Origin: Sedimentitalea nanhaiensis DSM 24252
Lineage (GTDB): Bacteria > Pseudomonadota > Alphaproteobacteria > Rhodobacterales > Rhodobacteraceae
Assembly (NCBI RefSeq): GCF_000473225.1
Contig: NZ_KI421509.1
Location: 3,986,165-4,050,164, forward strand
Direction of reading: 5' to 3'
Length of the DNA: 64,000 nt
The notes under the pieces are model-generated. The model saw only the letters and a program-made list of their open reading frames with translations. It did not search any database and had not been told where the DNA came from. How positions within the stretch are numbered: position 1 is the first letter of the stretch; each line of letters opens with the position of its first letter. The translations under genes were made by a program, and so were the position numbers. Of the stretch, positions 1 through 64,000 are shown one piece after another.

Positions 1-144
1 CTGACGCCGAAAAGGATTCAGGATTATCAACAACGTTATAATACGCTCTTCAACGCCATAGCTTCACGCGATGTGGAATCGGCGGTCGAGTTTATCAAGC
101 TGCACCTGATTGAAGAACAGAAGCTGCTGTTGCAAGAAAGCTGA
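1..144 (+). CDS. GntR-family regulator, C-terminal end of FCD domain (partial)
   Basis: The window opens inside a reading frame that stays open from base 1 to a TGA at 142-144, giving 47 residues. The helical tail, with the pattern FNAIASRDVESAVEFIKLHL, fits the last helices of an FCD ligand-binding domain (alternating helix with D..SA..F...HL). FCD proteins are usually dimeric repressors with an N-terminal winged helix, which here lies outside the window. A TTGGT/ACCAA-type inverted repeat in front of tmm at 1591-1606 resembles FadR/FCD-subfamily operators, so this protein may control tmm or the binding-protein gene next to it. That link is inference. Family assignment rests on a short tail only. 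Confidence 0.55.
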   Translation: MTPKRIQDYQQRYNTLFNAIASRDVESAVEFIKLHLIEEQKLLLQES

Positions 145-154
145 GCGCGCCTCG

Positions 155-1390
155 CTATCCATCGGCACCGTGACGCTGCGCACGGGACGGTCGGTTGCTC
201 GGCGGAAGGCGCTGATGCCACATCTGACCCAGGTCCGACATCTCCCGTTTCAGCACAGTGCCATGGCGCATCATCCAGTCCGAAATCGAGCGGAATTCGG
301 CAATCCGTGCTTTGCCCTGGCGGATGGTCACGACCGGCCAATCACCGACCAAAGCATTGGAAATACCAAAGAATTCATCGCCCCACCAATGCGCCGACCC
401 AAATGCATGGGTGACGTGGCCCAACTGCTTCATCGCCGCCATGACCGATAGCGACTGCACATTCCCCGCCTTTTCCACCGCCGCGTGCCAGATGTCCAGG
501 ATCGCGGCATATTCCCAGCTGACCGAACTCCACGTGCCTGGGAACCGGCGGCTGTACTCTTCGTAAAACGCCTTTGGCTGGTTGAAGAAGAACGCCTTTT
601 CCCGCAGCAGAGGATCGTCGAAATCGGGGAACTGAAAGGTGACGCCTTCCATGAAGTCGACCGAGGTTCGGGCCACCAGCCGCTCGTATCCGTCCAGCGT
701 GCAGGAAATGATCTGACCGTCATAACCCTGGGCATGGGCATATTCCGTCATAGCGTGCACCATCGGCGTATACGACGTGCTCCAGCACAGGATATCCGGC
801 TTTGCATCGAGCATCGGCTGCACGATCGGGGCCGGGTCGGTATCATCGGGATCATACTGGACCTCATGCACAATGCCGATGCCCGACGCCTTGAATGCAG
901 CGCGATAGGTGGCGAGAGACGGGCGGCCCAGCTCATCCATCTGGCTGCAGATCGCAACGGTCTTCAATTCCGGGCGGGTCTGGGACAACCATTCGACTCC
1001 GGTCACATTATAGATCGGGTGCAGCTCGCTGGGCGCGATGAGATAGGGTGTGTCAGGTGACAGGTCCGAGGGCAGCAAAGTCGAGGTCAGCACCTTGTTG
1101 TCGGTAACAAAGCCGCGCACCGGCGTGAACGTGTCCCCGCCCAGCATCATCAGGAACTTGACGCCTTCCTGATGCACCAAGTGCTTTGCCCCCAGCAACG
1201 CGCGCTCTGGGTCATAACCGCAGTCATAGGGGCAGATCCGGACCGGATAGCGCCGCCCGCCCAACAGCAGACCCCCGGCGCGATTGAGCCAATCCTCCCA
1301 GATGCGGCAGCCGTTCAGGCCGGGCTGACCCCAGCTTTCAACTCGGCCGCTGAGCGGCGCGAGAAATCCGACATTCACCGAATCTGCCAT
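155..1390 (-). CDS. AmiC/UrtA-type amide or amino-acid binding protein without signal peptide
   Basis: A 411-residue type-I periplasmic-binding fold protein of the AmiC/branched-chain binding family. The N-terminus reads MADSVNVGFLAPLSG, the usual first strand and ligand loop, followed by a long domain with the DxGxDPERA and GGDTFTPVR segments. The frame is open to 1456, but the start at 1390 puts the methionine four residues before the first strand, exactly as in the AmiC-like protein at 14562-15638, so it is preferred. No signal peptide or lipobox is visible, which suggests a cytosolic ligand sensor like AmiC rather than an exported transport protein. No permease or ATPase gene is adjacent. 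It converges tail to tail with the GntR-type gene. The ligand is unknown. Confidence 0.7.
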   Translation of the reverse strand: MADSVNVGFLAPLSGRVESWGQPGLNGCRIWEDWLNRAGGLLLGGRRYPVRICPYDCGYDPERALLGAKHLVHQEGVKFLMMLGGDTFTPVRGFVTDNKVLTSTLLPSDLSPDTPYLIAPSELHPIYNVTGVEWLSQTRPELKTVAICSQMDELGRPSLATYRAAFKASGIGIVHEVQYDPDDTDPAPIVQPMLDAKPDILCWSTSYTPMVHAMTEYAHAQGYDGQIISCTLDGYERLVARTSVDFMEGVTFQFPDFDDPLLREKAFFFNQPKAFYEEYSRRFPGTWSSVSWEYAAILDIWHAAVEKAGNVQSLSVMAAMKQLGHVTHAFGSAHWWGDEFFGISNALVGDWPVVTIRQGKARIAEFRSISDWMMRHGTVLKREMSDLGQMWHQRLPPSNRPSRAQRHGADG

Positions 1391-1590
1391 GCCGACCGAC
1401 ATCCGTGGCAGGGCGCTCTTGACGGCAAGTTGATGTGCAAAACTGGAAGATCCCATACCCGAACCGTAGCAGAGAAAAGGCGTACAGCCAAAGCCTTAGT
1501 CAGAAAGATATATTCCCTTTGTTAAAATTGATTGACAGGCAGGCGCAGTTTCTGCGTAACTGGACCAGACCAAAAGAACCAAAATTTTAC

Positions 1591-1606
1591 ATTGGTATGA
1601 ACCAAT
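1591..1606. promoter_or_regulatory. Inverted repeat upstream of tmm, candidate GntR operator
   Basis: ATTGGT and ACCAAT form a perfect 6-bp inverted repeat separated by ATGA, ending 11 bases before the tmm start codon. The TTGGT-N-ACCAA form resembles operators of FadR-type GntR regulators, and a GntR/FCD gene ends only 1.4 kb away. A TTGACA at 1532-1537 could be a -35 box, but no convincing -10 was found. A repressor bound here would block transcription or ribosome access. Binding is inferred. Confidence 0.4.
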
Positions 1607-1617
1607 AGGGAGACAGC

Positions 1618-2964
1618 ATGACAAAGAAACGTGTGGCCATCATCGGAGCCGGGCCGTCGGGTCTCGCGCAACTGCGCGCCTTCCAATCTGCCGCAAAGAA
1701 CGGCGAGGACATTCCCGACATCGTCTGTTTTGAAAAGCAGGGCGAATGGGGCGGCCTGTGGAACTACACGTGGCGCACCGGGCTGGATGAGAACGGCGAG
1801 CCTGTGCATTGCTCAATGTACCGCTACCTGTGGTCCAACGGGCCGAAAGAAGGTCTTGAGTTTGCCGACTATTCCTTTGAGGAACATTTCGGCAAACAGA
1901 TCGCATCCTATCCGCCGCGTGCCGTGCTGATGGATTATATCGAAGGGCGGGTAAAAAAGGCCAACGTGCGCGACTGGATCCGCTTCAATACCGCCGTCCG
2001 CTGGGTAGAGTACGACGATACCACCCAAAAGTTCACCGTGACCGTACACGATCACGACAAGGACAGCACCTACAAGCAAGAATTCGACCACGTGATCTGT
2101 GCTTCCGGTCACTTCTCGACTCCAAACGTGCCGTTTTACGAAGGGTTCGATACGTTCAATGGCCGTGTGTTGCATGCGCATGACTTCCGCGATGCGCGCG
2201 AATTCACCGACAAGGACATCCTGATCCTGGGGGCTTCCTATTCTGCCGAAGACATCGGATCGCAATGTTGGAAATACGGCTGCAAATCCGTCACGTCCTC
2301 TTATCGCACGGCACCCATGGGTTTCAAATGGCCGGAAAACTGGGAAGAAAAGCCTGCCCTGGTCCGGGTCGATGGCAATACCGCATATTTCAGCGATGGC
2401 AGCACGAAAAACGTGGACGCCATCATTCTGTGCACCGGGTACAAGCACTATTTCAACTTCCTGCCCGACGACCTGCGCCTGAGGACTGCCAACCGGCTGG
2501 CCGCCGCCGATCTGTACAAAGGTGTAGTCTATGTCCACAATCCAAGAATGTTCTACCTGGGCATGCAGGATCAGTGGTTCACCTTTAACATGTTCGACGC
2601 CCAGGCCTGGTGGGTCCGAGACGCTATCATGGGCAAAATCGAGATCCCGACGGACAAGCAGGTTCTGCTGGCCGATGTCGCCGAACGCGAAGCCCGCGAA
2701 GAGGAATCGGACGACGTGAAATATGCGATCAAATATCAGGGCGATTATGTCAAGGAACTGATTGAAGAGACTGACTATCCCACCTTCGACGTAGATGGCG
2801 CATGCCAGGCGTTCTATGAGTGGAAAGGCCACAAAGCCGATAACATCATGACCTTCAGGAACAATTCCTACAAATCCGTCATTACCGGAACGATGGCTCC
2901 GGTACATCACACACCGTGGAAGGACGCACTGGACGATACGCTGGAAGTTTATTTGCAGAACTGA
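1618..2964 (+). CDS. tmm: Trimethylamine monooxygenase (flavin-containing monooxygenase)
   Basis: Oxidises trimethylamine to TMAO using FAD, NADPH and O2, the first step of methylated-amine use in marine roseobacters; it can also oxidise other small amines and dimethylsulfide. The 448-residue length matches bacterial Tmm. Visible motifs: FAD-binding GAGPSG at residues 10-15, the FMO signature [11 protein letters not shown] near 185, and the NADPH-binding GASYSAED near 207. The conserved WGGLWNY and [11 protein letters not shown] segments are characteristic of Tmm. The start has AGGGAGA eight bases upstream. It stands alone: the TMAO permease and TMAO demethylase genes often found with tmm are absent here. 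A hairpin terminator follows at 2972-3012. Confidence 0.92.
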
Positions 2965-2971
2965 TTTCTTC

Positions 2972-3012
2972 GTGGGTGCGCTGCCTTTGCGTTGGCGTAC
3001 CCACCCTCTTTT
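2972..3012 (+). terminator. Rho-independent terminator after tmm
   Basis: GTGGGTGCGC pairs with the complementary arm at 2995-3004 (about 10 bp with one G-U pair, loop of about 13 bases), followed by a T-rich CCTCTTTT run. It lies 8 bases past the tmm stop codon, so it very likely ends that transcript. Confidence 0.7.
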
Positions 3013-3154
3013 AACCACACACACTGCGGCGTTTGAATCGCCCCGGGTTTACCGGAGAGTAAAATACTCAAAGGCTGAGCCCCATGAGGAAGAGACGATT
3101 CACCCCGCTTCCGGGACATTCAGCTCAGCACCAACACGATCGATGGAGCGGGGC

Positions 3155-3453
3155 TTAGAAGTTTCCCTTTGCTGCCGCTGCCAGGATCGGCTTGTCCGGC
3201 GCCAGATCATAAACGGCCTTGCGCAATCGCTCATTCTCTTTCTGCAGACGCTTCAGATCCTTCGGTCCGCGCCCATTCCACCGTACTTCTTCTTTCAGCG
3301 GTAGAACGTCGGCTCAGTCCCGCCAATCTGTCGGATCGCATCCAGACGCGGCATCCCTTGCCCCGTCAGAATCTCAACCCGCCCTGACTTCGTGACAATC
3401 TCCTCGGCTTCGGTCGCTTGTTGGCCATGTGTTTCCTTCGTTTTCCTGAACAT
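3155..3453 (-). pseudogene. IS3-family (IS407-like) transposase orfA remnant
   Basis: Read leftward, the frame starts MFRKTKETHG, continues through EEIVTKSGRVEILTGQGMPR and DAIRQIGGTEPTFYR (helix-turn-helix), and then hits a TGA where a Trp codon is expected. The frame then resumes as KKKYGGMGAD and, after a frame change, as KRLQKENERLRKAVYDLA and a terminal KGNF stop at 3155. This is the leucine-zipper tail typical of IS3 orfA. The gene is therefore broken by a nonsense change and a frameshift, and no orfB follows. The flanking 3016-3154 and 3454-3681 hold no gene I recognise. Confidence 0.75.
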
Positions 3454-3681
3454 AGCGGAGGACCGCTTCAGCGGGGGAGGACCACCCCACAGCAACGGCA
3501 ATATATTGGCTGACGGGGACACGGTGACGGCAATCGAGGATCCCAAGGTCGAGGGGGCTTCGTCGTCGAAGCAAAGTTGCCCCCCTCAACGCCAGACGAG
3601 CTTCACTCACAAGCCGCGATAGGACCTTAACACCGTCAATTTATGTTGATCGCCCTTCGACGTCGCAAAGCAAGCAAAAGC

Positions 3682-4254
3682 CTATTTCCGACCCATCATG
3701 TAAAACTCATCGTTCGGGCGCATCGACATAAAGTTCGCCATACGATTGGACAATCCGAAAAATGCAGTCACCCCTGCGATGTCCCAGATGTCTTCGTCAT
3801 TGAATCCGTGGGTGCGCAATACCTCGAAATCCGCATCACAGATTGCGCGGGAATCGTTTGACACTTTCATGGCAAAATCAAGCATTGCCATCTGACGTGG
3901 CGTGATGTCGGCCTTGCGATAATTCACGGCCACCTGATCGGAGAGGGTTGGATTCTTCGCCCGAATTCTGAGGATTGCGCCATGGGCAACGACGCAGTAC
4001 TGGCAGCCATTGTCGTTAGAGGTGACCACGATGATCATTTCGCGGTCAGACTTGGTCAACCCGCTGTCCTTCTCCATCAGCGCATCGTGATAGGCCATGA
4101 AGGCGCGAAATTCATCGGGGCGGTGGGCCAGCGTTAGAAACACATTTGGAATGAACCCGGCCTTTTCCTGAACCCCAAGGATCATCGCCTTGATATCCTC
4201 TGGCATGTCATTGATGTCTGGCACCGGATAGCGGCTGATTGGGTTCGCGGTCAT
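3682..4254 (-). CDS. Peroxidase-related AhpD-like protein (carboxymuconolactone decarboxylase fold)
   Basis: A 190-residue protein of the uncharacterised peroxidase-related family within the AhpD/CMD superfamily. The redox motif CQYCVVAHG near residue 87 has the CxxC and following His expected for an AhpD-type disulfide relay. The start at 4254 is chosen because GAAAGGA lies just upstream and MTANPISRYPVPDI is a normal N-terminus; the frame is open 25 codons further but without a ribosome site. It is last in a leftward group behind a crotonase (108-bp gap) and an acyl-CoA dehydrogenase, so it may protect flavin or thiol chemistry of that pathway. The substrate is unknown. Confidence 0.75.
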   Translation of the reverse strand: MTANPISRYPVPDINDMPEDIKAMILGVQEKAGFIPNVFLTLAHRPDEFRAFMAYHDALMEKDSGLTKSDREMIIVVTSNDNGCQYCVVAHGAILRIRAKNPTLSDQVAVNYRKADITPRQMAMLDFAMKVSNDSRAICDADFEVLRTHGFNDEDIWDIAGVTAFFGLSNRMANFMSMRPNDEFYMMGRK

Positions 4255-4362
4255 ATCATTTCCTTTCGAGGTGGTCGAAGCTGGTCGACGTTTTCGCCCA
4301 CGTGACCACTGGCAAAATCTTAAGAGCATCGCCTGGACGCTCTTAAGGTAAACATAGCTGAT

Positions 4363-5169
4363 TCAACTGTTTGGTCGAACACGTGCCGCGCTTTTGTCGG
4401 CAAAGGCTGCAAGCCGCGCGCGAGCATCGGGCTGGGTATTGACGACGCCGGCCACCACCGATTCAGCATAGGCTGCGTCGAGGGCGGACATGTTCTGCAT
4501 ATGGCTTACGGCCGAACAGATCGCGAAATTGGTCAGGGGCAGATTCTGCGCGGCCTTGCGCGCCAGCTCCAGCGCTTTGTCAAAGCTTGATCCTTCGACG
4601 AAGTACTGGGCCATACCAAGATCGCAGGCCTCTTGCCCCTGATAGACCCGACCAGTCAGCATCATGTCGATCATCCGGGATTTGCCGACCAGATCGGTAA
4701 CACGGATTGTCGCCCCGCCGCCGGTGAACAGCCCGCGCTGCCCTTCTGGCAGGGCGAAGTAGGTGGTCCGATCCATGATGCGGATATGAGCCGAGCTTGC
4801 AAGCTCGAGCCCACCGCCGACTACAGCGCCTTGAAGTGCGGCGATGACAGGCACGCCGCCATATTCCATCTTGTTGAACGCCTCGTGCCAGCGCAGACAG
4901 ACATGCATGAAGTCGGCGGGGCTGCGATCTGCGTCATGATGCTCAATCAGGTCGAGACCTGCGCAAAAATGGTCGCCTGCCCCTGCCAGAACCACGGCCT
5001 GAACGCCGGCCCGTGGTGCAACAGAGAAGAAATCGACCAGTTCTTCAATGGTGTCGAGGTTGAGCGCGTTTCGTTTTTCAGGGCGGTTCAGCGTGACTAT
5101 CCAGACCCCGTCATCCTGAGGCTCAAGGGCGAGGTTTTCGTAGCGGGAAATATCAATCTGGAGCGGCAT
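4363..5169 (-). CDS. Crotonase-family enoyl-CoA hydratase (DmdD-like candidate)
   Basis: A 268-residue crotonase-fold enzyme. [10 protein letters not shown] near residue 28 and HFCAGLDL near 67 shape the CoA site, and [21 protein letters not shown] (103-124) carries the oxyanion loop. Glu122 in GGGLELA and Glu142 in ALPEGQRG have the 20-residue spacing of the two catalytic glutamates of hydratases. Start: AAAGGAC precedes ATG at 5169. The gene follows an acyl-CoA dehydrogenase by 41 bases, so the pair should oxidise and then hydrate an acyl-CoA. Length, glutamate spacing and partner fit DmdD, which breaks methylthioacryloyl-CoA into methanethiol and acetaldehyde, but no residue seen here proves that substrate. 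A general enoyl-CoA hydratase is the alternative. Confidence 0.8.
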
Positions 5170-5210
5170 GTTATTGTCCTTTTGGTATCGGGTCATCATG
5201 GATTTTCGGA

Positions 5211-6980
5211 TTACAGAACGGCGCCAAGCAGGCTCTCGGCGCCACCCGTAATCCGCTCGCGATGCACATGCGTCTCGGGAAGGATGTGATCGGCATAAAA
5301 CCGCGCCGTCGCAATCTTGGCCGACAGAAAGGCGGTGTCATCACCCTGCTCCTTCAGCCTTTCGGCAACGACCACAGAGCGTGCCAGCTGCCATCCGGAA
5401 AACAGATTGCCAGCCAGCAGCAGGTAAGGCACTCCCCCGGCATAGGCCGCGTTGATGTCTGTTTTGTTGATCTCCAACAGATGGTCGACCGCGGCCAGGA
5501 ATGAGAGGCGCGCGCGCCCCAGCTGTCTGGCGATGTCCTGGGAAACAGATGATCCCTGATGCAGATCCTTCTCGGTCTGCTCTATCATAACCGCAAAACG
5601 GCGTGCGGTCTCGCCACCATTGCGCAGGGTTTTGCGCCCCAGAAGATCGTTGGCCTGAATAGCTGTTGTGCCTTCATAGATCGGCAGGATCCGGGCGTCA
5701 CGGTAGTGCTGCGCGGCCCCGGTTTCCTCGATAAAGCCCATTCCGCCATGCACCTGAACGCCAGACGATGCCACATCCACGGCCATTTCAGTGCTGTAGC
5801 CTTTGACCAGCGGCACCAAAAACTCAGCCAGACGCGCCGCATCGCTCTGTTCGGCGGCCGTTTCGCTGACACTTGCAAGCTCTTGCCAGCCCGCGGTAAA
5901 GGCCGCCATTGCCCTCGTGCCCTCGGTTATGGCGCGCATCCGTGCCAGCAAACGACGCACATCCGGATGGTGGATGATCGTGACAGCCCGGTTCGACGTT
6001 CCATCCACCGGCTGGCTTTGCACACGTTCTTTTGCAAATGAAAGCGCCTGCTGATATGCGCGCTCGCTTATGCCCACACCCTGCAAGCCTACGGCATAGC
6101 GCGCCGCATTCATCATCTGGAACATGTAATTCAACCCGGCGTTTTCCTCGCCCAGCAAGACACCGCTGGCGCCCTCAAATTCCAGCACCGCCGTGGGGCT
6201 GGCCTTGATGCCCAGCTTATGTTCAATGCTCTGGCAGCGTACGTCATTGCGCGCGCCGGGCAGGCCATCGTCGTTAACAACGAACTTGGGCACCAGAAAA
6301 AGGCTGAGACCCTTAACACCCGGAGGCGCATCCGGCAGGCGCGCGAGAACAAGATGTATGATGTTTTTTGACAGATCGTGTTCGCCGTAGGTGATGAAAA
6401 TTTTTGTACCGGTTATGCGATATGTACCGCCCTCATGGCGCTCGGCCCGTGTTCGGAGCAATGAAAGATCGCTGCCCGCCTGCGGTTCTGTCAGGTTCAT
6501 CGTGCCGGTCCACTCACCCGAGATGAGTTTTGGCAGATAGGTTTTCTTTGTTTTGGCATCGCCGGCCAGCAGTAGCGCCTCAATCGCCCCGTCGGTCAGC
6601 AACGGACACAGCGCAAAGCTCATATTGGCCGAATTCAGAATCTCCGTTGCCGCCGCTCCAACAGCCCGCGGCAGGCCTTGGCCTTCGTAGTCACACGGGT
6701 GCTGCAAGCTTTGCCAACCCATGTCAACGAACTGGGAATAGGCCTCTGCAAAGCCTGACGGCATAGTGACATGGCCATCTTGAAAGACTGATCCTTCCCG
6801 ATCCCCGACCGCATTCAGCGGCGCAATTTTTTCAGCGCAAAACCGGCCAAACTCTTCCAGTACGGCCACCACGTCATCCAGTTCCAAACCTTCATCAACG
6901 CGCGAGGCTTTCACGGCTGCCCACCCTGAAAGGTGCTCGATGTTGAACAACATGTCCTTGATCGGGGCTTTCAATTCCAA
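5211..6980 (-). CDS. Acyl-CoA dehydrogenase, long form with C-terminal extension (DmdC-like candidate)
   Basis: A 589-residue FAD acyl-CoA dehydrogenase with N-terminal helical, middle beta, C-terminal helical and extra C-terminal domains, the size class that includes 3-methylmercaptopropionyl-CoA dehydrogenase DmdC. Visible: [18 protein letters not shown] (substrate/FAD loop), [33 protein letters not shown] (FAD binding) and [20 protein letters not shown], which carries the catalytic glutamate. It heads a leftward group with the crotonase and the AhpD-like gene and is divergent from an AraC-type regulator across a 122-bp gap that must hold both promoters. With Tmm and methanethiol-forming MdeA nearby, a role in methylated sulfur use is attractive but unproven; beta-oxidation of another acyl-CoA is equally possible. 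Confidence 0.85.
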
Positions 6981-7102
6981 TTAACCGGCTCCTTACCTAG
7001 ACTGGCGTTTCTTTCCAAATAATCCTATCTTTATACGGTTTCCATCTCAAAAATGGACGTAAACCTTGCAATAACTGCCAAATCCCAGGACAGAGTGCGC
7101 CT
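6981..7102. promoter_or_regulatory. Divergent promoter region between acyl-CoA dehydrogenase and AraC-type regulator
   Basis: A 122-bp spacer, more A/T-rich than its neighbours, between two outward-facing genes. It must contain both start sites and probably the operator of the AraC-type protein. I could not fix -35/-10 boxes or a clear direct repeat. Confidence 0.4.
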
Positions 7103-8122
7103 ATGCCCTCAATATCCGATCCGCCTGTCCTGCCGACAGTCTCGCGCGCACTTCTGGAGGATTGGCTTACATCCTTACGGACTCATTGTGATCCGCGACA
7201 GCTGAAGGATTTCTTGAACCAAACCCGGCTGAGCGCGGCCGTACAGCCGCGCGCACGTGTCACTCATGATCAGATTGTCAAATTGTATCAACTGGTTGCA
7301 ATCGGGACCGGAGACGAAATGATGGGCTTGTGGAGCCGACCGATCCGGACCGGTGCGCTCAAGCATCTTTGTGCTTCGGTTCGCGGTGCGTCATCCCTTT
7401 CAGCCGCATTGTTCCGGTTTACAACCTTCTGGAACCTGCTCCTTGATGACTACAGTCTCGATTTTCGAACCGATGCCGATCAGATGCAACTCATTCTCGT
7501 ACCCAGAAACGATGCGACCCCTCAGCGATTTGGGCACATGCTGCTGATCAAACTCGCGCATGGAATTGCCTCGTGGCTTGCCGGGCACGAGCTTCCACTG
7601 CGGCGTGTCAGCTTTGTTTTTGCCCGACCGGAATTCGCTGAAGACTATCCGGTTCTTTTTCCCGCACCGGTTCATTTCGGCCAACCCGCGTCCGCAATCA
7701 CATTTGACGCAAAACTGGGGAATTTGGCGGCCTCTCGCAGCGAATCCGAGATGCAGGATTTTCTGGTGCGCGCCCCGCGCGACTGGATATTTACCAACCT
7801 GCGCGAGCATGCCTTGCCGCTTCGCGTGCGAGAGCTGATTCTGTTGTCTGATCGACTTGACTGCAGTTTGACCAACGCGGCAGGAATGTTGGGGATGACG
7901 CCGCGGACCCTTATGCGACGGCTCGATTCCGACGCGACTTCATTTCAGGCGATCAAGAACGGGTTGCGGCGCGACATCGCCATTCGGGACTTGATGTCGG
8001 GTTCAAAAAGCATCGAAGCTATCGCTCAGGATATCGGTTTTGCCTCACCGGCAAATTTCCATCGCGCGTTTAAGCATTGGGTTGGCGCGACACCGGGTGC
8101 ATACCGGCGAAGCGGTGCCTGA
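7103..8122 (+). CDS. AraC/XylS-family transcriptional regulator
   Basis: A 339-residue regulator. The N-terminal part (about 1-215) resembles the arabinose-binding-like sensor domain of the OruR/ArgR-type AraC group. The C-terminal 100 residues carry two helix-turn-helix units: SLTNAAGMLGMTPRTLMRRL and the second with AQDIGFASPANFHRAFKHWVG followed by the usual ATPGAYRR ending. It is transcribed away from the acyl-CoA dehydrogenase gene and is the likely activator of that leftward operon, responding to a pathway metabolite. The stretch 8123-8332 after it contains nothing I recognise. Confidence 0.85.
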   Translation: MPSISDPPVLPTVSRALLEDWLTSLRTHCDPRQLKDFLNQTRLSAAVQPRARVTHDQIVKLYQLVAIGTGDEMMGLWSRPIRTGALKHLCASVRGASSLSAALFRFTTFWNLLLDDYSLDFRTDADQMQLILVPRNDATPQRFGHMLLIKLAHGIASWLAGHELPLRRVSFVFARPEFAEDYPVLFPAPVHFGQPASAITFDAKLGNLAASRSESEMQDFLVRAPRDWIFTNLREHALPLRVRELILLSDRLDCSLTNAAGMLGMTPRTLMRRLDSDATSFQAIKNGLRRDIAIRDLMSGSKSIEAIAQDIGFASPANFHRAFKHWVGATPGAYRRSGA

Positions 8123-8332
8123 AAAAGACATCTGGCTTTGAACAAAGCCCCTCGGTGAGAGGCGCATATCGCGCGCCTTCTTGTCTGCTGGCAGAAATCT
8201 TTGACCCTCTGACGGCAAATCCGCCCGAGGAAAGGAAGGGCTTGGCCATCAGCCGATTCATGCAACAGAGCCCACCAAAGCCGATCACAGAGTCAACGAT
8301 CCAGTATTGCTATCGGGGGCAAAAGCGGCCGA

Positions 8333-8809
8333 TCAATCCACCTGGGGAAAAACATGCGTGCGCTTGACCACTCCATAGACAAAACTGGTGTCGATGGAGC
8401 TGATGCCACCGATGGGGTGTAACCGTACGCGGACGAAGCGTTCGTAGTCTTCCAGATCACTGACCACGACACGAAGAAGATAGTCAGACAGCCCCGTCAT
8501 CACAAAACATTCCAATACCTCGGGGATATCGCGCATATGCGCCTCGAACCGCCCAACAACATCATCTGTATGTTTTTCGAGGCTGATCCGCACCATGACA
8601 GTCACGGGCAACCCATAGGCCTTGGCATCCACGTCCACACTATAGCCGGTGATGGCTCCGCTGCTTTCCAGCATGCGAAGACGCCGCAGGCAGGGGGAGG
8701 GAGACAGATTTACCGCTGTCGCAAGGTCAAGATTGCTCATCCTGCCATTGTGTTGAAGGGCTCTTAGTATCTTGCGGTCTGTGGCGTCTAATTTGTGTTT
8801 TTTAAGCAT
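8333..8809 (-). CDS. mdeR: Lrp/AsnC-family regulator, MdeR-like
   Basis: A 158-residue Lrp/AsnC protein: N-terminal helix-turn-helix (LDATDRKILRALQHNGRM, then LATAVNLSPSPCLRRLRMLE) and a C-terminal RAM ligand-binding domain (YGLPVTVMVRISLEKHT, with the GLSDYLLRVVV strand). The start at 8809 (MLKKHKLDATDRK) matches the family; the frame is open 21 codons further without family similarity. It is divergent from methionine gamma-lyase, which is followed by the mdeB-type dehydrogenase. This matches the Pseudomonas putida mdeR-mdeA-mdeB arrangement, in which MdeR activates mdeAB. Sensing of methionine or a related amino acid is inferred from that precedent. Confidence 0.85.
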   Translation of the reverse strand: MLKKHKLDATDRKILRALQHNGRMSNLDLATAVNLSPSPCLRRLRMLESSGAITGYSVDVDAKAYGLPVTVMVRISLEKHTDDVVGRFEAHMRDIPEVLECFVMTGLSDYLLRVVVSDLEDYERFVRVRLHPIGGISSIDTSFVYGVVKRTHVFPQVD

Positions 8810-8901
8810 AATATGCCAAACTTTGTATAGGGCACGCACATAATAGCAACTAAACGCCTTTTGAAACAACATATAACGCCTCCAGAGATCAGGGGGCCTC
8901 C

Positions 8902-10104
8902 ATGACGATAAAGCAGCAAGATTTTTCCACCCGCGCCATTCACCACGGCTATGACGCGCAGTCCGAACAAGGGGCGCTGAACCCGCCGATCTATATGAGT
9001 TCGACTTTTACCTTCGAAACCGCCGAGGCAGGGGGCGAGATGTTTGCCGGCGAAAAGCAGGGGCATTTCTACACGCGCATTTCCAACCCCACGCTGGACC
9101 ATCTGGAGCGCCGGATTGCGAACCTTGAGGGCGCGCAGGCGGGGCTGTGTACGGCCTCTGGCATGGGGGCGATCACCTCGACGATGTGGTCATTTCTTGA
9201 GGCGGGCGATGAGGTGATCATCGACAAGACGCTTTATGGCTGCACCTTCGCCTTTATGACCCACGGGCTGCCGCGTTTCGGGGTAAAGGTGACGCTGGTC
9301 GATATGACCGAGCCGGGGAACCTGCGCCATGCGATCGGCGCAAAGACCAAAATCGTCTATTTCGAGACCCCGGCGAACCCCAACAACCGCTTGGTGGATA
9401 TTGCCGCGATTTCGCAGATCGCGCATCAGGCGGGGGCCAAGGTGGTGGTGGACAACACCTATGCCACGCCCGTGCTGACGCGGCCGATCGAACACGGTGC
9501 GGATATCGTGGTGCATTCGGCCACCAAATTCCTGAGCGGTCATGGCGATGTCGTGGCGGGCCTGATCGTGGGCAGCCAAGAGGATATGATGCAGGTGCGG
9601 CTGGTGGGGTTGAAGGATATGACAGGGGCCGTGATGTCGCCCCTCACGGCGATGCTGCTGCTGCGTGGGATCAAGACGCTGGACCTGCGCATGGCGCGGC
9701 ATTGCGAGACCGCGATGAAAGTCGCGCAGGCACTCCAAGCGCATCCGGCAGTGTTGTCGGTCTCCTACCCCGGTCTGGATAGCTTCCCCCAAGCCGATCT
9801 GGCACGGCGTCAGATGTCGGACTTTGGCGGGATGATCCCGTTCGAGGTGAAAGGTGGCAAGGCGGGCGGCATTGCGGTCATGAACCGGTTGAAGCTGATC
9901 CAGCGCGCCGTCAGCCTTGGCGATGCCGAAAGCCTGATCCAGCACCCCGCCAGCATGACACATTCCACCTACACCCCTGAAGAGCGCGCCGAGCACGGCA
10001 TTGCCGAGGGGCTTGTGCGGCTCTCGGTCGGGCTGGAGGGCGCGCAGGACATTATCGACGATCTGGAAAGCGCCCTTGGGGCACACAATTTGCAGGCCGC
10101 CTGA
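8902..10104 (+). CDS. mdeA: Methionine gamma-lyase
   Basis: A PLP enzyme of the Cys/Met metabolism family, 400 residues, that splits L-methionine into methanethiol, ammonia and 2-oxobutyrate. The PLP lysine lies in VVHSATKFLSGHGD near residue 209. The diagnostic cysteine of methionine gamma-lyases is present in KTLYGCTFAFMTHG near residue 114, which separates it from cystathionine gamma-lyase and gamma-synthase. FYTRISNPT provides the Tyr/Arg that hold the cofactor phosphate of the partner subunit. GGGGGCC lies just before the ATG. It is divergent from mdeR and upstream of mdeB. In roseobacters this enzyme (MegL) is a known source of methanethiol. Confidence 0.92.
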   Translation: MTIKQQDFSTRAIHHGYDAQSEQGALNPPIYMSSTFTFETAEAGGEMFAGEKQGHFYTRISNPTLDHLERRIANLEGAQAGLCTASGMGAITSTMWSFLEAGDEVIIDKTLYGCTFAFMTHGLPRFGVKVTLVDMTEPGNLRHAIGAKTKIVYFETPANPNNRLVDIAAISQIAHQAGAKVVVDNTYATPVLTRPIEHGADIVVHSATKFLSGHGDVVAGLIVGSQEDMMQVRLVGLKDMTGAVMSPLTAMLLLRGIKTLDLRMARHCETAMKVAQALQAHPAVLSVSYPGLDSFPQADLARRQMSDFGGMIPFEVKGGKAGGIAVMNRLKLIQRAVSLGDAESLIQHPASMTHSTYTPEERAEHGIAEGLVRLSVGLEGAQDIIDDLESALGAHNLQAA

Positions 10105-10178
10105 CAGCCCGAAGGTCAAATTCGGCGACCCGGCCGCGTGTACCATCCAATAGATCATCCCGAATCCCGGAGCGACAT

Positions 10179-10757
10179 ATGTCCAGCAAGAAAACTCCAG
10201 GCGACATCACCAGCAAGGCCCCCCGGCATACCGCGGATGGCTGGCTTAACCACATTGACCGCAGGCGCAAGGCAGGGCCATTCCTTAGCGATCGCTCCGC
10301 ACCGGGCCGCGGTATGTCGACCCTATCAGTTCATACGGGAACCCACGATGCTTCGCGCATCGGCGCTGCTGGCTCCCCGATTTATCAGGCGTCGACCATT
10401 GTGTTGAACGAGAGCCAATACCGATCAGTCGAAGATGGGTTCGCCCGCAACCGGTTCATCTATTGGCGCCATACAACCCGTCGGAATGGGCCGTGCCTGC
10501 CGATGGGCAACAATCAGGGGCCGAACCCGCGGAAATTGCTGCCGCCGGGACCGGTCTCGTGCATGATGGTCAGCATCATCGCCGGGGCCACGGCCGAGGG
10601 CATTCAGCTCAAACCCGCCAGGATCGATTTTGATGCCACGCCCGAACAGTTCGCCGAACTGCATCGCAAATCACTGGCGCACAGCCCGAACGCGCAAACC
10701 ACCCTGAACCCGGTTGGTCTGAACGGTGAAATTGCGAGCCCCCAGATTGAAAGCTGA
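10179..10757 (+). pseudogene. Chimeric relic: N-terminus of a Cys/Met PLP enzyme fused to the C-terminal part of an OsmC protein
   Basis: The frame is open for 192 codons but is not one protein. From about 10314, MSTLSVHTGTHDASRIGAA and GSPIYQASTIVLNESQYRSV are the start of a cystathionine-lyase/synthase-type PLP enzyme, which stops making sense after FIYWR at about 10470. From about 10500, NQGPNP, then VSCMMVSIIAGATAEGIQLK and DFDATPEQFAELHRKSLAHS are the second half of an OsmC-type peroxidase with its reactive Cys. No PLP lysine and no OsmC N-terminus exist. The region therefore records a deletion that joined two genes. It sits between mdeA and mdeB and may still be transcribed with them. 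Confidence 0.7.
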
Positions 10758-10808
10758 AATACCGTGGGCGATAACCCATATGGTAACGCCCAGCACGAAA
10801 GTTCTGTC

Positions 10809-13193
10809 ATGACCACAAACAACTCCGCACATCTGAAAACAATCGAACAGCGGCTGTTGTGGCTGTCGCATTGGATGATCCACAACGCCAACCACATTCG
10901 CCCCAAGACCGAGGGGATCAAGGTTGGCGGGCATCAGGCATCATCGGCCTCGATGGTGTCGATCATGACGGCACTTTACTTTAGCGCCCTGCGCCCCGAA
11001 GACCGGGTTGCGGTCAAACCCCATGCCTCACCTGTTTTCCATGCGATCCAGTATCTGATGGGCAATCAGACCCGCGAGAAGATGGAAAACTTTCGCGGTT
11101 ATCACGGGGCGCAAAGCTATCCCAGCCGCACCAAGGATATCGATGATGTCGATTTCTCCACCGGCTCGGTCGGGCTGGGCGTTGCGATCACCTCTTTCGC
11201 ATCGATTATGCAGGATTACATCTCGGCCAAAAGCTGGGGCAAGGATCTCACGCTGGGCCGGATGGTGGCCCTGGTCGGCGATGCCGAACTGGACGAAGGC
11301 AATATCTACGAGGCCTTGCAAGAGGGCTGGAAAAACGATCTGCGCAACACATGGTGGATCATCGACTATAACCGCCAATCGCTGGATGGTGTGGTGCGCG
11401 AAGGATTGTTCAAACGGATCGAGCAGATTTTCGACGCCTTCGGATGGGATGTGGTCAAGGTCAAATACGGCGCATTGCAACGCGCGGCCTTTGATGAACC
11501 GGGCGGCGACAGGCTGCGCGACTGGATCGACAATTGCCCCAACCAGCTTTATTCGGCGCTGACCTTCATGGGGGGGGCTGTCTGGCGCGAACGGCTGATG
11601 GAATCGCTGGGCGATCAGGGAGATGTCACCGCGCTGATCGAAGCGCGCTCGGACGACGAACTGGCCGCGCTGATGGAAAACCTCGGCGGCAACTGCGTTG
11701 ACACCATGGCCGAGACCTTCGATGCCATCGACCACGACCGCCCTGTTTGTTTTCTGGCCTATACGGTCAAGGGCTGGGGCACGCCGATTGCCGGGCACAA
11801 GGACAACCATGGCGGTTTGATGAACAAGACGCAGATGGCCGCCTGGCAAAAACACATGGGTGTTGCCGAAGGTGACGAATGGGAAAAATTCGCCACTGTG
11901 AAAGACCCGGCTGCCCTACAGAAATTCCTGGACGATGCCGTGTTCTTTTCCAAGGGCCGTCGCCGCCATAGCGATGATGTGCTGGGCGTGCCGGCGATTG
12001 AGCTGTCGTCTGATCGCGAGATTTCGACCCAGATGGCCTTTGGCAAGATCCTTGATGACTTGTCCAGGGGCGACAGCGATTTGGCGGCGCGGATCGTTAC
12101 CATGTCGCCCGATGTGACCGGCACCACCAACCTTGGACCCTGGGTGAACCGGCGCAAATTGTTCGCGCGCACCGAACAGGCCGATACCTTTATCAATGAA
12201 AAAATCCCCTCGACCGCGAAATGGGAATTCACTTCGGACGGCCAGCATATCGAACTGGGCATCGCCGAGATGAACCTGTTTTTGCTGCTGGCGGCGGCGG
12301 GCCTGTCGCATTCGGCTTTTGGCAAACGGGTGATCCCGATTGGCACGGTCTATGACCCGTTTGTGGCCCGTGGCCTGGATGCGCTGAACTATGCCTGTTA
12401 TCAGGATGCGCGCTTCATGATTGTCGGCACGCCGTCGGGCGTGACCCTTGCCCCTGAAGGTGGTGCGCACCAGTCCATCGGATCCCCTCTGATCGGAATG
12501 AGCCAGGACGGGCTGGCCAGTTTCGAGCCCGCCTTTGCCGATGAACTGGCCGTGATCATGAAATGGGCCTTTGGCTATCTGCAAAAGGATGGCGAAAACG
12601 ACCCGGATGAACGCACCTGGCTGCGCGATGAAACCGGCGGATCGGTCTACCTGCGGCTGACGACCAACCCGATCGAACAGCCGGGCAAACGCGTGGATGA
12701 GGATTTCCGCCAGGGGGCCATCGACGGGGCCTATTGGCTGCGCAAGCCCGGACCGAACTGCGAAGTTGTGATTGCCTATCAGGGCGCAGTTGCCCCAGAG
12801 GCGATCAAGGCGGCGGGTATCATCGCGCAGGGCCGTCGCGATGTCGGCGTGCTGGCGGTTACGTCGGCGGATCGCCTGAACGCTGGGTGGACCGCCGCGC
12901 AACGTGCAAGGGCGCGCGGCAATGACACTGCCCAAAGCCATGTTGAAACCTTGTTGGCCGATCTGCCCCGCAACTGCAAACTGGTCACCGTCATTGATGG
13001 CCACCCGGCCACCCTGTCGTGGCTGGGCTCCGTGATCGGGCATCAAACGGTGCCGCTGGGTGTCGAACATTTTGGCCAGACCGGCACAATTGCCGATCTT
13101 TATCGCCACTTCGGCATCGATGCCACGTCGATCGTGGAGAAGGTGCAGGGGCTGACACCGGGCCGCCAGATGCTGCACCGTGTTACGGGTTAA
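10809..13193 (+). CDS. mdeB: 2-oxobutyrate/pyruvate dehydrogenase E1 component, MdeB-like
   Basis: A 794-residue homodimeric-type E1 (AceE family) that decarboxylates a 2-oxo acid with thiamin diphosphate. With mdeA upstream the natural substrate is 2-oxobutyrate, leading to propionyl-CoA. The ThDP motif begins GDAELDEGN near residue 160 and ends WWIIDYNRQ. PHASPVFHAIQYLMG and QHIELGIAEMN are the usual active-site segments. The frame starts with GTG at 10764, but ATG at 10809 (MTTNNSAHLKTIEQRL) is the family-like start. The E2 and E3 subunits are not in the window, so it must borrow them from another complex. The pseudogene upstream separates it from mdeA by about 700 bases. Confidence 0.85.
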   Translation: MTTNNSAHLKTIEQRLLWLSHWMIHNANHIRPKTEGIKVGGHQASSASMVSIMTALYFSALRPEDRVAVKPHASPVFHAIQYLMGNQTREKMENFRGYHGAQSYPSRTKDIDDVDFSTGSVGLGVAITSFASIMQDYISAKSWGKDLTLGRMVALVGDAELDEGNIYEALQEGWKNDLRNTWWIIDYNRQSLDGVVREGLFKRIEQIFDAFGWDVVKVKYGALQRAAFDEPGGDRLRDWIDNCPNQLYSALTFMGGAVWRERLMESLGDQGDVTALIEARSDDELAALMENLGGNCVDTMAETFDAIDHDRPVCFLAYTVKGWGTPIAGHKDNHGGLMNKTQMAAWQKHMGVAEGDEWEKFATVKDPAALQKFLDDAVFFSKGRRRHSDDVLGVPAIELSSDREISTQMAFGKILDDLSRGDSDLAARIVTMSPDVTGTTNLGPWVNRRKLFARTEQADTFINEKIPSTAKWEFTSDGQHIELGIAEMNLFLLLAAAGLSHSAFGKRVIPIGTVYDPFVARGLDALNYACYQDARFMIVGTPSGVTLAPEGGAHQSIGSPLIGMSQDGLASFEPAFADELAVIMKWAFGYLQKDGENDPDERTWLRDETGGSVYLRLTTNPIEQPGKRVDEDFRQGAIDGAYWLRKPGPNCEVVIAYQGAVAPEAIKAAGIIAQGRRDVGVLAVTSADRLNAGWTAAQRARARGNDTAQSHVETLLADLPRNCKLVTVIDGHPATLSWLGSVIGHQTVPLGVEHFGQTGTIADLYRHFGIDATSIVEKVQGLTPGRQMLHRVTG

Positions 13194-13650
13194 GCGCTAG
13201 TGTCTCACGATATTTGTGTGAGCGAAGAACGATCACGTTGGATGCAGTTCCACCACAAAGGCCAAGAGCCGCTTGAAAGAAGAGGACCCGGATTGGTGTC
13301 GTCAGGCCCGCCCATTCGAACCAGTCTCTGCATGGACAGTGAAGCTGCCCCTTATTCCAAGCTCGACCGCACTACTGGGCAAGAGCGGCGGCGCGGTCGA
13401 ACTTGGAAATGTCGGATGAATAAAGGTGGCGCTTTTGGTTGAATGCTTGCAGTCAGAAGAATGGACGGCGGCAAACATCGCATCTGCCGGAAGCAAAGCA
13501 TGGCGCGTTCCCGTCACCGGAAAGGCTGGTGGGAATTCTCCGCCCGAGTGTTCAGCCAGCGGCCCGTTTTCTATCTAGCAGCGGTGCCAATGCCTTGGGG
13601 CTTCCGGAACTCTGAGTATCTGGCCCGCCCCATGCGGGTTTCGGATGGGG

Positions 13651-14130
13651 TCACGCATTCAAGCGCTCCTCGGACAGGATCACACATTGGTTTCGGGCAG
13701 CAAACCATTCCCGGACATTCCTGCCGCCCTTCTCGAATTTGCAAATAGCCAAGGAGATCAGCTTCGCGGCCGCTTCTTCAGCAGGGAACGAGCCGCTGGT
13801 CTTGTTGGGTTTTTGCATCGCCGGATCGAATGCAAAAAAGGGACCGCCTCCTGCCTCGCCCGCCGCCATGCCCGAGCGATTGAAGCGTATTTTCCGGCCC
13901 CTTTCTCCTTGGAAACATCCAGTTAAGCAGCCGCCGGACCGGCTGTGGCGGCCCCGTACATCAGACGCAGATTGGCGCCACCGCCTTGCGATCCTTCCAC
14001 GTGCAGAAGTTCGAGAAATGGTGAACCAAGTGAACGATACAAGTTTGCACTGCGGTATAACCGCGTTCGGCACGGTCACCGGCGGGAAGATCGGCGGACC
14101 CCTGCTGAACTTTCTGCGCTATGACATCCG
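13651..14130 (-). pseudogene. IS256-family transposase remnant
   Basis: Two leftward frames carry pieces of one IS256 (mutator-type) transposase. At about 13970-14055, YTAVQTCIVHLVHHFSNF followed by CTWKDRKAVAP matches the conserved QTCIVHL...WKDRKAV segment. At 13651-13800, GSFPAEEAAAKLISLAI, then FEKGGRNVREWFAARNQ, matches the C-terminal end. The part between is missing or out of frame and the N-terminus is absent. The flanking stretches 13194-13650 and 14131-14470 contain no gene I recognise. Confidence 0.75.
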
Positions 14131-14480
14131 CCGCGCAGTGGGCACCTCTGCCGCACCGTGGGCAGCAAAACCGCGGGGAGGACCAACCAGCGCCGCGTCA
14201 GCTATTCCGCGCAGGCGCTGCATCTGCTGGGCAAACAGCAAAAGACGCAGGCCGATGCGATCCCGCGACGCAGCAGCTGCGATGGAACAGCGCCTGCCGA
14301 CCGTATCAAAGACATTGTTGAGCGACCCCATGCGCAAGATAAATCACGATTTAGACGCCCAATCTCCGGGCACCAGGCATCCTTATAGCCTGATTGTTGC
14401 GCAGCCCTTGCAAGTTGAATGCGAAATCATGCAACTAAGACTCGACAGCCGCATCTATATTTTGTTTATTACAAACACAT

Positions 14481-14544
14481 GCGGAGATATCCGCTGGGCA
14501 ATCAGGCCTCATGTCGCACGTATCCGTGCGCATGAGGCCTTTTT
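14481..14544 (+). promoter_or_regulatory. Leader with intrinsic terminator, candidate ANTAR antitermination target
   Basis: A 16-bp stem with one bulged T (14504-14520 against 14525-14540, loop TATC) is followed directly by TTTTT, a very strong intrinsic terminator. It ends only 17 bases before the AmiC-like start codon, so it must be overcome to express the operon. Just upstream, GCGG and CCGC (14481-14494) form a small hairpin. Because the second gene encodes an AmiR/ANTAR protein, this is very probably the RNA on which it acts. The published ANTAR two-hexaloop consensus (A1, G4) is not clearly matched by the hairpins I can find. Confidence 0.75.
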
Positions 14545-14561
14545 CGTTTTAGGGGCTTGCT

Positions 14562-15638
14562 GTGAAAAAAACCGTCGATCTTGGAGTGCTCTATTCGCAA
14601 TCCGGCACCTACGCGGCCATTTCCCAGGCGGTCTTGCGCGGGGCGATGGCAGGGATCGACGAGGTGAACGCCTCGAGCAGCTCGCAAATCTCATTCCGAC
14701 CCATCCTGCGCGATCCTGAGGGCCGGATTTACCGTTACGCCCCGCTTTGCGCCGATATCATTGCCAATTCCGACGCCCGCCATGTGATCGGCTGCGTCAC
14801 CTCGTCTGCGCGCAAGGAAGTGATCCCGATACTCGATCGAACCAACGCGATGCTGTGGTATAACTTGCCGTTTGAGGGGTTCGAGACCTCCAACCGGGTG
14901 ATCTATTCCCACGCCTGTGCCAACCAACATCTACTGCCCTTGCTCAGCTGGTGTTTCCAGAATTTCGGCACGACGCCCTATCTCGTCGGCTCCAATTATA
15001 TCTGGGGCTGGGAAACCTGCCGTGTGGCGCGGATGCGAACGGATGAGGCCGGTGGCCGCGTTCTGGGAGAGCGATATCTGCCGCTGGGCGACGAGGACAT
15101 TGATACCCTGATCGCGGAAATCGAGACGCTGCGCCCTGCTTTCATCCTCAATTCCCTGGTGGGTGCAAGTTCCTACGCCTTTCTGCATGCCTACGGCGAA
15201 CTGGGCCGCCGTGACCCGCATTTCACCGCTGAAACCTGCCCGGTGGTATCGTGTAACCTGACCGAGGCCGAACTGCCCCAGCTTGGTCAGGATGCCGAAG
15301 GCCTGGTCTCTGTCGGGCCGCATTTCTGCCCCTCGCGAAGCCACGATGGACGGAATTCCTCGTTCGAAATCATTTCGCGCCAGTCGGTGCTGACACTGGC
15401 CGCCATACTCATGGCGCAGGGCGACCAGCCGTTCGAGAATTTCATTGCCGATCACGGCGCGCGCTTTGGCATTGATCCGGCGACCCATCACAGCACGCTC
15501 AGCGTCAAGGTGGCGCAGGTGCGCGGCGGTGTCTTTGAGGTACTGCACCACTGGCCCGACATCGCCCCCGATCCCTATCTCACCCGGTCCTCGCGCCACC
15601 CCAATATCGGCCACCCCAAGCTGAGCGTCGTGTCGTAA
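14562..15638 (+). CDS. amiC: AmiC-like amide sensor (type-I binding-protein fold)
   Basis: A 358-residue protein of the AmiC family, the cytosolic negative regulator that holds AmiR inactive until an amide ligand binds. The first strand VDLGVLYSQSGTYA and the segments GCVTSSARKEVIP, LWYNLPFEGFE and VGSNYIWGWETCR are typical. There is no signal peptide, as expected for a sensor. The start is GTG at 14562 with AGGGG 9 bases upstream. Its stop codon overlaps the next ATG (TAATG), so AmiC and AmiR are translationally coupled, as in the Pseudomonas amidase operon. The ligand is likely formamide, acetamide or a related small amide, given the downstream amidase. Confidence 0.85.
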   Translation: MKKTVDLGVLYSQSGTYAAISQAVLRGAMAGIDEVNASSSSQISFRPILRDPEGRIYRYAPLCADIIANSDARHVIGCVTSSARKEVIPILDRTNAMLWYNLPFEGFETSNRVIYSHACANQHLLPLLSWCFQNFGTTPYLVGSNYIWGWETCRVARMRTDEAGGRVLGERYLPLGDEDIDTLIAEIETLRPAFILNSLVGASSYAFLHAYGELGRRDPHFTAETCPVVSCNLTEAELPQLGQDAEGLVSVGPHFCPSRSHDGRNSSFEIISRQSVLTLAAILMAQGDQPFENFIADHGARFGIDPATHHSTLSVKVAQVRGGVFEVLHHWPDIAPDPYLTRSSRHPNIGHPKLSVVS

Positions 15639-16237
15639 TGGCGGGCACCCTGGACATTCCCAACCTAGATCAGGCGCGCGCCGTGATCGTGCACCCCGCG
15701 CCCGATCATGTCGCCGCCCTGATGCGACAGCTCAACGCCATCGGGCTCAGTGTGACCAATGCCTGGCCTGATCTTCCAGCCTCAGCGATCACGGCGGATT
15801 TTATCTTTTACGACACTGATATGGGCCATGATGCGCAGTTTCCCTGGGGCCCGGGCACTGCGCCGATGCCGATGATCGCGCTGGTCGGGACCGAGGCGCC
15901 GGGGCGTATCGAATGGGCCGCGCGCATGGGAGCCGATGCGCTGCTGCTCAAGCCGGTCGGCTCCAGCGGGGCGTTTTCGGCACTGCTGATGGCGCGCCAC
16001 TCGTTCGAATTGCGCCGCACGCTCACGTCGGAAATCAAACAGCTGCGCCAACGTATGTCGGCACGGCAAACCGTGGTGCAGGCCGTGGCGTTGCTCTCGG
16101 CGCAGGGCAAATCGCAAGACGCGGCTTATGACCAGTTGCGCCAGCTTGCCATGGCCTGGCGTATCAACGTCGAAGAGGCCGCCGCCCGGATCGTAAAAAA
16201 TGCCACCGACAAAGGAATCCTGCGTGACAGCCACTAA
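15638..16237 (+). CDS. amiR: AmiR/NasT-type ANTAR antitermination regulator
   Basis: A 199-residue protein, close to AmiR in length: a pseudo-receiver domain (about 15-120, lacking an obvious phosphoacceptor), a coiled linker (SFELRRTLTSEIKQLRQRM) and a C-terminal ANTAR domain (RQTVVQAVALLSAQGKSQDA, then YDQLRQLAMAWRINVEEAAA). ANTAR domains bind a two-hairpin RNA and prevent transcription termination. The strong terminator before amiC is the obvious target, which makes the operon self-inducing. It starts at the stop of amiC and its last bases overlap the permease gene. Confidence 0.9.
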   Translation: MAGTLDIPNLDQARAVIVHPAPDHVAALMRQLNAIGLSVTNAWPDLPASAITADFIFYDTDMGHDAQFPWGPGTAPMPMIALVGTEAPGRIEWAARMGADALLLKPVGSSGAFSALLMARHSFELRRTLTSEIKQLRQRMSARQTVVQAVALLSAQGKSQDAAYDQLRQLAMAWRINVEEAAARIVKNATDKGILRDSH

Positions 16238-17114
16238 ACCTGCCACCCTGCGCGCCAGCGCCCCTTCGATCTGGACCCGGTTGCGGCGGCGCAAGCTGGC
16301 CTTGATCGGGCTTTTCCTGGTCGCGCTGACCTTTTTCGGGGCGATCTTCGCGCCTTGGCTCACCCCGTATGAACCCAACACCCAGATGTTTGAGGGGCTG
16401 ACCATGCAAGGTGCCCCCATGCCGCCCAGTGCACAGTTTCCACTGGGCACCGATCTGCTGGGCCGCGATCTTCTGACCCGCATCCTTTACGGCTCGCGGA
16501 CCTCGCTGATCATCGGACTTGTGGCCAATGGTGTGGCCCTGGTGATCGGCACCTTGGTGGGAATCACCGCCGGATATTTCCGCGGCTTCATTGGCAGTGT
16601 GCTGATGCGGCTGACCGATCTGATGATGGCCTTCCCCGCCCTTCTTCTGGCGATCTGCCTGGCCGCAATCTTTCAGCCGTCCTTGTGGATCGTCGCCATG
16701 GTCATCGCGACCGTGAACTGGGTCCAGACCGCGCGGGTGATCTATGCAGAAACCTCGTCCCTGTCGCAGCGCGAATTCATCGCCGCTGAACGGACTCTGG
16801 GCGCGGGCCATGTGCGCATCCTCTTCCGGCACATCCTGCCGCATCTGGTGCCGATGATCATCGTCTGGGGCACCCTGGGCATCTCGACTACCGTTCTGCT
16901 CGAAGCGACGCTGAGCTATCTGGGCGTGGGCGTACAGCCCCCGACCCCAAGCTGGGGCAATATCATCTTTGAGAACCAGACCTATTTTCAGGCCGCCCCT
17001 TGGCTGGTGTTCTTCCCCGGATTTGCGATCGTGTCCCTTGCACTGGCCTTCAACCTGGTAGGCGATGCGTTGCGCGATGTGCTTGACCCGACCCAAAGGG
17101 GACAAGAGCAATGA
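16224..17114 (+). CDS. Dipeptide/oligopeptide-class ABC permease (DppC type)
   Basis: A 296-residue inner-membrane permease of the DppC/OppC family. The N-terminal helix is LALIGLFLVALTFFGAIFA; the motif YPLGTD-like FPLGTDLLGRDLLTRIL starts the conserved region; the EAA loop reads AAERTLGAGHVRILFRHILP. GTG at 16224 is preferred as the start because AAAGGA lies just before it and the gene then overlaps amiR by 14 bases; the frame is also open from ATG 16200. It forms a heterodimer with the DppB-type protein that follows. The operon suggests uptake of an amide or small peptide-like compound. Confidence 0.85.
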   Translation: MTATKPATLRASAPSIWTRLRRRKLALIGLFLVALTFFGAIFAPWLTPYEPNTQMFEGLTMQGAPMPPSAQFPLGTDLLGRDLLTRILYGSRTSLIIGLVANGVALVIGTLVGITAGYFRGFIGSVLMRLTDLMMAFPALLLAICLAAIFQPSLWIVAMVIATVNWVQTARVIYAETSSLSQREFIAAERTLGAGHVRILFRHILPHLVPMIIVWGTLGISTTVLLEATLSYLGVGVQPPTPSWGNIIFENQTYFQAAPWLVFFPGFAIVSLALAFNLVGDALRDVLDPTQRGQEQ

Positions 17115-18031
17115 TCAATTTCCTTGCCCGGCGGCTGCTGCAATCCGCGATGATCCTGTTGGGGGTATCGCTGATCACCTTTGCGCTACTCTACCTTCTG
17201 CCGTCTGACCCGGTGCGCCAGATCGCCGGGCGGTCAGCCACGGCACAGACAGTTGCGAATATCCGCGAACAGTTGGGCCTCGATCAACCTTTTGTCGTGC
17301 AATACTGGCGCTACCTGACCAGTCTTGTGCAGGGCGATCTCGGTCGCTCCTATCTGCAAAAAACCGAAGTCAGCACCCTCATCGCCGCCCGCCTGCCCGC
17401 CAGCCTGCTGCTGATGGTGGGCGCGATTGTGGCTGAACTGGTGGTTGGGCTGACCATGGGCGTCGTCGCGGCCCTGCGCCGTGGCACCGCAACCGACAAC
17501 AGCCTGATGATTGCCTCTTTCATCGGTGTGTCGGCACCGCAATTCGTGGTCGGACTGCTGCTGCTTTATGTCTTCGCAGTGCAGCTTGGCTGGTTCCCAA
17601 TCGGCGGTTACGGTACATTTTCGCACCTCGTGCTGCCCGCCATGACCCTCGGTATCCTCGGCTCGGGGTGGTACAGCCGCATGATGCGCTCGTCCATGAT
17701 CGACGTGCTGCGTCAAGATTTCATCCGCACGGCCCACGCCAAAGGCCTGTCGCGCGCCCGTGTCCTGCTGCGTCATGCGCTGCCCAATGCCATCTTGCCG
17801 ATCATCGCAATGATCGGGATCGACGTGGGTATCTTCATGGGCGGCATCGTGGTGGTGGAATCCGTCTTTGGCTGGCCGGGTATCGGCCAGCTTGCCTGGC
17901 AGGCCATTCAACGCGTCGACATTCCGATCATCATGGGCGTCACGCTGGTATCGGCCTGCGCCATCGTGATCGGCAATCTGGTGGCCGATATCGCATCGCT
18001 GTTCGCCGACCCGCGGATCAAAGTCCGCTAA
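17111..18031 (+). CDS. Dipeptide/oligopeptide-class ABC permease (DppB type)
   Basis: A 306-residue DppB/OppB-family permease. The N-terminus MINFLARRLLQSAMILLGVS is typical, followed by the EQLGLDQPFVVQYWRYL periplasmic segment and the EAA loop FIRTAHAKGLSRARVLLRHA. It overlaps the DppC-type gene by ATGA (17111-17114), so the two channel halves are made together. The substrate cannot be told from the permease. Confidence 0.88.
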   Translation: MINFLARRLLQSAMILLGVSLITFALLYLLPSDPVRQIAGRSATAQTVANIREQLGLDQPFVVQYWRYLTSLVQGDLGRSYLQKTEVSTLIAARLPASLLLMVGAIVAELVVGLTMGVVAALRRGTATDNSLMIASFIGVSAPQFVVGLLLLYVFAVQLGWFPIGGYGTFSHLVLPAMTLGILGSGWYSRMMRSSMIDVLRQDFIRTAHAKGLSRARVLLRHALPNAILPIIAMIGIDVGIFMGGIVVVESVFGWPGIGQLAWQAIQRVDIPIIMGVTLVSACAIVIGNLVADIASLFADPRIKVR

Positions 18032-18069
18032 CTTTAACCACAAAAAACCACCCAACAAGGAGAGACAAA

Positions 18070-19710
18070 ATGAAAAGATTTCTGACCTCAACCGCGCTGG
18101 TCGCCGCCCTGGCGCTGCCGGCCACGGTCTTTGCCGATGCCCAATCCGGCATGGACCCAAACGCGAAATCGGGCGGCAATATCACCATCTCATACAAGGA
18201 TGACGTGGCCACGCTGGACCCTGCTATCGGCTATGACTGGCAGAACTGGTCGATGATCAAATCGCTTTACGACGGGCTGATGGACTATGTTCCCGGTACC
18301 ACCGACCTGCGCCCCGGTCTGGCCGAAAGCTATGAGATTTCCGAAGACGGCATGACCTTTACCTTCAAGCTACGCGAGGGCGTGAAATTCCACAACGGCC
18401 GCGAAATGACCGCGGAAGACGTGAAATATTCCCTCGACCGTGTGACCAACCCAAAAACGCAAAGCCCCGGCGCTGGCTTCTTTGGCTCCATCGCGGGCTT
18501 TGATGCGATTTCCAGCGGCCAAACCGAGGCGCTCGAAGGCGTCAAGGTGATTGACCCCTACACAGTGGAAATCACCCTGTCGCGCCCCGATGCAACCTTT
18601 CTGCATGTCATGGGCCTGAACTTCGCCTCCGTCGTCGCCCGCGAAGCGATCGAGGAAGCAGGGGTCGATTTTGGCAAGACCGCGATGGGTACCGGAGCAT
18701 TCAAGCTGGGCGAATGGACCATCGGCCAGCGGCTGGTGTTTGAAAAGAACGAAGACTACTGGCGCGAGGGGCTGCCTTATCTCGACAGCATCACCTTTGA
18801 AGTGGGCCAGGAACCCATCGTGGCCCTGCTGCGCCTGCAAAATGGCGAGGTCGATGTGCCTGGTGACGGCATCCCGCCAGCCAAGTTTCAGGAAGTCATG
18901 GCCGACCCCGCGCAGGCTGCGCGCGTGATCGAAGGGGGACAGCTGCACACCGGATACATCACGCTCAACGTGAAAATGCCGCCCTTTGACAATGTCGATG
19001 TACGCCGCGCCGTGAACATGGCGATCAACAAGGAACGCATCACGCAGGTAATCAATGGCCGCGCCGTCCCGGCGACACAGCCCCTCCCCCCCTCCATGCC
19101 CGGCTACACCGACGGATATGAAGGCTACCCCCATGATCCCGAAGCGGCCAAGGCACTGCTGGCCAAAGCCGGATTTGCCGACGGGTTTGAAACCGAGCTT
19201 TACGTGATGAACACCGATCCGAACCCACGGATTGCGCAGGCGATCCAGCAGGATCTGGCGAATGTTGGCATCAAGGCGTCGATCCAATCTCTCGCCCAGG
19301 CCAGCGTCATCGCCGCCGGTGGTGAGGCCGATCAGGCCCCGATGATCTGGTCAGGCGGCATGGCGTGGATCGCCGACTTCCCCGATGCGTCCAACTTCTA
19401 TGGTCCGATCCTTGGCTGTGCCGGTGCGGTGCAGGGCGGCTGGAACTGGTCGTGGTATTGTAACGAAGAGGTAGACGCGATGGCCACCGAGGCCGACAGC
19501 ATGACAGACCCCGACGCGGTCGAAGCACGGCTGCAGAAATGGTCTGACGCCTATATGAAGATCATGGAAGACGCACCTTGGGTGCCGGTATTCAACGAGC
19601 AGCGCTACACCATGAAGTCGGAGCGGATGGGCGGCGCAGATGCGCTTTATGTCGATCCGGTCTCGATCCCCGTCAACTATGATTATGTGTATGTGACCGA
19701 TGTGCAATAA
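18070..19710 (+). CDS. Extracellular solute-binding protein, family 5 (DppA/OppA type)
   Basis: A 546-residue periplasmic binding protein. The signal peptide MKRFLTSTALVAALALPA is followed by a cleavage site near VFA-DA (about residue 22). The family-5 signature NGREMTAEDVKYSLDRV is at about 115-130. AAGG AG lies just before ATG at 18070; the frame is open far upstream through the permease gene, but that part is an overlap artefact. It delivers substrate to the two permeases above. Family-5 proteins usually bind peptides; the formamidase gene overlapping its end suggests an amide-containing ligand. Confidence 0.9.
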   Translation: MKRFLTSTALVAALALPATVFADAQSGMDPNAKSGGNITISYKDDVATLDPAIGYDWQNWSMIKSLYDGLMDYVPGTTDLRPGLAESYEISEDGMTFTFKLREGVKFHNGREMTAEDVKYSLDRVTNPKTQSPGAGFFGSIAGFDAISSGQTEALEGVKVIDPYTVEITLSRPDATFLHVMGLNFASVVAREAIEEAGVDFGKTAMGTGAFKLGEWTIGQRLVFEKNEDYWREGLPYLDSITFEVGQEPIVALLRLQNGEVDVPGDGIPPAKFQEVMADPAQAARVIEGGQLHTGYITLNVKMPPFDNVDVRRAVNMAINKERITQVINGRAVPATQPLPPSMPGYTDGYEGYPHDPEAAKALLAKAGFADGFETELYVMNTDPNPRIAQAIQQDLANVGIKASIQSLAQASVIAAGGEADQAPMIWSGGMAWIADFPDASNFYGPILGCAGAVQGGWNWSWYCNEEVDAMATEADSMTDPDAVEARLQKWSDAYMKIMEDAPWVPVFNEQRYTMKSERMGGADALYVDPVSIPVNYDYVYVTDVQ

Positions 19711-20647
19711 ATGTCCTGAATACACGATCCACGGACGCCATCACCATTTCGGCTGGGACAATTCGTTTGTCCCGGCCGAGACAGTGACCCCCGGCGCGAC
19801 GCTCGAATTTCACTGCCACGACAGTTCGGCCGGTCAACTGACCAAATCGAGCACCGTCAAGGATGTGGAAACGCTCGACTTTGGCAAGATCAACCCGGTC
19901 TCGGGGCCGATCTATGTCGAAGGGGCAGATCCGGGCGATGCGCTGAAAATCACTGTCGAGGGATTTACCCCTTCGGGGTTCGGCTGGACGGCGAATATTC
20001 CCGGTTTTGGCCTGCTTGCAGACCAGTTCACCGATCCGGCGCTGACGATCTGGGATTATGACCCGGACACGCTGGCGCCGGCGCTCTTTGGCAAACATGG
20101 CCGGGTGCCGCTAAAGCCCTTTGCGGGCACCATCGGCTGCGCGCCGGCCGAACCGGGGCTGCACAGCATCGTGCCGCCCCGGCGCGTCGGCGGCAACCTT
20201 GATATCCGTGATCTGGCGGCAGGCACCACGCTTTATCTGCCGGTCGAGGTAGCGGGGGCGCTGTTTTCCATCGGGGACACCCATGCGGCACAGGGCGACG
20301 GCGAGGTCTGCGGCACCGCGATCGAAAGCCCGATGAACGCGACCATTACCCTGGACCTGATCAAGGACGCGCAGCTGAGGATGCCGCGTTTTACCACGCC
20401 AGGACCGGTGACAAACCACCTCGATGCCAAGGGCTATGAGGTGACCACCGGAATTGGGCCTGATCTGATGGCTGGTGCCCGCGACGCGGTCAGTCAGATG
20501 GTTGACCTGCTCTGCGCCACGCAAGGGCTCGCCGCCGAGGATGCCTATATGCTGGTGTCCACCTGTGGCGATCTGCGCATCTCTGAAATCGTGGACATGC
20601 CCAACTGGGTCGTGTCCTTCTATTTTCCGCGATGTGTGTTTGAATGA
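19700..20647 (+). CDS. Acetamidase/formamidase family amidohydrolase
   Basis: A 315-residue FmdA/AmdA-family enzyme that hydrolyses formamide, acetamide or similar short amides to the acid and ammonia. Visible: HHFGWDNSFVPAETVTPG near the N-terminus, VSGPIYVEGADPGDALKI, GDTHAAQGDGEVCGTAIES (metal-site histidine and acid cluster) and a final MLVSTCGDLRISEIVD. The gene overlaps the binding-protein stop by 11 bases and the next ATPase gene by ATGA, so it is an integral part of the transport operon. This strongly supports an amide as the imported nitrogen source. Confidence 0.88.
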   Translation: MCNKCPEYTIHGRHHHFGWDNSFVPAETVTPGATLEFHCHDSSAGQLTKSSTVKDVETLDFGKINPVSGPIYVEGADPGDALKITVEGFTPSGFGWTANIPGFGLLADQFTDPALTIWDYDPDTLAPALFGKHGRVPLKPFAGTIGCAPAEPGLHSIVPPRRVGGNLDIRDLAAGTTLYLPVEVAGALFSIGDTHAAQGDGEVCGTAIESPMNATITLDLIKDAQLRMPRFTTPGPVTNHLDAKGYEVTTGIGPDLMAGARDAVSQMVDLLCATQGLAAEDAYMLVSTCGDLRISEIVDMPNWVVSFYFPRCVFE

Positions 20648-22419
20648 CCCTAGCTCAAGACATCTCTCCCCCGCCACCGGCGGCGGGGGAGAACACCATC
20701 CTGACCGTCGACAACCTGTGCATTTCCGTGCGCACCGAACAGGGGCTGATGCCGCTGGTCGAGAACCTGTCGTTCAACCTAAGCAAGGGCGAAACCCTGG
20801 CCATCGCGGGCGAAAGCGGGTCGGGCAAATCGCTGACCTCGCTTGCAATCATGGGCCTGCTGCCGCCGCCTGCGGTGCGGGTCACCGGGGGCAGCATCCG
20901 CTTTGACGATCTGGTGCTGACGGGCATGCCCGAGCACCGCCTGCAGCAATTGCGCGGCAACCGTATTGCGATGATTTTTCAGGAGCCGATGACCGCGCTG
21001 AACCCGGTTATGCGGATCGGCGCGCAACTGGTCGAAGCGATCCGCGCCCATGAGAATATCTCGGTCAGCCAGGCGCGCAAACGCGCGCTTGAGGCCGTGC
21101 GCGCCGTGCGGCTGACTGAACCGGAACGGCGATTGCGCCAATACCCGCACGAGTTGTCGGGCGGTATGCGCCAGCGCGTCGTCATTGCCATGGCTATCGC
21201 CCTGCGCCCCGATATCCTGATCGCGGATGAGCCGACGACGGCGCTGGATGTGACCGTGCAGCGCGAGGTTCTGGACCTGCTGCGCGATCTGGCCCGCGAC
21301 ATGGACACCGCGCTGATCCTGATCACCCACGATATGGGCGTAGTCGCGGAAATGGCCGATCATGTGTTGGTCATGCAAGATGGACGCATGGTTGAACGCG
21401 CGCCTGTCCGCAAACTCTTTTGCACGCCGGAACAACCCTACACCCGGAAACTGCTGGCCGCCGTGCCGCGCATGGGCACAGGCCACGGCGTCCACCCCGA
21501 TTCACAAAACGAACCGCTCGTATCTTTCCGCGACACCCGCGTTGCCTATGATCTGCATGGCGGTATTCTGGGCCGCGTGGTGCAACGGGTGCATGCCGTC
21601 GAAGGCGTGTCCTTTGACATCTATCCCGGCGAGACCTTTGCCCTCGTGGGTGAAAGTGGCTGTGGCAAATCCACCATCGCACGCGCGCTGACCGGGCTGG
21701 TACCGCACACCGGCAATATCCGCTTCAAAGGGCAACCGCTGGGCAACAACGCCATTCAGCGCAAGAAAATCAGCCGCGAATTACAAATGGTGTTCCAAGA
21801 TCCGATGGCGGCGCTGAATGGGCGCATGACAGCCGGCGACCTGGTCCGCGAACCATTGGTGATCCACGGCATCGGCACCGCCGCCAGCCGCCGCGACCGA
21901 GCCGCCGCGCTCTTTGCCCGCGTAGGCCTGGGCGAAGACGCTCTCGACCGCTACCCGCATGAGTTCTCCGGCGGCCAGCGCCAGCGCATCTGCATCGCCC
22001 GCGCTTTGGCGCTGGAGCCGCAATTGATCATTGCAGACGAGAGCGTGTCAGCGCTGGATGTGTCCGTTCAGGCCACGGTGCTCGATCTGCTGGCAGAGCT
22101 GAAACGCGAAATGAATATGGCCTATCTCTTCATCAGCCACGATATGGCGGTGGTCGAAAACATCGCGGACCGGGTTGCAGTGATGTACCTCGGCCAGATC
22201 GTCGAACTGGGCACCGGGTCGCAGATTTTCGGCGACCCCCGCCATCCCTACACCCGACGCCTGATAGAAGCCGTACCCCACGCCGACCCCGACCGCGCCC
22301 TGCCCGCGCGGGTGATCGACGCCACCGACCCGCCCAGCCCCGTACGCGCCGTGGGTGATCCACCGCAGGTTGTCGTGCATGACGATGTCGGTGATGGTCA
22401 CCTCGTTGCGCGTCTTTAA
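20644..22419 (+). CDS. Fused double ATPase of a peptide-class ABC transporter (DppD-DppF fusion)
   Basis: 591 residues with two complete ABC domains, as in GsiA. Domain 1: Walker A GESGSGKS near residue 58, Q-loop FQEP, signature LSGGMRQRV, Walker B ILIADEPTTALD. Domain 2: Walker A GESGCGKS near 338, FQDP, signature FSGGQRQRI, Walker B LIIADESVSALD. In domain 2 the Walker B acid is kept as Asp-Glu. A final HPYTRRLIEAVP motif belongs to the oligopeptide-binding C-terminal segment. It powers the two permeases upstream and is the last gene of the operon. The next 240 bases (22420-22661) have no recognisable content. Confidence 0.9.
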   Translation: MTLAQDISPPPPAAGENTILTVDNLCISVRTEQGLMPLVENLSFNLSKGETLAIAGESGSGKSLTSLAIMGLLPPPAVRVTGGSIRFDDLVLTGMPEHRLQQLRGNRIAMIFQEPMTALNPVMRIGAQLVEAIRAHENISVSQARKRALEAVRAVRLTEPERRLRQYPHELSGGMRQRVVIAMAIALRPDILIADEPTTALDVTVQREVLDLLRDLARDMDTALILITHDMGVVAEMADHVLVMQDGRMVERAPVRKLFCTPEQPYTRKLLAAVPRMGTGHGVHPDSQNEPLVSFRDTRVAYDLHGGILGRVVQRVHAVEGVSFDIYPGETFALVGESGCGKSTIARALTGLVPHTGNIRFKGQPLGNNAIQRKKISRELQMVFQDPMAALNGRMTAGDLVREPLVIHGIGTAASRRDRAAALFARVGLGEDALDRYPHEFSGGQRQRICIARALALEPQLIIADESVSALDVSVQATVLDLLAELKREMNMAYLFISHDMAVVENIADRVAVMYLGQIVELGTGSQIFGDPRHPYTRRLIEAVPHADPDRALPARVIDATDPPSPVRAVGDPPQVVVHDDVGDGHLVARL

Positions 22420-22661
22420 CCTTTGGCGACGCCGGGGGCCTCTAGCGCGCAGATCGGGCCTCGCCTCCAGGGCGGGACAAGGGGCAGCGGCAGCGGCCCG
22501 CTCGTCTCGTCCGCCCCGCGCATCGTAGCCTCAGCCGTTGTCGCTCCGCCGATGCATCGTGTTCCCCAAGGCAGGTCGACGGTCGACCTTTTCAGCAGTC
22601 TGTTAAGGCAACAGAACCTGACAACCCGACCATCGGAAGGGAAGCGTCGTGGCTGCCCGCC

Positions 22662-23956
22662 CTATGGTCCGGTTTTCGACGGAAGCAGGCCGTCGACGTG
22701 GTTGATCTTGTAATCCGGGATGCGGGCGCGTGTTTCCGCCAGTCAGACCTGCGGGTCGATACCGTTTTTCGATGAGCGTACCGGCGAAATCCGCGGCTTT
22801 ACCGCCGGTCTGCGGTCCGAAGACCCGGCCGTTCTTGCGCCAGATGGCGACGGATCGCATCGCTCTTTCTGCTGTGTTATTGTTCAATTCCAAAATGCCG
22901 TGGTCGAGATATCGCCCGCGCCATGCGCATCAGGGCATAGCGGATTGCGGCAGCCAGCGGCGATTTTCCGGAAATACCGGGCAGTTGAGAGCTCAGCCAG
23001 ACCTCCAGATCGTCAAAGATCGGCTTTGCCTGTGCTTGCCGGACCCCGCCCCCGCACGTCTGGTGGTGATCCACGGGCTTCCTTGTCGAGCGCCGAGAGT
23101 TGCGCGATGCGCTTGATCGCCTCGTCGGAAATTGCCGAACCCTGGGCGCGGCGGACGTCCATAAACCTGCACCTGACATGCATTCCCCGGCAGGCGCATG
23201 CAAGGCATGCTGCCGAGAGGGGGCGAAGATGGCCTTTCCAGCCAGCACATGCCGCCCCATGGCATCTGCCAGCGGCTCCGGAAGTGCTGTGAATTTACTT
23301 ACCCAGTCGGCCAGCGTCGAACGATCAATGCCGATCCCGTCGCGCTCGAAGGTGCCGCTTTGGCGATAGAGCGGCAGATGATCGGCATATTTTTGACCAG
23401 CACATGTGCCAGCAGACCTGGGCAAGGACGACCACGCTCGATTGGGCGTGATCCTAGCTGCGCCTGAGTGAATGCCTCGCAGCCCAACATGCAAAGCGTG
23501 GCCGCACGATGCGGTTCACGATGAAGCGTCCCGGAACATACTCCGGCTCTTCGGTCACATCCCCGCCCTGTGTGGCGCAACACCCCGCCACACAGGGCAC
23601 AACCGTCATCACCAATGGTCAGTTCTGCCTCCATGCGCGGGATGTGATCCGGGATTTGGCGGCGTTTGGGCTTCTCCTGTGGCTCCGCCTTCGGGAGACG
23701 CCGCCTTGCTGCCCTCTTCGCAACTGCGATCTCGCTCGTTTTCAAGACCCGTCGAGGCTGTTCGATGCTCTCTGACGACGATCCGAACCGGTGATTGCGC
23801 TGGCCTGCCAACGGATGCCGCAGCTTCTCCGCTCTCGGGACATTGCTGCGCAATGCCCTGCCGGGCAGTGGATCAGGGCCGCCTGCGACCTCGCCCCGCC
23901 GTGAACTGTCTCGGTTCATCGGGGTCTTCCGGAAGAGATTTGGTCACGTCCAGCAT
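22662..23956 (-). pseudogene. IS66-family transposase tnpC, broken
   Basis: The leftward gene starts MLDVTKSLPEDPDE at 23956 and ends near YKINHVDGLLPSKTGP at 22662, so its ends are those of a full-length IS66 tnpC. The frame is broken several times: a small deletion near 23910, a 41-bp insertion at 23830-23870, and later frameshifts. Recognisable pieces are LAGQRNHRFGSSSESIEQ, CALCGGVLRHTG, YADHLPLYRQS with IDRSTLADWV, and NNNTAERAMRSVAIWRKNG. It cannot make an active transposase. It belongs to the same element as the tnpB and tnpA genes to its right. Confidence 0.85.
23830..23870 (-). repeat. Tandem-hairpin palindromic repeat, copy A, inserted in IS66 tnpC
   Basis: A 41-bp segment interrupts the expected tnpC codons ATC-GAG-AAG (leftward reading). 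It contains two hairpins: TGCCC-GGCA-GGGCA and CATTGC-GCA-GCAATG (leftward strand). A 36-bp core (23835-23870) recurs at 49137-49172 with one mismatch and in diverged form at 62037-62062. In this copy and the next, the insertion lies directly beside GATC. Removing it restores the normal tnpC reading locally, which is the main evidence that it is an insertion. Confidence 0.75.
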
Positions 23957-24011
23957 GGTCTCATCATAGCCGATCCGTGTGTCAAAGGAATCTCACCCGT
24001 TACGAGCCGGT

Positions 24012-24359
24012 CTATCCAGCGCCGAGTGGCTTCCAGTTCCGCTGTGGCAGACGCCAGTCGATCCTCTCAAAGAGCATCGCCAACCGGGCAGCCGTCAGGG
24101 CGATCCTGCCCTCTTTCGCCGAGGGCCAAACAAACCGGCCCGTCTCACGCCGTTTGCTGAACAAGCATGCCCACTGGCCATCCCACCAGATGATCTTGAT
24201 CAGATCGCCGGGCCGATCACGAAAGACAAACAGATGCCCCGCAACCGGATCCTGCTTCAGCGACTGCTCTGTCTGGGCCGCCCGCGTCGTGAACCCGCGC
24301 CGCATAACGCTCACACCCGCTGCAAGCCAGACCCGTGTGCTCGCCGGGACCGGGATCAT
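24012..24359 (-). CDS. tnpB: IS66-family accessory protein TnpB
   Basis: A 115-residue protein matching IS66 Orf2 from end to end: [20 protein letters not shown], then [20 protein letters not shown] and [20 protein letters not shown]. Its frame is intact although tnpA and tnpC on both sides are broken. The start at 24359 (ATG) is the standard family start; the frame is open 20 codons further without similarity. TnpB has no known enzymatic activity and is needed with TnpC for transposition. Confidence 0.85.
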
Positions 24360-24375
24360 GCTGAGAGGCCTCGGA

Positions 24376-24627
24376 TCAGACGGGCCAGCGCATTGGGATC
24401 GGAGCCGCCGAAACCTCAATCGTCTCGGGATCAGGCGCAGATCGGGGATCGCGCAACCATTTGAAGATCATGTTCGCGTTCATCGCATAGCGGCGGGCTA
24501 CCTGCGCTACAGAAACATCGGCCATCGTCGTCTGCAAACAGATCGACCGCTTCTCGTCATCCGTTCAAAGCCGCGTCGCAGACCTGCCATAACGTGCCTC
24601 ACAGTGTCCGCTATCCAAAGCGAACAT
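24376..24627 (-). pseudogene. tnpA: IS66-family tnpA remnant with nonsense codon
   Basis: Leftward from ATG 24627 the frame reads ...ARYGRSATRL, then a TGA where the family has Trp, then TDDEKRSICLQTTMADVSVA and [19 protein letters not shown] to a stop at 24376. This is the small helix-turn-helix protein of IS66 elements. The single stop codon truncates it. The bases 24628-24727 probably include the element end, but I could not define the terminal inverted repeats. Confidence 0.75.
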
Positions 24628-24727
24628 ATCACTCTCCATGACCGGCAGTGCACGCAGCCCCGACGTTTATGGCTGAAGTGACGCCGATCGGCAGATCCTC
24701 AGCCGAAGAATATAGCCTGACAATGCT

Positions 24728-26995
24728 CTATTTACCCCACTGTTGAATTGTACCCAGCAATGCGCTCTTGCTGATCGGCTTGGTCAGGAAATCATCCATA
24801 CCAGCATCAAGGCATCGATCTTGATCTTCTCGCATAGCGTTGGCCGTCAACGCGACGATTGGGCAGTGACCCAGGGTTCTTTCGCTTTCGAGTTTGCGAA
24901 TAGCGTGGGTCGCTTCGATCCCATCCATTTGCGGCATGGAAATATCCATCAGTACAATATCGGGCTGAGTCTCGCCAAATTTCTGCAGTGCTTCAAGGCC
25001 GGTTTCGGCAAATGTCAAGGAAACTCCAGAGCTTTTTAACATTGCCTTGACAATGAGTTGGTTCGTTTTGTTATCCTCGGCAACAAGGATATTCAGACAT
25101 GAGTCATTTTCATTATGCGGTTCCGTTGTGTCAACCACGCGTATCGTCTTTGGCTGCATCTGAAGAGATCGAGCGATGGTGCTTCGCAAACTCGCCGATC
25201 GTACCGGTTTGAGAAGCAGTTCGCAGGGTCCGATTTCGGATCGGGTAGACGCGTCGATTGATTTGTCAACTGATGACAAAATGATAAGCGCGGTATCTCT
25301 GAATGCATCGATGGCACGAATACGCTTTGCGAGTTCTTCGCCATCCATTTGCGGCATCTGGTAGTCTAGGACGATCAGGTCAAAACCTCGCGCTGTCTTC
25401 TCAAGTATATCTAATGCTTCGGCACCGGACGACGCAAGAACTGCAGTCATATCCCAGCTATTGAAACGCTCGGACAGAATCTTGCGATTTAGCTCCAAAT
25501 CATCGACAACTAACACGTTCAAGCCTGCCAGAACCAGTTCTTTGTCGGCAGTAGCCGAGAGCGTTTGGGTGCTGGTTGGCAACGAAACTTCTATGGTGAA
25601 GGTCGATCCGCCACCCTGTTCCGACGTGGCCGATACACGGCCACCCATCAATGCCATCAGTCTCGTAGAAATCGCCAAGCCCAATCCGGTGCCTTCGAAC
25701 TGCCTGTTGCGCGCGCTTTCTACCTGTCTGAATTCATTGAATATCTGTTCAATCTGATCCGGTGGGATGCCTATGCCTGTGTCCTTGACATCAATGCGTA
25801 AATTGTAGCCATCTGGACCTTTTTCGCCCGTTACGTCGATATAGACGTAACCTTCAAGCGTGAACTTGACTGCATTTCCGACGATGTTGGTAATAATCTG
25901 CCGGAGCCGTCCGACATCGCCTTGAAACACCGTCGGCAGGCGAGGATCATATCGCAGGCTGATTTCTACCGGTTTTTCACAGGCTTTCGACGAAAGCAGT
26001 GTCACGATATCCTCTATCGCGGCCTGCAGATCGAAAGGGGCTGTCTCCAGTTCCATCTTCCCGGCTTCAATCTTGGAAAAGTTCAGAATATCGTTGATGA
26101 TGGTCAACAGCGCCGACCCGGACTGTGAAATCGTTTGAGCGTAAAGCTGCTGATCTTCATCCAGGTCGGTTTCGAGCATGAGTTCGGCCATCCCGATAAC
26201 CCCGTTCATAGGGGTCCGAATTTCATGGCTCATGTTCGCAAGGAAATCCGATTTCGCTCTGCTTGCCTTGTCCGCCGCCTCTTTGGCAGATTCGAGCGCG
26301 TATTCACGTTCATCCCTTTCGGCAAAAGTTTTTTGAAGTACCGAGACTGAGAAATCGAGGTCTCTGAACTCCCGGGCCACAAAGGGCGCAAGTGGTATCC
26401 TATTGTGTTTCTGCCCGGCAATCACCGCCGACATCCGGTTGTGGATATTGCGAAGGGGCCGCATTGCCAGAAAGTTAGTCTGTATCAGGAAAAACGCAGA
26501 CAGAACAAATACGGTCATTCCGACAGTTAATCGAATTCGCAGGACATTGGCGTCAATTAATGCCTGACCTTCGGCTGTGGACCATTCCACTTCCATCATG
26601 CCAAAGGGTTCGCCTTCGACAATGATGTCCCGGGTAAAGTCGCGGACCTCTGTTATGGAGTCTGCATTGTCGCGTTCGGTGTGGGCAATGAGGTTTCCCA
26701 ATTCATCCTTGATCGAAAGCGCCAGGAGTTTGGAGTTGCGTGACAACGCTTCTTCCATGGCGGTTTTGAGAACGGGTGTGTCCTGAACGATGATGGATTC
26801 GACCATCAACCCGCTTATCAAAGAGACTGTCAGGTCCGCCTGGGCGAGCAGATCCTCATTCATCCGGCTGATCTCGGCGCGGCGCTGGTACTCTCCCACA
26901 AAGAACGTCACCAGAACCGCGGCAAAGGTCATCGACAGTGCAATTTGCGCGTTGATCCCCATATTTTTCAGGCGCTTGCGCATCAAACCGGTCAA
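24728..26995 (-). CDS. Hybrid sensor histidine kinase with two receiver domains
   Basis: 755 residues. Two membrane helices (about 15-32 and 155-172) enclose a periplasmic sensor of about 120 residues, followed by a short linker and coiled coil. The dimerisation/phosphoacceptor motif is SHEIRTPMNGVIGM near residue 260. The ATPase domain has NIVGNAVKFT, DTGIGIPPDQ and GTGLGLAIS. Receiver 1 (about 490-605) has phospho-Asp in LIVLDYQMPQMDG; receiver 2 (about 635-755) has it in IVLMDISMPQMDG. Its start overlaps the stop of the PhnD-type binding protein gene by ATGA, so the two form a ligand sensor. No separate output regulator is adjacent; the signal may go to a phosphotransfer protein elsewhere. 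Confidence 0.9.
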   Translation of the reverse strand: MTGLMRKRLKNMGINAQIALSMTFAAVLVTFFVGEYQRRAEISRMNEDLLAQADLTVSLISGLMVESIIVQDTPVLKTAMEEALSRNSKLLALSIKDELGNLIAHTERDNADSITEVRDFTRDIIVEGEPFGMMEVEWSTAEGQALIDANVLRIRLTVGMTVFVLSAFFLIQTNFLAMRPLRNIHNRMSAVIAGQKHNRIPLAPFVAREFRDLDFSVSVLQKTFAERDEREYALESAKEAADKASRAKSDFLANMSHEIRTPMNGVIGMAELMLETDLDEDQQLYAQTISQSGSALLTIINDILNFSKIEAGKMELETAPFDLQAAIEDIVTLLSSKACEKPVEISLRYDPRLPTVFQGDVGRLRQIITNIVGNAVKFTLEGYVYIDVTGEKGPDGYNLRIDVKDTGIGIPPDQIEQIFNEFRQVESARNRQFEGTGLGLAISTRLMALMGGRVSATSEQGGGSTFTIEVSLPTSTQTLSATADKELVLAGLNVLVVDDLELNRKILSERFNSWDMTAVLASSGAEALDILEKTARGFDLIVLDYQMPQMDGEELAKRIRAIDAFRDTALIILSSVDKSIDASTRSEIGPCELLLKPVRSASLRSTIARSLQMQPKTIRVVDTTEPHNENDSCLNILVAEDNKTNQLIVKAMLKSSGVSLTFAETGLEALQKFGETQPDIVLMDISMPQMDGIEATHAIRKLESERTLGHCPIVALTANAMREDQDRCLDAGMDDFLTKPISKSALLGTIQQWGK

Positions 26996-27888
26996 AACGA
27001 GCGGCTGTGCTGCATGGCCTTGCGGATGAAATCATAGTCGGCGTCATCCCCCTCGACAAAGCCGTCTTTGGCAATACTGTCCAGAACCTCGGAATCTATT
27101 GTGCTCAGCATCACCTGCCGCATGGCAGCCAGCACCCTCGGGTCCATTCCCGATGCCGCCAGCCAGGGCTTGGTGACATTTTCGAATTCAAACAGAACCC
27201 GGATCGGTACGCCGGATTGCACCAGCTTCTTATAGGTGCTTTCCTTCAACGCCCCGGCGGTGAACCTGCCCTCTCCCACGGCGGTACCAACCCGATCGTG
27301 CCGACCAAGATATTCGTACCCGCTCAGTTCCTGACTGGTTACACCTGCATCAATCAGATGGCTTTGGGCGAGGTAGCGCCCGATGGTGGAAAGTGGGTCG
27401 CCAAAGGCAAAGCTTTGCCGGGTCAGGTCGGAAAGCGATTTGGCGGTGCTGTTTGAATGCACTGCGATAATGCCCTTGAACCGCTTGCTCCCGCCTTTGG
27501 ATTCCATCGCCACGATTTGAATGCCACTTTCGCGTTCGTAAACCGTGATGTAGGAGGCCGGTCCGAAACGTGCAAAATCCACATCGCCGTTGGCCAGATC
27601 ATCGATACCGTTTTCATAATCTTTGGCAATTTTCATTCGGATTTGAACGGGTTCGCCCAGAACCTTAGTCATTTCCTGCGACAGATAGTTCAGGAATGGT
27701 TTGTACTTCTTGACCGTCACGGTTGGCTTGTCGGCTGCATAGGTGCCGAACACCAGTTTGATATCTGCCCTGGCCGGCGCGGAGACAACCAATGCCAGTG
27801 CAAGGCCCCCGAGAACTTGGGCCGCAAAAGGTGTGAAAGCTGAAAGCAACCGCTGGCAAAAAGCCGATTTCAATCGTTTGGTTTTCAT
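26992..27888 (-). CDS. PhnD-type periplasmic binding protein, sensor partner of the kinase
   Basis: 298 residues of the phosphate/phosphonate/phosphite (PhnD, PtxB) binding-protein family. The signal peptide (LGGLALALVVSAPARA) is cleaved near residue 42, then DIKLVFGTYAADKP starts the mature protein. GDVDFARFGPASYITVY is the typical ligand-loop segment. No permease or ATPase is near; instead the gene overlaps a hybrid histidine kinase. Similar PhnD-type protein plus kinase pairs exist, for example AioX-AioS for arsenite. The ligand here could be an oxyanion or phosphonate, but this is inference. The gene is divergent from the large fusion protein across 233 bases. Confidence 0.85.
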   Translation of the reverse strand: MKTKRLKSAFCQRLLSAFTPFAAQVLGGLALALVVSAPARADIKLVFGTYAADKPTVTVKKYKPFLNYLSQEMTKVLGEPVQIRMKIAKDYENGIDDLANGDVDFARFGPASYITVYERESGIQIVAMESKGGSKRFKGIIAVHSNSTAKSLSDLTRQSFAFGDPLSTIGRYLAQSHLIDAGVTSQELSGYEYLGRHDRVGTAVGEGRFTAGALKESTYKKLVQSGVPIRVLFEFENVTKPWLAASGMDPRVLAAMRQVMLSTIDSEVLDSIAKDGFVEGDDADYDFIRKAMQHSRSF

Positions 27889-28121
27889 CGTTTACCCTCT
27901 AGGGTTTCAGCGCAATACCGACACAGCATTGCCGCGAGAAGACACGGTATTCGTGGCAGAACAAAGCGAACAATTCGTTTATCGGCACTCACAAGTCTGA
28001 TGGCACCTACGAGATCGATACTTCATCAGGGATACGTTAACATATTGTTTAATAATCATTTGTTAACTGATAATTCTGTCTAATAGTTGAACCGAATTTG
28101 GGCGTAAGGGGTTTGACTACT
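27889..28121. promoter_or_regulatory. Divergent spacer between sensor pair and fusion protein gene
   Basis: A 233-bp spacer that is clearly A/T-rich from about 28020 (runs such as TAACATATTGTTTAATAATC and TTTGTTAACTGATAATTC). It must hold the promoters of both directions. TTAACA- and TTGTTTAA-type words are repeated around 28035-28065, but I could not define an operator. Confidence 0.4.
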
Positions 28122-31100
28122 GTGCCGACATCATCAACTGCTGAAACGGACGCATTTCGAATACTAGGTCTGGTCTGCAGAAATTCGATCCTTGGTATCA
28201 CAGTTCTGACGCCAACGGCGGTACTCGCCATTCCGTCGCCAGAGCTTGTGATCGGCTCGGTGTCGTCCTTGTCACAGGTCTTTGCCGTAGCCTTCGCCAC
28301 CACGGCGGGCGCTGGCGCTCTGATCGCCAAGCGGATGGGATTTGCACACAAACCGGGACGCGCTCCCGCGCGGTTTCCGGCTCGCCTGGTTACCGCATTG
28401 CTTCTTGTTTCGCTTGCGTTCGGGGCCCTGAATGTCTGGCAATATCGAAACCATCAGGCTCAGGAATTGGCCCGGTTGCAAGACACCCTGATCCGGCCCG
28501 CGCAGTTTGACGGAACCCAGATTCTGGACTCCGACCTGAAAGAGACCAGCTTTGGTAACCAGGAAAAAAGTCCTCTGGCGCTGAGTACTGCAGAAGCTCA
28601 GAACCTGCTGGAAAATACCGACGGCAAAAATGCTCCACTGTTCTTTGATGTGCGTGAAACCAGCGAGTATCGGATGGGAACACTGCCTGGCGCACGGCAT
28701 GTCCGCTTTCCCGATTTCCTGCAATCAAACATCCCGCTGGAAGGAAAGCAGGTTGTATTGTTCTGCCATAACGGCAACCGCAGCAGCGAAACATGCGCAG
28801 AACTGGCCGCGCGCGGGATCGATTGCCGATTTATCGCCGGCGGCATAGAAAAATGGATCGTCGAAGGTCGGGGTTTCAGCGACAAAAAGATCAAGACGCT
28901 GTCAGACCTCAGAGCAATCCCCGAATACGCCAACAAGGACGTGCTGCTCAGCACTGCGGATTTCGAAGACCTGCAAGCAAACACAGATCTGCAGATCGTA
29001 GATACCCGCTATCCGGGCGACTTTGCATCCGGGCACCTGCCCGGGGCGATCAACATCCCGGTACGCGCTCTGCCATCCGAAGAGCTGAAACGGCGCATCG
29101 CAGAATTGCAGGACAAGCCGACGATTGCAGCCTGCTACGATCGCCGCAGCTGTTTCATGTCACAGGTTCTTGGCCTTGAGATGAGTGAAGCAGGGATTGA
29201 TTTCCTCGGGCGATACACGACCCCGTGGGAATATTTCGTGGCCCCGCAACCAAAACCGCATGTACAGCTTTGGTTGGCCGAACAGAAGGTTTCCCTATGG
29301 CAAACCGGCGTGAACAAGCTTGCCGCGGCTCTGATCCGGATAGGTGAGCAATCTCATTTTGTGCTGGGCCTGTTGATGCTCGCGCTGCTGTCGCGGCTAT
29401 TGGTTGTTCCCATCGCGTTGAAATCGGAACGCGACCAAATAATATCCGCAAAACATGCCGACGAGTTGAAAGCGCTGAAAGGTCGGCTGAAAGGCGACCC
29501 TGCCCGCAAGGCGCGCGCGGTACAGCAGTTTTATGCGGATAAGGGTCTGACCCCGATGCGCAACCTCATCGCGTTGTTGTTCCTGCCGGTCATGATGCTG
29601 GGACTTAGCGCAACCGAACAGGCCAGCAGATCAATAGATGCTTCTTTCCTTTGGATTCCAAAACTGGGGCAGCCGGATGGAACGTATATCCTGCCAGCGC
29701 TGTTCGCGGTATTGGCGGGAACATATCTGCATTGGGCCGTGGCCAAATCCAAACGCCAGGCTGCTTTGTCGTGGCTGATTGGCGCGCCGGCGATGTTCGG
29801 GCTGGTGTTTCAGCTCAGCGCGGCGGGAAATATCTATCTCTGCATCAGTCTGACATTCCTGTTGATCCAAAGGGCCTATGTCACAGGCATCTGGGGGCGC
29901 GCAAAACGTCGGACTCTGGTGGCGTGGCAGCGTTGGAAGATACGCGCCCTCTTCCATGGCGTCGTCCCGCTTGATCATACCGATGAGCTGCAGAAATGTG
30001 GAAACAAAGCCTATCGCCTGTCGGTGCTCAAGAACACTGGTTTGCCTGTACCTGACGGTCTCGTCATCCGCTCCGAAGCGATCAGGGCATTCAGCCACAT
30101 GTCCAAAAAACAAAAAGAGGACTTCTCAAACATGGTTTGGCGCATAATGGGCCAACGACCCTGTGCCGTGCGCAGCTCGGCGGCCAACGAGGATGGTGCC
30201 GACCAGAGTTTTGCAGGTGTTTTTGAAAGCGTTTTGGAAGTGAAGCAATGCGGAATGCGCAAAGCACTCGATGAAGTGGTCGGGTCGTTCTCGTCCGCGC
30301 GTGCTCGGAGTTACGATAAAGATGGCGCAATCGGGCATGATGGTAACATCCTGGTGCAGCATATGATCAGATCGGACTACGCGGGTGTACTCTTTACCGA
30401 GGATCCGACCGCACCTGGATTGATGATGGTTGAATTGGTCAAAGGCTGTGGCGACGATCTGGTGTCTGGCCGGGTAACGCCGCAAAGCATGCGTTTTGGC
30501 CGCTATACACACGCGGCGATCGGAGATGAGACGCCCCCCATCGACATGGCACCATTGCTAGCTTTGGGAAGACAGATTGAAGCGGCATTCGGATGCCCGC
30601 AAGACATCGAATGGGCCTATGCCGATGGCGCGTTCCAGATCGTCCAAAGCCGGGATATCACGACGCTGACTGGCGCAAATCCGACCGAACTGGCACGTAC
30701 ACAGGAATGGCGACGCATTTTTGATGCCTATCAGGGTGCCGATCCTTACACTGTCATCCTCGAACAGGACGAAATGTCCGAGGTCCTGCCACGTCCCACG
30801 CCACTGTCCTTTTCGCTCATGGGACAGCTGTGGGCACCGGGTGGCAGCCTTGACATCGCATGTCGACACTTGGGTATCGGTTACAATCTGCCAGAAGGGC
30901 GCCCCGGGCATCTGGTCAACTTTTTTGGCCGGACGTATGTAGACCACGCGTTGAAGCAAAAAATGGCTCTGCGCCTCAGCAATGCCAAGGCACGGCAAAT
31001 GCGCAAACGCGCGGTTGGCTCGATCACACAGTTCCGCCAGGACACCATCCCTGCCCTGCAAGAAGATATGGCGGTCTGGCAGGCGATCGATTTCAACGCA

Positions 31101-32174
31101 CTGCCACAAGCTCAAATCATCCGCAGTATCGAGAAATTGCGGGATAAACTGGTACTTGATGTCTATGTCGAAGCCGAAAAGATCAACATCTTGGCCGGCT
31201 TTGCGATGACCCAGGCGCAGGCCTTTGCCAAGGGGGATGCAGACGCGCACAGCCGGCTGATGCATCCGGTTCTGCGGCACGCGCCGGTTAGCCTGATTGA
31301 TGCCTGTGCGAGTCTGAAAGGTGACGCCCAGAGAACGACGCTGATGGCTTTGATGGGGCATCGGGCGATATTCGACTATGAACTGAGCCTGCCGCGCTAC
31401 AGCGAAGCGCCCGAATTGCTTTGGCCTTTCCTGGAGAGTGCCACGCCCTTGGCGACCAATCTGAACGACGATCCCGACACGGTGCCCTCGGATCCGGTCG
31501 ACCTGGCCATCGCGCTTCAGGACCTCAAGGAACAGGCCAAGCACGAGGCGCTTAGAATCGTGGCCCAGATCCGGCGCGCGGTTCTGGCACTGGCTGAAAA
31601 AACCGGGCTTTTCGATCACATTTTCCATCTGGAAATGGAGGAACTGCTAAGCCTCACCAACGCAAACCTGATGACGCATAAAGCCAGGGCACAAGAGCGG
31701 AGGGAACGCGGGGCGCATCTTGCCAAAAACGCGCCCGAACGCGTCTCGCTGACCCTGCAGGAGTGCGAACTGCTTTCGGCATCGGTTCCAATCCACGACA
31801 ACAGGCATGGATCGGCGTTGGGAGGCACTTGCGTGTCAGGCTGTCAGGACGCAGACGGCCGCGTATTCGTCGTGGAGGATGAAACGGCAACTGACGCCAG
31901 CTCGTTTTGCGGGTTTGAAGATGGGGATGTTATCGTCTGCCACATCGTCAGCCCCTCCTGGCTACCTTATGTCCAGCGTTCCGGCGGAGTGTTGAGTGAG
32001 GTTGGCGGCTGGCTTAGCCATATGGCGATCGTGGCGCGCGAAAAAGGGATTCTGATGCATGTGAAATGTTCGGGCCTGGATCGATTACAGACTGGGATGA
32101 AGGTGAAAGCCGGAACAGATGGCTCCATCGTGGTGCTGGAAAAGAATTCGCTGGGTATACGCAAATCCGCCTGA
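28122..32174 (+). CDS. Multidomain membrane fusion: two rhodanese domains, YidC-like insertase domain, PEP-synthase-like phosphotransferase
   Basis: 1350 residues, numbered from GTG 28122, which has AAGGGG 10 bases upstream; TTG 28098 is an alternative without a ribosome site. N-terminal helices lie at about 23-37, 50-69 and 89-106. Rhodanese 1 (about 150-250) has active loop CHNGNR (Cys215). Rhodanese 2 (about 270-365) has loop CYDRRS (Cys338). A YidC/Oxa1-like domain (about 405-590) keeps the SRLLVVPI arginine, a charged coil and GLTPMRNL. A PEP-synthase-type ATP-grasp (about 625-870) has GNKAYRLSVLKNTGLPVPDG and CAVRSSAANEDG. The end has a swivelling domain GGWLSHMAIVARE with the phospho-His near 1300. 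I know of no characterised protein with this order. Function unknown; sulfur transfer plus ATP-driven phosphotransfer at the membrane is the simplest reading. Confidence 0.85.
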   Translation: MPTSSTAETDAFRILGLVCRNSILGITVLTPTAVLAIPSPELVIGSVSSLSQVFAVAFATTAGAGALIAKRMGFAHKPGRAPARFPARLVTALLLVSLAFGALNVWQYRNHQAQELARLQDTLIRPAQFDGTQILDSDLKETSFGNQEKSPLALSTAEAQNLLENTDGKNAPLFFDVRETSEYRMGTLPGARHVRFPDFLQSNIPLEGKQVVLFCHNGNRSSETCAELAARGIDCRFIAGGIEKWIVEGRGFSDKKIKTLSDLRAIPEYANKDVLLSTADFEDLQANTDLQIVDTRYPGDFASGHLPGAINIPVRALPSEELKRRIAELQDKPTIAACYDRRSCFMSQVLGLEMSEAGIDFLGRYTTPWEYFVAPQPKPHVQLWLAEQKVSLWQTGVNKLAAALIRIGEQSHFVLGLLMLALLSRLLVVPIALKSERDQIISAKHADELKALKGRLKGDPARKARAVQQFYADKGLTPMRNLIALLFLPVMMLGLSATEQASRSIDASFLWIPKLGQPDGTYILPALFAVLAGTYLHWAVAKSKRQAALSWLIGAPAMFGLVFQLSAAGNIYLCISLTFLLIQRAYVTGIWGRAKRRTLVAWQRWKIRALFHGVVPLDHTDELQKCGNKAYRLSVLKNTGLPVPDGLVIRSEAIRAFSHMSKKQKEDFSNMVWRIMGQRPCAVRSSAANEDGADQSFAGVFESVLEVKQCGMRKALDEVVGSFSSARARSYDKDGAIGHDGNILVQHMIRSDYAGVLFTEDPTAPGLMMVELVKGCGDDLVSGRVTPQSMRFGRYTHAAIGDETPPIDMAPLLALGRQIEAAFGCPQDIEWAYADGAFQIVQSRDITTLTGANPTELARTQEWRRIFDAYQGADPYTVILEQDEMSEVLPRPTPLSFSLMGQLWAPGGSLDIACRHLGIGYNLPEGRPGHLVNFFGRTYVDHALKQKMALRLSNAKARQMRKRAVGSITQFRQDTIPALQEDMAVWQAIDFNALPQAQIIRSIEKLRDKLVLDVYVEAEKINILAGFAMTQAQAFAKGDADAHSRLMHPVLRHAPVSLIDACASLKGDAQRTTLMALMGHRAIFDYELSLPRYSEAPELLWPFLESATPLATNLNDDPDTVPSDPVDLAIALQDLKEQAKHEALRIVAQIRRAVLALAEKTGLFDHIFHLEMEELLSLTNANLMTHKARAQERRERGAHLAKNAPERVSLTLQECELLSASVPIHDNRHGSALGGTCVSGCQDADGRVFVVEDETATDASSFCGFEDGDVIVCHIVSPSWLPYVQRSGGVLSEVGGWLSHMAIVAREKGILMHVKCSGLDRLQTGMKVKAGTDGSIVVLEKNSLGIRKSA

Positions 32175-32274
32175 CTTAGACGCGGTCTGATGCGATGGGC
32201 AAGGCAGATCGGATCGCCGTCTGTCTCAGCCCGGCGGATCTTTCGGAAAGCTGTACGGGCTTCCTTGTCTGACA

Positions 32275-32753
32275 TGCGCATCGCGCTTCTGTATGCCGTT
32301 GAAAAGGCGGCGCGTGGAAAACCCCCGGACGGACGTGTCGCCCTGCGCCAGCAAGACGCCAAACCCGTCTTTGGCGACCTTAAAGCCTGGCTGGCCGCGC
32401 AACTGAACCGCATCTCGGGCAAATCCGAGCGCGCCAGGGCGATCCGCCAGACCCTTGGTCGCATAAAGAAAATGTGTGGATATCCGATGAACGGCCCATT
32501 GGGGATCGTCAATAATTATATATAAATATCAATTCATTACGTGAATATCGAAAGAAATAATTACCGCATCGCTGGCTGCGAAAGCGGCGGCAACGCTGCG
32601 GTCGTCGCCTATCCCGCGATCGAAACCGCCAGGCCCAACGGCCTCGACCCACAGACCTGGCGCACCCGGGTCCTCGCCCGGATCGCCGATCGCAAAATCA
32701 CACGCCTCGACAAGCTCCTTCTCTGGCGTTACGCGGCCACGGCAGCGCAAAAG
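32275..32753 (+). pseudogene. IS66-family tnpC C-terminal remnant
   Basis: Rightward frames carry the end of an IS66 tnpC: LYAVEKAARGKPPDGRVALR, then DAKPVFGDLKAWLAAQLNRI to about 32520, an A/T-rich scar of about 40 bases replacing the LDNNxAERAM motif, and then NNYRIAGCESGGNAAVVAYP through ITRLDKLLLWRYAATAA to a normal C-terminus at 32753. The N-terminal two thirds are missing. It points opposite to the IS66 element at 22.7-24.6 kb. Confidence 0.8.
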
Positions 32754-33224
32754 GGAACGATCAGACCGCGCCAGAGCGGCCAAACCGAACCGCTTCTTTT
32801 ATTCTGACAATGGATGCCAACAATCTCGCCGGACTGCCCCGACCGCTGTCCGCATAAAGAGAGGAACCGGCAAAAAGCGCACGGACCCGTCCCGGCAACA
32901 ACCCGGATGCGCAAGGCCGACAGTACGTCCGACACGTCCGACGGAAAACTGGTCCGCCTCGTGGACTATTTCAGCGGCCTGTTAGTCAGCCGTGGAAAAA
33001 ATATCCTGTGGCAGGTCAATGGGAGAAGCGAGTAGAAGATCTTACTGCCAAGCAACTCGTCTCGCATTTCAGAGCTGTAGACGGCCTTTCATCGGCTAAC
33101 AACTGCAACAGATAGGCAAACGCCGGTTCGGGATTCAAAAAGCGATTGCACACAAGCCGCTGTCCCGCCGGTGCCTTCTGCTGCCAATACCGTTTCGAGT
33201 TCAACTTGTGACATCGGCGATCAG
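32754..33224. other. Spacer without recognisable gene
   Basis: About 470 bases after the IS66 remnant. Only short frames occur, including a leftward 62-codon frame at 33016-33204 that I do not recognise and that has no clear ribosome site. Probably decayed mobile-element DNA. Confidence 0.4.
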
Positions 33225-33971
33225 CTATCGCGTTGAAACCCCTGATTTCAGACAGCGATAGACGACAAGGTCTGGAAGATAGGCCAATATTCGGATGAAC
33301 CAGGAAAAGGGCGCCGGGAAATCGGTTCGAAACCGGGGGGTTCGCATCGCTTTAAGCACCCGGTTTGCAGCGTCTTCCGGCGTCATCAGCATCGGCATCC
33401 CGAAGCTGTTTTTCTCGGTCAAACGGGTTGCTATAAAACCGGGGTTGACCAACCGCACCACGACGCCTGTACCCTTGAGATCAAAGCGCATCGTCTCGGC
33501 AAGGCTGACGAGCGCCGCCTTGCTGGCACCGTAGCCGATGGCGGCAGGCAGCCCGCGATAGCCCGCCAACGACCCCACAAGTGTAATGTCACCCCGGCCC
33601 TTCTGCACAAAACCCGGAACGATTTCGCCCAACACACGCATCGCGCCGGTGAAATTGACCTCACACATCGCAAGCGCCGCATCGCTGTCCCATTCCGTAG
33701 TCCGCATCGGAGTGTAGGTCCCGGCATTGTAGATAACGCCGTCCACATCCCCGATTTCGGCGGCAATCCGGCGCACGGCTGCTGCGTCGGTCACGTCCAC
33801 AGGCATCGCGCGGGCCTTGGGCAACTCGTCACAGAGGCTGTCCAGCCGCTCGGCATTTCGCGCCGACAGGATCAGATGCGCCCCCCCAGCGCTCAATTGG
33901 CGGGCGATTTCGCGGCCGAGCCCTTCGCTCGCCCCTACGAGCCAATAGGTTTTGCCCGAAAACCCTGTCAC
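33225..33971 (-). CDS. Short-chain dehydrogenase/reductase
   Basis: A 248-residue SDR: nucleotide-binding GASEGLGREI near residue 13, NAG in VIYNAGTY, catalytic Ser in LVGSLAGYRG and YGASK (Tyr/Lys) near 145. PGFIATRLTEKNSFG and a hydrophobic C-terminal stretch (WFIRILAYLPDLVVYRCL) suggest membrane association. Its start overlaps the stop of the DUF1365 gene by four bases. It belongs to the conserved neighbourhood of DUF1365, FAD oxidoreductase and Cfa-type methyltransferase thought to modify membrane fatty acids; the exact oxidation step is not known. Confidence 0.85.
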   Translation of the reverse strand: MTGFSGKTYWLVGASEGLGREIARQLSAGGAHLILSARNAERLDSLCDELPKARAMPVDVTDAAAVRRIAAEIGDVDGVIYNAGTYTPMRTTEWDSDAALAMCEVNFTGAMRVLGEIVPGFVQKGRGDITLVGSLAGYRGLPAAIGYGASKAALVSLAETMRFDLKGTGVVVRLVNPGFIATRLTEKNSFGMPMLMTPEDAANRVLKAMRTPRFRTDFPAPFSWFIRILAYLPDLVVYRCLKSGVSTR

Positions 33972-34741
33972 TTGTCAGCACTAACAAAATTCTGACTGTC
34001 CGAGATCAGCAGTTCGGGTGCCGGTTGTCTCTTCAGAAACGGCGCCCGTTTTGCAAAAAGGATCACGGCCTCAAAATGAATCAGACCCAATACGCGCAAC
34101 GCTCCCAAGGGGCGACGCAGCGCCGCCCACAGCAGAGAACGGCTCGATGCAGGCCGGCGTGAGCCCGACAACGTGGCCACCACCCCCTGATCGCCGTTTT
34201 TATAGCTGATCCTGATGTCGATCTCGGTCTCGTCGATGCCAAAGTCGAAATGGTACTGCCCGTTCACACTCTGAAACGGCGACACATGCATCATCTTTTC
34301 TGACACCAGCCTGTCGCCCTTTGCAATCGGACCAAAATCTTCATGCGCGCAGAAATAACAGTGCCTGTGACCGAAAGTATTGTTGACCTCTGCCACAAAG
34401 GCCCGCGGTCTGCCGTCCACCATCGCGATCCAGAAACTCACGGGGTTGAAATGAAACCACAGAAAGCTGGGCTGAGTCAGCAGCAAAAGCTGAGCACCCT
34501 CCTGAGCGAAGCCACGCCGTAACAGTACCTCGCGGAACCATCCCACCCCGCGCCCGTCTCCACGCGGCCCGCCATGGTGGCGATCCCATATGGACCACAG
34601 GTTAAAGCGGTTGCGCGAAATCAACCACGGCGCGGCATCGCCCAGATCACTCAATACGTAGTCCACCCCATAAGTGAACGCGTGTCTCAGCGCGCCGCGC
34701 CGCGCATGGTGGGTTTGGGCCTGTACATGTTCTAGCATCAT
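33968..34741 (-). CDS. DUF1365 family protein
   Basis: A 257-residue DUF1365 protein. Typical segments: HVQAQTHHARRGALRHAFTY at the N-terminus, FNPVSFWIAMVDGRPRAFVA, EVNNTFGHRHCYF and KMMHVSPFQS. The family is found next to Cfa-type methyltransferases and FAD oxidoreductases; its biochemical role is unknown. ATG codons at 34741 and 34738 are both possible. A promoter-like TGATCC / TAATCC pair lies so close (see 34746-34775) that the message might be almost leaderless, which fits the absence of a ribosome site. Confidence 0.85.
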   Translation of the reverse strand: MMLEHVQAQTHHARRGALRHAFTYGVDYVLSDLGDAAPWLISRNRFNLWSIWDRHHGGPRGDGRGVGWFREVLLRRGFAQEGAQLLLLTQPSFLWFHFNPVSFWIAMVDGRPRAFVAEVNNTFGHRHCYFCAHEDFGPIAKGDRLVSEKMMHVSPFQSVNGQYHFDFGIDETEIDIRISYKNGDQGVVATLSGSRRPASSRSLLWAALRRPLGALRVLGLIHFEAVILFAKRAPFLKRQPAPELLISDSQNFVSADK

Positions 34742-34745
34742 GGGT

Positions 34746-34775
34746 GGATTACGCGCGCGCGCGCCCTTTGGATCA
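34746..34775 (-). promoter_or_regulatory. RpoE/ECF-like promoter candidate for DUF1365-SDR
   Basis: Leftward: TGATCC (34775-34770), an 18-base spacer rich in alternating GC, then TAATCC (34751-34746), 4 bases before the DUF1365 start. TGATCC is the -35 element described for RpoE-ChrR promoters of Rhodobacter, as I remember it; the -10 box fits only partly. Confidence 0.45.
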
Positions 34776-34816
34776 ATTGGCCCCCCTTGAGGCGAAAATT
34801 ATTCTGCGCCCATTTG

Positions 34817-34846
34817 TGATCCAACCTGCAAACGGCGGCGTATCTT
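34817..34846 (+). promoter_or_regulatory. RpoE/ECF-like promoter candidate for the FAD oxidoreductase-cfa operon
   Basis: TGATCC at 34817-34822, an 18-base spacer, then TATCTT at 34841-34846, 29 bases before the start codon. It has the same -35 hexamer and the same spacing as the oppositely directed site at 34746-34775. The co-occurrence in one divergent spacer suggests joint control by an ECF sigma factor of the RpoE-ChrR type. Confidence 0.5.
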
Positions 34847-34875
34847 ACTCATAATATTGAAAATACGAGGACGGT

Positions 34876-36219
34876 ATGTTGGATCAAACCCAGGGCTCGC
34901 GCAAGAAGATCGCGATTGTCGGAGGCGGCATTTCCGGCCTTTCCGCCGCATATTACCTGTCGCCCTACCACGACGTGACGCTGTTTGAGACCGCGCCGCG
35001 CCTGGGCGGCCATGCGCGCACCGTGATGGCGGGCCGTAACGGAGATCAACCGGTCGATACGGGCTTCATCGTTTTCAACTATGTGACCTACCCGTACCTT
35101 ACCCGCCTTTTCAGGGACCTCGACGTGCCGGTCATGAAAAGTGAGATGAGCTTTGGCGCCAGTATCAATGACGGCTGGCTCGAATACGGGCTGAACAATC
35201 TGGGCACCATCACAGCCCAGAAACGCAACCTGCTGCGACCGCAGTTTTACAAGATGATCGCCGACGTCATCCGCTTTGGCAAGCGAGCTGAGGCGGCCGC
35301 ACAATATGACGAGAAAACCATTGGCGAATTGGTGGACGATCTGGGTCTGGGCCGCTGGTTTCGTGACAATTACCTGATGCCGATGTGTGGCGCGATCTGG
35401 TCGACACCGGTGGGAGAAGTTGACCAGTTTCCAGCAAAATCCCTGGTCCAGTTCTTTCGCAATCATGCCCTGCTGGCGGGCATTGGCGCGCACCAATGGT
35501 GGACCGTCAAGGGCGGCAGCATCGAATATGTCCGGCGGCTGCAAGCCGCCCTGATCGCGCGCGGCTGCACTATTCGCACCGGCACACCCGTGCGCCAAGC
35601 CAATCGCGGAGCGTTCTCTGTAAGCGTCTCGGCGGGTAACGCCCCGGCAGAGGCCTATGACGAGTTGATCCTTGCGTGTCATTCCGATCAGGCGCTGGCC
35701 ATTTTAGGCGATGACGCTTCGCCGGTGGAAACGGCGGCACTTGGCAGTATCCGCTATCAACCCAACAAGGCCGTGTTGCACTGCGACCCTGGCCAGATGC
35801 CCCGGCACCGCGCCTGCTGGTCAAGCTGGTCCTATCGCTCGCAGGACGGCAATATCGGTGTCACGTACTGGATGAACAAGCTTCAGAATATCCCCGAAAG
35901 CGATCCGCTGTTCGTCACTCTGAACCCTTCGAGCGAGATCGCTCGGCACGCGATTTATGACGAAGTCGAATTCGCTCATCCAGTTTACGACAAGGCCGCA
36001 TTGAGGGCGCAGCAACGAATACGTCAGGTGCAGGGCAACAACCGCACCTGGTTTGCGGGGGCGTGGAACCGTCACGGTTTTCACGAAGACGGGATCGCCA
36101 GCGCCATGCGCATCGTTCGCATGCTCAACGACCGGCACCAATTCAAAGGAATGGAAAATGCGGCTTACCGACAAGGCTCTGAAATCGAATTTCCTTTCGA
36201 CCTGCGAACGTCTGCATGA
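34876..36219 (+). CDS. FAD-dependent oxidoreductase (amine-oxidase fold) of the Cfa cluster
   Basis: 447 residues with the NAD(P)-binding Rossmann/amine-oxidase fold: IAIVGGGISGLSAAYYL at the N-terminus (FAD), PRLGGHARTV, DTGFIVFN, and a C-terminal TWFAGAWNRHGFHEDGIASA FAD-binding end. Family members lie beside cyclopropane-synthase-type genes in many proteobacteria and are thought to act on membrane fatty acyl chains, for example by desaturation. The ATG has GAGGACGGT just upstream. It overlaps the cfa gene by 62 bases in another frame. Confidence 0.87.
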   Translation: MLDQTQGSRKKIAIVGGGISGLSAAYYLSPYHDVTLFETAPRLGGHARTVMAGRNGDQPVDTGFIVFNYVTYPYLTRLFRDLDVPVMKSEMSFGASINDGWLEYGLNNLGTITAQKRNLLRPQFYKMIADVIRFGKRAEAAAQYDEKTIGELVDDLGLGRWFRDNYLMPMCGAIWSTPVGEVDQFPAKSLVQFFRNHALLAGIGAHQWWTVKGGSIEYVRRLQAALIARGCTIRTGTPVRQANRGAFSVSVSAGNAPAEAYDELILACHSDQALAILGDDASPVETAALGSIRYQPNKAVLHCDPGQMPRHRACWSSWSYRSQDGNIGVTYWMNKLQNIPESDPLFVTLNPSSEIARHAIYDEVEFAHPVYDKAALRAQQRIRQVQGNNRTWFAGAWNRHGFHEDGIASAMRIVRMLNDRHQFKGMENAAYRQGSEIEFPFDLRTSA

Positions 36220-37315
36220 TGGACGCCTGACCCTTAGAACACCCGAAGGGGAACGCTACCAGTTCGGAAGCACTGGACCCGAGGCGGAAATGATCATTCG
36301 GGACTGGGCCGCGGTTGCGGCGATGGCCGCGCATGGCCAGGTGGGGCTGGGCGAAACCTATGTTCAGGGCCTGTGGGACACGCCATCCATCGAAACGCTG
36401 ACGACGGTAGCCATGCGAAACCGCGCTCGTCTGGATACCTTTGATCAGGCCAGCCCGTTCAACCGGACAAGGTTTCGTCTGGTCGACACCCTTTTGCGCG
36501 CAAATTCGCGCCGCGGATCCCGCAAGAACATCCGCTCACACTACGACGTCGGTAACGAATTCTACGCGCTGTGGCTCGACGAAGGGATGACCTATTCTTC
36601 GGGCCTGTTTGAACAGGGCGACGACGACCTTTACCGCGCGCAAACCAATAAGAACGCACGCGCCCTGTCGCGTCTGGGCAAGGGCGAGAGAACGCTGGAA
36701 ATCGGCTGTGGCTGGGGCGGGTTCGCAGAATATGCTGCCGAAGAAGGCCGGGACGTGACCGGCGTGACCATTTCGCGCAATCAACACAGCTATGCCGAAT
36801 GCCGGTTGGACGGGCGCGCCGATATCCAGCTTCGCGATTACCGCGACATCGACGGCACCTATGACAACATTGTCTCGATCGAGATGATCGAAGCCGTGGG
36901 CGCACGTTACTGGCCCAGCTATTTCTCGATGCTCAAGCGCAACCTGGCCGCTGGTGGAGGTGTTCTTTTGCAAGCTATCACCGTCAAAGACAGCTTTTTT
37001 GACACCTACAAGACCTCGTCTGACTTTATCCGCCAATATGTTTTTCCCGGTGGCATGCTGCTGTCTGACAATGTGATTGACGCACAGGCAAGAAATGCCG
37101 GGCTTCGGGTTTGCGACAGCTACGCCTTTGGGCAAGACTACGCCAAAACATGCCGCATCTGGGCCGAACGCCTGACCGCTCAGAAGTCCCGGATCGATGA
37201 TTTGGGCTATGGCGAGAGCTTCTTTCGCAACTGGCAATATTATCTTGAAATCTGCGCCGCGTCCTTTGCCATCGGACACACCAATGTTGTTCAGGTGGAA
37301 CTGAGCCATGCCTAG
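36158..37315 (+). CDS. cfa: Cyclopropane-fatty-acyl-phospholipid synthase family methyltransferase
   Basis: 385 residues; transfers a methyl or methylene group from SAM to unsaturated acyl chains of membrane phospholipids. Visible: SHYDVGNEFYALWLDEGMTY (substrate motif), the SAM site LEIGCGWGGFAEYAAE near residue 185, and IVSIEMIEAVGARYWP. The start at 36158 (MRLTDKALKSN) has AAAGGAATGG just upstream; the same frame is open from 36053 but only as overlap with the oxidoreductase gene. In Rhodobacter related genes take part in methylated or furan fatty acid formation and the singlet-oxygen response; which product arises here is not known. Confidence 0.9.
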   Translation: MRLTDKALKSNFLSTCERLHDGRLTLRTPEGERYQFGSTGPEAEMIIRDWAAVAAMAAHGQVGLGETYVQGLWDTPSIETLTTVAMRNRARLDTFDQASPFNRTRFRLVDTLLRANSRRGSRKNIRSHYDVGNEFYALWLDEGMTYSSGLFEQGDDDLYRAQTNKNARALSRLGKGERTLEIGCGWGGFAEYAAEEGRDVTGVTISRNQHSYAECRLDGRADIQLRDYRDIDGTYDNIVSIEMIEAVGARYWPSYFSMLKRNLAAGGGVLLQAITVKDSFFDTYKTSSDFIRQYVFPGGMLLSDNVIDAQARNAGLRVCDSYAFGQDYAKTCRIWAERLTAQKSRIDDLGYGESFFRNWQYYLEICAASFAIGHTNVVQVELSHA

Positions 37316-37802
37316 AGCGTTGCTTGCCCTCGTATTACTGGCTCTGCCGACCCTGCCTCTGGCATCGACGGTCAAGTCGATTTTGCCAGAGTCCCAGTTG
37401 CGCGGCACGGCGACCCTCCGCTTTGCCGGCTTCCCACTGTACGAGGCACGGCTTTTCACCCGATCCGGTGCCCCTCTCGATTGGAGTGACGATTTTGCTC
37501 TCGAACTGACCTACCTCCGAAATCTGACCGAATACGAGCTGGTCAAAGGCACATTGCGCGAATTCGAACGTACCGGCGGTGCCCTGCCCCTGCGTACACA
37601 CCTTGAACGCTGCTACAATGACGTGAGCAAGGGAGACCGCTATGTCGCCGTGTCTCAAGGACCGGACAAGGTTGGGTTCTGGCTGAACGGAACCAATACT
37701 TGCACGCTCAGCCATCCGCAGATCAAAACCCGTTTCATGGAGATTTTTCTGGGCGACAATACCCGGTCCAGATCCTTTACCCGCCGGCTCAGGGGTGAAT
37801 GA
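37308..37802 (+). CDS. Chalcone-isomerase-like exported protein
   Basis: A 164-residue protein with a signal peptide (LLALVLLALPTLPLAS, about residues 4-20) and the bacterial chalcone-isomerase-like fold: GTATLRFAGFPLYEARLF, YLRNLTEYELVKGTLREF, then GFWLNGTNTCTLSHPQI. Bacterial members lack the plant catalytic residues; the likely role is fatty-acid binding in the periplasm. It overlaps cfa by 8 bases and the MFS gene by 4. Confidence 0.8.
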   Translation: MPRALLALVLLALPTLPLASTVKSILPESQLRGTATLRFAGFPLYEARLFTRSGAPLDWSDDFALELTYLRNLTEYELVKGTLREFERTGGALPLRTHLERCYNDVSKGDRYVAVSQGPDKVGFWLNGTNTCTLSHPQIKTRFMEIFLGDNTRSRSFTRRLRGE

Positions 37803-39028
37803 TGCTGTATCCGCGTGTCAGCCTTTATGCGCTTATGCTGGCTGCGGCCGGCATTCCGCTCTACATCCATTTACCCCGGTTCGCTTCGGTCGATCTCGGC
37901 ATCGGATTGGGTACCATCGGGACCATCTTGCTGATGATCCGGCTTGTCGATCTGGTACAAGACCCGCTAATTGGCTGGGCAATCGACCGCTGGCCTCGGG
38001 CGCAGAGGTGGTTTGCCGTTGCAGCCGCAACCGGGCTGGCCATCGGTTTTCCCTTGCTTTTTACGCCGCGTTCGGGGCCACATGTGGTAAGCCAGCTGAT
38101 CGCGGTTCTGGTGCTGCTGTTTTCGGCCTACAGCCTGGGCATGATCCTGCTCTATGGACGCAGCGCCACGCTGGCCAAGGCTCCCACCCCTGACGCGCTG
38201 ATGACTCTGGCGGCTTTTCGAGAAGGTGGCATGCTGGCCGGTGTGGTCATCGCGGCCATCGCCCCAGCCCTGTTTGTCGCCTTGGGCGCGGGGGCGCAGG
38301 GTTATCCGGCCTTCGGTCTTTTCCTTGGAGGCTTGGCCCTGGTGACCGCGCTGGTCACCCAGCCGATCTGGCGTCGCCCTGCCATTCTGGGCGAGCGACC
38401 TTCTTTGGCGAGCCTTGGTCAGGCGGGCGCGCTTCGCCTTTTGGCACTTGCCCTAATCAACAGCCTCCCTGTCGCCATCACATCGACACTGTTCCTGTTC
38501 TTTGTCGAAGATCGCCTGCACTTGCCGGGGCAGGCCGGACCTCTTTTGATCCTCTTTTTCCTGAGCGCCGGACTTAGTGTCCCGCTCTGGGCCGGTCTGA
38601 GCAACCGTCTGGGACCGAAACCCACCCTGCTGATCGCGATGCCGCTGGCCATTCTCGGGTTTGCCGGTGCCGCCTTTCTTGCATCGGGCGACCTGGGCAA
38701 TTTTGCATTGATCTGCGTCGCCTCCGGGGCCGCGCTTGGCGCTGATATGGTGATCCTGCCCGCGATGTTCTCGGTTGCGCTGACCAGAGCCGGGCTAAAG
38801 GCTTCGCTGGCCTTTGGCATCTGGTCCTTTGCAGGCAAACTGGGGCTTGCTCTGGCCGCGTTTGCCGTCTTGCCCGTGCTTGAGCGCAGCGGCTTTTCGC
38901 CCGGCGCAACAAACAGCGACCTGGCGCTCAACACGCTCAACATCGCTTACGCAGTCATTCCATGTATCCTGAAACTCGGCGCACTGGGCATGGTCCTTGC
39001 GCTTCCCACAGAGGAGCGAACCTCATGA
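37799..39028 (+). CDS. MFS transporter, GPH/MFS_2-like
   Basis: 409 residues with about 12 hydrophobic helices. The RLVDLVQDPLIGWAIDRWPR segment is the typical MFS_2 loop 2-3 signature (D-P-x-x-G-x-x-x-D). It starts with ATG-ATG overlapping the previous stop and ends over the next start (ATGA). Its place in the cluster points to moving a lipid or lipid precursor, but no substrate can be named. Confidence 0.82.
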   Translation: MMLYPRVSLYALMLAAAGIPLYIHLPRFASVDLGIGLGTIGTILLMIRLVDLVQDPLIGWAIDRWPRAQRWFAVAAATGLAIGFPLLFTPRSGPHVVSQLIAVLVLLFSAYSLGMILLYGRSATLAKAPTPDALMTLAAFREGGMLAGVVIAAIAPALFVALGAGAQGYPAFGLFLGGLALVTALVTQPIWRRPAILGERPSLASLGQAGALRLLALALINSLPVAITSTLFLFFVEDRLHLPGQAGPLLILFFLSAGLSVPLWAGLSNRLGPKPTLLIAMPLAILGFAGAAFLASGDLGNFALICVASGAALGADMVILPAMFSVALTRAGLKASLAFGIWSFAGKLGLALAAFAVLPVLERSGFSPGATNSDLALNTLNIAYAVIPCILKLGALGMVLALPTEERTS

Positions 39029-39630
39029 AACTCGTCGCAGCTATCCTTCTTCTCGTTCTGGCGGCGATCTTTGCCAAGAATATGTTTTTAAGCTTCCGGG
39101 CACAAAGCCCATCCGACTATGCGGACACTGGACCGGAATTTTTGCTTAAGACCCATCTGGCAGGCGAAATATTGTCAGAAGGGCTGATCTATGGTCCCAC
39201 TGGCAGGGTGACAAACAGCTTCGTTGCGAAAATGAGCGGCGAATGGAACGGCGACACGGGCACATTGTCAGAGGAATTCACCTATTCCAATGGCGAGCAG
39301 CAGAGCCGAAAATGGTTCCTGACCCTGGGCGAAGGCAATACTTTTACCGCCACGGCCGATGATATCGTGGGCAAAGCACGAGGTGTGGTGTCGGGATCGA
39401 CGGTGAAAATGGAGTATCAGATCGTGTTGCCGCAAAAGTCCGGAGGGCACACGTTGAACGCTACCGACTGGCTGTATCTGACCGAAAACGGCACCATCAT
39501 GAATAAATCCGAAATGCGCAAGTTCGGTCTCAAAGTTGCCGAGCTGGTTGCGACCATGCGTCCTGATCCAGCAGCCCGCCAAACGGTTGACGAGGCCGGA
39601 TCGGATCCTGCCGGCCAGATCAGATACTAG
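39025..39630 (+). CDS. DUF3833 family protein (lipocalin-like, probably membrane-anchored)
   Basis: 201 residues. An N-terminal membrane helix (LVAAILLLVLAAIFAKNMF) leads into a beta-rich region with LKTHLAGEILSEGLIYGPTG, KWFLTLGEGNTFTATADDIVG and WLYLTENGTIMNKSEMRKFG, which are DUF3833 hallmarks. GAGGAG at 39011 fixes the start at 39025. It is the last gene of the rightward operon. Members co-occur with Cfa-type and FAD genes; the role is unknown. Confidence 0.85.
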   Translation: MKLVAAILLLVLAAIFAKNMFLSFRAQSPSDYADTGPEFLLKTHLAGEILSEGLIYGPTGRVTNSFVAKMSGEWNGDTGTLSEEFTYSNGEQQSRKWFLTLGEGNTFTATADDIVGKARGVVSGSTVKMEYQIVLPQKSGGHTLNATDWLYLTENGTIMNKSEMRKFGLKVAELVATMRPDPAARQTVDEAGSDPAGQIRY

Positions 39631-40268
39631 GTCATGTTGACAATGAAACGGTCGTCAGATCTCAACTGCGGTCTCTCTGAACCAAATTGATGCGGAAAGC
39701 GGTTATGAGCGTCATCGAATGTATCGCCACATTGACCGTATTTTTAGCCAAAGGCATTTTCAGGCATCGGCGCGAGATCCGATTGTTGTTGCCCGCAAGA
39801 GACGGCGGCATTTGGCGCTTCTGAACACCGTGGGTTTTCCATTTGTCTGGCCGGAATCACGCCGCAATCTTGCCCCCGGCACCTGCCGCCCTTGTCTTGG
39901 CCCAGCCCGCCGACTCCCATTTTCCGTCATATCGCGGCATAGCGTCCTTCGCCATGCCCGGCCTGCAGGGCCCGGACACAGTCATCGTTGGGCATTCCCG
40001 GACCATCCTTGGCAAGATCGCAAACATCATCATGACGCCAAACTACGGGCAACGACAACATATTGCGCGTTCCGGTGCCACTACCGGCAATCATGCTCCA
40101 TAATTGAAATCTGACCCAATCACCCATAACCGCGTGGCCGCCTGCGATCAGGATCCGCCACGCCACAGGCCCCAGTCCAAAAACGCCAGAGTGTTCCACC
40201 GAGGAGGACGCGAGCGACAGTGGTTTGCGCACCTATGGCCAATACCCCCACCGCCGAAAAGTAATGTG
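39631..40268. other. Spacer of about 640 bases with no supported gene
   Basis: Several overlapping open frames exist on both strands (for example 39719-40114 rightward and 39927-40232 leftward), but none resembles a family I know and none has a convincing ribosome site. No terminator hairpin with a T run was found. It probably contains decayed coding sequence. Confidence 0.4.
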
Positions 40269-41246
40269 CTAAAATGCAACCTTCTGACCTGCTCCCGTTT
40301 TCGCCGCCTTATCCGCGATCAGATGGGCCACCGCCAGGTCCTGCGCCGCGACTCCCAGTGAGCGGTAAGCGGTTTGCTCGTCCGCAGTGATACGCCCCTG
40401 TAACTCGGCCTTCAGTACCATACCGATTTCACCCTTGAGCTGGCCCTCCGTGAACCGCCCTGCCGCGATCAGGTCGACGATTTCGCCTGCCTGTGCCAAT
40501 GCAGAAGGCAGATAGTCAACCCAGATCGAGCAGTGTAACACCAAATCGTCGTCAACTTCGCGCATCGTCGGGACAGACGATCCGACCACGTTCACATGAC
40601 AGCCGCGGGGCAACCAGAGGTGCTCAAGAATGGGTTGGGGCGCGGCCGTCACCGTGCAGATGATGTCGGCGCGGGCCACAGCAGCCCTGATGTCGCTACC
40701 GGATTGAAACGCGACATCGGGATGGTTTTTACGCGCTGCCGCACAAAACGCGGCCGCCTTGTACGGGTCACGCCCGGCGACATGGACATGGGTGACCGGC
40801 CGCACGGCGCAGATCGCTTCGAGATGGTGCTCGGCCTGTTCGCCATAGCCTATGATCGCAAGACGGGTTGCGTCGGTCCTGGCCAGCGCGCGGGTTGCGA
40901 CGCCGCTGGCAGCCGCAGTGCGAATGGCGGTCAGCAGGCTGGCGTCCATCATCGCAACCGGGGCACCGGTGGCGGGCTCGAACAACAGATAGGCCCCGCG
41001 ATGCGACGACAGCCCAAGCGCGGCGTTGCCGGGGAAAAGGCTGATCAGCTTGATTCCGAAACAGGCCGGGTCCGACAATGCGCCCGGCATGATCCCCATC
41101 CGGTTGTCGCCGCCGACGGGCATGACGCTGCGCAGGGGCATTTCCGCCCCTCCGGACGATACGGTGATCATGGCCCGCGTCACCGCCCCGATCGCCTCGT
41201 GCATCGGCAACAGGCGCGCAACGTCATCGTTTGACAGGACGATCAC
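40269..41246 (-). CDS. Ornithine cyclodeaminase / mu-crystallin family protein
   Basis: 325 residues. The NAD-binding Rossmann motif is LAIIGYGEQAEHHLEA near residue 125; the segments EMPLRSVMPVG and LLTAIRTAAASGVATRALAR are typical. Family members include ornithine cyclodeaminase, alanine dehydrogenase and ketimine reductases, so oxidation or reduction of an amino or imino acid is expected. The start is GTG at 41246, where GTGA overlaps the stop of the hydrolase gene, with AAGGAGG upstream; the longer frame to 41273 is less likely. It is the last gene of the seven-gene operon starting at 47558. Confidence 0.85.
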   Translation of the reverse strand: MIVLSNDDVARLLPMHEAIGAVTRAMITVSSGGAEMPLRSVMPVGGDNRMGIMPGALSDPACFGIKLISLFPGNAALGLSSHRGAYLLFEPATGAPVAMMDASLLTAIRTAAASGVATRALARTDATRLAIIGYGEQAEHHLEAICAVRPVTHVHVAGRDPYKAAAFCAAARKNHPDVAFQSGSDIRAAVARADIICTVTAAPQPILEHLWLPRGCHVNVVGSSVPTMREVDDDLVLHCSIWVDYLPSALAQAGEIVDLIAAGRFTEGQLKGEIGMVLKAELQGRITADEQTAYRSLGVAAQDLAVAHLIADKAAKTGAGQKVAF

Positions 41247-42097
41247 AATGTCCGCTCCGCCTCCTTGCCCCATTCGTGCGTGGTAGTCGGCGCGAGCCCC
41301 ATCACCTGTTCCAGCAAGGCGGTATATTCAGCGGGCCGCGCGATATATGGGAAATGACCACCGGACAGAAACCGATAGGCGGCGGACGGGTGCAACCGGC
41401 CACGCACCGCCGCCCGCATTTCAGGCGGAATCAGCGGGTCGTCGTCGGCCTGAATGGTGAAAATCCGCGCAAGGGGCAACCTCGGGTCAGGCAATTCCGG
41501 CCCTGCCTTCAGAACTTTCAGACGACTGCGCAATTCCATCTCGGGGATGCGCCCACCGACCTCCATCAGCAGCAGATCGACAAGATCGCTCTGATCCGGG
41601 TAGTCTGCGCGCCATTGGTTCAGCCCCTTGCCGAAACCGGCGCGCAAATCGTCTATGGGGGTGGTATCCAGGTCCAACGCATAGGGCAGTCGCTGATCCA
41701 TGCCCGCCACCGAATGTAATGTGTTTGCCGCGATCAGCCTTTCAAAACGATCGGGTGCCTGACCGGTCACATATTGCGCCAGGTATCCGCCCAGGGACGA
41801 GCCCAGTATAGACGTTTTTTCCAGATCCAGATGATCCATCATCGCCACGATATCGTTGGCCCAGTCCGCCACATCTCCGGTTCCGGGATAGGACATGGAC
41901 ACGATGCGCAGGCGGTCCGACAGTGCGGAAATCTGCTGCCAGAAGATGTCGCAACGCCCCAATGTTCCGGGCATCAGGATCAGGGCAGGACCGGTCCCAA
42001 TATCCAGAAATCCCCAGTCGCGCCCGTTCAGCGCGATCCGCTGTTCCGGGTGTTGTGCGGCGAAACGGTCGCGGTCGGAAATCAGGGTATTGGTCAT
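41243..42097 (-). CDS. Alpha/beta hydrolase
   Basis: 284 residues with the alpha/beta-hydrolase fold: PALILMPGTLGRCDIFWQQ (oxyanion region), nucleophile elbow GSSLGG near residue 99, acid near QADDDPLIP and histidine in LSGGHFPYI. The start at 42097 overlaps the mlrC stop by ATGA; the frame is open 9 codons further. In this operon it may cleave an ester or amide of the transported compound. The substrate is unknown. Confidence 0.82.
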   Translation of the reverse strand: MTNTLISDRDRFAAQHPEQRIALNGRDWGFLDIGTGPALILMPGTLGRCDIFWQQISALSDRLRIVSMSYPGTGDVADWANDIVAMMDHLDLEKTSILGSSLGGYLAQYVTGQAPDRFERLIAANTLHSVAGMDQRLPYALDLDTTPIDDLRAGFGKGLNQWRADYPDQSDLVDLLLMEVGGRIPEMELRSRLKVLKAGPELPDPRLPLARIFTIQADDDPLIPPEMRAAVRGRLHPSAAYRFLSGGHFPYIARPAEYTALLEQVMGLAPTTTHEWGKEAERTL

Positions 42098-43545
42098 GCG
42101 AATGGATCCTCGACTGCGGGCCAATAGGTCTTGGCGCGTTTCGTGTAGGGAATATTGGCGAAATCGGGGGTGATCGCCCCCGGCGTCGCCACCGGAATGA
42201 CCCGCGCGGCAATCGGATTGAATCCAGCCTGATAGTGATTTGACGATTTCACGCAGACATACCGGCGTTGAGACAGATCAATGCCCAACTGTTCAAAGGC
42301 TTCGGGGTGAAAAGTCTGTCCCCGTATGTCATTGATGACAATGTCGATGCCGTTCGCTTCGATCCAAACCGCCTCGCCGATCGGCGCGGGCAGTTTGCCA
42401 AACCTCTGCGTCAGGCCCGAGGCGCATTTTCGGACCGTCACAATCAGATCCAGCGGATCGCCTGACATGGGACCATGTTTGCCCCCCAGGCGCAGCGGCA
42501 GGGTCGCGCCTTCGCCCGCTTCGCGGCAGATGCGCACGGCACCGGGGTCGTAAAACAGCCCTGTCGCGACCGAGGTCATGCCCCGCTCGATCATCGCGCG
42601 CAGCAGAAAGGTTGCATCCGAAGGCGCACCCCCGCCAGCGTTGTCGGACATGTCCGCCAATACGACCGGACCCTCGGTTTCGGCTTGGGCCATATCAAGG
42701 GCCCGGTCGATGTCGGGTATGTCGGTATTCAACGCGTCGCGCAGATCGAACAGGCTTTGGCCCAGGTCCTGCGCAACGGCGGCGGCCTGATCGCTGTCCC
42801 CATCGCAGATCGCCAAGGCGCGGGTGCCAGTACGCGTGTGATCGCCCCATGGAAACCCGTGGGCGATGGACAGTGACAGTATTCCGTTATGCCCCTCGCG
42901 CGCCGACATCCGGTCGACAAAACTGCGCATCGGCCCCGACGGTGTCGGCATCGCCAGGATCATCCGGCAATCCCAGTCGCGCATCACCGGTCTGGTCTTG
43001 CCGGTGGCGGCGTCCGCACAGAGCCGAAACAGATCCTCTGCGCGTTCCGCGATATCGATATGGGGGTATTCCTTGAACGCCACCAACAGCGTTGCCTTGT
43101 CCAGCATGAGTTCGGTCAAATGGCAATGCGGGTCGAGCAAACCGCCGATCACCGCATCGGGCGCAACGGCCCGGCAGGCAGCGATCAGATCGCCTTCGCA
43201 ATCGTCATAGCCATCCGCGATCATCGCGCCGTGCAGGGTCAACAGGATCATATCCGCACCGCCCGCTTGCCTGAGATCAGAAACGATCTCGTCCCGGAAT
43301 TCTTCGTAGACCGATTTCACCGTCACCCCGGCGGGTTGCGCATGCGCTGACAGGGATTCGACGACATCCCACCCCAGCGCGTCGGCCTTGTCACGCCAAA
43401 GATGCAGCGGGCCGGTCCAATATTGCACCGCATGGCGGGTAGCATCGCCGTGATGCAATGACCCTTCCTGAAAGCTGAGCATGCCTGTCGGCAGCGGGGA
43501 AAACGAATTGGTCTCGGTGCTCAGACCGGCGATGAACAGTTTCAT
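42094..43545 (-). CDS. mlrC: M81 family metallopeptidase, MlrC-like
   Basis: 483 residues of the MlrC family (microcystinase C), zinc enzymes that cleave small peptides or amides. Visible: FIAGLSTETNSFSPLPTG at the N-terminus, LHGAMIADGYDDCEGD, LDPHCHLTELM (metal ligands), ADMSDNAGGGAPSDATFLL, and the C-terminal KSSNHYQAGFNPIAARVI. MlrC-type genes are frequent next to transporters in marine alphaproteobacteria where microcystin is not the substrate. Here it sits between a TRAP transporter and an alpha/beta hydrolase, so an imported peptide-like or N-acyl compound is likely. Confidence 0.88.
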   Translation of the reverse strand: MKLFIAGLSTETNSFSPLPTGMLSFQEGSLHHGDATRHAVQYWTGPLHLWRDKADALGWDVVESLSAHAQPAGVTVKSVYEEFRDEIVSDLRQAGGADMILLTLHGAMIADGYDDCEGDLIAACRAVAPDAVIGGLLDPHCHLTELMLDKATLLVAFKEYPHIDIAERAEDLFRLCADAATGKTRPVMRDWDCRMILAMPTPSGPMRSFVDRMSAREGHNGILSLSIAHGFPWGDHTRTGTRALAICDGDSDQAAAVAQDLGQSLFDLRDALNTDIPDIDRALDMAQAETEGPVVLADMSDNAGGGAPSDATFLLRAMIERGMTSVATGLFYDPGAVRICREAGEGATLPLRLGGKHGPMSGDPLDLIVTVRKCASGLTQRFGKLPAPIGEAVWIEANGIDIVINDIRGQTFHPEAFEQLGIDLSQRRYVCVKSSNHYQAGFNPIAARVIPVATPGAITPDFANIPYTKRAKTYWPAVEDPFA

Positions 43546-43548
43546 ATT

Positions 43549-44106
43549 TCAGGCCTTTGTCGGAGAAATCGGATCGGGAGCTGGATGCGGGGCCGCGTGG
43601 GTCAAGCGCATCAACGTGTCGGCAATCATGTGCAGAACGATGATGGCAAAGGCCAGCGGCACGGCAGAGGTGAACCAGATCATCGGAACGTCCAGCATTT
43701 CCGCCTGCCGGTTCAGGCTGCGGCCCAGGAACCCGCGCATCGGATTCATCCGGGCGTCAAAGATCGAATACCAGATCACCGGCGCGGCGAACAATATCAC
43801 GCCGCCGCCCCGGATCAGCGCCAGCACCTTGCCAGCGCGCCCTGTCACGTCGCGCATTGCGGGAAACAGGGTGGGATCCGCATGCACCCGAAAGGCGCAG
43901 GACGCCCCCAACATGCCGGCCCATACCATGGCCCGCCGGGCCAGTTCTTCGGTCCAGATCGGTGGCGCGTCCAAAAGGTATCGGGCGACCACCTGCCATC
44001 CGGCCGCCCCGAGCATCGCCAGCACGGCCAGAACCGCGCCCCATAGCGCGATCCGGTTCACGGTTGCCGAAATCCGGTCAAGATGGATGGCCAGTGCACG
44101 CACCAT
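43549..44106 (-). CDS. dctQ: TRAP transporter small permease DctQ
   Basis: 185 residues with four hydrophobic helices (for example IALWGAVLAVLAMLGAAGWQ) and the DctQ signature VVARYLLDAPPIWTEELAR near residues 39-57. It pairs with DctM to form the sodium-driven membrane part. Its ATG follows the dctP stop directly and its stop lies 3 bases before mlrC. It is a little longer than usual because of a proline-rich C-terminal tail. Confidence 0.88.
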   Translation of the reverse strand: MVRALAIHLDRISATVNRIALWGAVLAVLAMLGAAGWQVVARYLLDAPPIWTEELARRAMVWAGMLGASCAFRVHADPTLFPAMRDVTGRAGKVLALIRGGGVILFAAPVIWYSIFDARMNPMRGFLGRSLNRQAEMLDVPMIWFTSAVPLAFAIIVLHMIADTLMRLTHAAPHPAPDPISPTKA

Positions 44107-45087
44107 TCAGTTGCCCTTTGCCGCTTCCCATTCGGCGATCTGTTCGGCACTGAGGGGGCCGTTCTCATAGGCCGGGCCGGACACGGCACGGAATCCTTCG
44201 CGCGCGGCGGCGTCCAGACGCTCGATCTGCACCCCGGCCTGTTCCAACTTTTCCAACACGGCATCCTGAGACTTCAACCAGTCGCGGTTGGCTTTGTTCG
44301 CCGCAACCACGGCACCGTCGACGATGGCACGTTCGTCGTCACTCAGTCCCTGGTACCAATCCTCGGATGCGATCGCGATCCGCAGCGACGGCGACACCGC
44401 GGCATCGGTGTAGAATTTGATGAAATCCGTATGGCCGAACAACAGCGGTACAAAGGCCGGGTTGAGATAGCCGTCGGCCACACCGGTCTGCAACGCATTG
44501 GGAACTTCCGCCCAACTGACGATGGTGCCATCCGCGCCCCAGGCCCGATAAAGCTCGATCTGGCTTTCATCCAGCGCGCGCATGCGCAACCCGGCCATGT
44601 CGGCCACGGATTTCACCGGTTTCTTGGTGTTGAAAATGCCAGACGCCTGACCGACCGTATCAACCGCCAGAACCCGTACACCTTCGGCTGTGGTGGCGGC
44701 ATTGATCTTGCCCAGCATGCCACCCTCGTTCAGAGCCTTGTCGACCTGCGCCATATCATCGAAGAAATAGGGTAGTCGCAGGCCATAGATCGTCTTGTCT
44801 ATCGAGCCGACAATATTGAGCGGCGACATGCTGACCTCGAGCAACCCCTGGCTGACCTGATCCAGCAGCTCGTCATCCCCCCCGAGCGCGCCGCGCTGAA
44901 ACTCTTCGGCCTCCATGCCGTTGGCTTTGAGATGCTCGGCAAAGGCATGGGCCCAGACATAGCTCCCCGAGCCTTGCAGATCGGGCGGGCTGTCCAGTGC
45001 GATCTTGACCTGCGCCTGTCCCGCCTGTCCCGTAAAGGCCAGTGCCAACGCCATCAGTGCGCCTGTCAGCAAACTGTGTTTCTTCAT
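44107..45087 (-). CDS. dctP: TRAP transporter solute-binding protein DctP
   Basis: 326 residues. The signal peptide (MKKHSLLTGALMALALAF, cleavage near GQA-Q) is followed by the DctP fold: the conserved MRALDESQIELYRAWGAD with the carboxylate-binding Arg, WAEVPNALQTGVADGYLNPA, and LRIAIASEDWYQGLSDDER. GGAGGA precedes ATG at 45087. TRAP proteins usually bind carboxylate-bearing substrates; the operon enzymes suggest an amino-acid or peptide-like compound. Confidence 0.9.
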   Translation of the reverse strand: MKKHSLLTGALMALALAFTGQAGQAQVKIALDSPPDLQGSGSYVWAHAFAEHLKANGMEAEEFQRGALGGDDELLDQVSQGLLEVSMSPLNIVGSIDKTIYGLRLPYFFDDMAQVDKALNEGGMLGKINAATTAEGVRVLAVDTVGQASGIFNTKKPVKSVADMAGLRMRALDESQIELYRAWGADGTIVSWAEVPNALQTGVADGYLNPAFVPLLFGHTDFIKFYTDAAVSPSLRIAIASEDWYQGLSDDERAIVDGAVVAANKANRDWLKSQDAVLEKLEQAGVQIERLDAAAREGFRAVSGPAYENGPLSAEQIAEWEAAKGN

Positions 45088-45141
45088 GATTCCATCCTCC
45101 AAATTTGGCTAAATAATGTCGTTTCTCGATGTTGATGGTCC

Positions 45142-46428
45142 TTACCCACCGGCCAGACCAAACGCTTGTGGCAACGCGAGGCTGATCTGTGGAAAGGCGA
45201 TCAGCAGCGCCAGAACGGCTATTTCAACCAGCACAAAAGGCACGACCGCAGCCGCAAGTTTCCAGTAGTTGACACCCGTCACCGCAGACACCACCAGCAG
45301 GCACCCCCCCATCGGCGGCGAAATCAACCCGATGCACAGATTGAAGCACAGCAATATTCCCAGATGTACAGGATCGGCCCCCTGGGCGATGGCCACCGGG
45401 GCCAGCAACGGTACCAGCAGCGCCAGCGCAACCGGTATGTCCAACACCATCCCGGCAATGATGAAAATCACGTTTATCGCCAGCATATAGCCGACGGGCC
45501 CCAGCCCCAGTGTCGTGACCAGCCCCGAGATCGCTTCGGGAATACGTTCGAGCGCACCAAGGTGGCCCAAAGCGGACACCGCGCAAATGATGATGAAAAT
45601 CGATCCCGATAGCATCGCGGTGCGTTGCAGCCCCTCGATGACCGAAGCGCGCGTCAGGCCGTCGTAGAACCATCCCGCCAGCAGCGCGACAAAGACCGCC
45701 ACACCCGCTGCTTCGGTCGGGGTCATCCAGCCAAACACGATACCGCCCAGAATGACGATGGGCAACGACAGGGCGGGCAGCGACCGTAGGATCGTCGGCA
45801 GCAACGGTGGCATGTCCTCGCGCGCCACACGGGGGTGATCCTGACGCCAGGCATAAACCGCATTCAGCCCGATCAGCGCCGCTGCAAGCACCAGTCCCGG
45901 CACAATACCCGCCAGGAACAACGCAGTGACGGATGTGCCCATCAACGCCCCATAAAAGATCAGGATGATTGATGGCGGCACGATCGGCCCGATGACCGAA
46001 GAGGCCGCCGTGATTGCGCTGGCATAGGTCGGCGAATAGCCGCGCTTGGTCATTTCCGGAACCAACGTGTTGCTCAGCGCCGCAGCATCGGCGACGGCTG
46101 ATCCGGAAATCCCGGCAAAGAATACCGATGTCAGCACATTCACGTGCCCCAACCCGCCGCGCAGCCGCCCGATGAGGGCCATCGACAGATTGATCAAGGC
46201 ACCGGTGATGCCGCCCCTGTTCATCAGCTCGCCCGCGAGGATGAACAGAGGCATGGCCATCAATGCAAAAACGTCGATCTTGGAAAAGATCTGTTGTGGC
46301 AGAATGGCAAGGTAGCGGGCGTTGTCCGAGGCGACAAAAGCCACAACTGCCGTGCCGCCGATCACATAGGCAATTGCCAGTCCCGACGCCAATAAAACCG
46401 CGGCGATGACAGGAGCCAACAGGATCAA
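45142..46428 (-). CDS. dctM: TRAP transporter large permease DctM
   Basis: 428 residues, normal for DctM, with about 12 helices and the conserved PLFILAGELMNRGGI, GGLGHVNVLTSVFFAGISGS, SVIGPIVPPSIILI and LGILLCFNLCIGLISPPMGG. The start is the unusual TTG at 46428, which overlaps the oxidoreductase stop as TTGA and has AAGAGG 8 bases upstream; the longer frame to 46659 merely runs through the previous gene. The gene order M-P-Q is reversed from the common P-Q-M. Confidence 0.88.
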   Translation of the reverse strand: MILLAPVIAAVLLASGLAIAYVIGGTAVVAFVASDNARYLAILPQQIFSKIDVFALMAMPLFILAGELMNRGGITGALINLSMALIGRLRGGLGHVNVLTSVFFAGISGSAVADAAALSNTLVPEMTKRGYSPTYASAITAASSVIGPIVPPSIILIFYGALMGTSVTALFLAGIVPGLVLAAALIGLNAVYAWRQDHPRVAREDMPPLLPTILRSLPALSLPIVILGGIVFGWMTPTEAAGVAVFVALLAGWFYDGLTRASVIEGLQRTAMLSGSIFIIICAVSALGHLGALERIPEAISGLVTTLGLGPVGYMLAINVIFIIAGMVLDIPVALALLVPLLAPVAIAQGADPVHLGILLCFNLCIGLISPPMGGCLLVVSAVTGVNYWKLAAAVVPFVLVEIAVLALLIAFPQISLALPQAFGLAGG

Positions 46429-47558
46429 GCCGCTTGCCTCTTGCGCGAATGGCACAGGCTCTGCGCCACTATTCCATGATCGGAAATATCGGCCGGAATG
46501 TCCTGACCGCGCACCAAAGCGGCGGCTGTACGCGCCATAGCGGGCGCTGACTGAATGCCGTAGCCGCCCTGCCCGACCAGCCAGAAGAACCCGGATGCAT
46601 CCGGATCGAAATCTGCCATCGGGGACCCATCCGGCAGAAAGCTGCGCAACCCGGCCCACTTGTTGTCGATACGGCGCACATTCAGATCAAAAGCCCGCTG
46701 GATACGATCGACACAGATTGCGACGTCCAACTCATCGGGTTGCGCATCACAGGGCGGTGACGGTGTCGCATCCGCCGGCGATATCAGCAACTTTCCCGCA
46801 TCCGGTTTGAGATAGAACTGTTCCTGTGCATCCACCGTCATCGGCCAATCGTCTATTCGGGCGCGATCCGGCCCCCCGACGATCATCACGGTGCGCCGCT
46901 TGGGAGTCAGCCCGACCGGTTCTATCCCTGCAAGCTGTGCCAGCTGATCCCCCCACGCACCCGCAGCGTTGATGACGACAGGCGCTTTGAAGATCCCCGC
47001 CCTGGTTTCGACCTGCCAGTCGTCGGCATGGCTCAGCCCGGTGACTTCGGCATTTGTCTGGATACTGCCGCCGCGTGACCGCAACAATTTGAGATAATGC
47101 TGATGCAGACCGTTCACGTCGATATCTGCGGCATGGCCGTCCCAAAGCCCCGCGCAGGCATAGCCATCGCGCAACAGCGGCTGTCGCGCCGCAACCTCCT
47201 CCGCTGAGAGCCGCGCCACTGCATCTCTCAGCTCATATTCAAGAGCCTCCAACGCTTCGGCCTGATCTGAACGTGCCACGAACAGCAGCCCACAGGGATG
47301 CAACAACGGGCGGTCCGGGAACCCACCTCCGCCTGCATGAAAAAAGCTGCGTGAGGCGCGCGTTAACGCCCGGATAACGGGGGGGCCATAGCTTTCGGCA
47401 TAGACTGCCGCTGAACGGCCTGTGGTATGATATCCGGGTTGGGTTTCGCGTTCGATCAGAATTACCGGGCAGTGGGCCGCCAGTTCCGCCGCCACCGATG
47501 CGCCCGCAATACCCGCGCCTATTACGATGCAGTCGGTCGAACTGTCAGTCTGGGTCAT
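46425..47558 (-). CDS. FAD-dependent amino-acid oxidase/dehydrogenase-like (DAO family)
   Basis: 377 residues of the DAO/glycine-oxidase-like family. FAD-binding CIVIGAGIAGASVAAEL near residue 10, then RETQPGYHTTGRSAAVYAES, and a C-terminal GFFWLVGQGGYGIQSAPAMA. The start at 47558 (MTQTDSSTDC) has GGAGC upstream; the frame continues 15 codons into the operator region and is not used. First gene of the operon, directly behind the inverted repeats. It probably oxidises the amino-acid part of the imported compound. Confidence 0.87.
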   Translation of the reverse strand: MTQTDSSTDCIVIGAGIAGASVAAELAAHCPVILIERETQPGYHTTGRSAAVYAESYGPPVIRALTRASRSFFHAGGGGFPDRPLLHPCGLLFVARSDQAEALEALEYELRDAVARLSAEEVAARQPLLRDGYACAGLWDGHAADIDVNGLHQHYLKLLRSRGGSIQTNAEVTGLSHADDWQVETRAGIFKAPVVINAAGAWGDQLAQLAGIEPVGLTPKRRTVMIVGGPDRARIDDWPMTVDAQEQFYLKPDAGKLLISPADATPSPPCDAQPDELDVAICVDRIQRAFDLNVRRIDNKWAGLRSFLPDGSPMADFDPDASGFFWLVGQGGYGIQSAPAMARTAAALVRGQDIPADISDHGIVAQSLCHSRKRQAA

Positions 47559-47588
47559 GTTTGCTCCGGCACCAATTTCTATACGCCT

Positions 47589-47642
47589 AACACAATTTTC
47601 CAATCGGAAAAAGAGACAGTTTTCTCATTGGAAAATTGTGTT
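47589..47642. promoter_or_regulatory. Large inverted repeat operator between DAO operon and XRE-cupin regulator
   Basis: AACACAATTTTCCAAT (47589-47604) and its exact reverse complement (47627-47642) flank 22 bases. Inside lie two smaller dyads, TTTTCC-AATC-GGAAAA (47596-47611, perfect) and TTTTCTCATTGGAAAA (47620-47635, imperfect), centred 24 bases apart, just over two helical turns. This is a typical layout for two dimers of a repressor and lies exactly in the divergent spacer, so the XRE-cupin protein at 47677 is the likely binder. Confidence 0.75.
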
Positions 47643-47676
47643 GGCCTTATGAGCGGTTCGACCCTATGCTCCGGGC

Positions 47677-48285
47677 ATGACCACCGCCACGAATCCGGAC
47701 AGCCAACGCCTTGAGTTCGGACGTCGTATTCGCCGCCTGCGCCGGGAAAAAGGTTGGACCCTTGCCGAACTCTGCGCCCGTTCGGGTCTGGCGATATCGA
47801 CCATTTCAAAGGCCGAGCGCGGCATCATCGCACTGACCTATGATCGTCTGGCCCTGCTGGCAGCTGGACTTGAGACTGACATGTCGGCGTTTTTTTCGGA
47901 CACCGGAGAGATCTTTGAGCCAGGCAGTTTAGCGGTCGCCAGAAAAGGAGAATTCGAACGTCAGGAAACGTCGAACTACGTTTATGAAATGCTGTTTCCC
48001 GAAGTCTGGCACAAATCGATGCAGCCCATGATGGGCACGTTAAAAGCGCATGAGCTGCATCAGTTTGAGGACTTCGTCCGCCATCCTGGTCAGGAATTCC
48101 TGACCGTTCTCGAGGGGGCTGTCACGGTGCATCTCGAGGGGCGCGAACCGGTCCGTCTGAACGTCGGGGACAGTATCTATTTCGACAGCGCCGTTGGCCA
48201 TCTTTATGCCTCAGACAGCGATAGCGACGCGCGCATTCTGGTGGTTTGCGACAGCATACCGCGTCCCGGGGAAAAGTCTCGCTGA
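47677..48285 (+). CDS. XRE-family regulator with cupin sensor domain
   Basis: 202 residues: N-terminal helix-turn-helix (FGRRIRRLRREKGWTLAELC, then SGLAISTISKAERG) and a C-terminal cupin (about 110-190; HPGQEFLTVLEGAVTVHLEG and GDSIYFDSAVGHLYASD). This architecture is that of PuuR-like regulators, which sense small amines, amino acids or sugars. It is divergent from the DAO-TRAP-MlrC operon and is its likely repressor, using the inverted repeats at 47589-47642. Confidence 0.88.
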   Translation: MTTATNPDSQRLEFGRRIRRLRREKGWTLAELCARSGLAISTISKAERGIIALTYDRLALLAAGLETDMSAFFSDTGEIFEPGSLAVARKGEFERQETSNYVYEMLFPEVWHKSMQPMMGTLKAHELHQFEDFVRHPGQEFLTVLEGAVTVHLEGREPVRLNVGDSIYFDSAVGHLYASDSDSDARILVVCDSIPRPGEKSR

Positions 48286-48489
48286 CCCCCTCCTGATCGT
48301 GCGACCCGCACCCGGCACAGACGTTTCTTTCAGAGCAAGCTGAAACAACCAATCCGTTCATCCTTGCCGCCGCAATATGGATGACGCGACCTATTGCCAG
48401 AAACGCACACTGCATTTCATCATTGGAACGAATACACCCAGAAATTGGACCCATGACGCAGCGCGGAGGGACACACTCCCAAACGGCTG

Positions 48490-49076
48490 AAACCACCGTG
48501 ACGACCCCGCCGGTGTTCGACAATCCGATCGCGAGCGCGAAATCGCCGCGCTGCGGAAAGAGACCCGTATGCTTTGGGATGAGAGGGAAGTGCAAAAAAG
48601 GCCACCCAGTCAGAGCCAGCGCAAAGACATGGTGGCGCGCGCATATCCGGGACCAATTTCGCCTTTCCCTGGGCAGCTATGGCCGCCTGATGCGCGAGAA
48701 CGGAAATGCCGTGAAGAAAAAACGGGACATTCAAGGCTGCGACCGACAACAACCACAGTTTCTATATCGCGCCGCACCTGCTGAACAGGGACTTCTCGGC
48801 AGCCCGCCCAACCGGGAACGAGCGGGTGACATCGGCTATATTTGGACACCGGAGGGCTGGCTTTATTTGGCGGTCATGGTTGATCTGCACTCCCGGCGCG
48901 TCATCGGCTCGGCGGTCAACAACAGAATGAAGCGCGACCTGGCGATCCGCGCTCTGAACATGGCCATCGCCCTGCGGCGGCCGTCTGCGGGCTGTATCCA
49001 TTACACCGACAGGGGCAGCCAATACTGTTCTCACGACTATCAGAAACTTCTGCACCAGCATGGCATCCGGGCGTCC
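48490..49076 (+). pseudogene. IS3-family transposase remnant (orfA tail and orfB middle)
   Basis: At about 48533-48640 one frame reads REREIAALRKETRMLWDERE, the coiled tail of an IS3 orfA. At about 48810-49070, NRERAGDIGYIWTPEGWLYL, then DLHSRRVIGSAVNNRMKRDL and CIHYTDRGSQYCSHDYQKLL, is the DDE catalytic core of orfB with the first two Asp residues. The sequence stops matching after LLHQHGIRAS and passes into an IS5 relic of opposite orientation. The glutamate end of the DDE triad is missing, so the element is dead. Confidence 0.8.
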
Positions 49077-49077
49077 G

Positions 49078-49360
49078 CAGATGTCTGTAACCGCGTGCAG
49101 TCCGGTGTTCATGCCGCCCTTGGCGCGGGCGCCCTTTCGGGACATTGCTGCGCGATGCCCTGCCGGGCAGTGATCGGACGTCCACGCCCCCCTTTTTGAC
49201 CGCAGGCTGCAAGCACCTTGAGGTACCTTGCATCGATCGAGATGGTCTTGTTGTTCGGGGCCTGTTCGGCCAGGCTCATCATGAACCTGGCGAAGACGCC
49301 CATATCACTCCAGCGCTTCCAGCGGTTGTATGACGTCTTGGGGCGAGCATCTGCGCCCAC
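49078..49360 (-). pseudogene. IS5-family transposase fragment, interrupted by palindromic repeat
   Basis: Leftward: ARPKTSYNRWKRWSDMGVFA, then MMSLAEQAPNNKTISIDARY and LKVLAACGQKGGRGRPI, then an insertion at 49135-49171, then in another frame RAKGGMNTGLHAVTDICGRP. These are consecutive blocks of an IS5-type transposase, including the first catalytic Asp in SIDA. Both ends are missing. It directly abuts the end of the livM gene at 49370 and the IS3 relic at about 49077. Confidence 0.8.
49135..49172 (-). repeat. Tandem-hairpin palindromic repeat, copy B, inserted in IS5 transposase relic
   Basis: The 36-bp core at 49137-49172 equals the one at 23835-23870 except for one base, which changes a T-A pair to T-G in the hairpin and so keeps pairing. 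The insertion splits the IS5 sequence GATC / GGGCGC, leaving the normal GRGRPI and (R)xKGGMNT coding blocks on its two sides. As in copy A, GATC adjoins the repeat. Confidence 0.75.
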
Positions 49361-49369
49361 AAACTGCGT

Positions 49370-50437
49370 TCAACCGCTGCGCACGCTTTCGCGCAGCCGC
49401 CCGACAATCCCGGTGGGAAAGAAATAGACACTGAGGATGAACAGGACACCCATCCACAAAAGCCAGCGGTCAGGATTCAACAATGCGGGCAACAGCGGCA
49501 CATCCGCCAATGCGACGGCTGCGACGCCCATCAGCGATTGCAGATAGGTCTGAGCCAGCACAAACAGCGTTGCCCCAACCGCAGCACCGTACATCGTGCC
49601 CATGCCGCCGATGACTGTCATCAACAGGATATCAAGCATGATCTCAAAACTCAGCACGGTATCGGGACCGACATAGCGCAGCCAAAGAGCATATAGACTG
49701 CCGGCCAGGGCCGCCATCACCGCCGACAGGCAAGTGGCGACCGTGCGATACCAAACGACGCGATACCCGATCGCCTCGGCGCGAAAATCGTTCTCGCGGA
49801 TCGCCTGCAACACCCGCCCAAAGGGCGAATTGACCACCCGCAGCATGACCAGGAACAGCACCAGAGACACGCTGAAAACCAGATAGTAATTCAACAGCTT
49901 GCCATTGAACCGCACGCCGAGCACCGGTTCATTCAGCAACTTGAACGCCGGCGTCAGTTCACGCGGGATCCGCAGTGTCATGCCGTCCTCGCCCCCCGTC
50001 AACCCGCTGAGCTGACTGACCAGAACCGCCACTGCCGAGGCCACCGCAAGCGTGATCATCGCAAAGAAGATCGCCCGCACCCGCAGTGAGAACAATGCGA
50101 TCGCAAATGCCAGCACCGCCGCAGCCAGCGCGCCCAGAACCGCGCCCAGCACCACCGGGACAAACCCGCGCTCCATCCCGTCCACCGCCAGCGCCACGCC
50201 ATAGGCTCCCAGACCAAAAAACATGGTATGGGCAAAGCTGACGATGCCGGTATAGCCCAGCATCAAATCATAGCTGGCCACCAACACGACAAACACACAG
50301 ATCCGCGCCGCAGTCTCCAGAGACCGCACACCGGGAAACAGGAATGGCGCAGTGGCAAGGCCGATCAGGATGGCCATCAACAATACGCCCAGGACCACGG
50401 ACCGGGGCCGATCACCCGAAATCAGCACGCTCAGCAT
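49370..50437 (-). CDS. livM: Branched-chain amino acid-type ABC permease LivM
   Basis: 355 residues with about 10 helices. LVASYDLMLGYTGIVSFAHTMFF shows the LivM-type GYTG...SFAH motif, and EIMLDILLMTVIGGMGTMYGAAVGA is the conserved EAA-like loop. The gene lies one base after livH and is the last in the operon; an IS5 relic begins about 10 bases beyond its stop. The C-terminus (RLRESVRSG) looks normal, so the relic has not truncated it noticeably. Confidence 0.88.
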   Translation of the reverse strand: MLSVLISGDRPRSVVLGVLLMAILIGLATAPFLFPGVRSLETAARICVFVVLVASYDLMLGYTGIVSFAHTMFFGLGAYGVALAVDGMERGFVPVVLGAVLGALAAAVLAFAIALFSLRVRAIFFAMITLAVASAVAVLVSQLSGLTGGEDGMTLRIPRELTPAFKLLNEPVLGVRFNGKLLNYYLVFSVSLVLFLVMLRVVNSPFGRVLQAIRENDFRAEAIGYRVVWYRTVATCLSAVMAALAGSLYALWLRYVGPDTVLSFEIMLDILLMTVIGGMGTMYGAAVGATLFVLAQTYLQSLMGVAAVALADVPLLPALLNPDRWLLWMGVLFILSVYFFPTGIVGRLRESVRSG

Positions 50438-50438
50438 G

Positions 50439-51470
50439 TCATTTCGCCTTTACCACTGGCATCATCCCTTGGGGGCGCCACATCAAAATCGCGGTCATCA
50501 GCGCGATGTTGGAAATCAGCGCCGCCTTGGGTTCGAGGAACGCGATATAGTTTTGCATCAGCCCGACCATCAGCGCGCCGATGAATGCGCCTTCGACCGA
50601 TCCCAGCCCGCCGATGATCACCACGATAAAGACCAACACCATCATATCCTCGCCCATGCCTGCGGTGATAACCTCTTGATAGAACCCCCACATCACCCCG
50701 CCCAGCCCCGCCAGCGCCGACCCGGCGATGAACACCCCGACAAAGACCATCCCCAGCCGGTATCCCAGCGCCTCGACCATCTCGCCGTTCTCAACCCCGG
50801 CACGCACGATCAACCCGATCCGTGTGCGCCGCAGCACCAGACGCATGGCGACAAACACCGCCAACCCCACGGCGACCGCCAACAACCGGTATTTTTCCAG
50901 CGCGGCCCCGGCAAAGGTGATCGCGCCCTTCAGGGTTTCTGGCCGGGCGAAAAAGATCTCGTCCGGGCCCCAGATCATCACGATGACCTGCTCGACCACG
51001 ATCAGCCCGCCCATGGTGATCAGGATCTGCTTTAGGTGCGCACCGTATACTGGCCGAATGATGACACGCTCAAAAATCCAGCCCAGAACCCCTGTCACCA
51101 GCATCGCCGCCAGCACGCCCAGTCCCACTGCCAGCAGGTTCAGCACCAGCGATGGCGCACCGGCCCAATGCCCCAACGCCAACACCGTGCTAACTCCGAC
51201 AAAGGCACCAACCGATACAAATGCGCCGTGGCCGAAATTGATCACGTCCATCAGCCCGAACACCAGCGTCAGCCCCGAAGCCATGACAAAGATCATCATC
51301 CCCATCGCCAGCGCGGACACCGTCAGTGTCAGCCACGATGACATCGAACCGATGGCGAAAAAGCCCAGCAGGATCAGCGCCGGCACCATCAGCCAGGGCG
51401 CGGCCCAGTCCAGCCGCGCGCCAAAGGAGACGGCGGCCATGGTGGGTCGGTGGTCAGGGGCATCGCTCAT
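50439..51470 (-). CDS. livH: Branched-chain amino acid-type ABC permease LivH
   Basis: 343 residues, LivH/UrtB family: GLMDVINFGHGAFVSVGAFV (the NxxHG motif), IIRPVYGAHLKQILITMGG, and FIVVIIGGLGSVEGAFIGAL as the EAA-like loop. It is about 40 residues longer than usual at the N-terminus, with an extra hydrophilic lead and helices. Forms the channel with LivM. Confidence 0.88.
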   Translation of the reverse strand: MSDAPDHRPTMAAVSFGARLDWAAPWLMVPALILLGFFAIGSMSSWLTLTVSALAMGMMIFVMASGLTLVFGLMDVINFGHGAFVSVGAFVGVSTVLALGHWAGAPSLVLNLLAVGLGVLAAMLVTGVLGWIFERVIIRPVYGAHLKQILITMGGLIVVEQVIVMIWGPDEIFFARPETLKGAITFAGAALEKYRLLAVAVGLAVFVAMRLVLRRTRIGLIVRAGVENGEMVEALGYRLGMVFVGVFIAGSALAGLGGVMWGFYQEVITAGMGEDMMVLVFIVVIIGGLGSVEGAFIGALMVGLMQNYIAFLEPKAALISNIALMTAILMWRPQGMMPVVKAK

Positions 51471-51471
51471 A

Positions 51472-52194
51472 TCACTTACCTTCCATGCTGAGACCCATCA
51501 GCCGCTCCTGCAGCCCGGCATCATCCGCCAGTTCGGACATCTCCCCACTCCAGACGATGCGACCGTCATCCATCACCGCCGCATGGTCGCCAAGGGCGCG
51601 GGCGACGGCGAAATTCTGTTCTACCAACAAGATCGACGCGCCACCGTCCTTCAATTCACGCAGCGCCGCGACCATGGTGGAAATGATCGCCGGAGCCAGC
51701 CCCTTGGTCGGCTCGTCGATCAGATACAACTTGCGGTCCTCAGCCATGGCACGGGCAATCGACAGCATTTGCTTTTGCCCCCCCGACAGGGTGCCTGCAT
51801 CGGACGTCCAAAAGGTGCGCAGCGGCGGAAAGGCGGCAAAGATCCGGTCGCGCCGCTCTGCAAGAAGCCGACCGGAGACCGCCGCCAACACCATGTTTTC
51901 CTCGACGGTCAGATCGGAAAAGATGCCCATATTCTCGGGAACATAGCCAATGCCAAGGCGGGCACGCGCCGAGGTCGCACGGGCGGTGATGTCCATGCCG
52001 TCAAAACCGATCACGCCCTGACGCGCCACCAGATGCCCCATGATCGTGCGCAGGGTTGTTGTCTTGCCAACGCCATTGCGCCCCAGCAACATGGTCACGG
52101 CCCCGCGCGGAACAGCCAGATCGACCCCCTGGAGGATGTGATATTGCGCGATGTCAGCCTGCACGCCGGTCAGGGTCAGAATGGTGTCAGACAT
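51472..52194 (-). CDS. livF: Branched-chain amino acid-type ABC ATPase LivF
   Basis: 240 residues: Walker A GRNGVGKTT near residue 36, signature LSGGQKQML, Walker B LYLIDEPTKGLAP, and the LivF-type GIGYVPENMGIFSDLTVEEN. The start at 52194 overlaps the livG stop by 8 bases (GATGTCTGA). Pairs with LivG to power uptake. Confidence 0.9.
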   Translation of the reverse strand: MSDTILTLTGVQADIAQYHILQGVDLAVPRGAVTMLLGRNGVGKTTTLRTIMGHLVARQGVIGFDGMDITARATSARARLGIGYVPENMGIFSDLTVEENMVLAAVSGRLLAERRDRIFAAFPPLRTFWTSDAGTLSGGQKQMLSIARAMAEDRKLYLIDEPTKGLAPAIISTMVAALRELKDGGASILLVEQNFAVARALGDHAAVMDDGRIVWSGEMSELADDAGLQERLMGLSMEGK

Positions 52195-52951
52195 CTTCGA
52201 TAGCTCGCCCCATATAGGCCTCTTGGACCACATCCGACGCCATCACCTCTGCCGGATCGCCATCTGCTGCCAGCGCGCCATTGTGCAACACAATGATGCG
52301 GTCGGCCAGGTTACGGATCACGTCCATCTTGTGTTCGACCAGCAGGATAGTGCGGTCGGCACGCCCGCGCAGTCCGGCGATCAGTTCCAGGACGGCGGGG
52401 GCTTCGTCCACGCTCATTCCCGCCGTGGGCTCGTCAAACATATAAACCAGCGGATCCAAAGCGATCAGCATCGCGACCTCCAGCTTGCGCTGGTTGCCGT
52501 GGGACAGCTCTGACACCTTGTGATCCGCTAGCTCGCTCAGTCGCACGCGGGCCAGAACCTCGGCGGCTTCGTCCGACATGTACCGCTGACGGCTTGCCAT
52601 GGAAAACAGATCGAAGCCGCGATGGCGGCGCGACTGAACCACCAGTCGCAGGTTCTCAAACACCGTGAGGTCCGGAAACAGGTTGGTCAGTTGGAAGGCC
52701 CGCCCCAAGCCGGCGCGGCAGCGCGCCGCAACGCTGTGCCGGGTGATGGCGCTGCCCCGCAACAGCACCTGCCCCGCACTGGGAGCGATCTGGCCCGAAA
52801 TCAGATTGAAATATGTCGTTTTCCCCGCCCCGTTCGGTCCGACAATGGTGGTGATCTGGCCCGGCGCAAACGCGCAACTGACGCCATCGACGGCCACATG
52901 ACCGCCAAAGCGTACCGTCAGGTCGCGGGTTTCCAATAGGGCGTCGGACAT
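52187..52951 (-). CDS. livG: Branched-chain amino acid-type ABC ATPase LivG
   Basis: 254 residues: Walker A GPNGAGKTT near residue 38, LivG-type GLGRAFQLTNLFPDLTVFEN, signature LSHGNQRKLEV, Walker B VYMFDEPTAGMS. The glutamate after Walker B is present. It is the second gene of the operon, 46 bases after the binding protein and behind a strong hairpin. Confidence 0.9.
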   Translation of the reverse strand: MSDALLETRDLTVRFGGHVAVDGVSCAFAPGQITTIVGPNGAGKTTYFNLISGQIAPSAGQVLLRGSAITRHSVAARCRAGLGRAFQLTNLFPDLTVFENLRLVVQSRRHRGFDLFSMASRQRYMSDEAAEVLARVRLSELADHKVSELSHGNQRKLEVAMLIALDPLVYMFDEPTAGMSVDEAPAVLELIAGLRGRADRTILLVEHKMDVIRNLADRIIVLHNGALAADGDPAEVMASDVVQEAYMGRAIEDV

Positions 52952-52975
52952 GGGGCGGGAGTCCCGGCAAGGGTT

Positions 52976-52992
52976 GGGGGGCGATGCCCCCC
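52976..52992 (-). promoter_or_regulatory. GC hairpin between binding-protein gene and livG
   Basis: GGGGGGC and GCCCCCC form a 7-bp perfect stem with a 3-base loop just after the binding-protein stop codon. No T run follows, so it is probably not a full terminator. Such hairpins commonly protect the 3' end of the binding-protein part of the message and let it accumulate above the other subunits. Confidence 0.55.
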
Positions 52993-52997
52993 GCAGT

Positions 52998-54170
52998 TCA
53001 GTTCTGGACCGGGATATCCATGTCCTCGATGGTCAATTCACGCACAAGCACCGGAACGCCGTAATCCTTGCCTTCCTGGATTTCGGTGCGGAAATGATAC
53101 ATGGATTGCAGCGCCTGATGGTCCTTGATCCGGAACTGCATCACGCCCTTGGGGGTCATCCACTCCATGCCCTCCATCGCGGCGAGCAGATCTTCGGTCT
53201 CGGTCGACCCTGCCTTGCGGATCGCTTCGACCACGGCCATTCCTGCCGCCATGCCGCCAGCGGTAAAGAAATCGGGTGGGGTACCAAAACGTTCCATGTG
53301 CTCTTTGACCAGCCAGTCGTTCACTTCGTTCTGGGGGATCTCATAATAATAGTATGTAGCGCCCTCCATGCCGGGCAGTTCCTTATAGGCCTTCAACGCG
53401 GCCAGGATGTTGCCGCCAGTGGCGATCTCAATGCCAAAGCGTGACGGATCCATGGCGTTGATCTTGGACATCGGGTTGCCGCCCCCGGCCCAAATGATGA
53501 ACAATCGCTTTTCACCCTCAATATCCTTCATTGCATTAAAAATGCGCTCGGCGGCGGCGGTGAAATCGGTGGTGTCGGTCGGCACGTATTCCTCGTGCGC
53601 AACGGTGGCGCCGGTGCCTTCCAGAGCCGACCGGAACGCGGCCACCCCGTCTCGGCCAAAGGCATAGTCCTGTGCCAGTGTCGCCACGGTCACGCCCTCG
53701 CCGCCCAGAGCGACGGCGTTGGAAATCGCGTCCTGCGAGGAATTGCGCCCGGTGCGAAAGATATAGCGGTTCCAGTTTTCGCCGGTGATTGAATCCGCCA
53801 CCGCCGGCTCTACGATCAGGATGCGTTCGTATTCCTCGGCCACCGGCAGCATCGCAAGTGCTACGCCGGAACTGACCGGGCCAACGGCGATCTGTGCGTC
53901 GTCATCGCCGAACGCCTCTGCCAACGCGGCGCGACCGATGTCGGGTTTCAGTTGCGTGTCCTTTTCGATCACCACAATATCCTGACCCTCGATCTGCATC
54001 GTGCCGCCGGTGGCGTATTCCAGCCCCAGCATCAGTCCGGTGTGCGATTGCGCGGCATAGGCCTCGAGAGCACCGGTCTTGCCATAAACATGGGCGATGC
54101 GAATCTCGGCCTGCACCGATCCGGCCATCAAAGCGCCCACAGCAGCGGCGGCTGCGATCATTTTTCTCAT
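52998..54170 (-). CDS. Branched-chain amino acid/amide-type ABC binding protein
   Basis: 390 residues. Signal peptide (MIAAAAAVGALMAGSVQA, cleaved before EIRIAHVYG), then the type-I binding fold: GALEAYAAQSHTGLMLGLEY, VGPVSSGVALAMLPVAEEY and RNSSQDAISNAVALGGEGV. The start at 54170 has GGGAG upstream; the frame is open 22 codons further. First gene of the leftward liv-type operon. The ligand could be an amino acid, amide or aromatic acid; it cannot be told from the sequence. Confidence 0.88.
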   Translation of the reverse strand: MRKMIAAAAAVGALMAGSVQAEIRIAHVYGKTGALEAYAAQSHTGLMLGLEYATGGTMQIEGQDIVVIEKDTQLKPDIGRAALAEAFGDDDAQIAVGPVSSGVALAMLPVAEEYERILIVEPAVADSITGENWNRYIFRTGRNSSQDAISNAVALGGEGVTVATLAQDYAFGRDGVAAFRSALEGTGATVAHEEYVPTDTTDFTAAAERIFNAMKDIEGEKRLFIIWAGGGNPMSKINAMDPSRFGIEIATGGNILAALKAYKELPGMEGATYYYYEIPQNEVNDWLVKEHMERFGTPPDFFTAGGMAAGMAVVEAIRKAGSTETEDLLAAMEGMEWMTPKGVMQFRIKDHQALQSMYHFRTEIQEGKDYGVPVLVRELTIEDMDIPVQN

Positions 54171-54439
54171 CTCACGTTTTCTCCCTGTACCGGCACCCAT
54201 GTTTGCAATCGTACCCAGTAGCGATGACGGCTTCACGACGCACGTTAAGTAGCGGAAAAACCGAGGTCAATGGTGTTGCTCGCCATCCATACAGGCGGCC
54301 TGACCCCAATTTGCCTGTCATTCAGCACGCCACAAGAAAGTTCGTGACGTCGCGCCCGGTGGCCTGTACGCAGCGCCTTTTTTGGGCTAACTGCTGCTAG
54401 CGAAAACAAATTTCACGCACATGAATGGAACGTTGTCGC
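54171..54439. promoter_or_regulatory. Divergent spacer between liv-type operon and RND efflux genes
   Basis: 269 bases between outward-facing genes, containing both promoters. I saw no strong inverted repeat or consensus promoter. Confidence 0.35.
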
Positions 54440-55582
54440 ATGACCCACCTGATCGCCACCCTGTCACAAGCGGTATGCCTGACCACGTTTTTGGCGACCA
54501 GCGCAGCATGGGCCCAGCAACCGCCTCTACCCGAAGTCGATGTAGTGACCCTCGAGGCTCAGGACATCACCCTCAGTTCCAAGCTGCCGGGCCGGATCGT
54601 AGCCTCGGGCGTGGCCGAGGTGCGCCCACAGGTGGCTGGCATCATCACCGAACGACTGTTCCGCGAAGGCAGCGCGGTCGAAGTGGGCGATCCGCTGTAC
54701 CGCATCGATTCGGCCAGCTACGCTGCCCAGGTCGCAGCGGCACAAGCATCGGTGTCGCTGGCTCAGGTCAATCTACGGGCCGCCGAGCGGGACGCGACAC
54801 GAATCCAGACTCTATTCGAGCGTAAGGTCGCCAGCGATCAGAATGTCGAAGATGCAAATTCCACCCGAGAGTCCATGGCCGCCGCATTGCAGGTGGCCCA
54901 GGCACAGTTGCAGGCCGCCGAGATAGATCTGGAACACACGACTATCCGGGCTGAACTTTCCGGACTCGTGGGTCGGTCGCTGACCACGCGCGGGGCGTTG
55001 GTCACGTCGGGTCAGGCTGCCCCATTGGCAATAATCCGGACTCTGGATCCGGTCTATGTGGATGTTACCCAATCTGCGGCAGAGCTGATCCGGGCCCGGC
55101 GCGGACTGCGCAACGCTGCCCTGGTCGCTGCCGACCAGACAGTTTCCCTGACCTTGGCGGACGGTTTGGCCTATGAGCACACCGGCTTATTGACGGCGGC
55201 CGAACCCTATGTAGACGAATTGACCGGCGTGGTCGTTCTGCGTCTGGAATTTCCCAATCCTGACTTGCTGTTACTGCCCGGAATGTATGTACAGGTTGAA
55301 CTGCCGCAAGGCGTGGCAAAGGGCGTGATCCTGGCCCCCCAGGAAGGTGTCGGCCGAGACAGGCGCGGGCGTCCCATCGCAATGGTAGTGAATGCCGACA
55401 ATGTGGTCGAGACCCGCGATCTGGTGACACTCGGCGACCACGGCGCATTCTGGATCGTCGAGGACGGGCTGGAGACGGGGGATCGGATCATCGTGGCCGG
55501 ATTGCAAAAGATCGGGGTCGGGATGACCGTGGCCCCCGTGGAGCGCGCCAATCCGGAACCCAAACCCGAGCCCGCCAACTGA
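54440..55582 (+). CDS. RND efflux periplasmic adaptor (membrane fusion protein, AcrA/MexA type)
   Basis: 380 residues. Signal sequence ending TSAAWA-QQ near residue 26, lipoyl half-motifs (LPGRIVASGVAEVRPQVAGI and DLEHTTIRAELSGLVGRSLT), a coiled-coil hairpin in between (AAAQASVSLAQVNLRAAERD) and the beta-barrel part with LLLLPGMYVQVELPQG. ATG at 54425 in the same frame is an alternative start. Links the pump encoded next to an outer-membrane channel, whose gene is not present here. Confidence 0.88.
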   Translation: MTHLIATLSQAVCLTTFLATSAAWAQQPPLPEVDVVTLEAQDITLSSKLPGRIVASGVAEVRPQVAGIITERLFREGSAVEVGDPLYRIDSASYAAQVAAAQASVSLAQVNLRAAERDATRIQTLFERKVASDQNVEDANSTRESMAAALQVAQAQLQAAEIDLEHTTIRAELSGLVGRSLTTRGALVTSGQAAPLAIIRTLDPVYVDVTQSAAELIRARRGLRNAALVAADQTVSLTLADGLAYEHTGLLTAAEPYVDELTGVVVLRLEFPNPDLLLLPGMYVQVELPQGVAKGVILAPQEGVGRDRRGRPIAMVVNADNVVETRDLVTLGDHGAFWIVEDGLETGDRIIVAGLQKIGVGMTVAPVERANPEPKPEPAN

Positions 55583-55630
55583 CACCCCCGCGCTGCGCGG
55601 GATTGATGCCCTGATCCGGAGACGCCACCC

Positions 55631-58600
55631 ATGGCCCAATTTTTCATCGGCAGACCGGTCTTTGCCTGGGTTGTCTCAATCCTGATCATGGGCATCGGCC
55701 TGTTGTCGATCAACACCCTGCCGGTGGCCCAATACCCGCAGATCGCACCACCCACCGTCAGCATCAACGCCAGCTATCCCGGTGCCTCGGCGCAAACCAT
55801 CGCAAACACGGTCACGCAGGTGGTCGAACAGCAAATGACCGGCCTGGACGGGCTGCGTTATATCAACTCGACCTCGTCCTCGACCGGCGGCGCCTCGATC
55901 ACGCTGACTTTCGAGACCGGCACCGATGTGGATATTGCGCAGGTGCAGGTCCAGAACAAGCTGGCCCAGGCCACACCGCTATTGCCCGAAACAGTACAGC
56001 GGCTGGGCGTAAGCGTGCGCAAATCGTCGTCCAGCTTCCTGATGGTGGTGGCGCTGATTTCCACGGACGGCTCGCTGGAACAGGTCGATCTTGCAGACTA
56101 TATGAACACCAACCTGGTCAATGATTTCAGCCGCATAGAAGGTGTCGGCGGCGTCCGGGTTTTCGGTGCGAAATATGCGATGCGCATCTGGCTGGACCCG
56201 TCCAAGCTGGCTGCGTTCGAACTGACGCCGACGGATGTGATCGGTGCCGTGTCCGAACAGAACACCCAGATCACCGCCGGATCCTTTGGCCAGTTGCCCG
56301 CACCCGAAGGGCAACAACTGAACGCCACCATCACCGCCCAGTCGTTGCTGTCCACCCCGGAAGACTTCGAACAGATCGTACTGCGGGCCCAGACCGATGG
56401 CGGGCTCGTGCTCCTCAAGGATGTGGCGCGGATCGAGATCGGCGCGGAAAACTATGACACCATCGCCCGATTCAATGGCAACCCCTCGGCCGGGATGGCG
56501 ATTCAGCTGGCATCGGGGGCCAACGCGCTGGACACTGCCGAACGGGTCAAGAGCCAGATGGAGAAATATGCCCAGTTTTTTCCCGAGAACGTGGACTATG
56601 TGATTCCGTTCGACACCTCGCCGTTTGTGAAAATCTCGATCGAAGAGGTGCAAAAGACCCTGTTTGAGGCAATCGGCCTCGTGTTTCTGGTGATGCTGCT
56701 GTTCCTTCAGAACTTTCGCGCCACGTTGATCCCGACATTGGCAGTGCCGGTGGTGCTGTTGGGCACCTTCGGAATTCTTGCGGTGGCTGGGTTCACCATC
56801 AACACCCTGACAATGCTGGCCATGGTGCTGGCCATCGGTCTGCTGGTCGATGACGCCATCGTGGTGGTCGAAAACGTCGAGCGCATCATGGAAGAGGAAG
56901 GCCTGGATCCGGTCGCCGCGACCCGCAAATCGATGGGGCAGATCACCGGCGCGCTGATCGGTATTGCGCTGGTCCTATCGGCGGTCTTCGTTCCCATGGC
57001 GTTTTTCGGCGGCTCGACCGGCGTGATTTATCAACAGTTCTCGATCACCATCGTTTCGGCGATGGGACTGTCGGTTCTGGTCGCGCTGACCTTGACCCCT
57101 GCCCTGTGCGCCACGCTGCTGCGGCCGCGCAAACCGGGCCATGTCAAGCGAGGCCCGGCGGCCTGGTTCAACAGTGCGTTTGGCGGGCTGACACGGGGCT
57201 ATGTGGGCGCTGTCGGGCACATCCTGCGCCGCCCGCTGCGCATCGGGCTGATCTATGGCGTCTTGATCTGGGCAATGGTCTGGATGTTCAACAACACCCC
57301 GACCGGGTTCTTGCCGGACGAAGACCAGGGCATCATGTTCACCCTGATTCAGGCCCCCACCGGTGCCACGGCGGAACGCACGCTTGATGTGGTCAAACAG
57401 GTCGAGCATCATTTCCTCGAAGGGGAAAAGGACACGGTGGAGTCGATGTTCGGCGTGGTCGGTTTCAGTTTCGGCGGCCAGGGCCAGAACGTGGGCATGG
57501 CCTTTGTCCGCCTGCGCGACTGGTCCGAACGGCCGCGCCCGGACCAAAGCGTCGGTGCCGTGGCCGGACGGGCCTATGCCGCCCTTTCGTCGATCAAGGA
57601 TGCTTTTGTGTTTCCCATCGTACCGCCTGCGGTAACCGAGTTGGGCAACGTCAGCGGCTTCGACTTTTTTCTGCAGGCGCGCAGCGGGCAAAGCCATGAA
57701 CAACTGCTTGCGGCGCGCAACACCCTGTTGGGAATGGCGGCGGCAAGTCCGGTGATCGGATCGGCCCGGCCTTCAGGTTTGGAGGATGCGGCCCAGTTCA
57801 ATCTGGATATCGACTGGCGCGCAGCAGGTGCCATGGGGGTTTCGGCCAGCGACGTAGGGAACCTGTTGACGGTGGCCTGGGCCGGGCGATACGTCAACGA
57901 TTTTGTCGATCAGGGCCAGATCAAGCGGGTCTACGTTCAGGGCGAATCCGATGCCCGCGCCGGACCCGCAGATATCGAACGCTGGCGCGTGCGCAATGCC
58001 ACAGGCGGGTTGGTGCCGTTCTCGAACTTCACCTCTGGATCCTGGAGCTTTGGCCCCCAAGGCTTGTCGCGCTATAACGGCGTGCCTGCCATGCAGATCC
58101 AGGGATCGCCCGCGCCAGACGTGACCACAGGTGAAGCCATGGCGGAAATCGAACGCCTGGCCGAACAGCTGCCGCCAGGTTTTGCGGTGGCCTGGACCGG
58201 CCTGTCGCTCGAAGAACGCGACTCTGGCAACCAGGCGCCGATGCTGTACGCGCTGTCGCTGGCTGCGGTTTTCCTGTGTCTGGCGGCCCTGTATGAAAGC
58301 TGGGCGATCCCGTTTGCAGTGATGCTGGCCATGCCCATCGGGGTTTTGGGCGCATTGGCCGGGGCATGGGCAGGCGGGTTCGAGAACGGCGTGTTCTTTC
58401 AGGTCGGACTACTGACCGTAATCGGTCTGACCGGCAAAAACGCGATCCTGATCGTCGAATTCGCCCGCGACCGGGTGGCGACAGGCGAACCACCCCTCAC
58501 GGCGGTCACCGAGGCCGCGCGGCAGCGGTTTCGCCCGATCATCATGACATCTATGGCATTTTCGCTGGGGGTCTTGCCTCTGGTGTTAAGCACCGGTGCC

Positions 58601-58756
58601 GGGTCCGGCGGACGCACCGCCATCGGTTCGGGCGTGCTGGGTGGGACTATTGCGGCGACTGTTTTGGGGGTTCTGCTGGTGCCGCTGTTTTATATCCTGA
58701 CAAATCGATTGGTCGGCAGGCGGCGCACCCCGGCGGGCATCGAAACCGGGACGTAA
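55631..58756 (+). CDS. RND multidrug efflux pump inner-membrane subunit (AcrB/MexB type, HAE1)
   Basis: 1041 residues, full length for HAE1 pumps, with twelve membrane helices and two large periplasmic loops. N-terminus MAQFFIGRPVFAWVVSILIM; helix 4 carries the proton-relay pair in LAIGLLVDDAIVVVENVERI (D-D); helix 10-11 region has GLTGKNAILIVEFARD with the essential Lys. Expels hydrophobic compounds using the proton gradient. It follows the adaptor gene after a 48-base gap containing a small GC hairpin. No TetR- or LysR-type regulator is adjacent. Confidence 0.92.
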   Translation: MAQFFIGRPVFAWVVSILIMGIGLLSINTLPVAQYPQIAPPTVSINASYPGASAQTIANTVTQVVEQQMTGLDGLRYINSTSSSTGGASITLTFETGTDVDIAQVQVQNKLAQATPLLPETVQRLGVSVRKSSSSFLMVVALISTDGSLEQVDLADYMNTNLVNDFSRIEGVGGVRVFGAKYAMRIWLDPSKLAAFELTPTDVIGAVSEQNTQITAGSFGQLPAPEGQQLNATITAQSLLSTPEDFEQIVLRAQTDGGLVLLKDVARIEIGAENYDTIARFNGNPSAGMAIQLASGANALDTAERVKSQMEKYAQFFPENVDYVIPFDTSPFVKISIEEVQKTLFEAIGLVFLVMLLFLQNFRATLIPTLAVPVVLLGTFGILAVAGFTINTLTMLAMVLAIGLLVDDAIVVVENVERIMEEEGLDPVAATRKSMGQITGALIGIALVLSAVFVPMAFFGGSTGVIYQQFSITIVSAMGLSVLVALTLTPALCATLLRPRKPGHVKRGPAAWFNSAFGGLTRGYVGAVGHILRRPLRIGLIYGVLIWAMVWMFNNTPTGFLPDEDQGIMFTLIQAPTGATAERTLDVVKQVEHHFLEGEKDTVESMFGVVGFSFGGQGQNVGMAFVRLRDWSERPRPDQSVGAVAGRAYAALSSIKDAFVFPIVPPAVTELGNVSGFDFFLQARSGQSHEQLLAARNTLLGMAAASPVIGSARPSGLEDAAQFNLDIDWRAAGAMGVSASDVGNLLTVAWAGRYVNDFVDQGQIKRVYVQGESDARAGPADIERWRVRNATGGLVPFSNFTSGSWSFGPQGLSRYNGVPAMQIQGSPAPDVTTGEAMAEIERLAEQLPPGFAVAWTGLSLEERDSGNQAPMLYALSLAAVFLCLAALYESWAIPFAVMLAMPIGVLGALAGAWAGGFENGVFFQVGLLTVIGLTGKNAILIVEFARDRVATGEPPLTAVTEAARQRFRPIIMTSMAFSLGVLPLVLSTGAGSGGRTAIGSGVLGGTIAATVLGVLLVPLFYILTNRLVGRRRTPAGIETGT

Positions 58757-58855
58757 CGGCAGCCCGGTCCAAGGGTTTTCGACGCCCCAATGGCTGTGCA
58801 TAGTGCCTCCTGACGCGGGGAGGATCGCCTGCCGCGTCGCAATCGGAGACACATC

Positions 58856-60001
58856 ATGGTCGGAGCCATAACAGCAGGTCTTTTTCTGGGCGCTCCGGCA
58901 ATTGTTCTTCTTATGGTCCGCCACATTGCCCTCGCACGCGCGTTGGGGCCGATCGTGCTATGCTATGCACTGGGGTTGCTGATTGGGTTGACGGGTCTGC
59001 TCCCCGACAGCGGCACCGCCATACACACCAGCGTCACCGAGGCCAGCCTGGCCCTGGCATTGCCGCTGCTGCTGTTTTCCGTCGATTTCCGCGCCTGGAG
59101 ACACGTGGCCGGCCGGGCGATGGTGTCTATGCTGTTTGCTGTGATTTCGGTCGTGACACTGGCAACCGCACTGTATTATCTGTTTGCCGCCCGGGGCATC
59201 AGCCAGGCCGAACAACTTTCCGGCATGGCGGTGGGCATGTATACCGGCGGCATCGCCAACCTGGGCGCGATCAAGCTGGCGCTGAACATTCCAGACGGGC
59301 GCTATCTGTTGTTTGCTACGGTCGACACCGCGATCGGGGCGCTCTACCTGCTGTTCGTTCTGACATTGGCACCACGCCTGTTCGGGCGCTTTCTGCCGCG
59401 CTTTCCCGATGCTTTTCGCGGGGACGTCACCACCGAGATGGCCCGGGAACATTATGCCGACCTGCTGTTCCTGCGATCCTTACCGGGTGTTCTGTCCGCG
59501 CTCCTGGCGGCGGGGGCTTGCGTTGGGCTGGCAGTCCTGCTTGCATCGATGCTGCACTTTGCAGAACCGCAGATCATGGTGATCGTCCTGCTCACGACTT
59601 TTGGACTTCTGGCCTCGTTCATTCCGCCGATCCGGGACAACGTCCATGCGCCCCGGCTCGGCATGTACCTGATCTATGTCTTCTCGATTTGCGTAGCCGC
59701 CTCTCTGAATCTGAGCGCGCTGACTGATATGGACCCGATGATATTGGTGTTCATCGTGATTGCCACCTTCGGCAGCCTGGCCCTGCATGCGATCCTGTGC
59801 CGGGTGGCGCGGGTGGACGCGGATACGTTTCTGATCACCTCGGTCGCCGCCATCATGTCACCCGCCTTTGTGCCGATGGTCGCGCGCAATCTGCGCAATC
59901 CCGCAATCCTGATCTCGGGCATGGCGACCGGCATTCTGGGCTTTGCAATCGGAAATTACCTGGGCATTTCCGTTGCCCTGCTCCTGGCTGCCAAAGGATA
60001 G
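58856..60001 (+). CDS. DUF819 family membrane protein
   Basis: 381 residues with about 11 helices. The conserved GMAVGMYTGGIANLGAIKLA near residue 120-140 and AAIMSPAFVPMVARNLRNPA near the end are DUF819 (YjcL-like) marks. The family resembles sodium-dependent transporters in fold, but function is unknown. It is followed 5 bases later by a PLP enzyme, so it may carry that enzyme's substrate or product. Confidence 0.82.
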   Translation: MVGAITAGLFLGAPAIVLLMVRHIALARALGPIVLCYALGLLIGLTGLLPDSGTAIHTSVTEASLALALPLLLFSVDFRAWRHVAGRAMVSMLFAVISVVTLATALYYLFAARGISQAEQLSGMAVGMYTGGIANLGAIKLALNIPDGRYLLFATVDTAIGALYLLFVLTLAPRLFGRFLPRFPDAFRGDVTTEMAREHYADLLFLRSLPGVLSALLAAGACVGLAVLLASMLHFAEPQIMVIVLLTTFGLLASFIPPIRDNVHAPRLGMYLIYVFSICVAASLNLSALTDMDPMILVFIVIATFGSLALHAILCRVARVDADTFLITSVAAIMSPAFVPMVARNLRNPAILISGMATGILGFAIGNYLGISVALLLAAKG

Positions 60002-60006
60002 ACGAG

Positions 60007-61428
60007 ATGGACAGACCAAGCCTGCCACCACAGGGCCGCCCCGAAGCCGAAGTGCTGGACGATCTGAAACGGTTCGGACAGAACGATCCCGATTACCGCA
60101 ATCACCGGATCTGGAGCCTGGTTTATCATCTGGATGACGCGCATGACGATTTCACGGCGGCGGCATATCGGCAATATTCGTCGGCCAACGGGCTGAACCC
60201 TGCCGCCTTTCAAAGCCTCAAGCGTATGGAAAGCGAAATCGTTGCAATGGTCGCGACCCTGCTGCACGGCGGCCCGGAAACCTGCGGTGTACTGACCGCC
60301 GGTGGCACTGAGAGCTGTCTGATGGCGGTCAAGACCTATCGCGACATGGCCCGCAAGCGGCGCGGCGTCCATCGGCCCAATATGGCGATCCCGGCGACGG
60401 CGCATGTGGCCTGGTTCAAGGCGGCCGAATATTTTGGGGTCACGCCCCGATTATTGCCAATGACCGCGGATTTGGCCACCGATGTCACCCGGCTGAACCG
60501 CAAGATCGATCGCAACACCGTGATGGTGTTGGGGTCTGCGCCGGAATATCCGCACGGCACCATCGACGCGATTGCCGCAATGGGCAAGACTGCCGCCCGC
60601 CGTCATGTGCCGCTGCATATCGATGCGTGCGTTGGCGGGATGATTCTGCCGTTTATGGCGATGAACGGGGCCGATTTGCCCGAGTGGGATTTTCGGGTGC
60701 CCGGTGTCACCTCGATTTCGACGGATCTGCACAAATACGGCTATACGTCCAAGGGTGCCTCATTGATCCTGTACCGCAATCTGGATCTGCTGAAGTACCA
60801 GATGTTCGTCTACCAGGATTGGCCCGGAGGCGTATTCGCGTCGCCCGCGCTGCTAGGCACGCGCCCGGGAGGGGCCTATGCCTCGGCCTGGGCCGTGATG
60901 CAGAAACTCGGCATCCAAGGCTATCGCGATTTAGCCGCCCAGACCACTGAAGCCGTCGAAATATTAAAAGCCGGGATTGCGAACATAGACGGGCTGCGCA
61001 TTCTCGGGCACCCTCAGGGGCCGCTGCTGTCCTTTGGATCGACTGAAAGCGCGGTCAGTATCTTTGCGGTCGCCGACCAGTTGGAAACCAAGGGCTGGAG
61101 CGTCAACCGGGTGCAGAACCCCGACGGCATCCACGCCATGGTCACGGCACGGCACCGCGAGGTGACGGAACACTACCTGTCGGACCTGGCCCAGGCCGTT
61201 GCAACCGTGCGCGCTGACCCGAAACTGGCCCGCATCGGAGGGGCCGCGACCTATGGCATGATGGCTCATGTTCCGCTGCGCGGCATGGTCCGCGCCAAAG
61301 TGCTGGATGTGTTCGCCGAGATGTACCGCGCCGGCGGTGGCAAGCTGCGGTTGGACAACAGACCCCGCCCCCCTGTGCCCGAACGGCTGATGGCGCGCTA
61401 TGCGCAATGGAAGGCCCGCAGAAGTTGA
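60007..61428 (+). CDS. PLP-dependent decarboxylase/lyase of the sphingosine-1-phosphate lyase type
   Basis: 473 residues, fold-type I group II decarboxylase family and closest in pattern to sphingosine-phosphate lyase-like proteins: ICR-like GVLTAGGTESCLMAVKTYRD (cofactor phosphate site), HIDACVGGMILPF (Asp that binds the pyridine N) and STDLHKYGYTSKGASLILYR with the PLP lysine near residue 242. GARRPGGAYASAW-like GTRPGGAYASAWAVM follows. The start at 60007 is preceded by AGGATAGACGAG. Bacterial homologues act on phosphorylated sphingoid bases or on amino acids; the substrate here is not known. Confidence 0.85.
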   Translation: MDRPSLPPQGRPEAEVLDDLKRFGQNDPDYRNHRIWSLVYHLDDAHDDFTAAAYRQYSSANGLNPAAFQSLKRMESEIVAMVATLLHGGPETCGVLTAGGTESCLMAVKTYRDMARKRRGVHRPNMAIPATAHVAWFKAAEYFGVTPRLLPMTADLATDVTRLNRKIDRNTVMVLGSAPEYPHGTIDAIAAMGKTAARRHVPLHIDACVGGMILPFMAMNGADLPEWDFRVPGVTSISTDLHKYGYTSKGASLILYRNLDLLKYQMFVYQDWPGGVFASPALLGTRPGGAYASAWAVMQKLGIQGYRDLAAQTTEAVEILKAGIANIDGLRILGHPQGPLLSFGSTESAVSIFAVADQLETKGWSVNRVQNPDGIHAMVTARHREVTEHYLSDLAQAVATVRADPKLARIGGAATYGMMAHVPLRGMVRAKVLDVFAEMYRAGGGKLRLDNRPRPPVPERLMARYAQWKARRS

Positions 61429-61849
61429 CCTCCCGCACAGCAAACCTGCCGCTCCAAGAGTCAAGGTTGACGCATTCTGATCGTCCGTCGCCTCATTGCG
61501 GTACTGAACGACAGGCTGGCAGCGCTGAAACATTCCCATCCGGTTGACGGACCGAAGTGCCTTGCGGCAACGACGGGCTGAAACAATCAGATATTCTTGC
61601 CGGTTTTCTGGACCCGAACTGTCCGAACCGGCAAGTCTATCGTTGCCACCGCATAGCTGCCGTTCGGGGCAAAATGGACAGGGCCGCACTGCAATACAGA
61701 TTGCCGCGATGTCATCCCAGAAATCCGGTCATGTTTTTCCGTCTCCACGTCGGTCGCCCGCCGACCTTGGCGCGCTTGGCCGCTGGGCTCCGTTGTCTTC
61801 AGCATGCCTAGCCGAATGCCAGGCTGGATCAACACGATCAGGTCGTCCG

Positions 61850-61953
61850 AAGTGAGCGCGGTCTGGCGTGATCCCGATTTCAATCCGGCCCTCAAGGCGT
61901 TCTATTGTGCTCGTGCCATCAAAATCCCTCGTTGGACATGCTAGGCGTTTGAT
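61850..61953 (+). pseudogene. DUF3604-family fragment
   Basis: A short frame reads SAVWRDPDFNPALKAFYCAR and ends IPRWTC stop. This corresponds to the C-terminal WxDPDFDPxxxAFYYxRxLEIPTPRW signature of DUF3604 proteins, with several conserved residues lost. Nothing recognisable precedes it (61429-61849), so only a scrap of the gene remains. Confidence 0.5.
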
Positions 61954-61977
61954 CCCACGATTTGATAGTGCGATCCT

Positions 61978-62263
61978 TTGCAGGACTGGAAGGACGCGCT
62001 ATGGGGCAAGTTCGTCACGGGAGCGCCACGTACGGTTACCCGGCAGGGTATTGCCAGGCAATCGCCTGCCGGACAACGGAACCGAACAATTCAGGACGCG
62101 ACAGTTAAACGCTTCCAGTACGAGAGCCATGATCGGCTGCGCGCGCCGCCTGAAGACCCCCAGCGGCCTCACGCCCTGTGAATACATCTGCAAGATCCGG
62201 ACATCAGAGCCGGGTCGATCCATCTGGGACCCGATCCACAAGATGCCGGGACTGAACACCTAG
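61978..62263 (+). pseudogene. IS481-family transposase C-terminal remnant
   Basis: The pieces GQRNRTIQDATVKRFQYESH, then (shifted by a deletion) RRLKTPSGLTPCEYICKI and DPIHKMPGLNT with a stop at 62261-62263 make up the conserved end of an IS481-type transposase. The catalytic domain is absent. A palindromic repeat (62037-62062) lies just before GQRNRT. Confidence 0.75.
62037..62062 (+). repeat. Tandem-hairpin palindromic repeat, copy C, next to IS481 relic
   Basis: TACCC-GGCA-GGGTA followed by ATTGC-CAG-GCAAT. Compared with copies A and B (TGCCC-GGCA-GGGCA and CATTGC-GCA-GCAATG) both members of one base pair in the first stem have changed, so the hairpin is conserved although the sequence is not. 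It interrupts the IS481 coding sequence before GQRNRT. Confidence 0.6.
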
Positions 62264-62279
62264 AGTCAGGATCCATAAC

Positions 62280-62357
62280 CAATAGGTGACAATAGCTGAG
62301 AGGCAGATCTTGTGGCATCGGTCATAGCGGATTGCCTCGCGTTTCCAATCCTTGAGC
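62280..62357 (-). pseudogene. IS5-family transposase C-terminal scrap
   Basis: Leftward LKDWKREAIRYDRCHKICLS matches the RLKDWRRIATRYDRC end-signature of IS5 transposases. Only about 25 residues remain. Confidence 0.6.
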
Positions 62358-62669
62358 CTAGTTTACCTCATGGCCCGGCAGTCCGATATGCTGAGCGGAA
62401 ATCGCATCCTGGTTTGCACGTCTGTAGTTGACGAATGAATTGGCGCTCAGGACCACAAAGAAACTGTCCATATCAATCAATACATAGCCCCTTTCGAACA
62501 GGACACGCGAAAGCAGCCGAATATCTTTGCCATAGATCCTCCGTCTGCCCAGCAGCTCAGAGAGTAGTTTGCGCGGTATTCTGTAGCGACCGGAGGATTT
62601 GCCACCAAAACCTGTATCGTACATCGCCGCAAGTGCGTTGGCCGCTGTGTCAATGTTCTCTCTATCCAT
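62358..62669 (-). CDS. Small protein of unknown function
   Basis: 103 residues with a central basic, helix-rich stretch (RIPRKLLSELLGRRRIYGKD, then IRLLSRVLFERGYVLIDMD) that could be a winged helix; I do not recognise the family. It has an ordinary start (MDRENIDTAANALAAMYDTG) but no clear ribosome site. It is divergent from mgtE across a 24-bp perfect palindrome, so it may be the regulator that binds there. Confidence 0.6.
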   Translation of the reverse strand: MDRENIDTAANALAAMYDTGFGGKSSGRYRIPRKLLSELLGRRRIYGKDIRLLSRVLFERGYVLIDMDSFFVVLSANSFVNYRRANQDAISAQHIGLPGHEVN

Positions 62670-62691
62670 ACGGACAGACTAATATAAATAG

Positions 62692-62715
62692 AAATTTTGT
62701 CTATAGACAAAATTT
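62692..62715. promoter_or_regulatory. Perfect 24-bp palindrome between small unknown gene and mgtE
   Basis: AAATTTTGTC-TATA-GACAAAATTT, a perfect dyad with the arms meeting at TATA. It lies 23 bases from the leftward start and 41 from the mgtE start, and is far more A/T-rich than the surroundings. This is the size and position of an operator for a dimeric repressor. Confidence 0.75.
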
Positions 62716-62755
62716 TGTCACATACATACTACGGGAACGAGCAGGAGAGTTTAGG

Positions 62756-64000
62756 TTGGAAAATTTACAGACAGTCGCAAAGCCCGAAGATGGCATCGAT
62801 ATTACGGGCCAGCTTCAAGTCGCCGTCGAGGCGAAGGACGTTGAAACGATTTCAATAATGTTGGACGGTTTGCCGCTCAGCGATGCACTGCGCGAACTGC
62901 TCAACCTGTCTGTTGCGGATCGCGATGCGGTTCTGTCCATGATTCCGCCGACGCTTGCCGCACAGCTGATCGAAGAAGCGCCGCAATCGACAGCCACCGA
63001 GCTTGTCGAACGGCTGTCTACAATGCGGGCCGCCGAAATCATCGAAGAGATGGATTCCGACATTCAGGCCGACATGATCGGCGATCTTGACCACAAGGAT
63101 GCCGAGGCGATCCTGGCCGCAATGGATGCGGATGACGCGGCTGATGTGCGCCGCCTTTCGGAATACGAAGATGGCACAGCGGGCGGGCTGATGGCGGCCG
63201 AGACGTTTTCGTTTCCGGAAACCGCAACGGTCGGTGCCGTTCTGCGCGGTCTGGCCAGTGAAGACGACGATTTTGAACGTTACCGTGGCCAGCATCCCTA
63301 TATTATCGACGCTGACGGCAAACCGGTTGGTGTGGTTTCATTGCGCGGCCTGCTGACGTCCAAACGAAGCGCGCCTCTGACATCGATTATGGTCGAGCCG
63401 CTGGTGGTTCGAGCCGACGCCCCGCTGGACGAGCTTCAGGATCTTTTTGACAAATTTCCGTTCCTTGGCTTGCCAGTGGTCGAGGCAGACGGGCGTCTTG
63501 TCGGCGCGCTGTCGCGATCTGCGGTGGATACTGCCGCGCTGGAACGCGCTCAGGTCGAAGGGCTGCGCCTGCAAGGTATCGTCGGGGACGAGCTGCGGTC
63601 GATGCCATTGGGCATCCGGTCGCGCCGCCGCCTGGCCTGGCTGTCCGCCAATATCGTACTGAATATCATCGCGGCCAGCGTCATTTCGGCTTACGAGGAC
63701 ACGCTGACAGCCGTCATTGCCATCGCGGTGTTCCTGCCGATGGTGTCGGATATGAGCGGCTGTTCCGGCAATCAGGCCGTCGGCGTGACAATGCGGGAAC
63801 TTTCCCTTGGGTTGGTACGCCCACGCGACGCGTTCCGGGTCTGGATGAAAGAGGCGTCGGTCGGGGTGGTCAACGGAATTGCCCTTGGGATCCTGATCGG
63901 TATCGTTGCATGGATCTGGAAGGGCAATCCCTGGCTGGGCATGGTTATCGGTCTGGCGCTGGCGCTCAATACCGTTCTTGCGGTGTCTATCGGCGGCGTC
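62756..64000 (+). CDS. mgtE: Magnesium transporter MgtE (partial, runs off the window)
   Basis: 415 residues are visible. An N-terminal helical domain (LLNLSVADRDAVLSMIPPTL and EIIEEMDSDIQADMIGDLDH), two CBS domains (about 135-255; YIIDADGKPVGVVSLRGLL and LPVVEADGRLVGALSRSAV), then the first membrane helices with VFLPMVSDMSGCSGNQA. MgtE is a gated Mg2+ channel whose cytosolic domains close it at high Mg2+. The start is TTG at 62756 with GGAGAG 8 bases upstream; no ATG in frame precedes the conserved region. The last membrane helices lie outside the window. Confidence 0.9.
   Translation, partial: MENLQTVAKPEDGIDITGQLQVAVEAKDVETISIMLDGLPLSDALRELLNLSVADRDAVLSMIPPTLAAQLIEEAPQSTATELVERLSTMRAAEIIEEMDSDIQADMIGDLDHKDAEAILAAMDADDAADVRRLSEYEDGTAGGLMAAETFSFPETATVGAVLRGLASEDDDFERYRGQHPYIIDADGKPVGVVSLRGLLTSKRSAPLTSIMVEPLVVRADAPLDELQDLFDKFPFLGLPVVEADGRLVGALSRSAVDTAALERAQVEGLRLQGIVGDELRSMPLGIRSRRRLAWLSANIVLNIIAASVISAYEDTLTAVIAIAVFLPMVSDMSGCSGNQAVGVTMRELSLGLVRPRDAFRVWMKEASVGVVNGIALGILIGIVAWIWKGNPWLGMVIGLALALNTVLAVSIGGV

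Follow-up and report, generated by a model that had tools for sequence, protein, structure and literature searches.

A predicted rhodanese, YidC-like and dikinase fusion protein and its companion sensor pair in distantly related bacteria

The window analysed here, 64,000 nucleotides of Sedimentitalea nanhaiensis DSM 24252, contains a single uninterrupted open reading frame of 1350 codons (28122..32174, + strand) that runs from a GTG start to a stop; a TTG codon at 28098 could serve as the start instead. From its N-terminus the 1350-residue fusion protein comprises, all on the + strand, a predicted signal peptide (28122..28229, with cleavage placed by eye before IPSPELV at residue 37); two helices taken as transmembrane (28239..28487, of low confidence in the AlphaFold2 model) with a K/R-rich loop between them; a rhodanese domain with the loop CHNGNR and Cys215 (28602..28859); a second rhodanese domain with the loop CYDRRS and Cys338 (28953..29237, limits approximate); a YidC/Oxa1-like membrane core with Arg425 (29361..29882); an ATP-grasp (PPDK_N) domain (29994..30671, limits approximate); a helical substrate-binding domain of rifampin-phosphotransferase type, recognised with AlphaFold2 and Foldseek and carrying the motif GHR...DYELS (30699..31811, limits approximate); and a swivelling phosphohistidine domain with SHMAIVARE and His1300 (31824..32141).

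The original prediction of two rhodaneses, a YidC-like domain and PPDK-type domains in one frame, with the three motifs CHNGNR, CYDRRS and SHMAIVARE, is borne out. All four Pfam families exceed their gathering cut-offs: Rhodanese (PF00581, two stretches, E = 1.9e-24), 60KD_IMP/YidC (PF02096, residues 414-587, E = 7.4e-12, 46 bits against a cut-off of 35), PPDK_N (PF01326, two stretches, 2e-34) and PEP-utilizers (PF00391, residues 1265-1327, 9.6e-13). Up to an E-value of 0.1 no other family was found, and the PEP/pyruvate barrel PF02896 was absent. Structure prediction, carried out on two separate halves, recovered the corresponding folds with Foldseek: rhodanese and YidC folds in the N-half, for which the model is modest (pLDDT 74.7, pTM 0.46), and the rifampin phosphotransferase fold in the C-half (pLDDT 83.1, pTM 0.70).

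On the - strand are the genes for a PhnD/PtxB-like periplasmic binding protein (PF12974, 26992..27888), which is a regular companion of the fusion, and for a hybrid histidine kinase of HisKA-HATPase-REC-REC organization (24728..26995), whose frame overlaps that of the binding protein by 4 bases. IS66 transposase debris lies to the left of this module (22877..23919, - strand), and an IS66 transposase fragment to the right (32190..32525, + strand).

A search for the same architecture uncovered full-length relatives in three lineages: in 14 of 394 genomes of the window's own family (Rhodobacteraceae), in 15 of 48 genomes of the order of a Granulosicoccaceae genome, which we take to be gammaproteobacterial, and in 8 of 294 genomes of Planctomycetota. 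In addition, 81 records of plasmids match the fusion over 80% or more of its length, Phaeobacter and Leisingera plasmids being among the carriers. Viral sequences gave 19 pattern matches, none of them a true relative by tblastn. The relatives align over the full length at 31-70% identity; the alignment has 31 rows and covers 31 of the 45 distinct loci, all but L005, L138 and L167-L178 (12 loci), with duplicate loci counted once (L128=L004, L129=L002, L130=L001, L139=L011, L166=L010, L082=L149). The residues following the predicted signal peptide are well conserved (I37, P38 and P40 in 31/31 rows; A36, S39 and V43 in 30/31). The IS66 debris on both sides of the module might suggest that unrelated genes were joined by chance or in assembly; however, the same domain order is repeated on plasmids, on chromosomes and in three lineages. 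Because relatives from these lineages align over the whole length, the fusion is not a chance product, and the probability of a chimera is negligible.

The original prediction had also proposed that the fusion might be tied to the adjacent sensor pair, and the evidence for this tie goes well past mere adjacency. Among the 394 family genomes, the binding protein occurs in 14/14 genomes with the fusion but in only 1 of the other 380. In six genomes the binding protein is present at a distance from the fusion. In the second order, relatives of the binding protein at 55% identity or more (a cut-off picked after the gap was visible) are found in 14/15 fusion genomes versus 0/33 non-fusion genomes; in nine of these 33 there are more distant relatives (40-51% identity), some of which have signalling partners. 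The ORF picker overlooked the binding protein at three loci (L004, L005, L126), where it was recovered by tblastn, and adjacency counts exclude the remaining plasmid records, genome G1125 and the fusion contig of G1111. The fusion has a dedicated partner pair, consisting of the binding protein and the histidine kinase. A PF12974 protein with its own histidine kinase is the organization of a PhnD-like sensor system, and the nearest solved relative of the binding protein is the phosphite-binding PtxB. The motifs STIGR and RHD are present in all 41 members of the aligned set, but STIGR is not a mark of the fusion alone, because two non-fusion relatives share it.

Both rhodanese domains have the expected fold and a catalytic Cys in a six-residue loop, according to Pfam, Foldseek and the alignment. 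Loop length in rhodaneses is taken as telling of the type of chemistry. The residues for sulfur transfer are intact, as had been proposed, with C215 in 31/31 rows and C338 in 30/31 (one row has Gly), and the fusion rhodaneses may transfer sulfur.

The membrane core matches YidC in fold (Foldseek hit 3wo7, TMt 0.68), and Arg425, which we take to be the groove Arg of YidC, is invariant (31/31). The claim of a YidC-like domain therefore stands with regard to Pfam domain and fold; an insertase function is putative at best, because the core is additional to another, far stronger YidC match in all six genomes tested. The core is diverged, scoring 51.3 bits against 203.7 for the other YidC of the same genome, and it does not reach the NCBIfam yidC_oxa1_cterm cut-off (47.8 versus 84.3 bits). 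Membrane anchoring is supported by the YidC-like domain together with the charge patterns of the loops. Over the 31 rows, loops placed inside have mean K+R counts of 4.7, 10.2, 3.0 and 4.9, compared to 0.0, 0.6 and 0.2 for those placed outside, and the loop between the two N-terminal helices averages 4.7 K+R and 0.3 D+E. From these patterns we infer that the rhodaneses are periplasmic and the dikinase cytoplasmic.

The C-terminal part was originally described as a PEP-synthase-type phosphotransferase, which holds in part. The PPDK_N and PEP-utilizers domains are present and the phosphotransfer residues are intact: K629, R684, E771, E830, Q842 and R844 of the ATP-grasp domain are each found in 31/31 rows, and His1300 in 29/29, the other two rows stopping before that His. 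These positions comprise the ATP-binding and catalytic His residues of an RPH-type dikinase, the roles of single residues being presumed. The missing PEP/pyruvate barrel rules out PEP synthase identity, and the layout is that of rifampin phosphotransferase (RPH), with an ATP-grasp domain, a helical substrate domain and a C-terminal His swivel. In Foldseek, rifampin phosphotransferase occupies ranks 1-8, followed by PEP synthase and HpeI of the aromatic dikinase HpeHI. NCBIfam scores are far below cut-offs for PEP_synth (111.9 versus 739.75 bits), for RIF_Ptrans_rph (141.3 versus 999), so that the protein is not a rifampin phosphotransferase proper, and for RedH (136.6 versus 1350), which with PigC is one of two prodigiosin ligases also matched. 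The C-terminal part thus resembles the rifampin-phosphotransferase or small-molecule dikinase type.

Among called ORFs of at least 90 residues, a limit that a very small partner could escape, no other gene family recurs beside the fusion in all lineages, nor does any transporter gene. Recurrence is local: in the second order, TRAP-transporter-like and polA-like genes, both named by eye, occur at 8 loci each, the latter also at 2 planctomycete loci, and zinc-type ABC transporter genes with their own binding protein are found at 10 of 31 loci, these ten being roseobacter loci. Twenty neighbours scanned outside the module belong to unrelated families or are unmatched. Links to Sox thiosulfate oxidation, selenophosphate synthase and C-P lyase were rejected for want of a positive association: SoxY is found in 8/21 fusion genomes versus 13/16 others, SelD above cut-off in 16/21 versus 14/16, and PhnJ about equally in 7/21 and 6/16, where the 16 comparison genomes are a convenience pick and 7 of the 21 (G424 and six planctomycetes) come from outside that family list. 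By these counts, the fusion is not accompanied by any known route for sulfur, selenium or phosphonates.

Our best guess is a sensor-controlled module by which a small molecule, probably sulfur-linked, is taken at the membrane and phosphorylated inside; we give a probability of roughly 0.35 that the fusion is a dikinase for small molecules that spans the membrane and has a sensor of its own. The topology suggests that the rhodanese pair takes the position of the YidC P1 domain on the periplasmic side, that the YidC-derived core provides a groove within the membrane, and that the last helix tethers the dikinase on the cytoplasmic side. The binding protein would sense a small oxyanion outside, and the histidine kinase would turn the module on. 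The rhodaneses could then take or process a sulfur-bearing group of the substrate outside, and the core could pass the substrate inward, although no YidC core is known to pass small molecules. Finally, the swivel His would move phosphate from ATP onto the substrate, which would be activated or trapped inside. The authors of the HpeHI study suggest that phosphorylation keeps substrates from diffusing out (PMC12167813). A far more speculative version, which we consider a long shot, is a vectorial machine in which the periplasmic rhodaneses remove sulfane sulfur, or a group that bears sulfur, from the sensed oxyanion, the groove passes it, and the dikinase couples it to phosphate to give a thiophosphate-like compound. 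If true, it would represent a novel type of ATP-driven group translocation and the first YidC core put to enzymatic use.

There are other possible scenarios. A serious rival, in our estimate a possible though not a probable one, is that the fusion acts not as an enzyme of metabolism but as a sensor or regulator, with rhodanese chemistry outside and a phosphohistidine state inside that are read by the binding protein and kinase. A sister operon in the second order contains a related binding protein and kinase, directly followed at 5 of 8 loci by a lone swivel domain (PF00391), of which only 1/5 has a His at the catalytic column; at two further loci the binding protein adjoins a GGDEF-EAL protein. 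The sensor family is therefore connected to signalling outputs, and its swivel-domain partner is mostly unable to carry phosphate. The fusion, however, retains the checked catalytic residues of a complete dikinase and a substrate domain of ~370 residues, which is beyond a regulator's needs.

It is also conceivable, if rather doubtful, that the groove draws in a membrane-dissolved lipophilic compound for the dikinase to phosphorylate, as rifampin phosphotransferase does with rifampin. Such a detoxifying or tailoring role would agree with the best fold match and with the NCBIfam matches to RedH and PigC, but the distance of those scores from their cut-offs argues against it, and the rhodaneses and the oxyanion-type sensor would be left unexplained. 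The invariant groove Arg would suit a specialised insertase dedicated to placing or modifying a single membrane protein, in which sulfur and phosphate chemistry would serve for quality control, and the stronger YidC of each genome would free the fusion copy to specialise. We regard this as improbable, given the divergence of the core and the lack of a further recurrent neighbour of at least 90 residues.

As the original prediction anticipated, no description of the rhodanese-YidC-dikinase architecture, with sulfur transferases on one side of a membrane, an ATP dikinase on the other and an insertase-type core between, was found in open-licence PMC papers; in two Phaeobacter papers, the passages on a fusion-bearing plasmid name other genes of that plasmid. 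The fusion is kept in alpha- and gammaproteobacteria and Planctomycetota, where the same sensor proteins accompany it in almost every case, and this recurrence in distant bacteria points to a hitherto undescribed working unit. If the membrane-spanning dikinase reading is true, use of the YidC fold would extend beyond protein insertion, and the RPH-type dikinases, called largely unexplored by their authors (PMC4844700), would gain a transport or signalling member.

These properties can be set against known systems. The fusion shares the core fold and groove Arg with the YidC/Oxa1 insertases. It differs in that two rhodaneses replace the P1 domain of YidC, in carrying a dikinase after the last helix, and in being additional to another YidC. 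PEP synthase and pyruvate phosphate dikinase share the PPDK_N and PEP-utilizers domains; the domain order of PEP synthase includes the PEP/pyruvate barrel, and that of the fusion differs because the barrel is missing. RPH and the two-component dikinases HpeHI, PpsAB and CreHI are soluble, whereas the fusion dikinase is attached to a membrane core and rhodaneses. Common to all of them is the RPH order (PMC4844700, PMC12167813). For the sensor, the closest parallels are the arsenic sensors AioX/ArrX and the sulfur sensors TtrS/ThsS, in which a PhnD-like binding protein or domain is likewise partnered with a histidine kinase (PMC5908839, PMC5408782). By eye, the mature binding protein contains no Cys and thus has no counterpart of AioX Cys106, and the companion of the sensor is the fusion rather than a respiratory operon.

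The plus-strand frame at 28122-32174 is open for 1350 residues. Pfam profiles scoring over their gathering scores find in it two Rhodanese stretches, the 60KD_IMP (YidC) domain at residues 414-587, two PPDK_N stretches (best at 678-798) and PEP-utilizers at 1265-1327; no further family appeared at E values up to 0.1. All four families expected in the original prediction, which had joined two rhodaneses, a YidC-like domain, a PEP-synthase N-domain and a swivelling domain in one frame, are thus backed. Among the NCBIfam matches listed (25 of 49), every score lies under its cut-off, and these include PEP synthases, rifamycin phosphotransferase, prodigiosin ligases, rhodanese-bearing enzymes, YidC and others. 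The companions of the fusion are a PF12974 binding protein and a histidine kinase. Both the fusion architecture and this three-gene module are secure.

In an alignment of 31 fusion rows, the rhodanese residues Cys215 (31/31) and Cys338 (30/31), Arg425 of the YidC-like core (31/31) and K629, R684, E771, E830, Q842 and R844 (each 31/31) are conserved, as is His1300 in all 29 rows that reach it, two rows ending earlier. Judged from these residues, the fusion is likely to be an active enzyme. By inference, the YidC-like core may pass something, sulfur may move and some molecule may be handled by the fusion. Almost as little variation is seen where the presumed mature protein begins (I37, P38 and P40 in 31/31), which is unusual; this N-terminus, IPSP[ED][LV]V (residues 36-43, window 28227-28250), is nearly invariant across three lineages.

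A pattern-based scan of genome contigs with the fusion gave at least 576 matches. Among the best 80, eleven loci (L001-L011) match from the N-terminus through the dikinase, two of them stopping at about residue 1100 close to contig ends, and in the remaining 69 the dikinase part alone or little more is matched. Genomes were counted by a profile of the N-terminal half (A1), each count including the genome used as centre. In the window's family, with Rhodobacteraceae/Roseobacteraceae as named relatives, the profile matches 14 of 394 genomes; it also matches 8 of 294 genomes in the phylum of locus L011 (titled Planctomycetota; E 1.3e-109 or better) and 15 of 48 genomes in the order of locus L010 (titled Granulosicoccaceae). 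Across 398 genomes of the window's phylum there were three fusions and two further matches that resemble an ordinary YidC, their frames being 568 and 586 residues long. A second YidC match, far stronger than that of the fusion, is present in 6/6 genomes tested.

The module was probably gained horizontally, because its GC content is 53-57% vs 58-64% for the remaining 2-kb bins of the stretch from 16 to 42 kb (the right-hand step is slight, 57.1 to 58.1%), IS66 fragments flank it on both sides, the fusion gene is plasmid-borne in Phaeobacter and Leisingera, and none of four other species of the genus matches. The fusion is matched by 177 plasmid records, 81 with at least 80% query coverage; among all 177 the commonest names are Phaeobacter (59) and Leisingera (21). 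The 40 matches listed come from Leisingera, Phaeobacter and Parasedimentitalea and carry domain names as their annotation. Ten roseobacter loci (L004, L005, L009, L088, L089, L091, L127, L131, L134 and L138) have zinc-type (metal) ABC transporter genes close to the module; those of L088, L089 and L091 are annotated as zinc or metal transporters, and those of the other seven were assigned by sequence cluster. A polA-like gene, named by eye, is close to it in two planctomycete loci and eight from the order of L010 (L120, L121, L167, L169-L175). The SDR, DUF1365, amine oxidase, cyclopropane-fatty-acid synthase, weak chalcone-isomerase-like, MFS and DUF3833 genes at window 33225-39630 resemble the singlet-oxygen RpoE-ChrR gene set.

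Control by the adjacent sensor pair had been proposed as a possibility, and the link does extend past adjacency. Among 45 distinct fusion loci inspected with their surroundings, the binding protein lies in the fusion's own cluster in 38 and elsewhere in the genome in six (L007, L011, L124, L125, L135 and L149; in L125 it shares the fusion's contig at a distance of about 34 kb, and in L011 and L149 it is a piece at a contig end); in the last, L177, the contig starts 125 bases ahead of the fusion frame. The one-strand order binding protein, kinase, fusion is found in the order of L010 and several planctomycetes, and in roseobacters the pair is mostly transcribed away from the fusion. Within the window's family, the binding protein (E 1e-50 or better) occurs in 14/14 fusion genomes vs 1/380 others (Fisher p 7.6e-25, kinship and linkage ignored; 394 genomes in both searches, with displayed handles in agreement). 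The exception, G117, has the pair and no fusion on its 14.7 kb contig. In the 48-genome order, a cut of at least 55% identity, chosen once the gap had been seen, gives 14/15 fusion genomes (the other being that of L177) vs 0/33, nine of the 33 having relatives at 40-51%. Pairwise distances of the fusion correlate with those of the binding protein (Spearman 0.73; 38 genomes, in five of which the pair is not beside the fusion) and of the kinase (0.75), in part simply through phylogeny. All 41 aligned binding proteins, that of G117 among them, carry S-T-I-G-R and R-H-D unchanged. Among solved structures PtxB (phosphite) is the closest, followed by phosphonate-type proteins and ArrX.

Some pathways show no link: SoxY was found in 8/21 fusion vs 13/16 non-fusion genomes, SelD over its cut-off in 16/21 vs 14/16, and PhnJ in 7/21 vs 6/16. 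The selD matches of genomes G428, G621 and G558 each contain one in-frame TGA, as in selenoprotein SelD.

A rival reading, in which the fusion is a signalling device, is backed by sister operons that pair the sensor family with a swivel domain. Of the nine non-fusion genomes with relatives in the order of L010, all but G1097 contributed one place each, and L191 was added out of a fusion genome. Six of the eight sister loci have a same-cluster kinase following the binding protein, and in five of these (L183, L185-L188) next comes a lone swivel domain of 184-210 residues (PF00391, E 3e-8 to 3.5e-14). Four of the five lack the His of the catalytic column, which L183 keeps; in the sixth locus, L184, the contig ends less than 1 kb further on. 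In L189 (9726-12799) and L190 (1332-4264) a binding protein of the same family directly adjoins a GGDEF-EAL protein, which suggests a cyclic-di-GMP output of a related sensor. The sister motif is S-[TS]-S-G-R in six loci and S-T-I-G-R, like the fusion partners, in L189 and L190. Loci with a kinase and swivel domain or GGDEF-EAL indicate that the sensor family serves signalling outputs, and it pairs repeatedly with a swivel domain.

The model of the C-terminal half (mean pLDDT 83.1, pTM 0.70) has as its first eight PDB matches the rifampin phosphotransferase (RPH) of Listeria (best E 1.9e-27), followed by PEP synthase, HpeI and pyruvate phosphate dikinase. Full-length matches have an rmsd of about 20 A, so the likeness is one of domain order, not domain placing. 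According to PMC4844700, RPH comprises an ATP-grasp, a substrate domain and a His swivel, and belongs to a large group with incompletely explored substrates. For the N-terminal half (mean pLDDT 74.7, pTM 0.46; residues 1-66 under 50), Foldseek returned rhodaneses and YidC (3wo7, TM by target 0.68). The hydrophobic segments and charges of the 31 rows, with loop limits set by hand, fit a putative topology in which a signal peptide and two helices precede externally placed rhodaneses, five YidC helices come next and the dikinase lies inside: mean K+R is 4.7 in the loop joining the first two helices, 10.2 in C1, 3.0 in C2 and 4.9 past the last helix, and 0.0, 0.6 and 0.2 in the outside-placed loops. 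This is the topology of E. coli YidC, with the rhodanese pair replacing its P1 domain.
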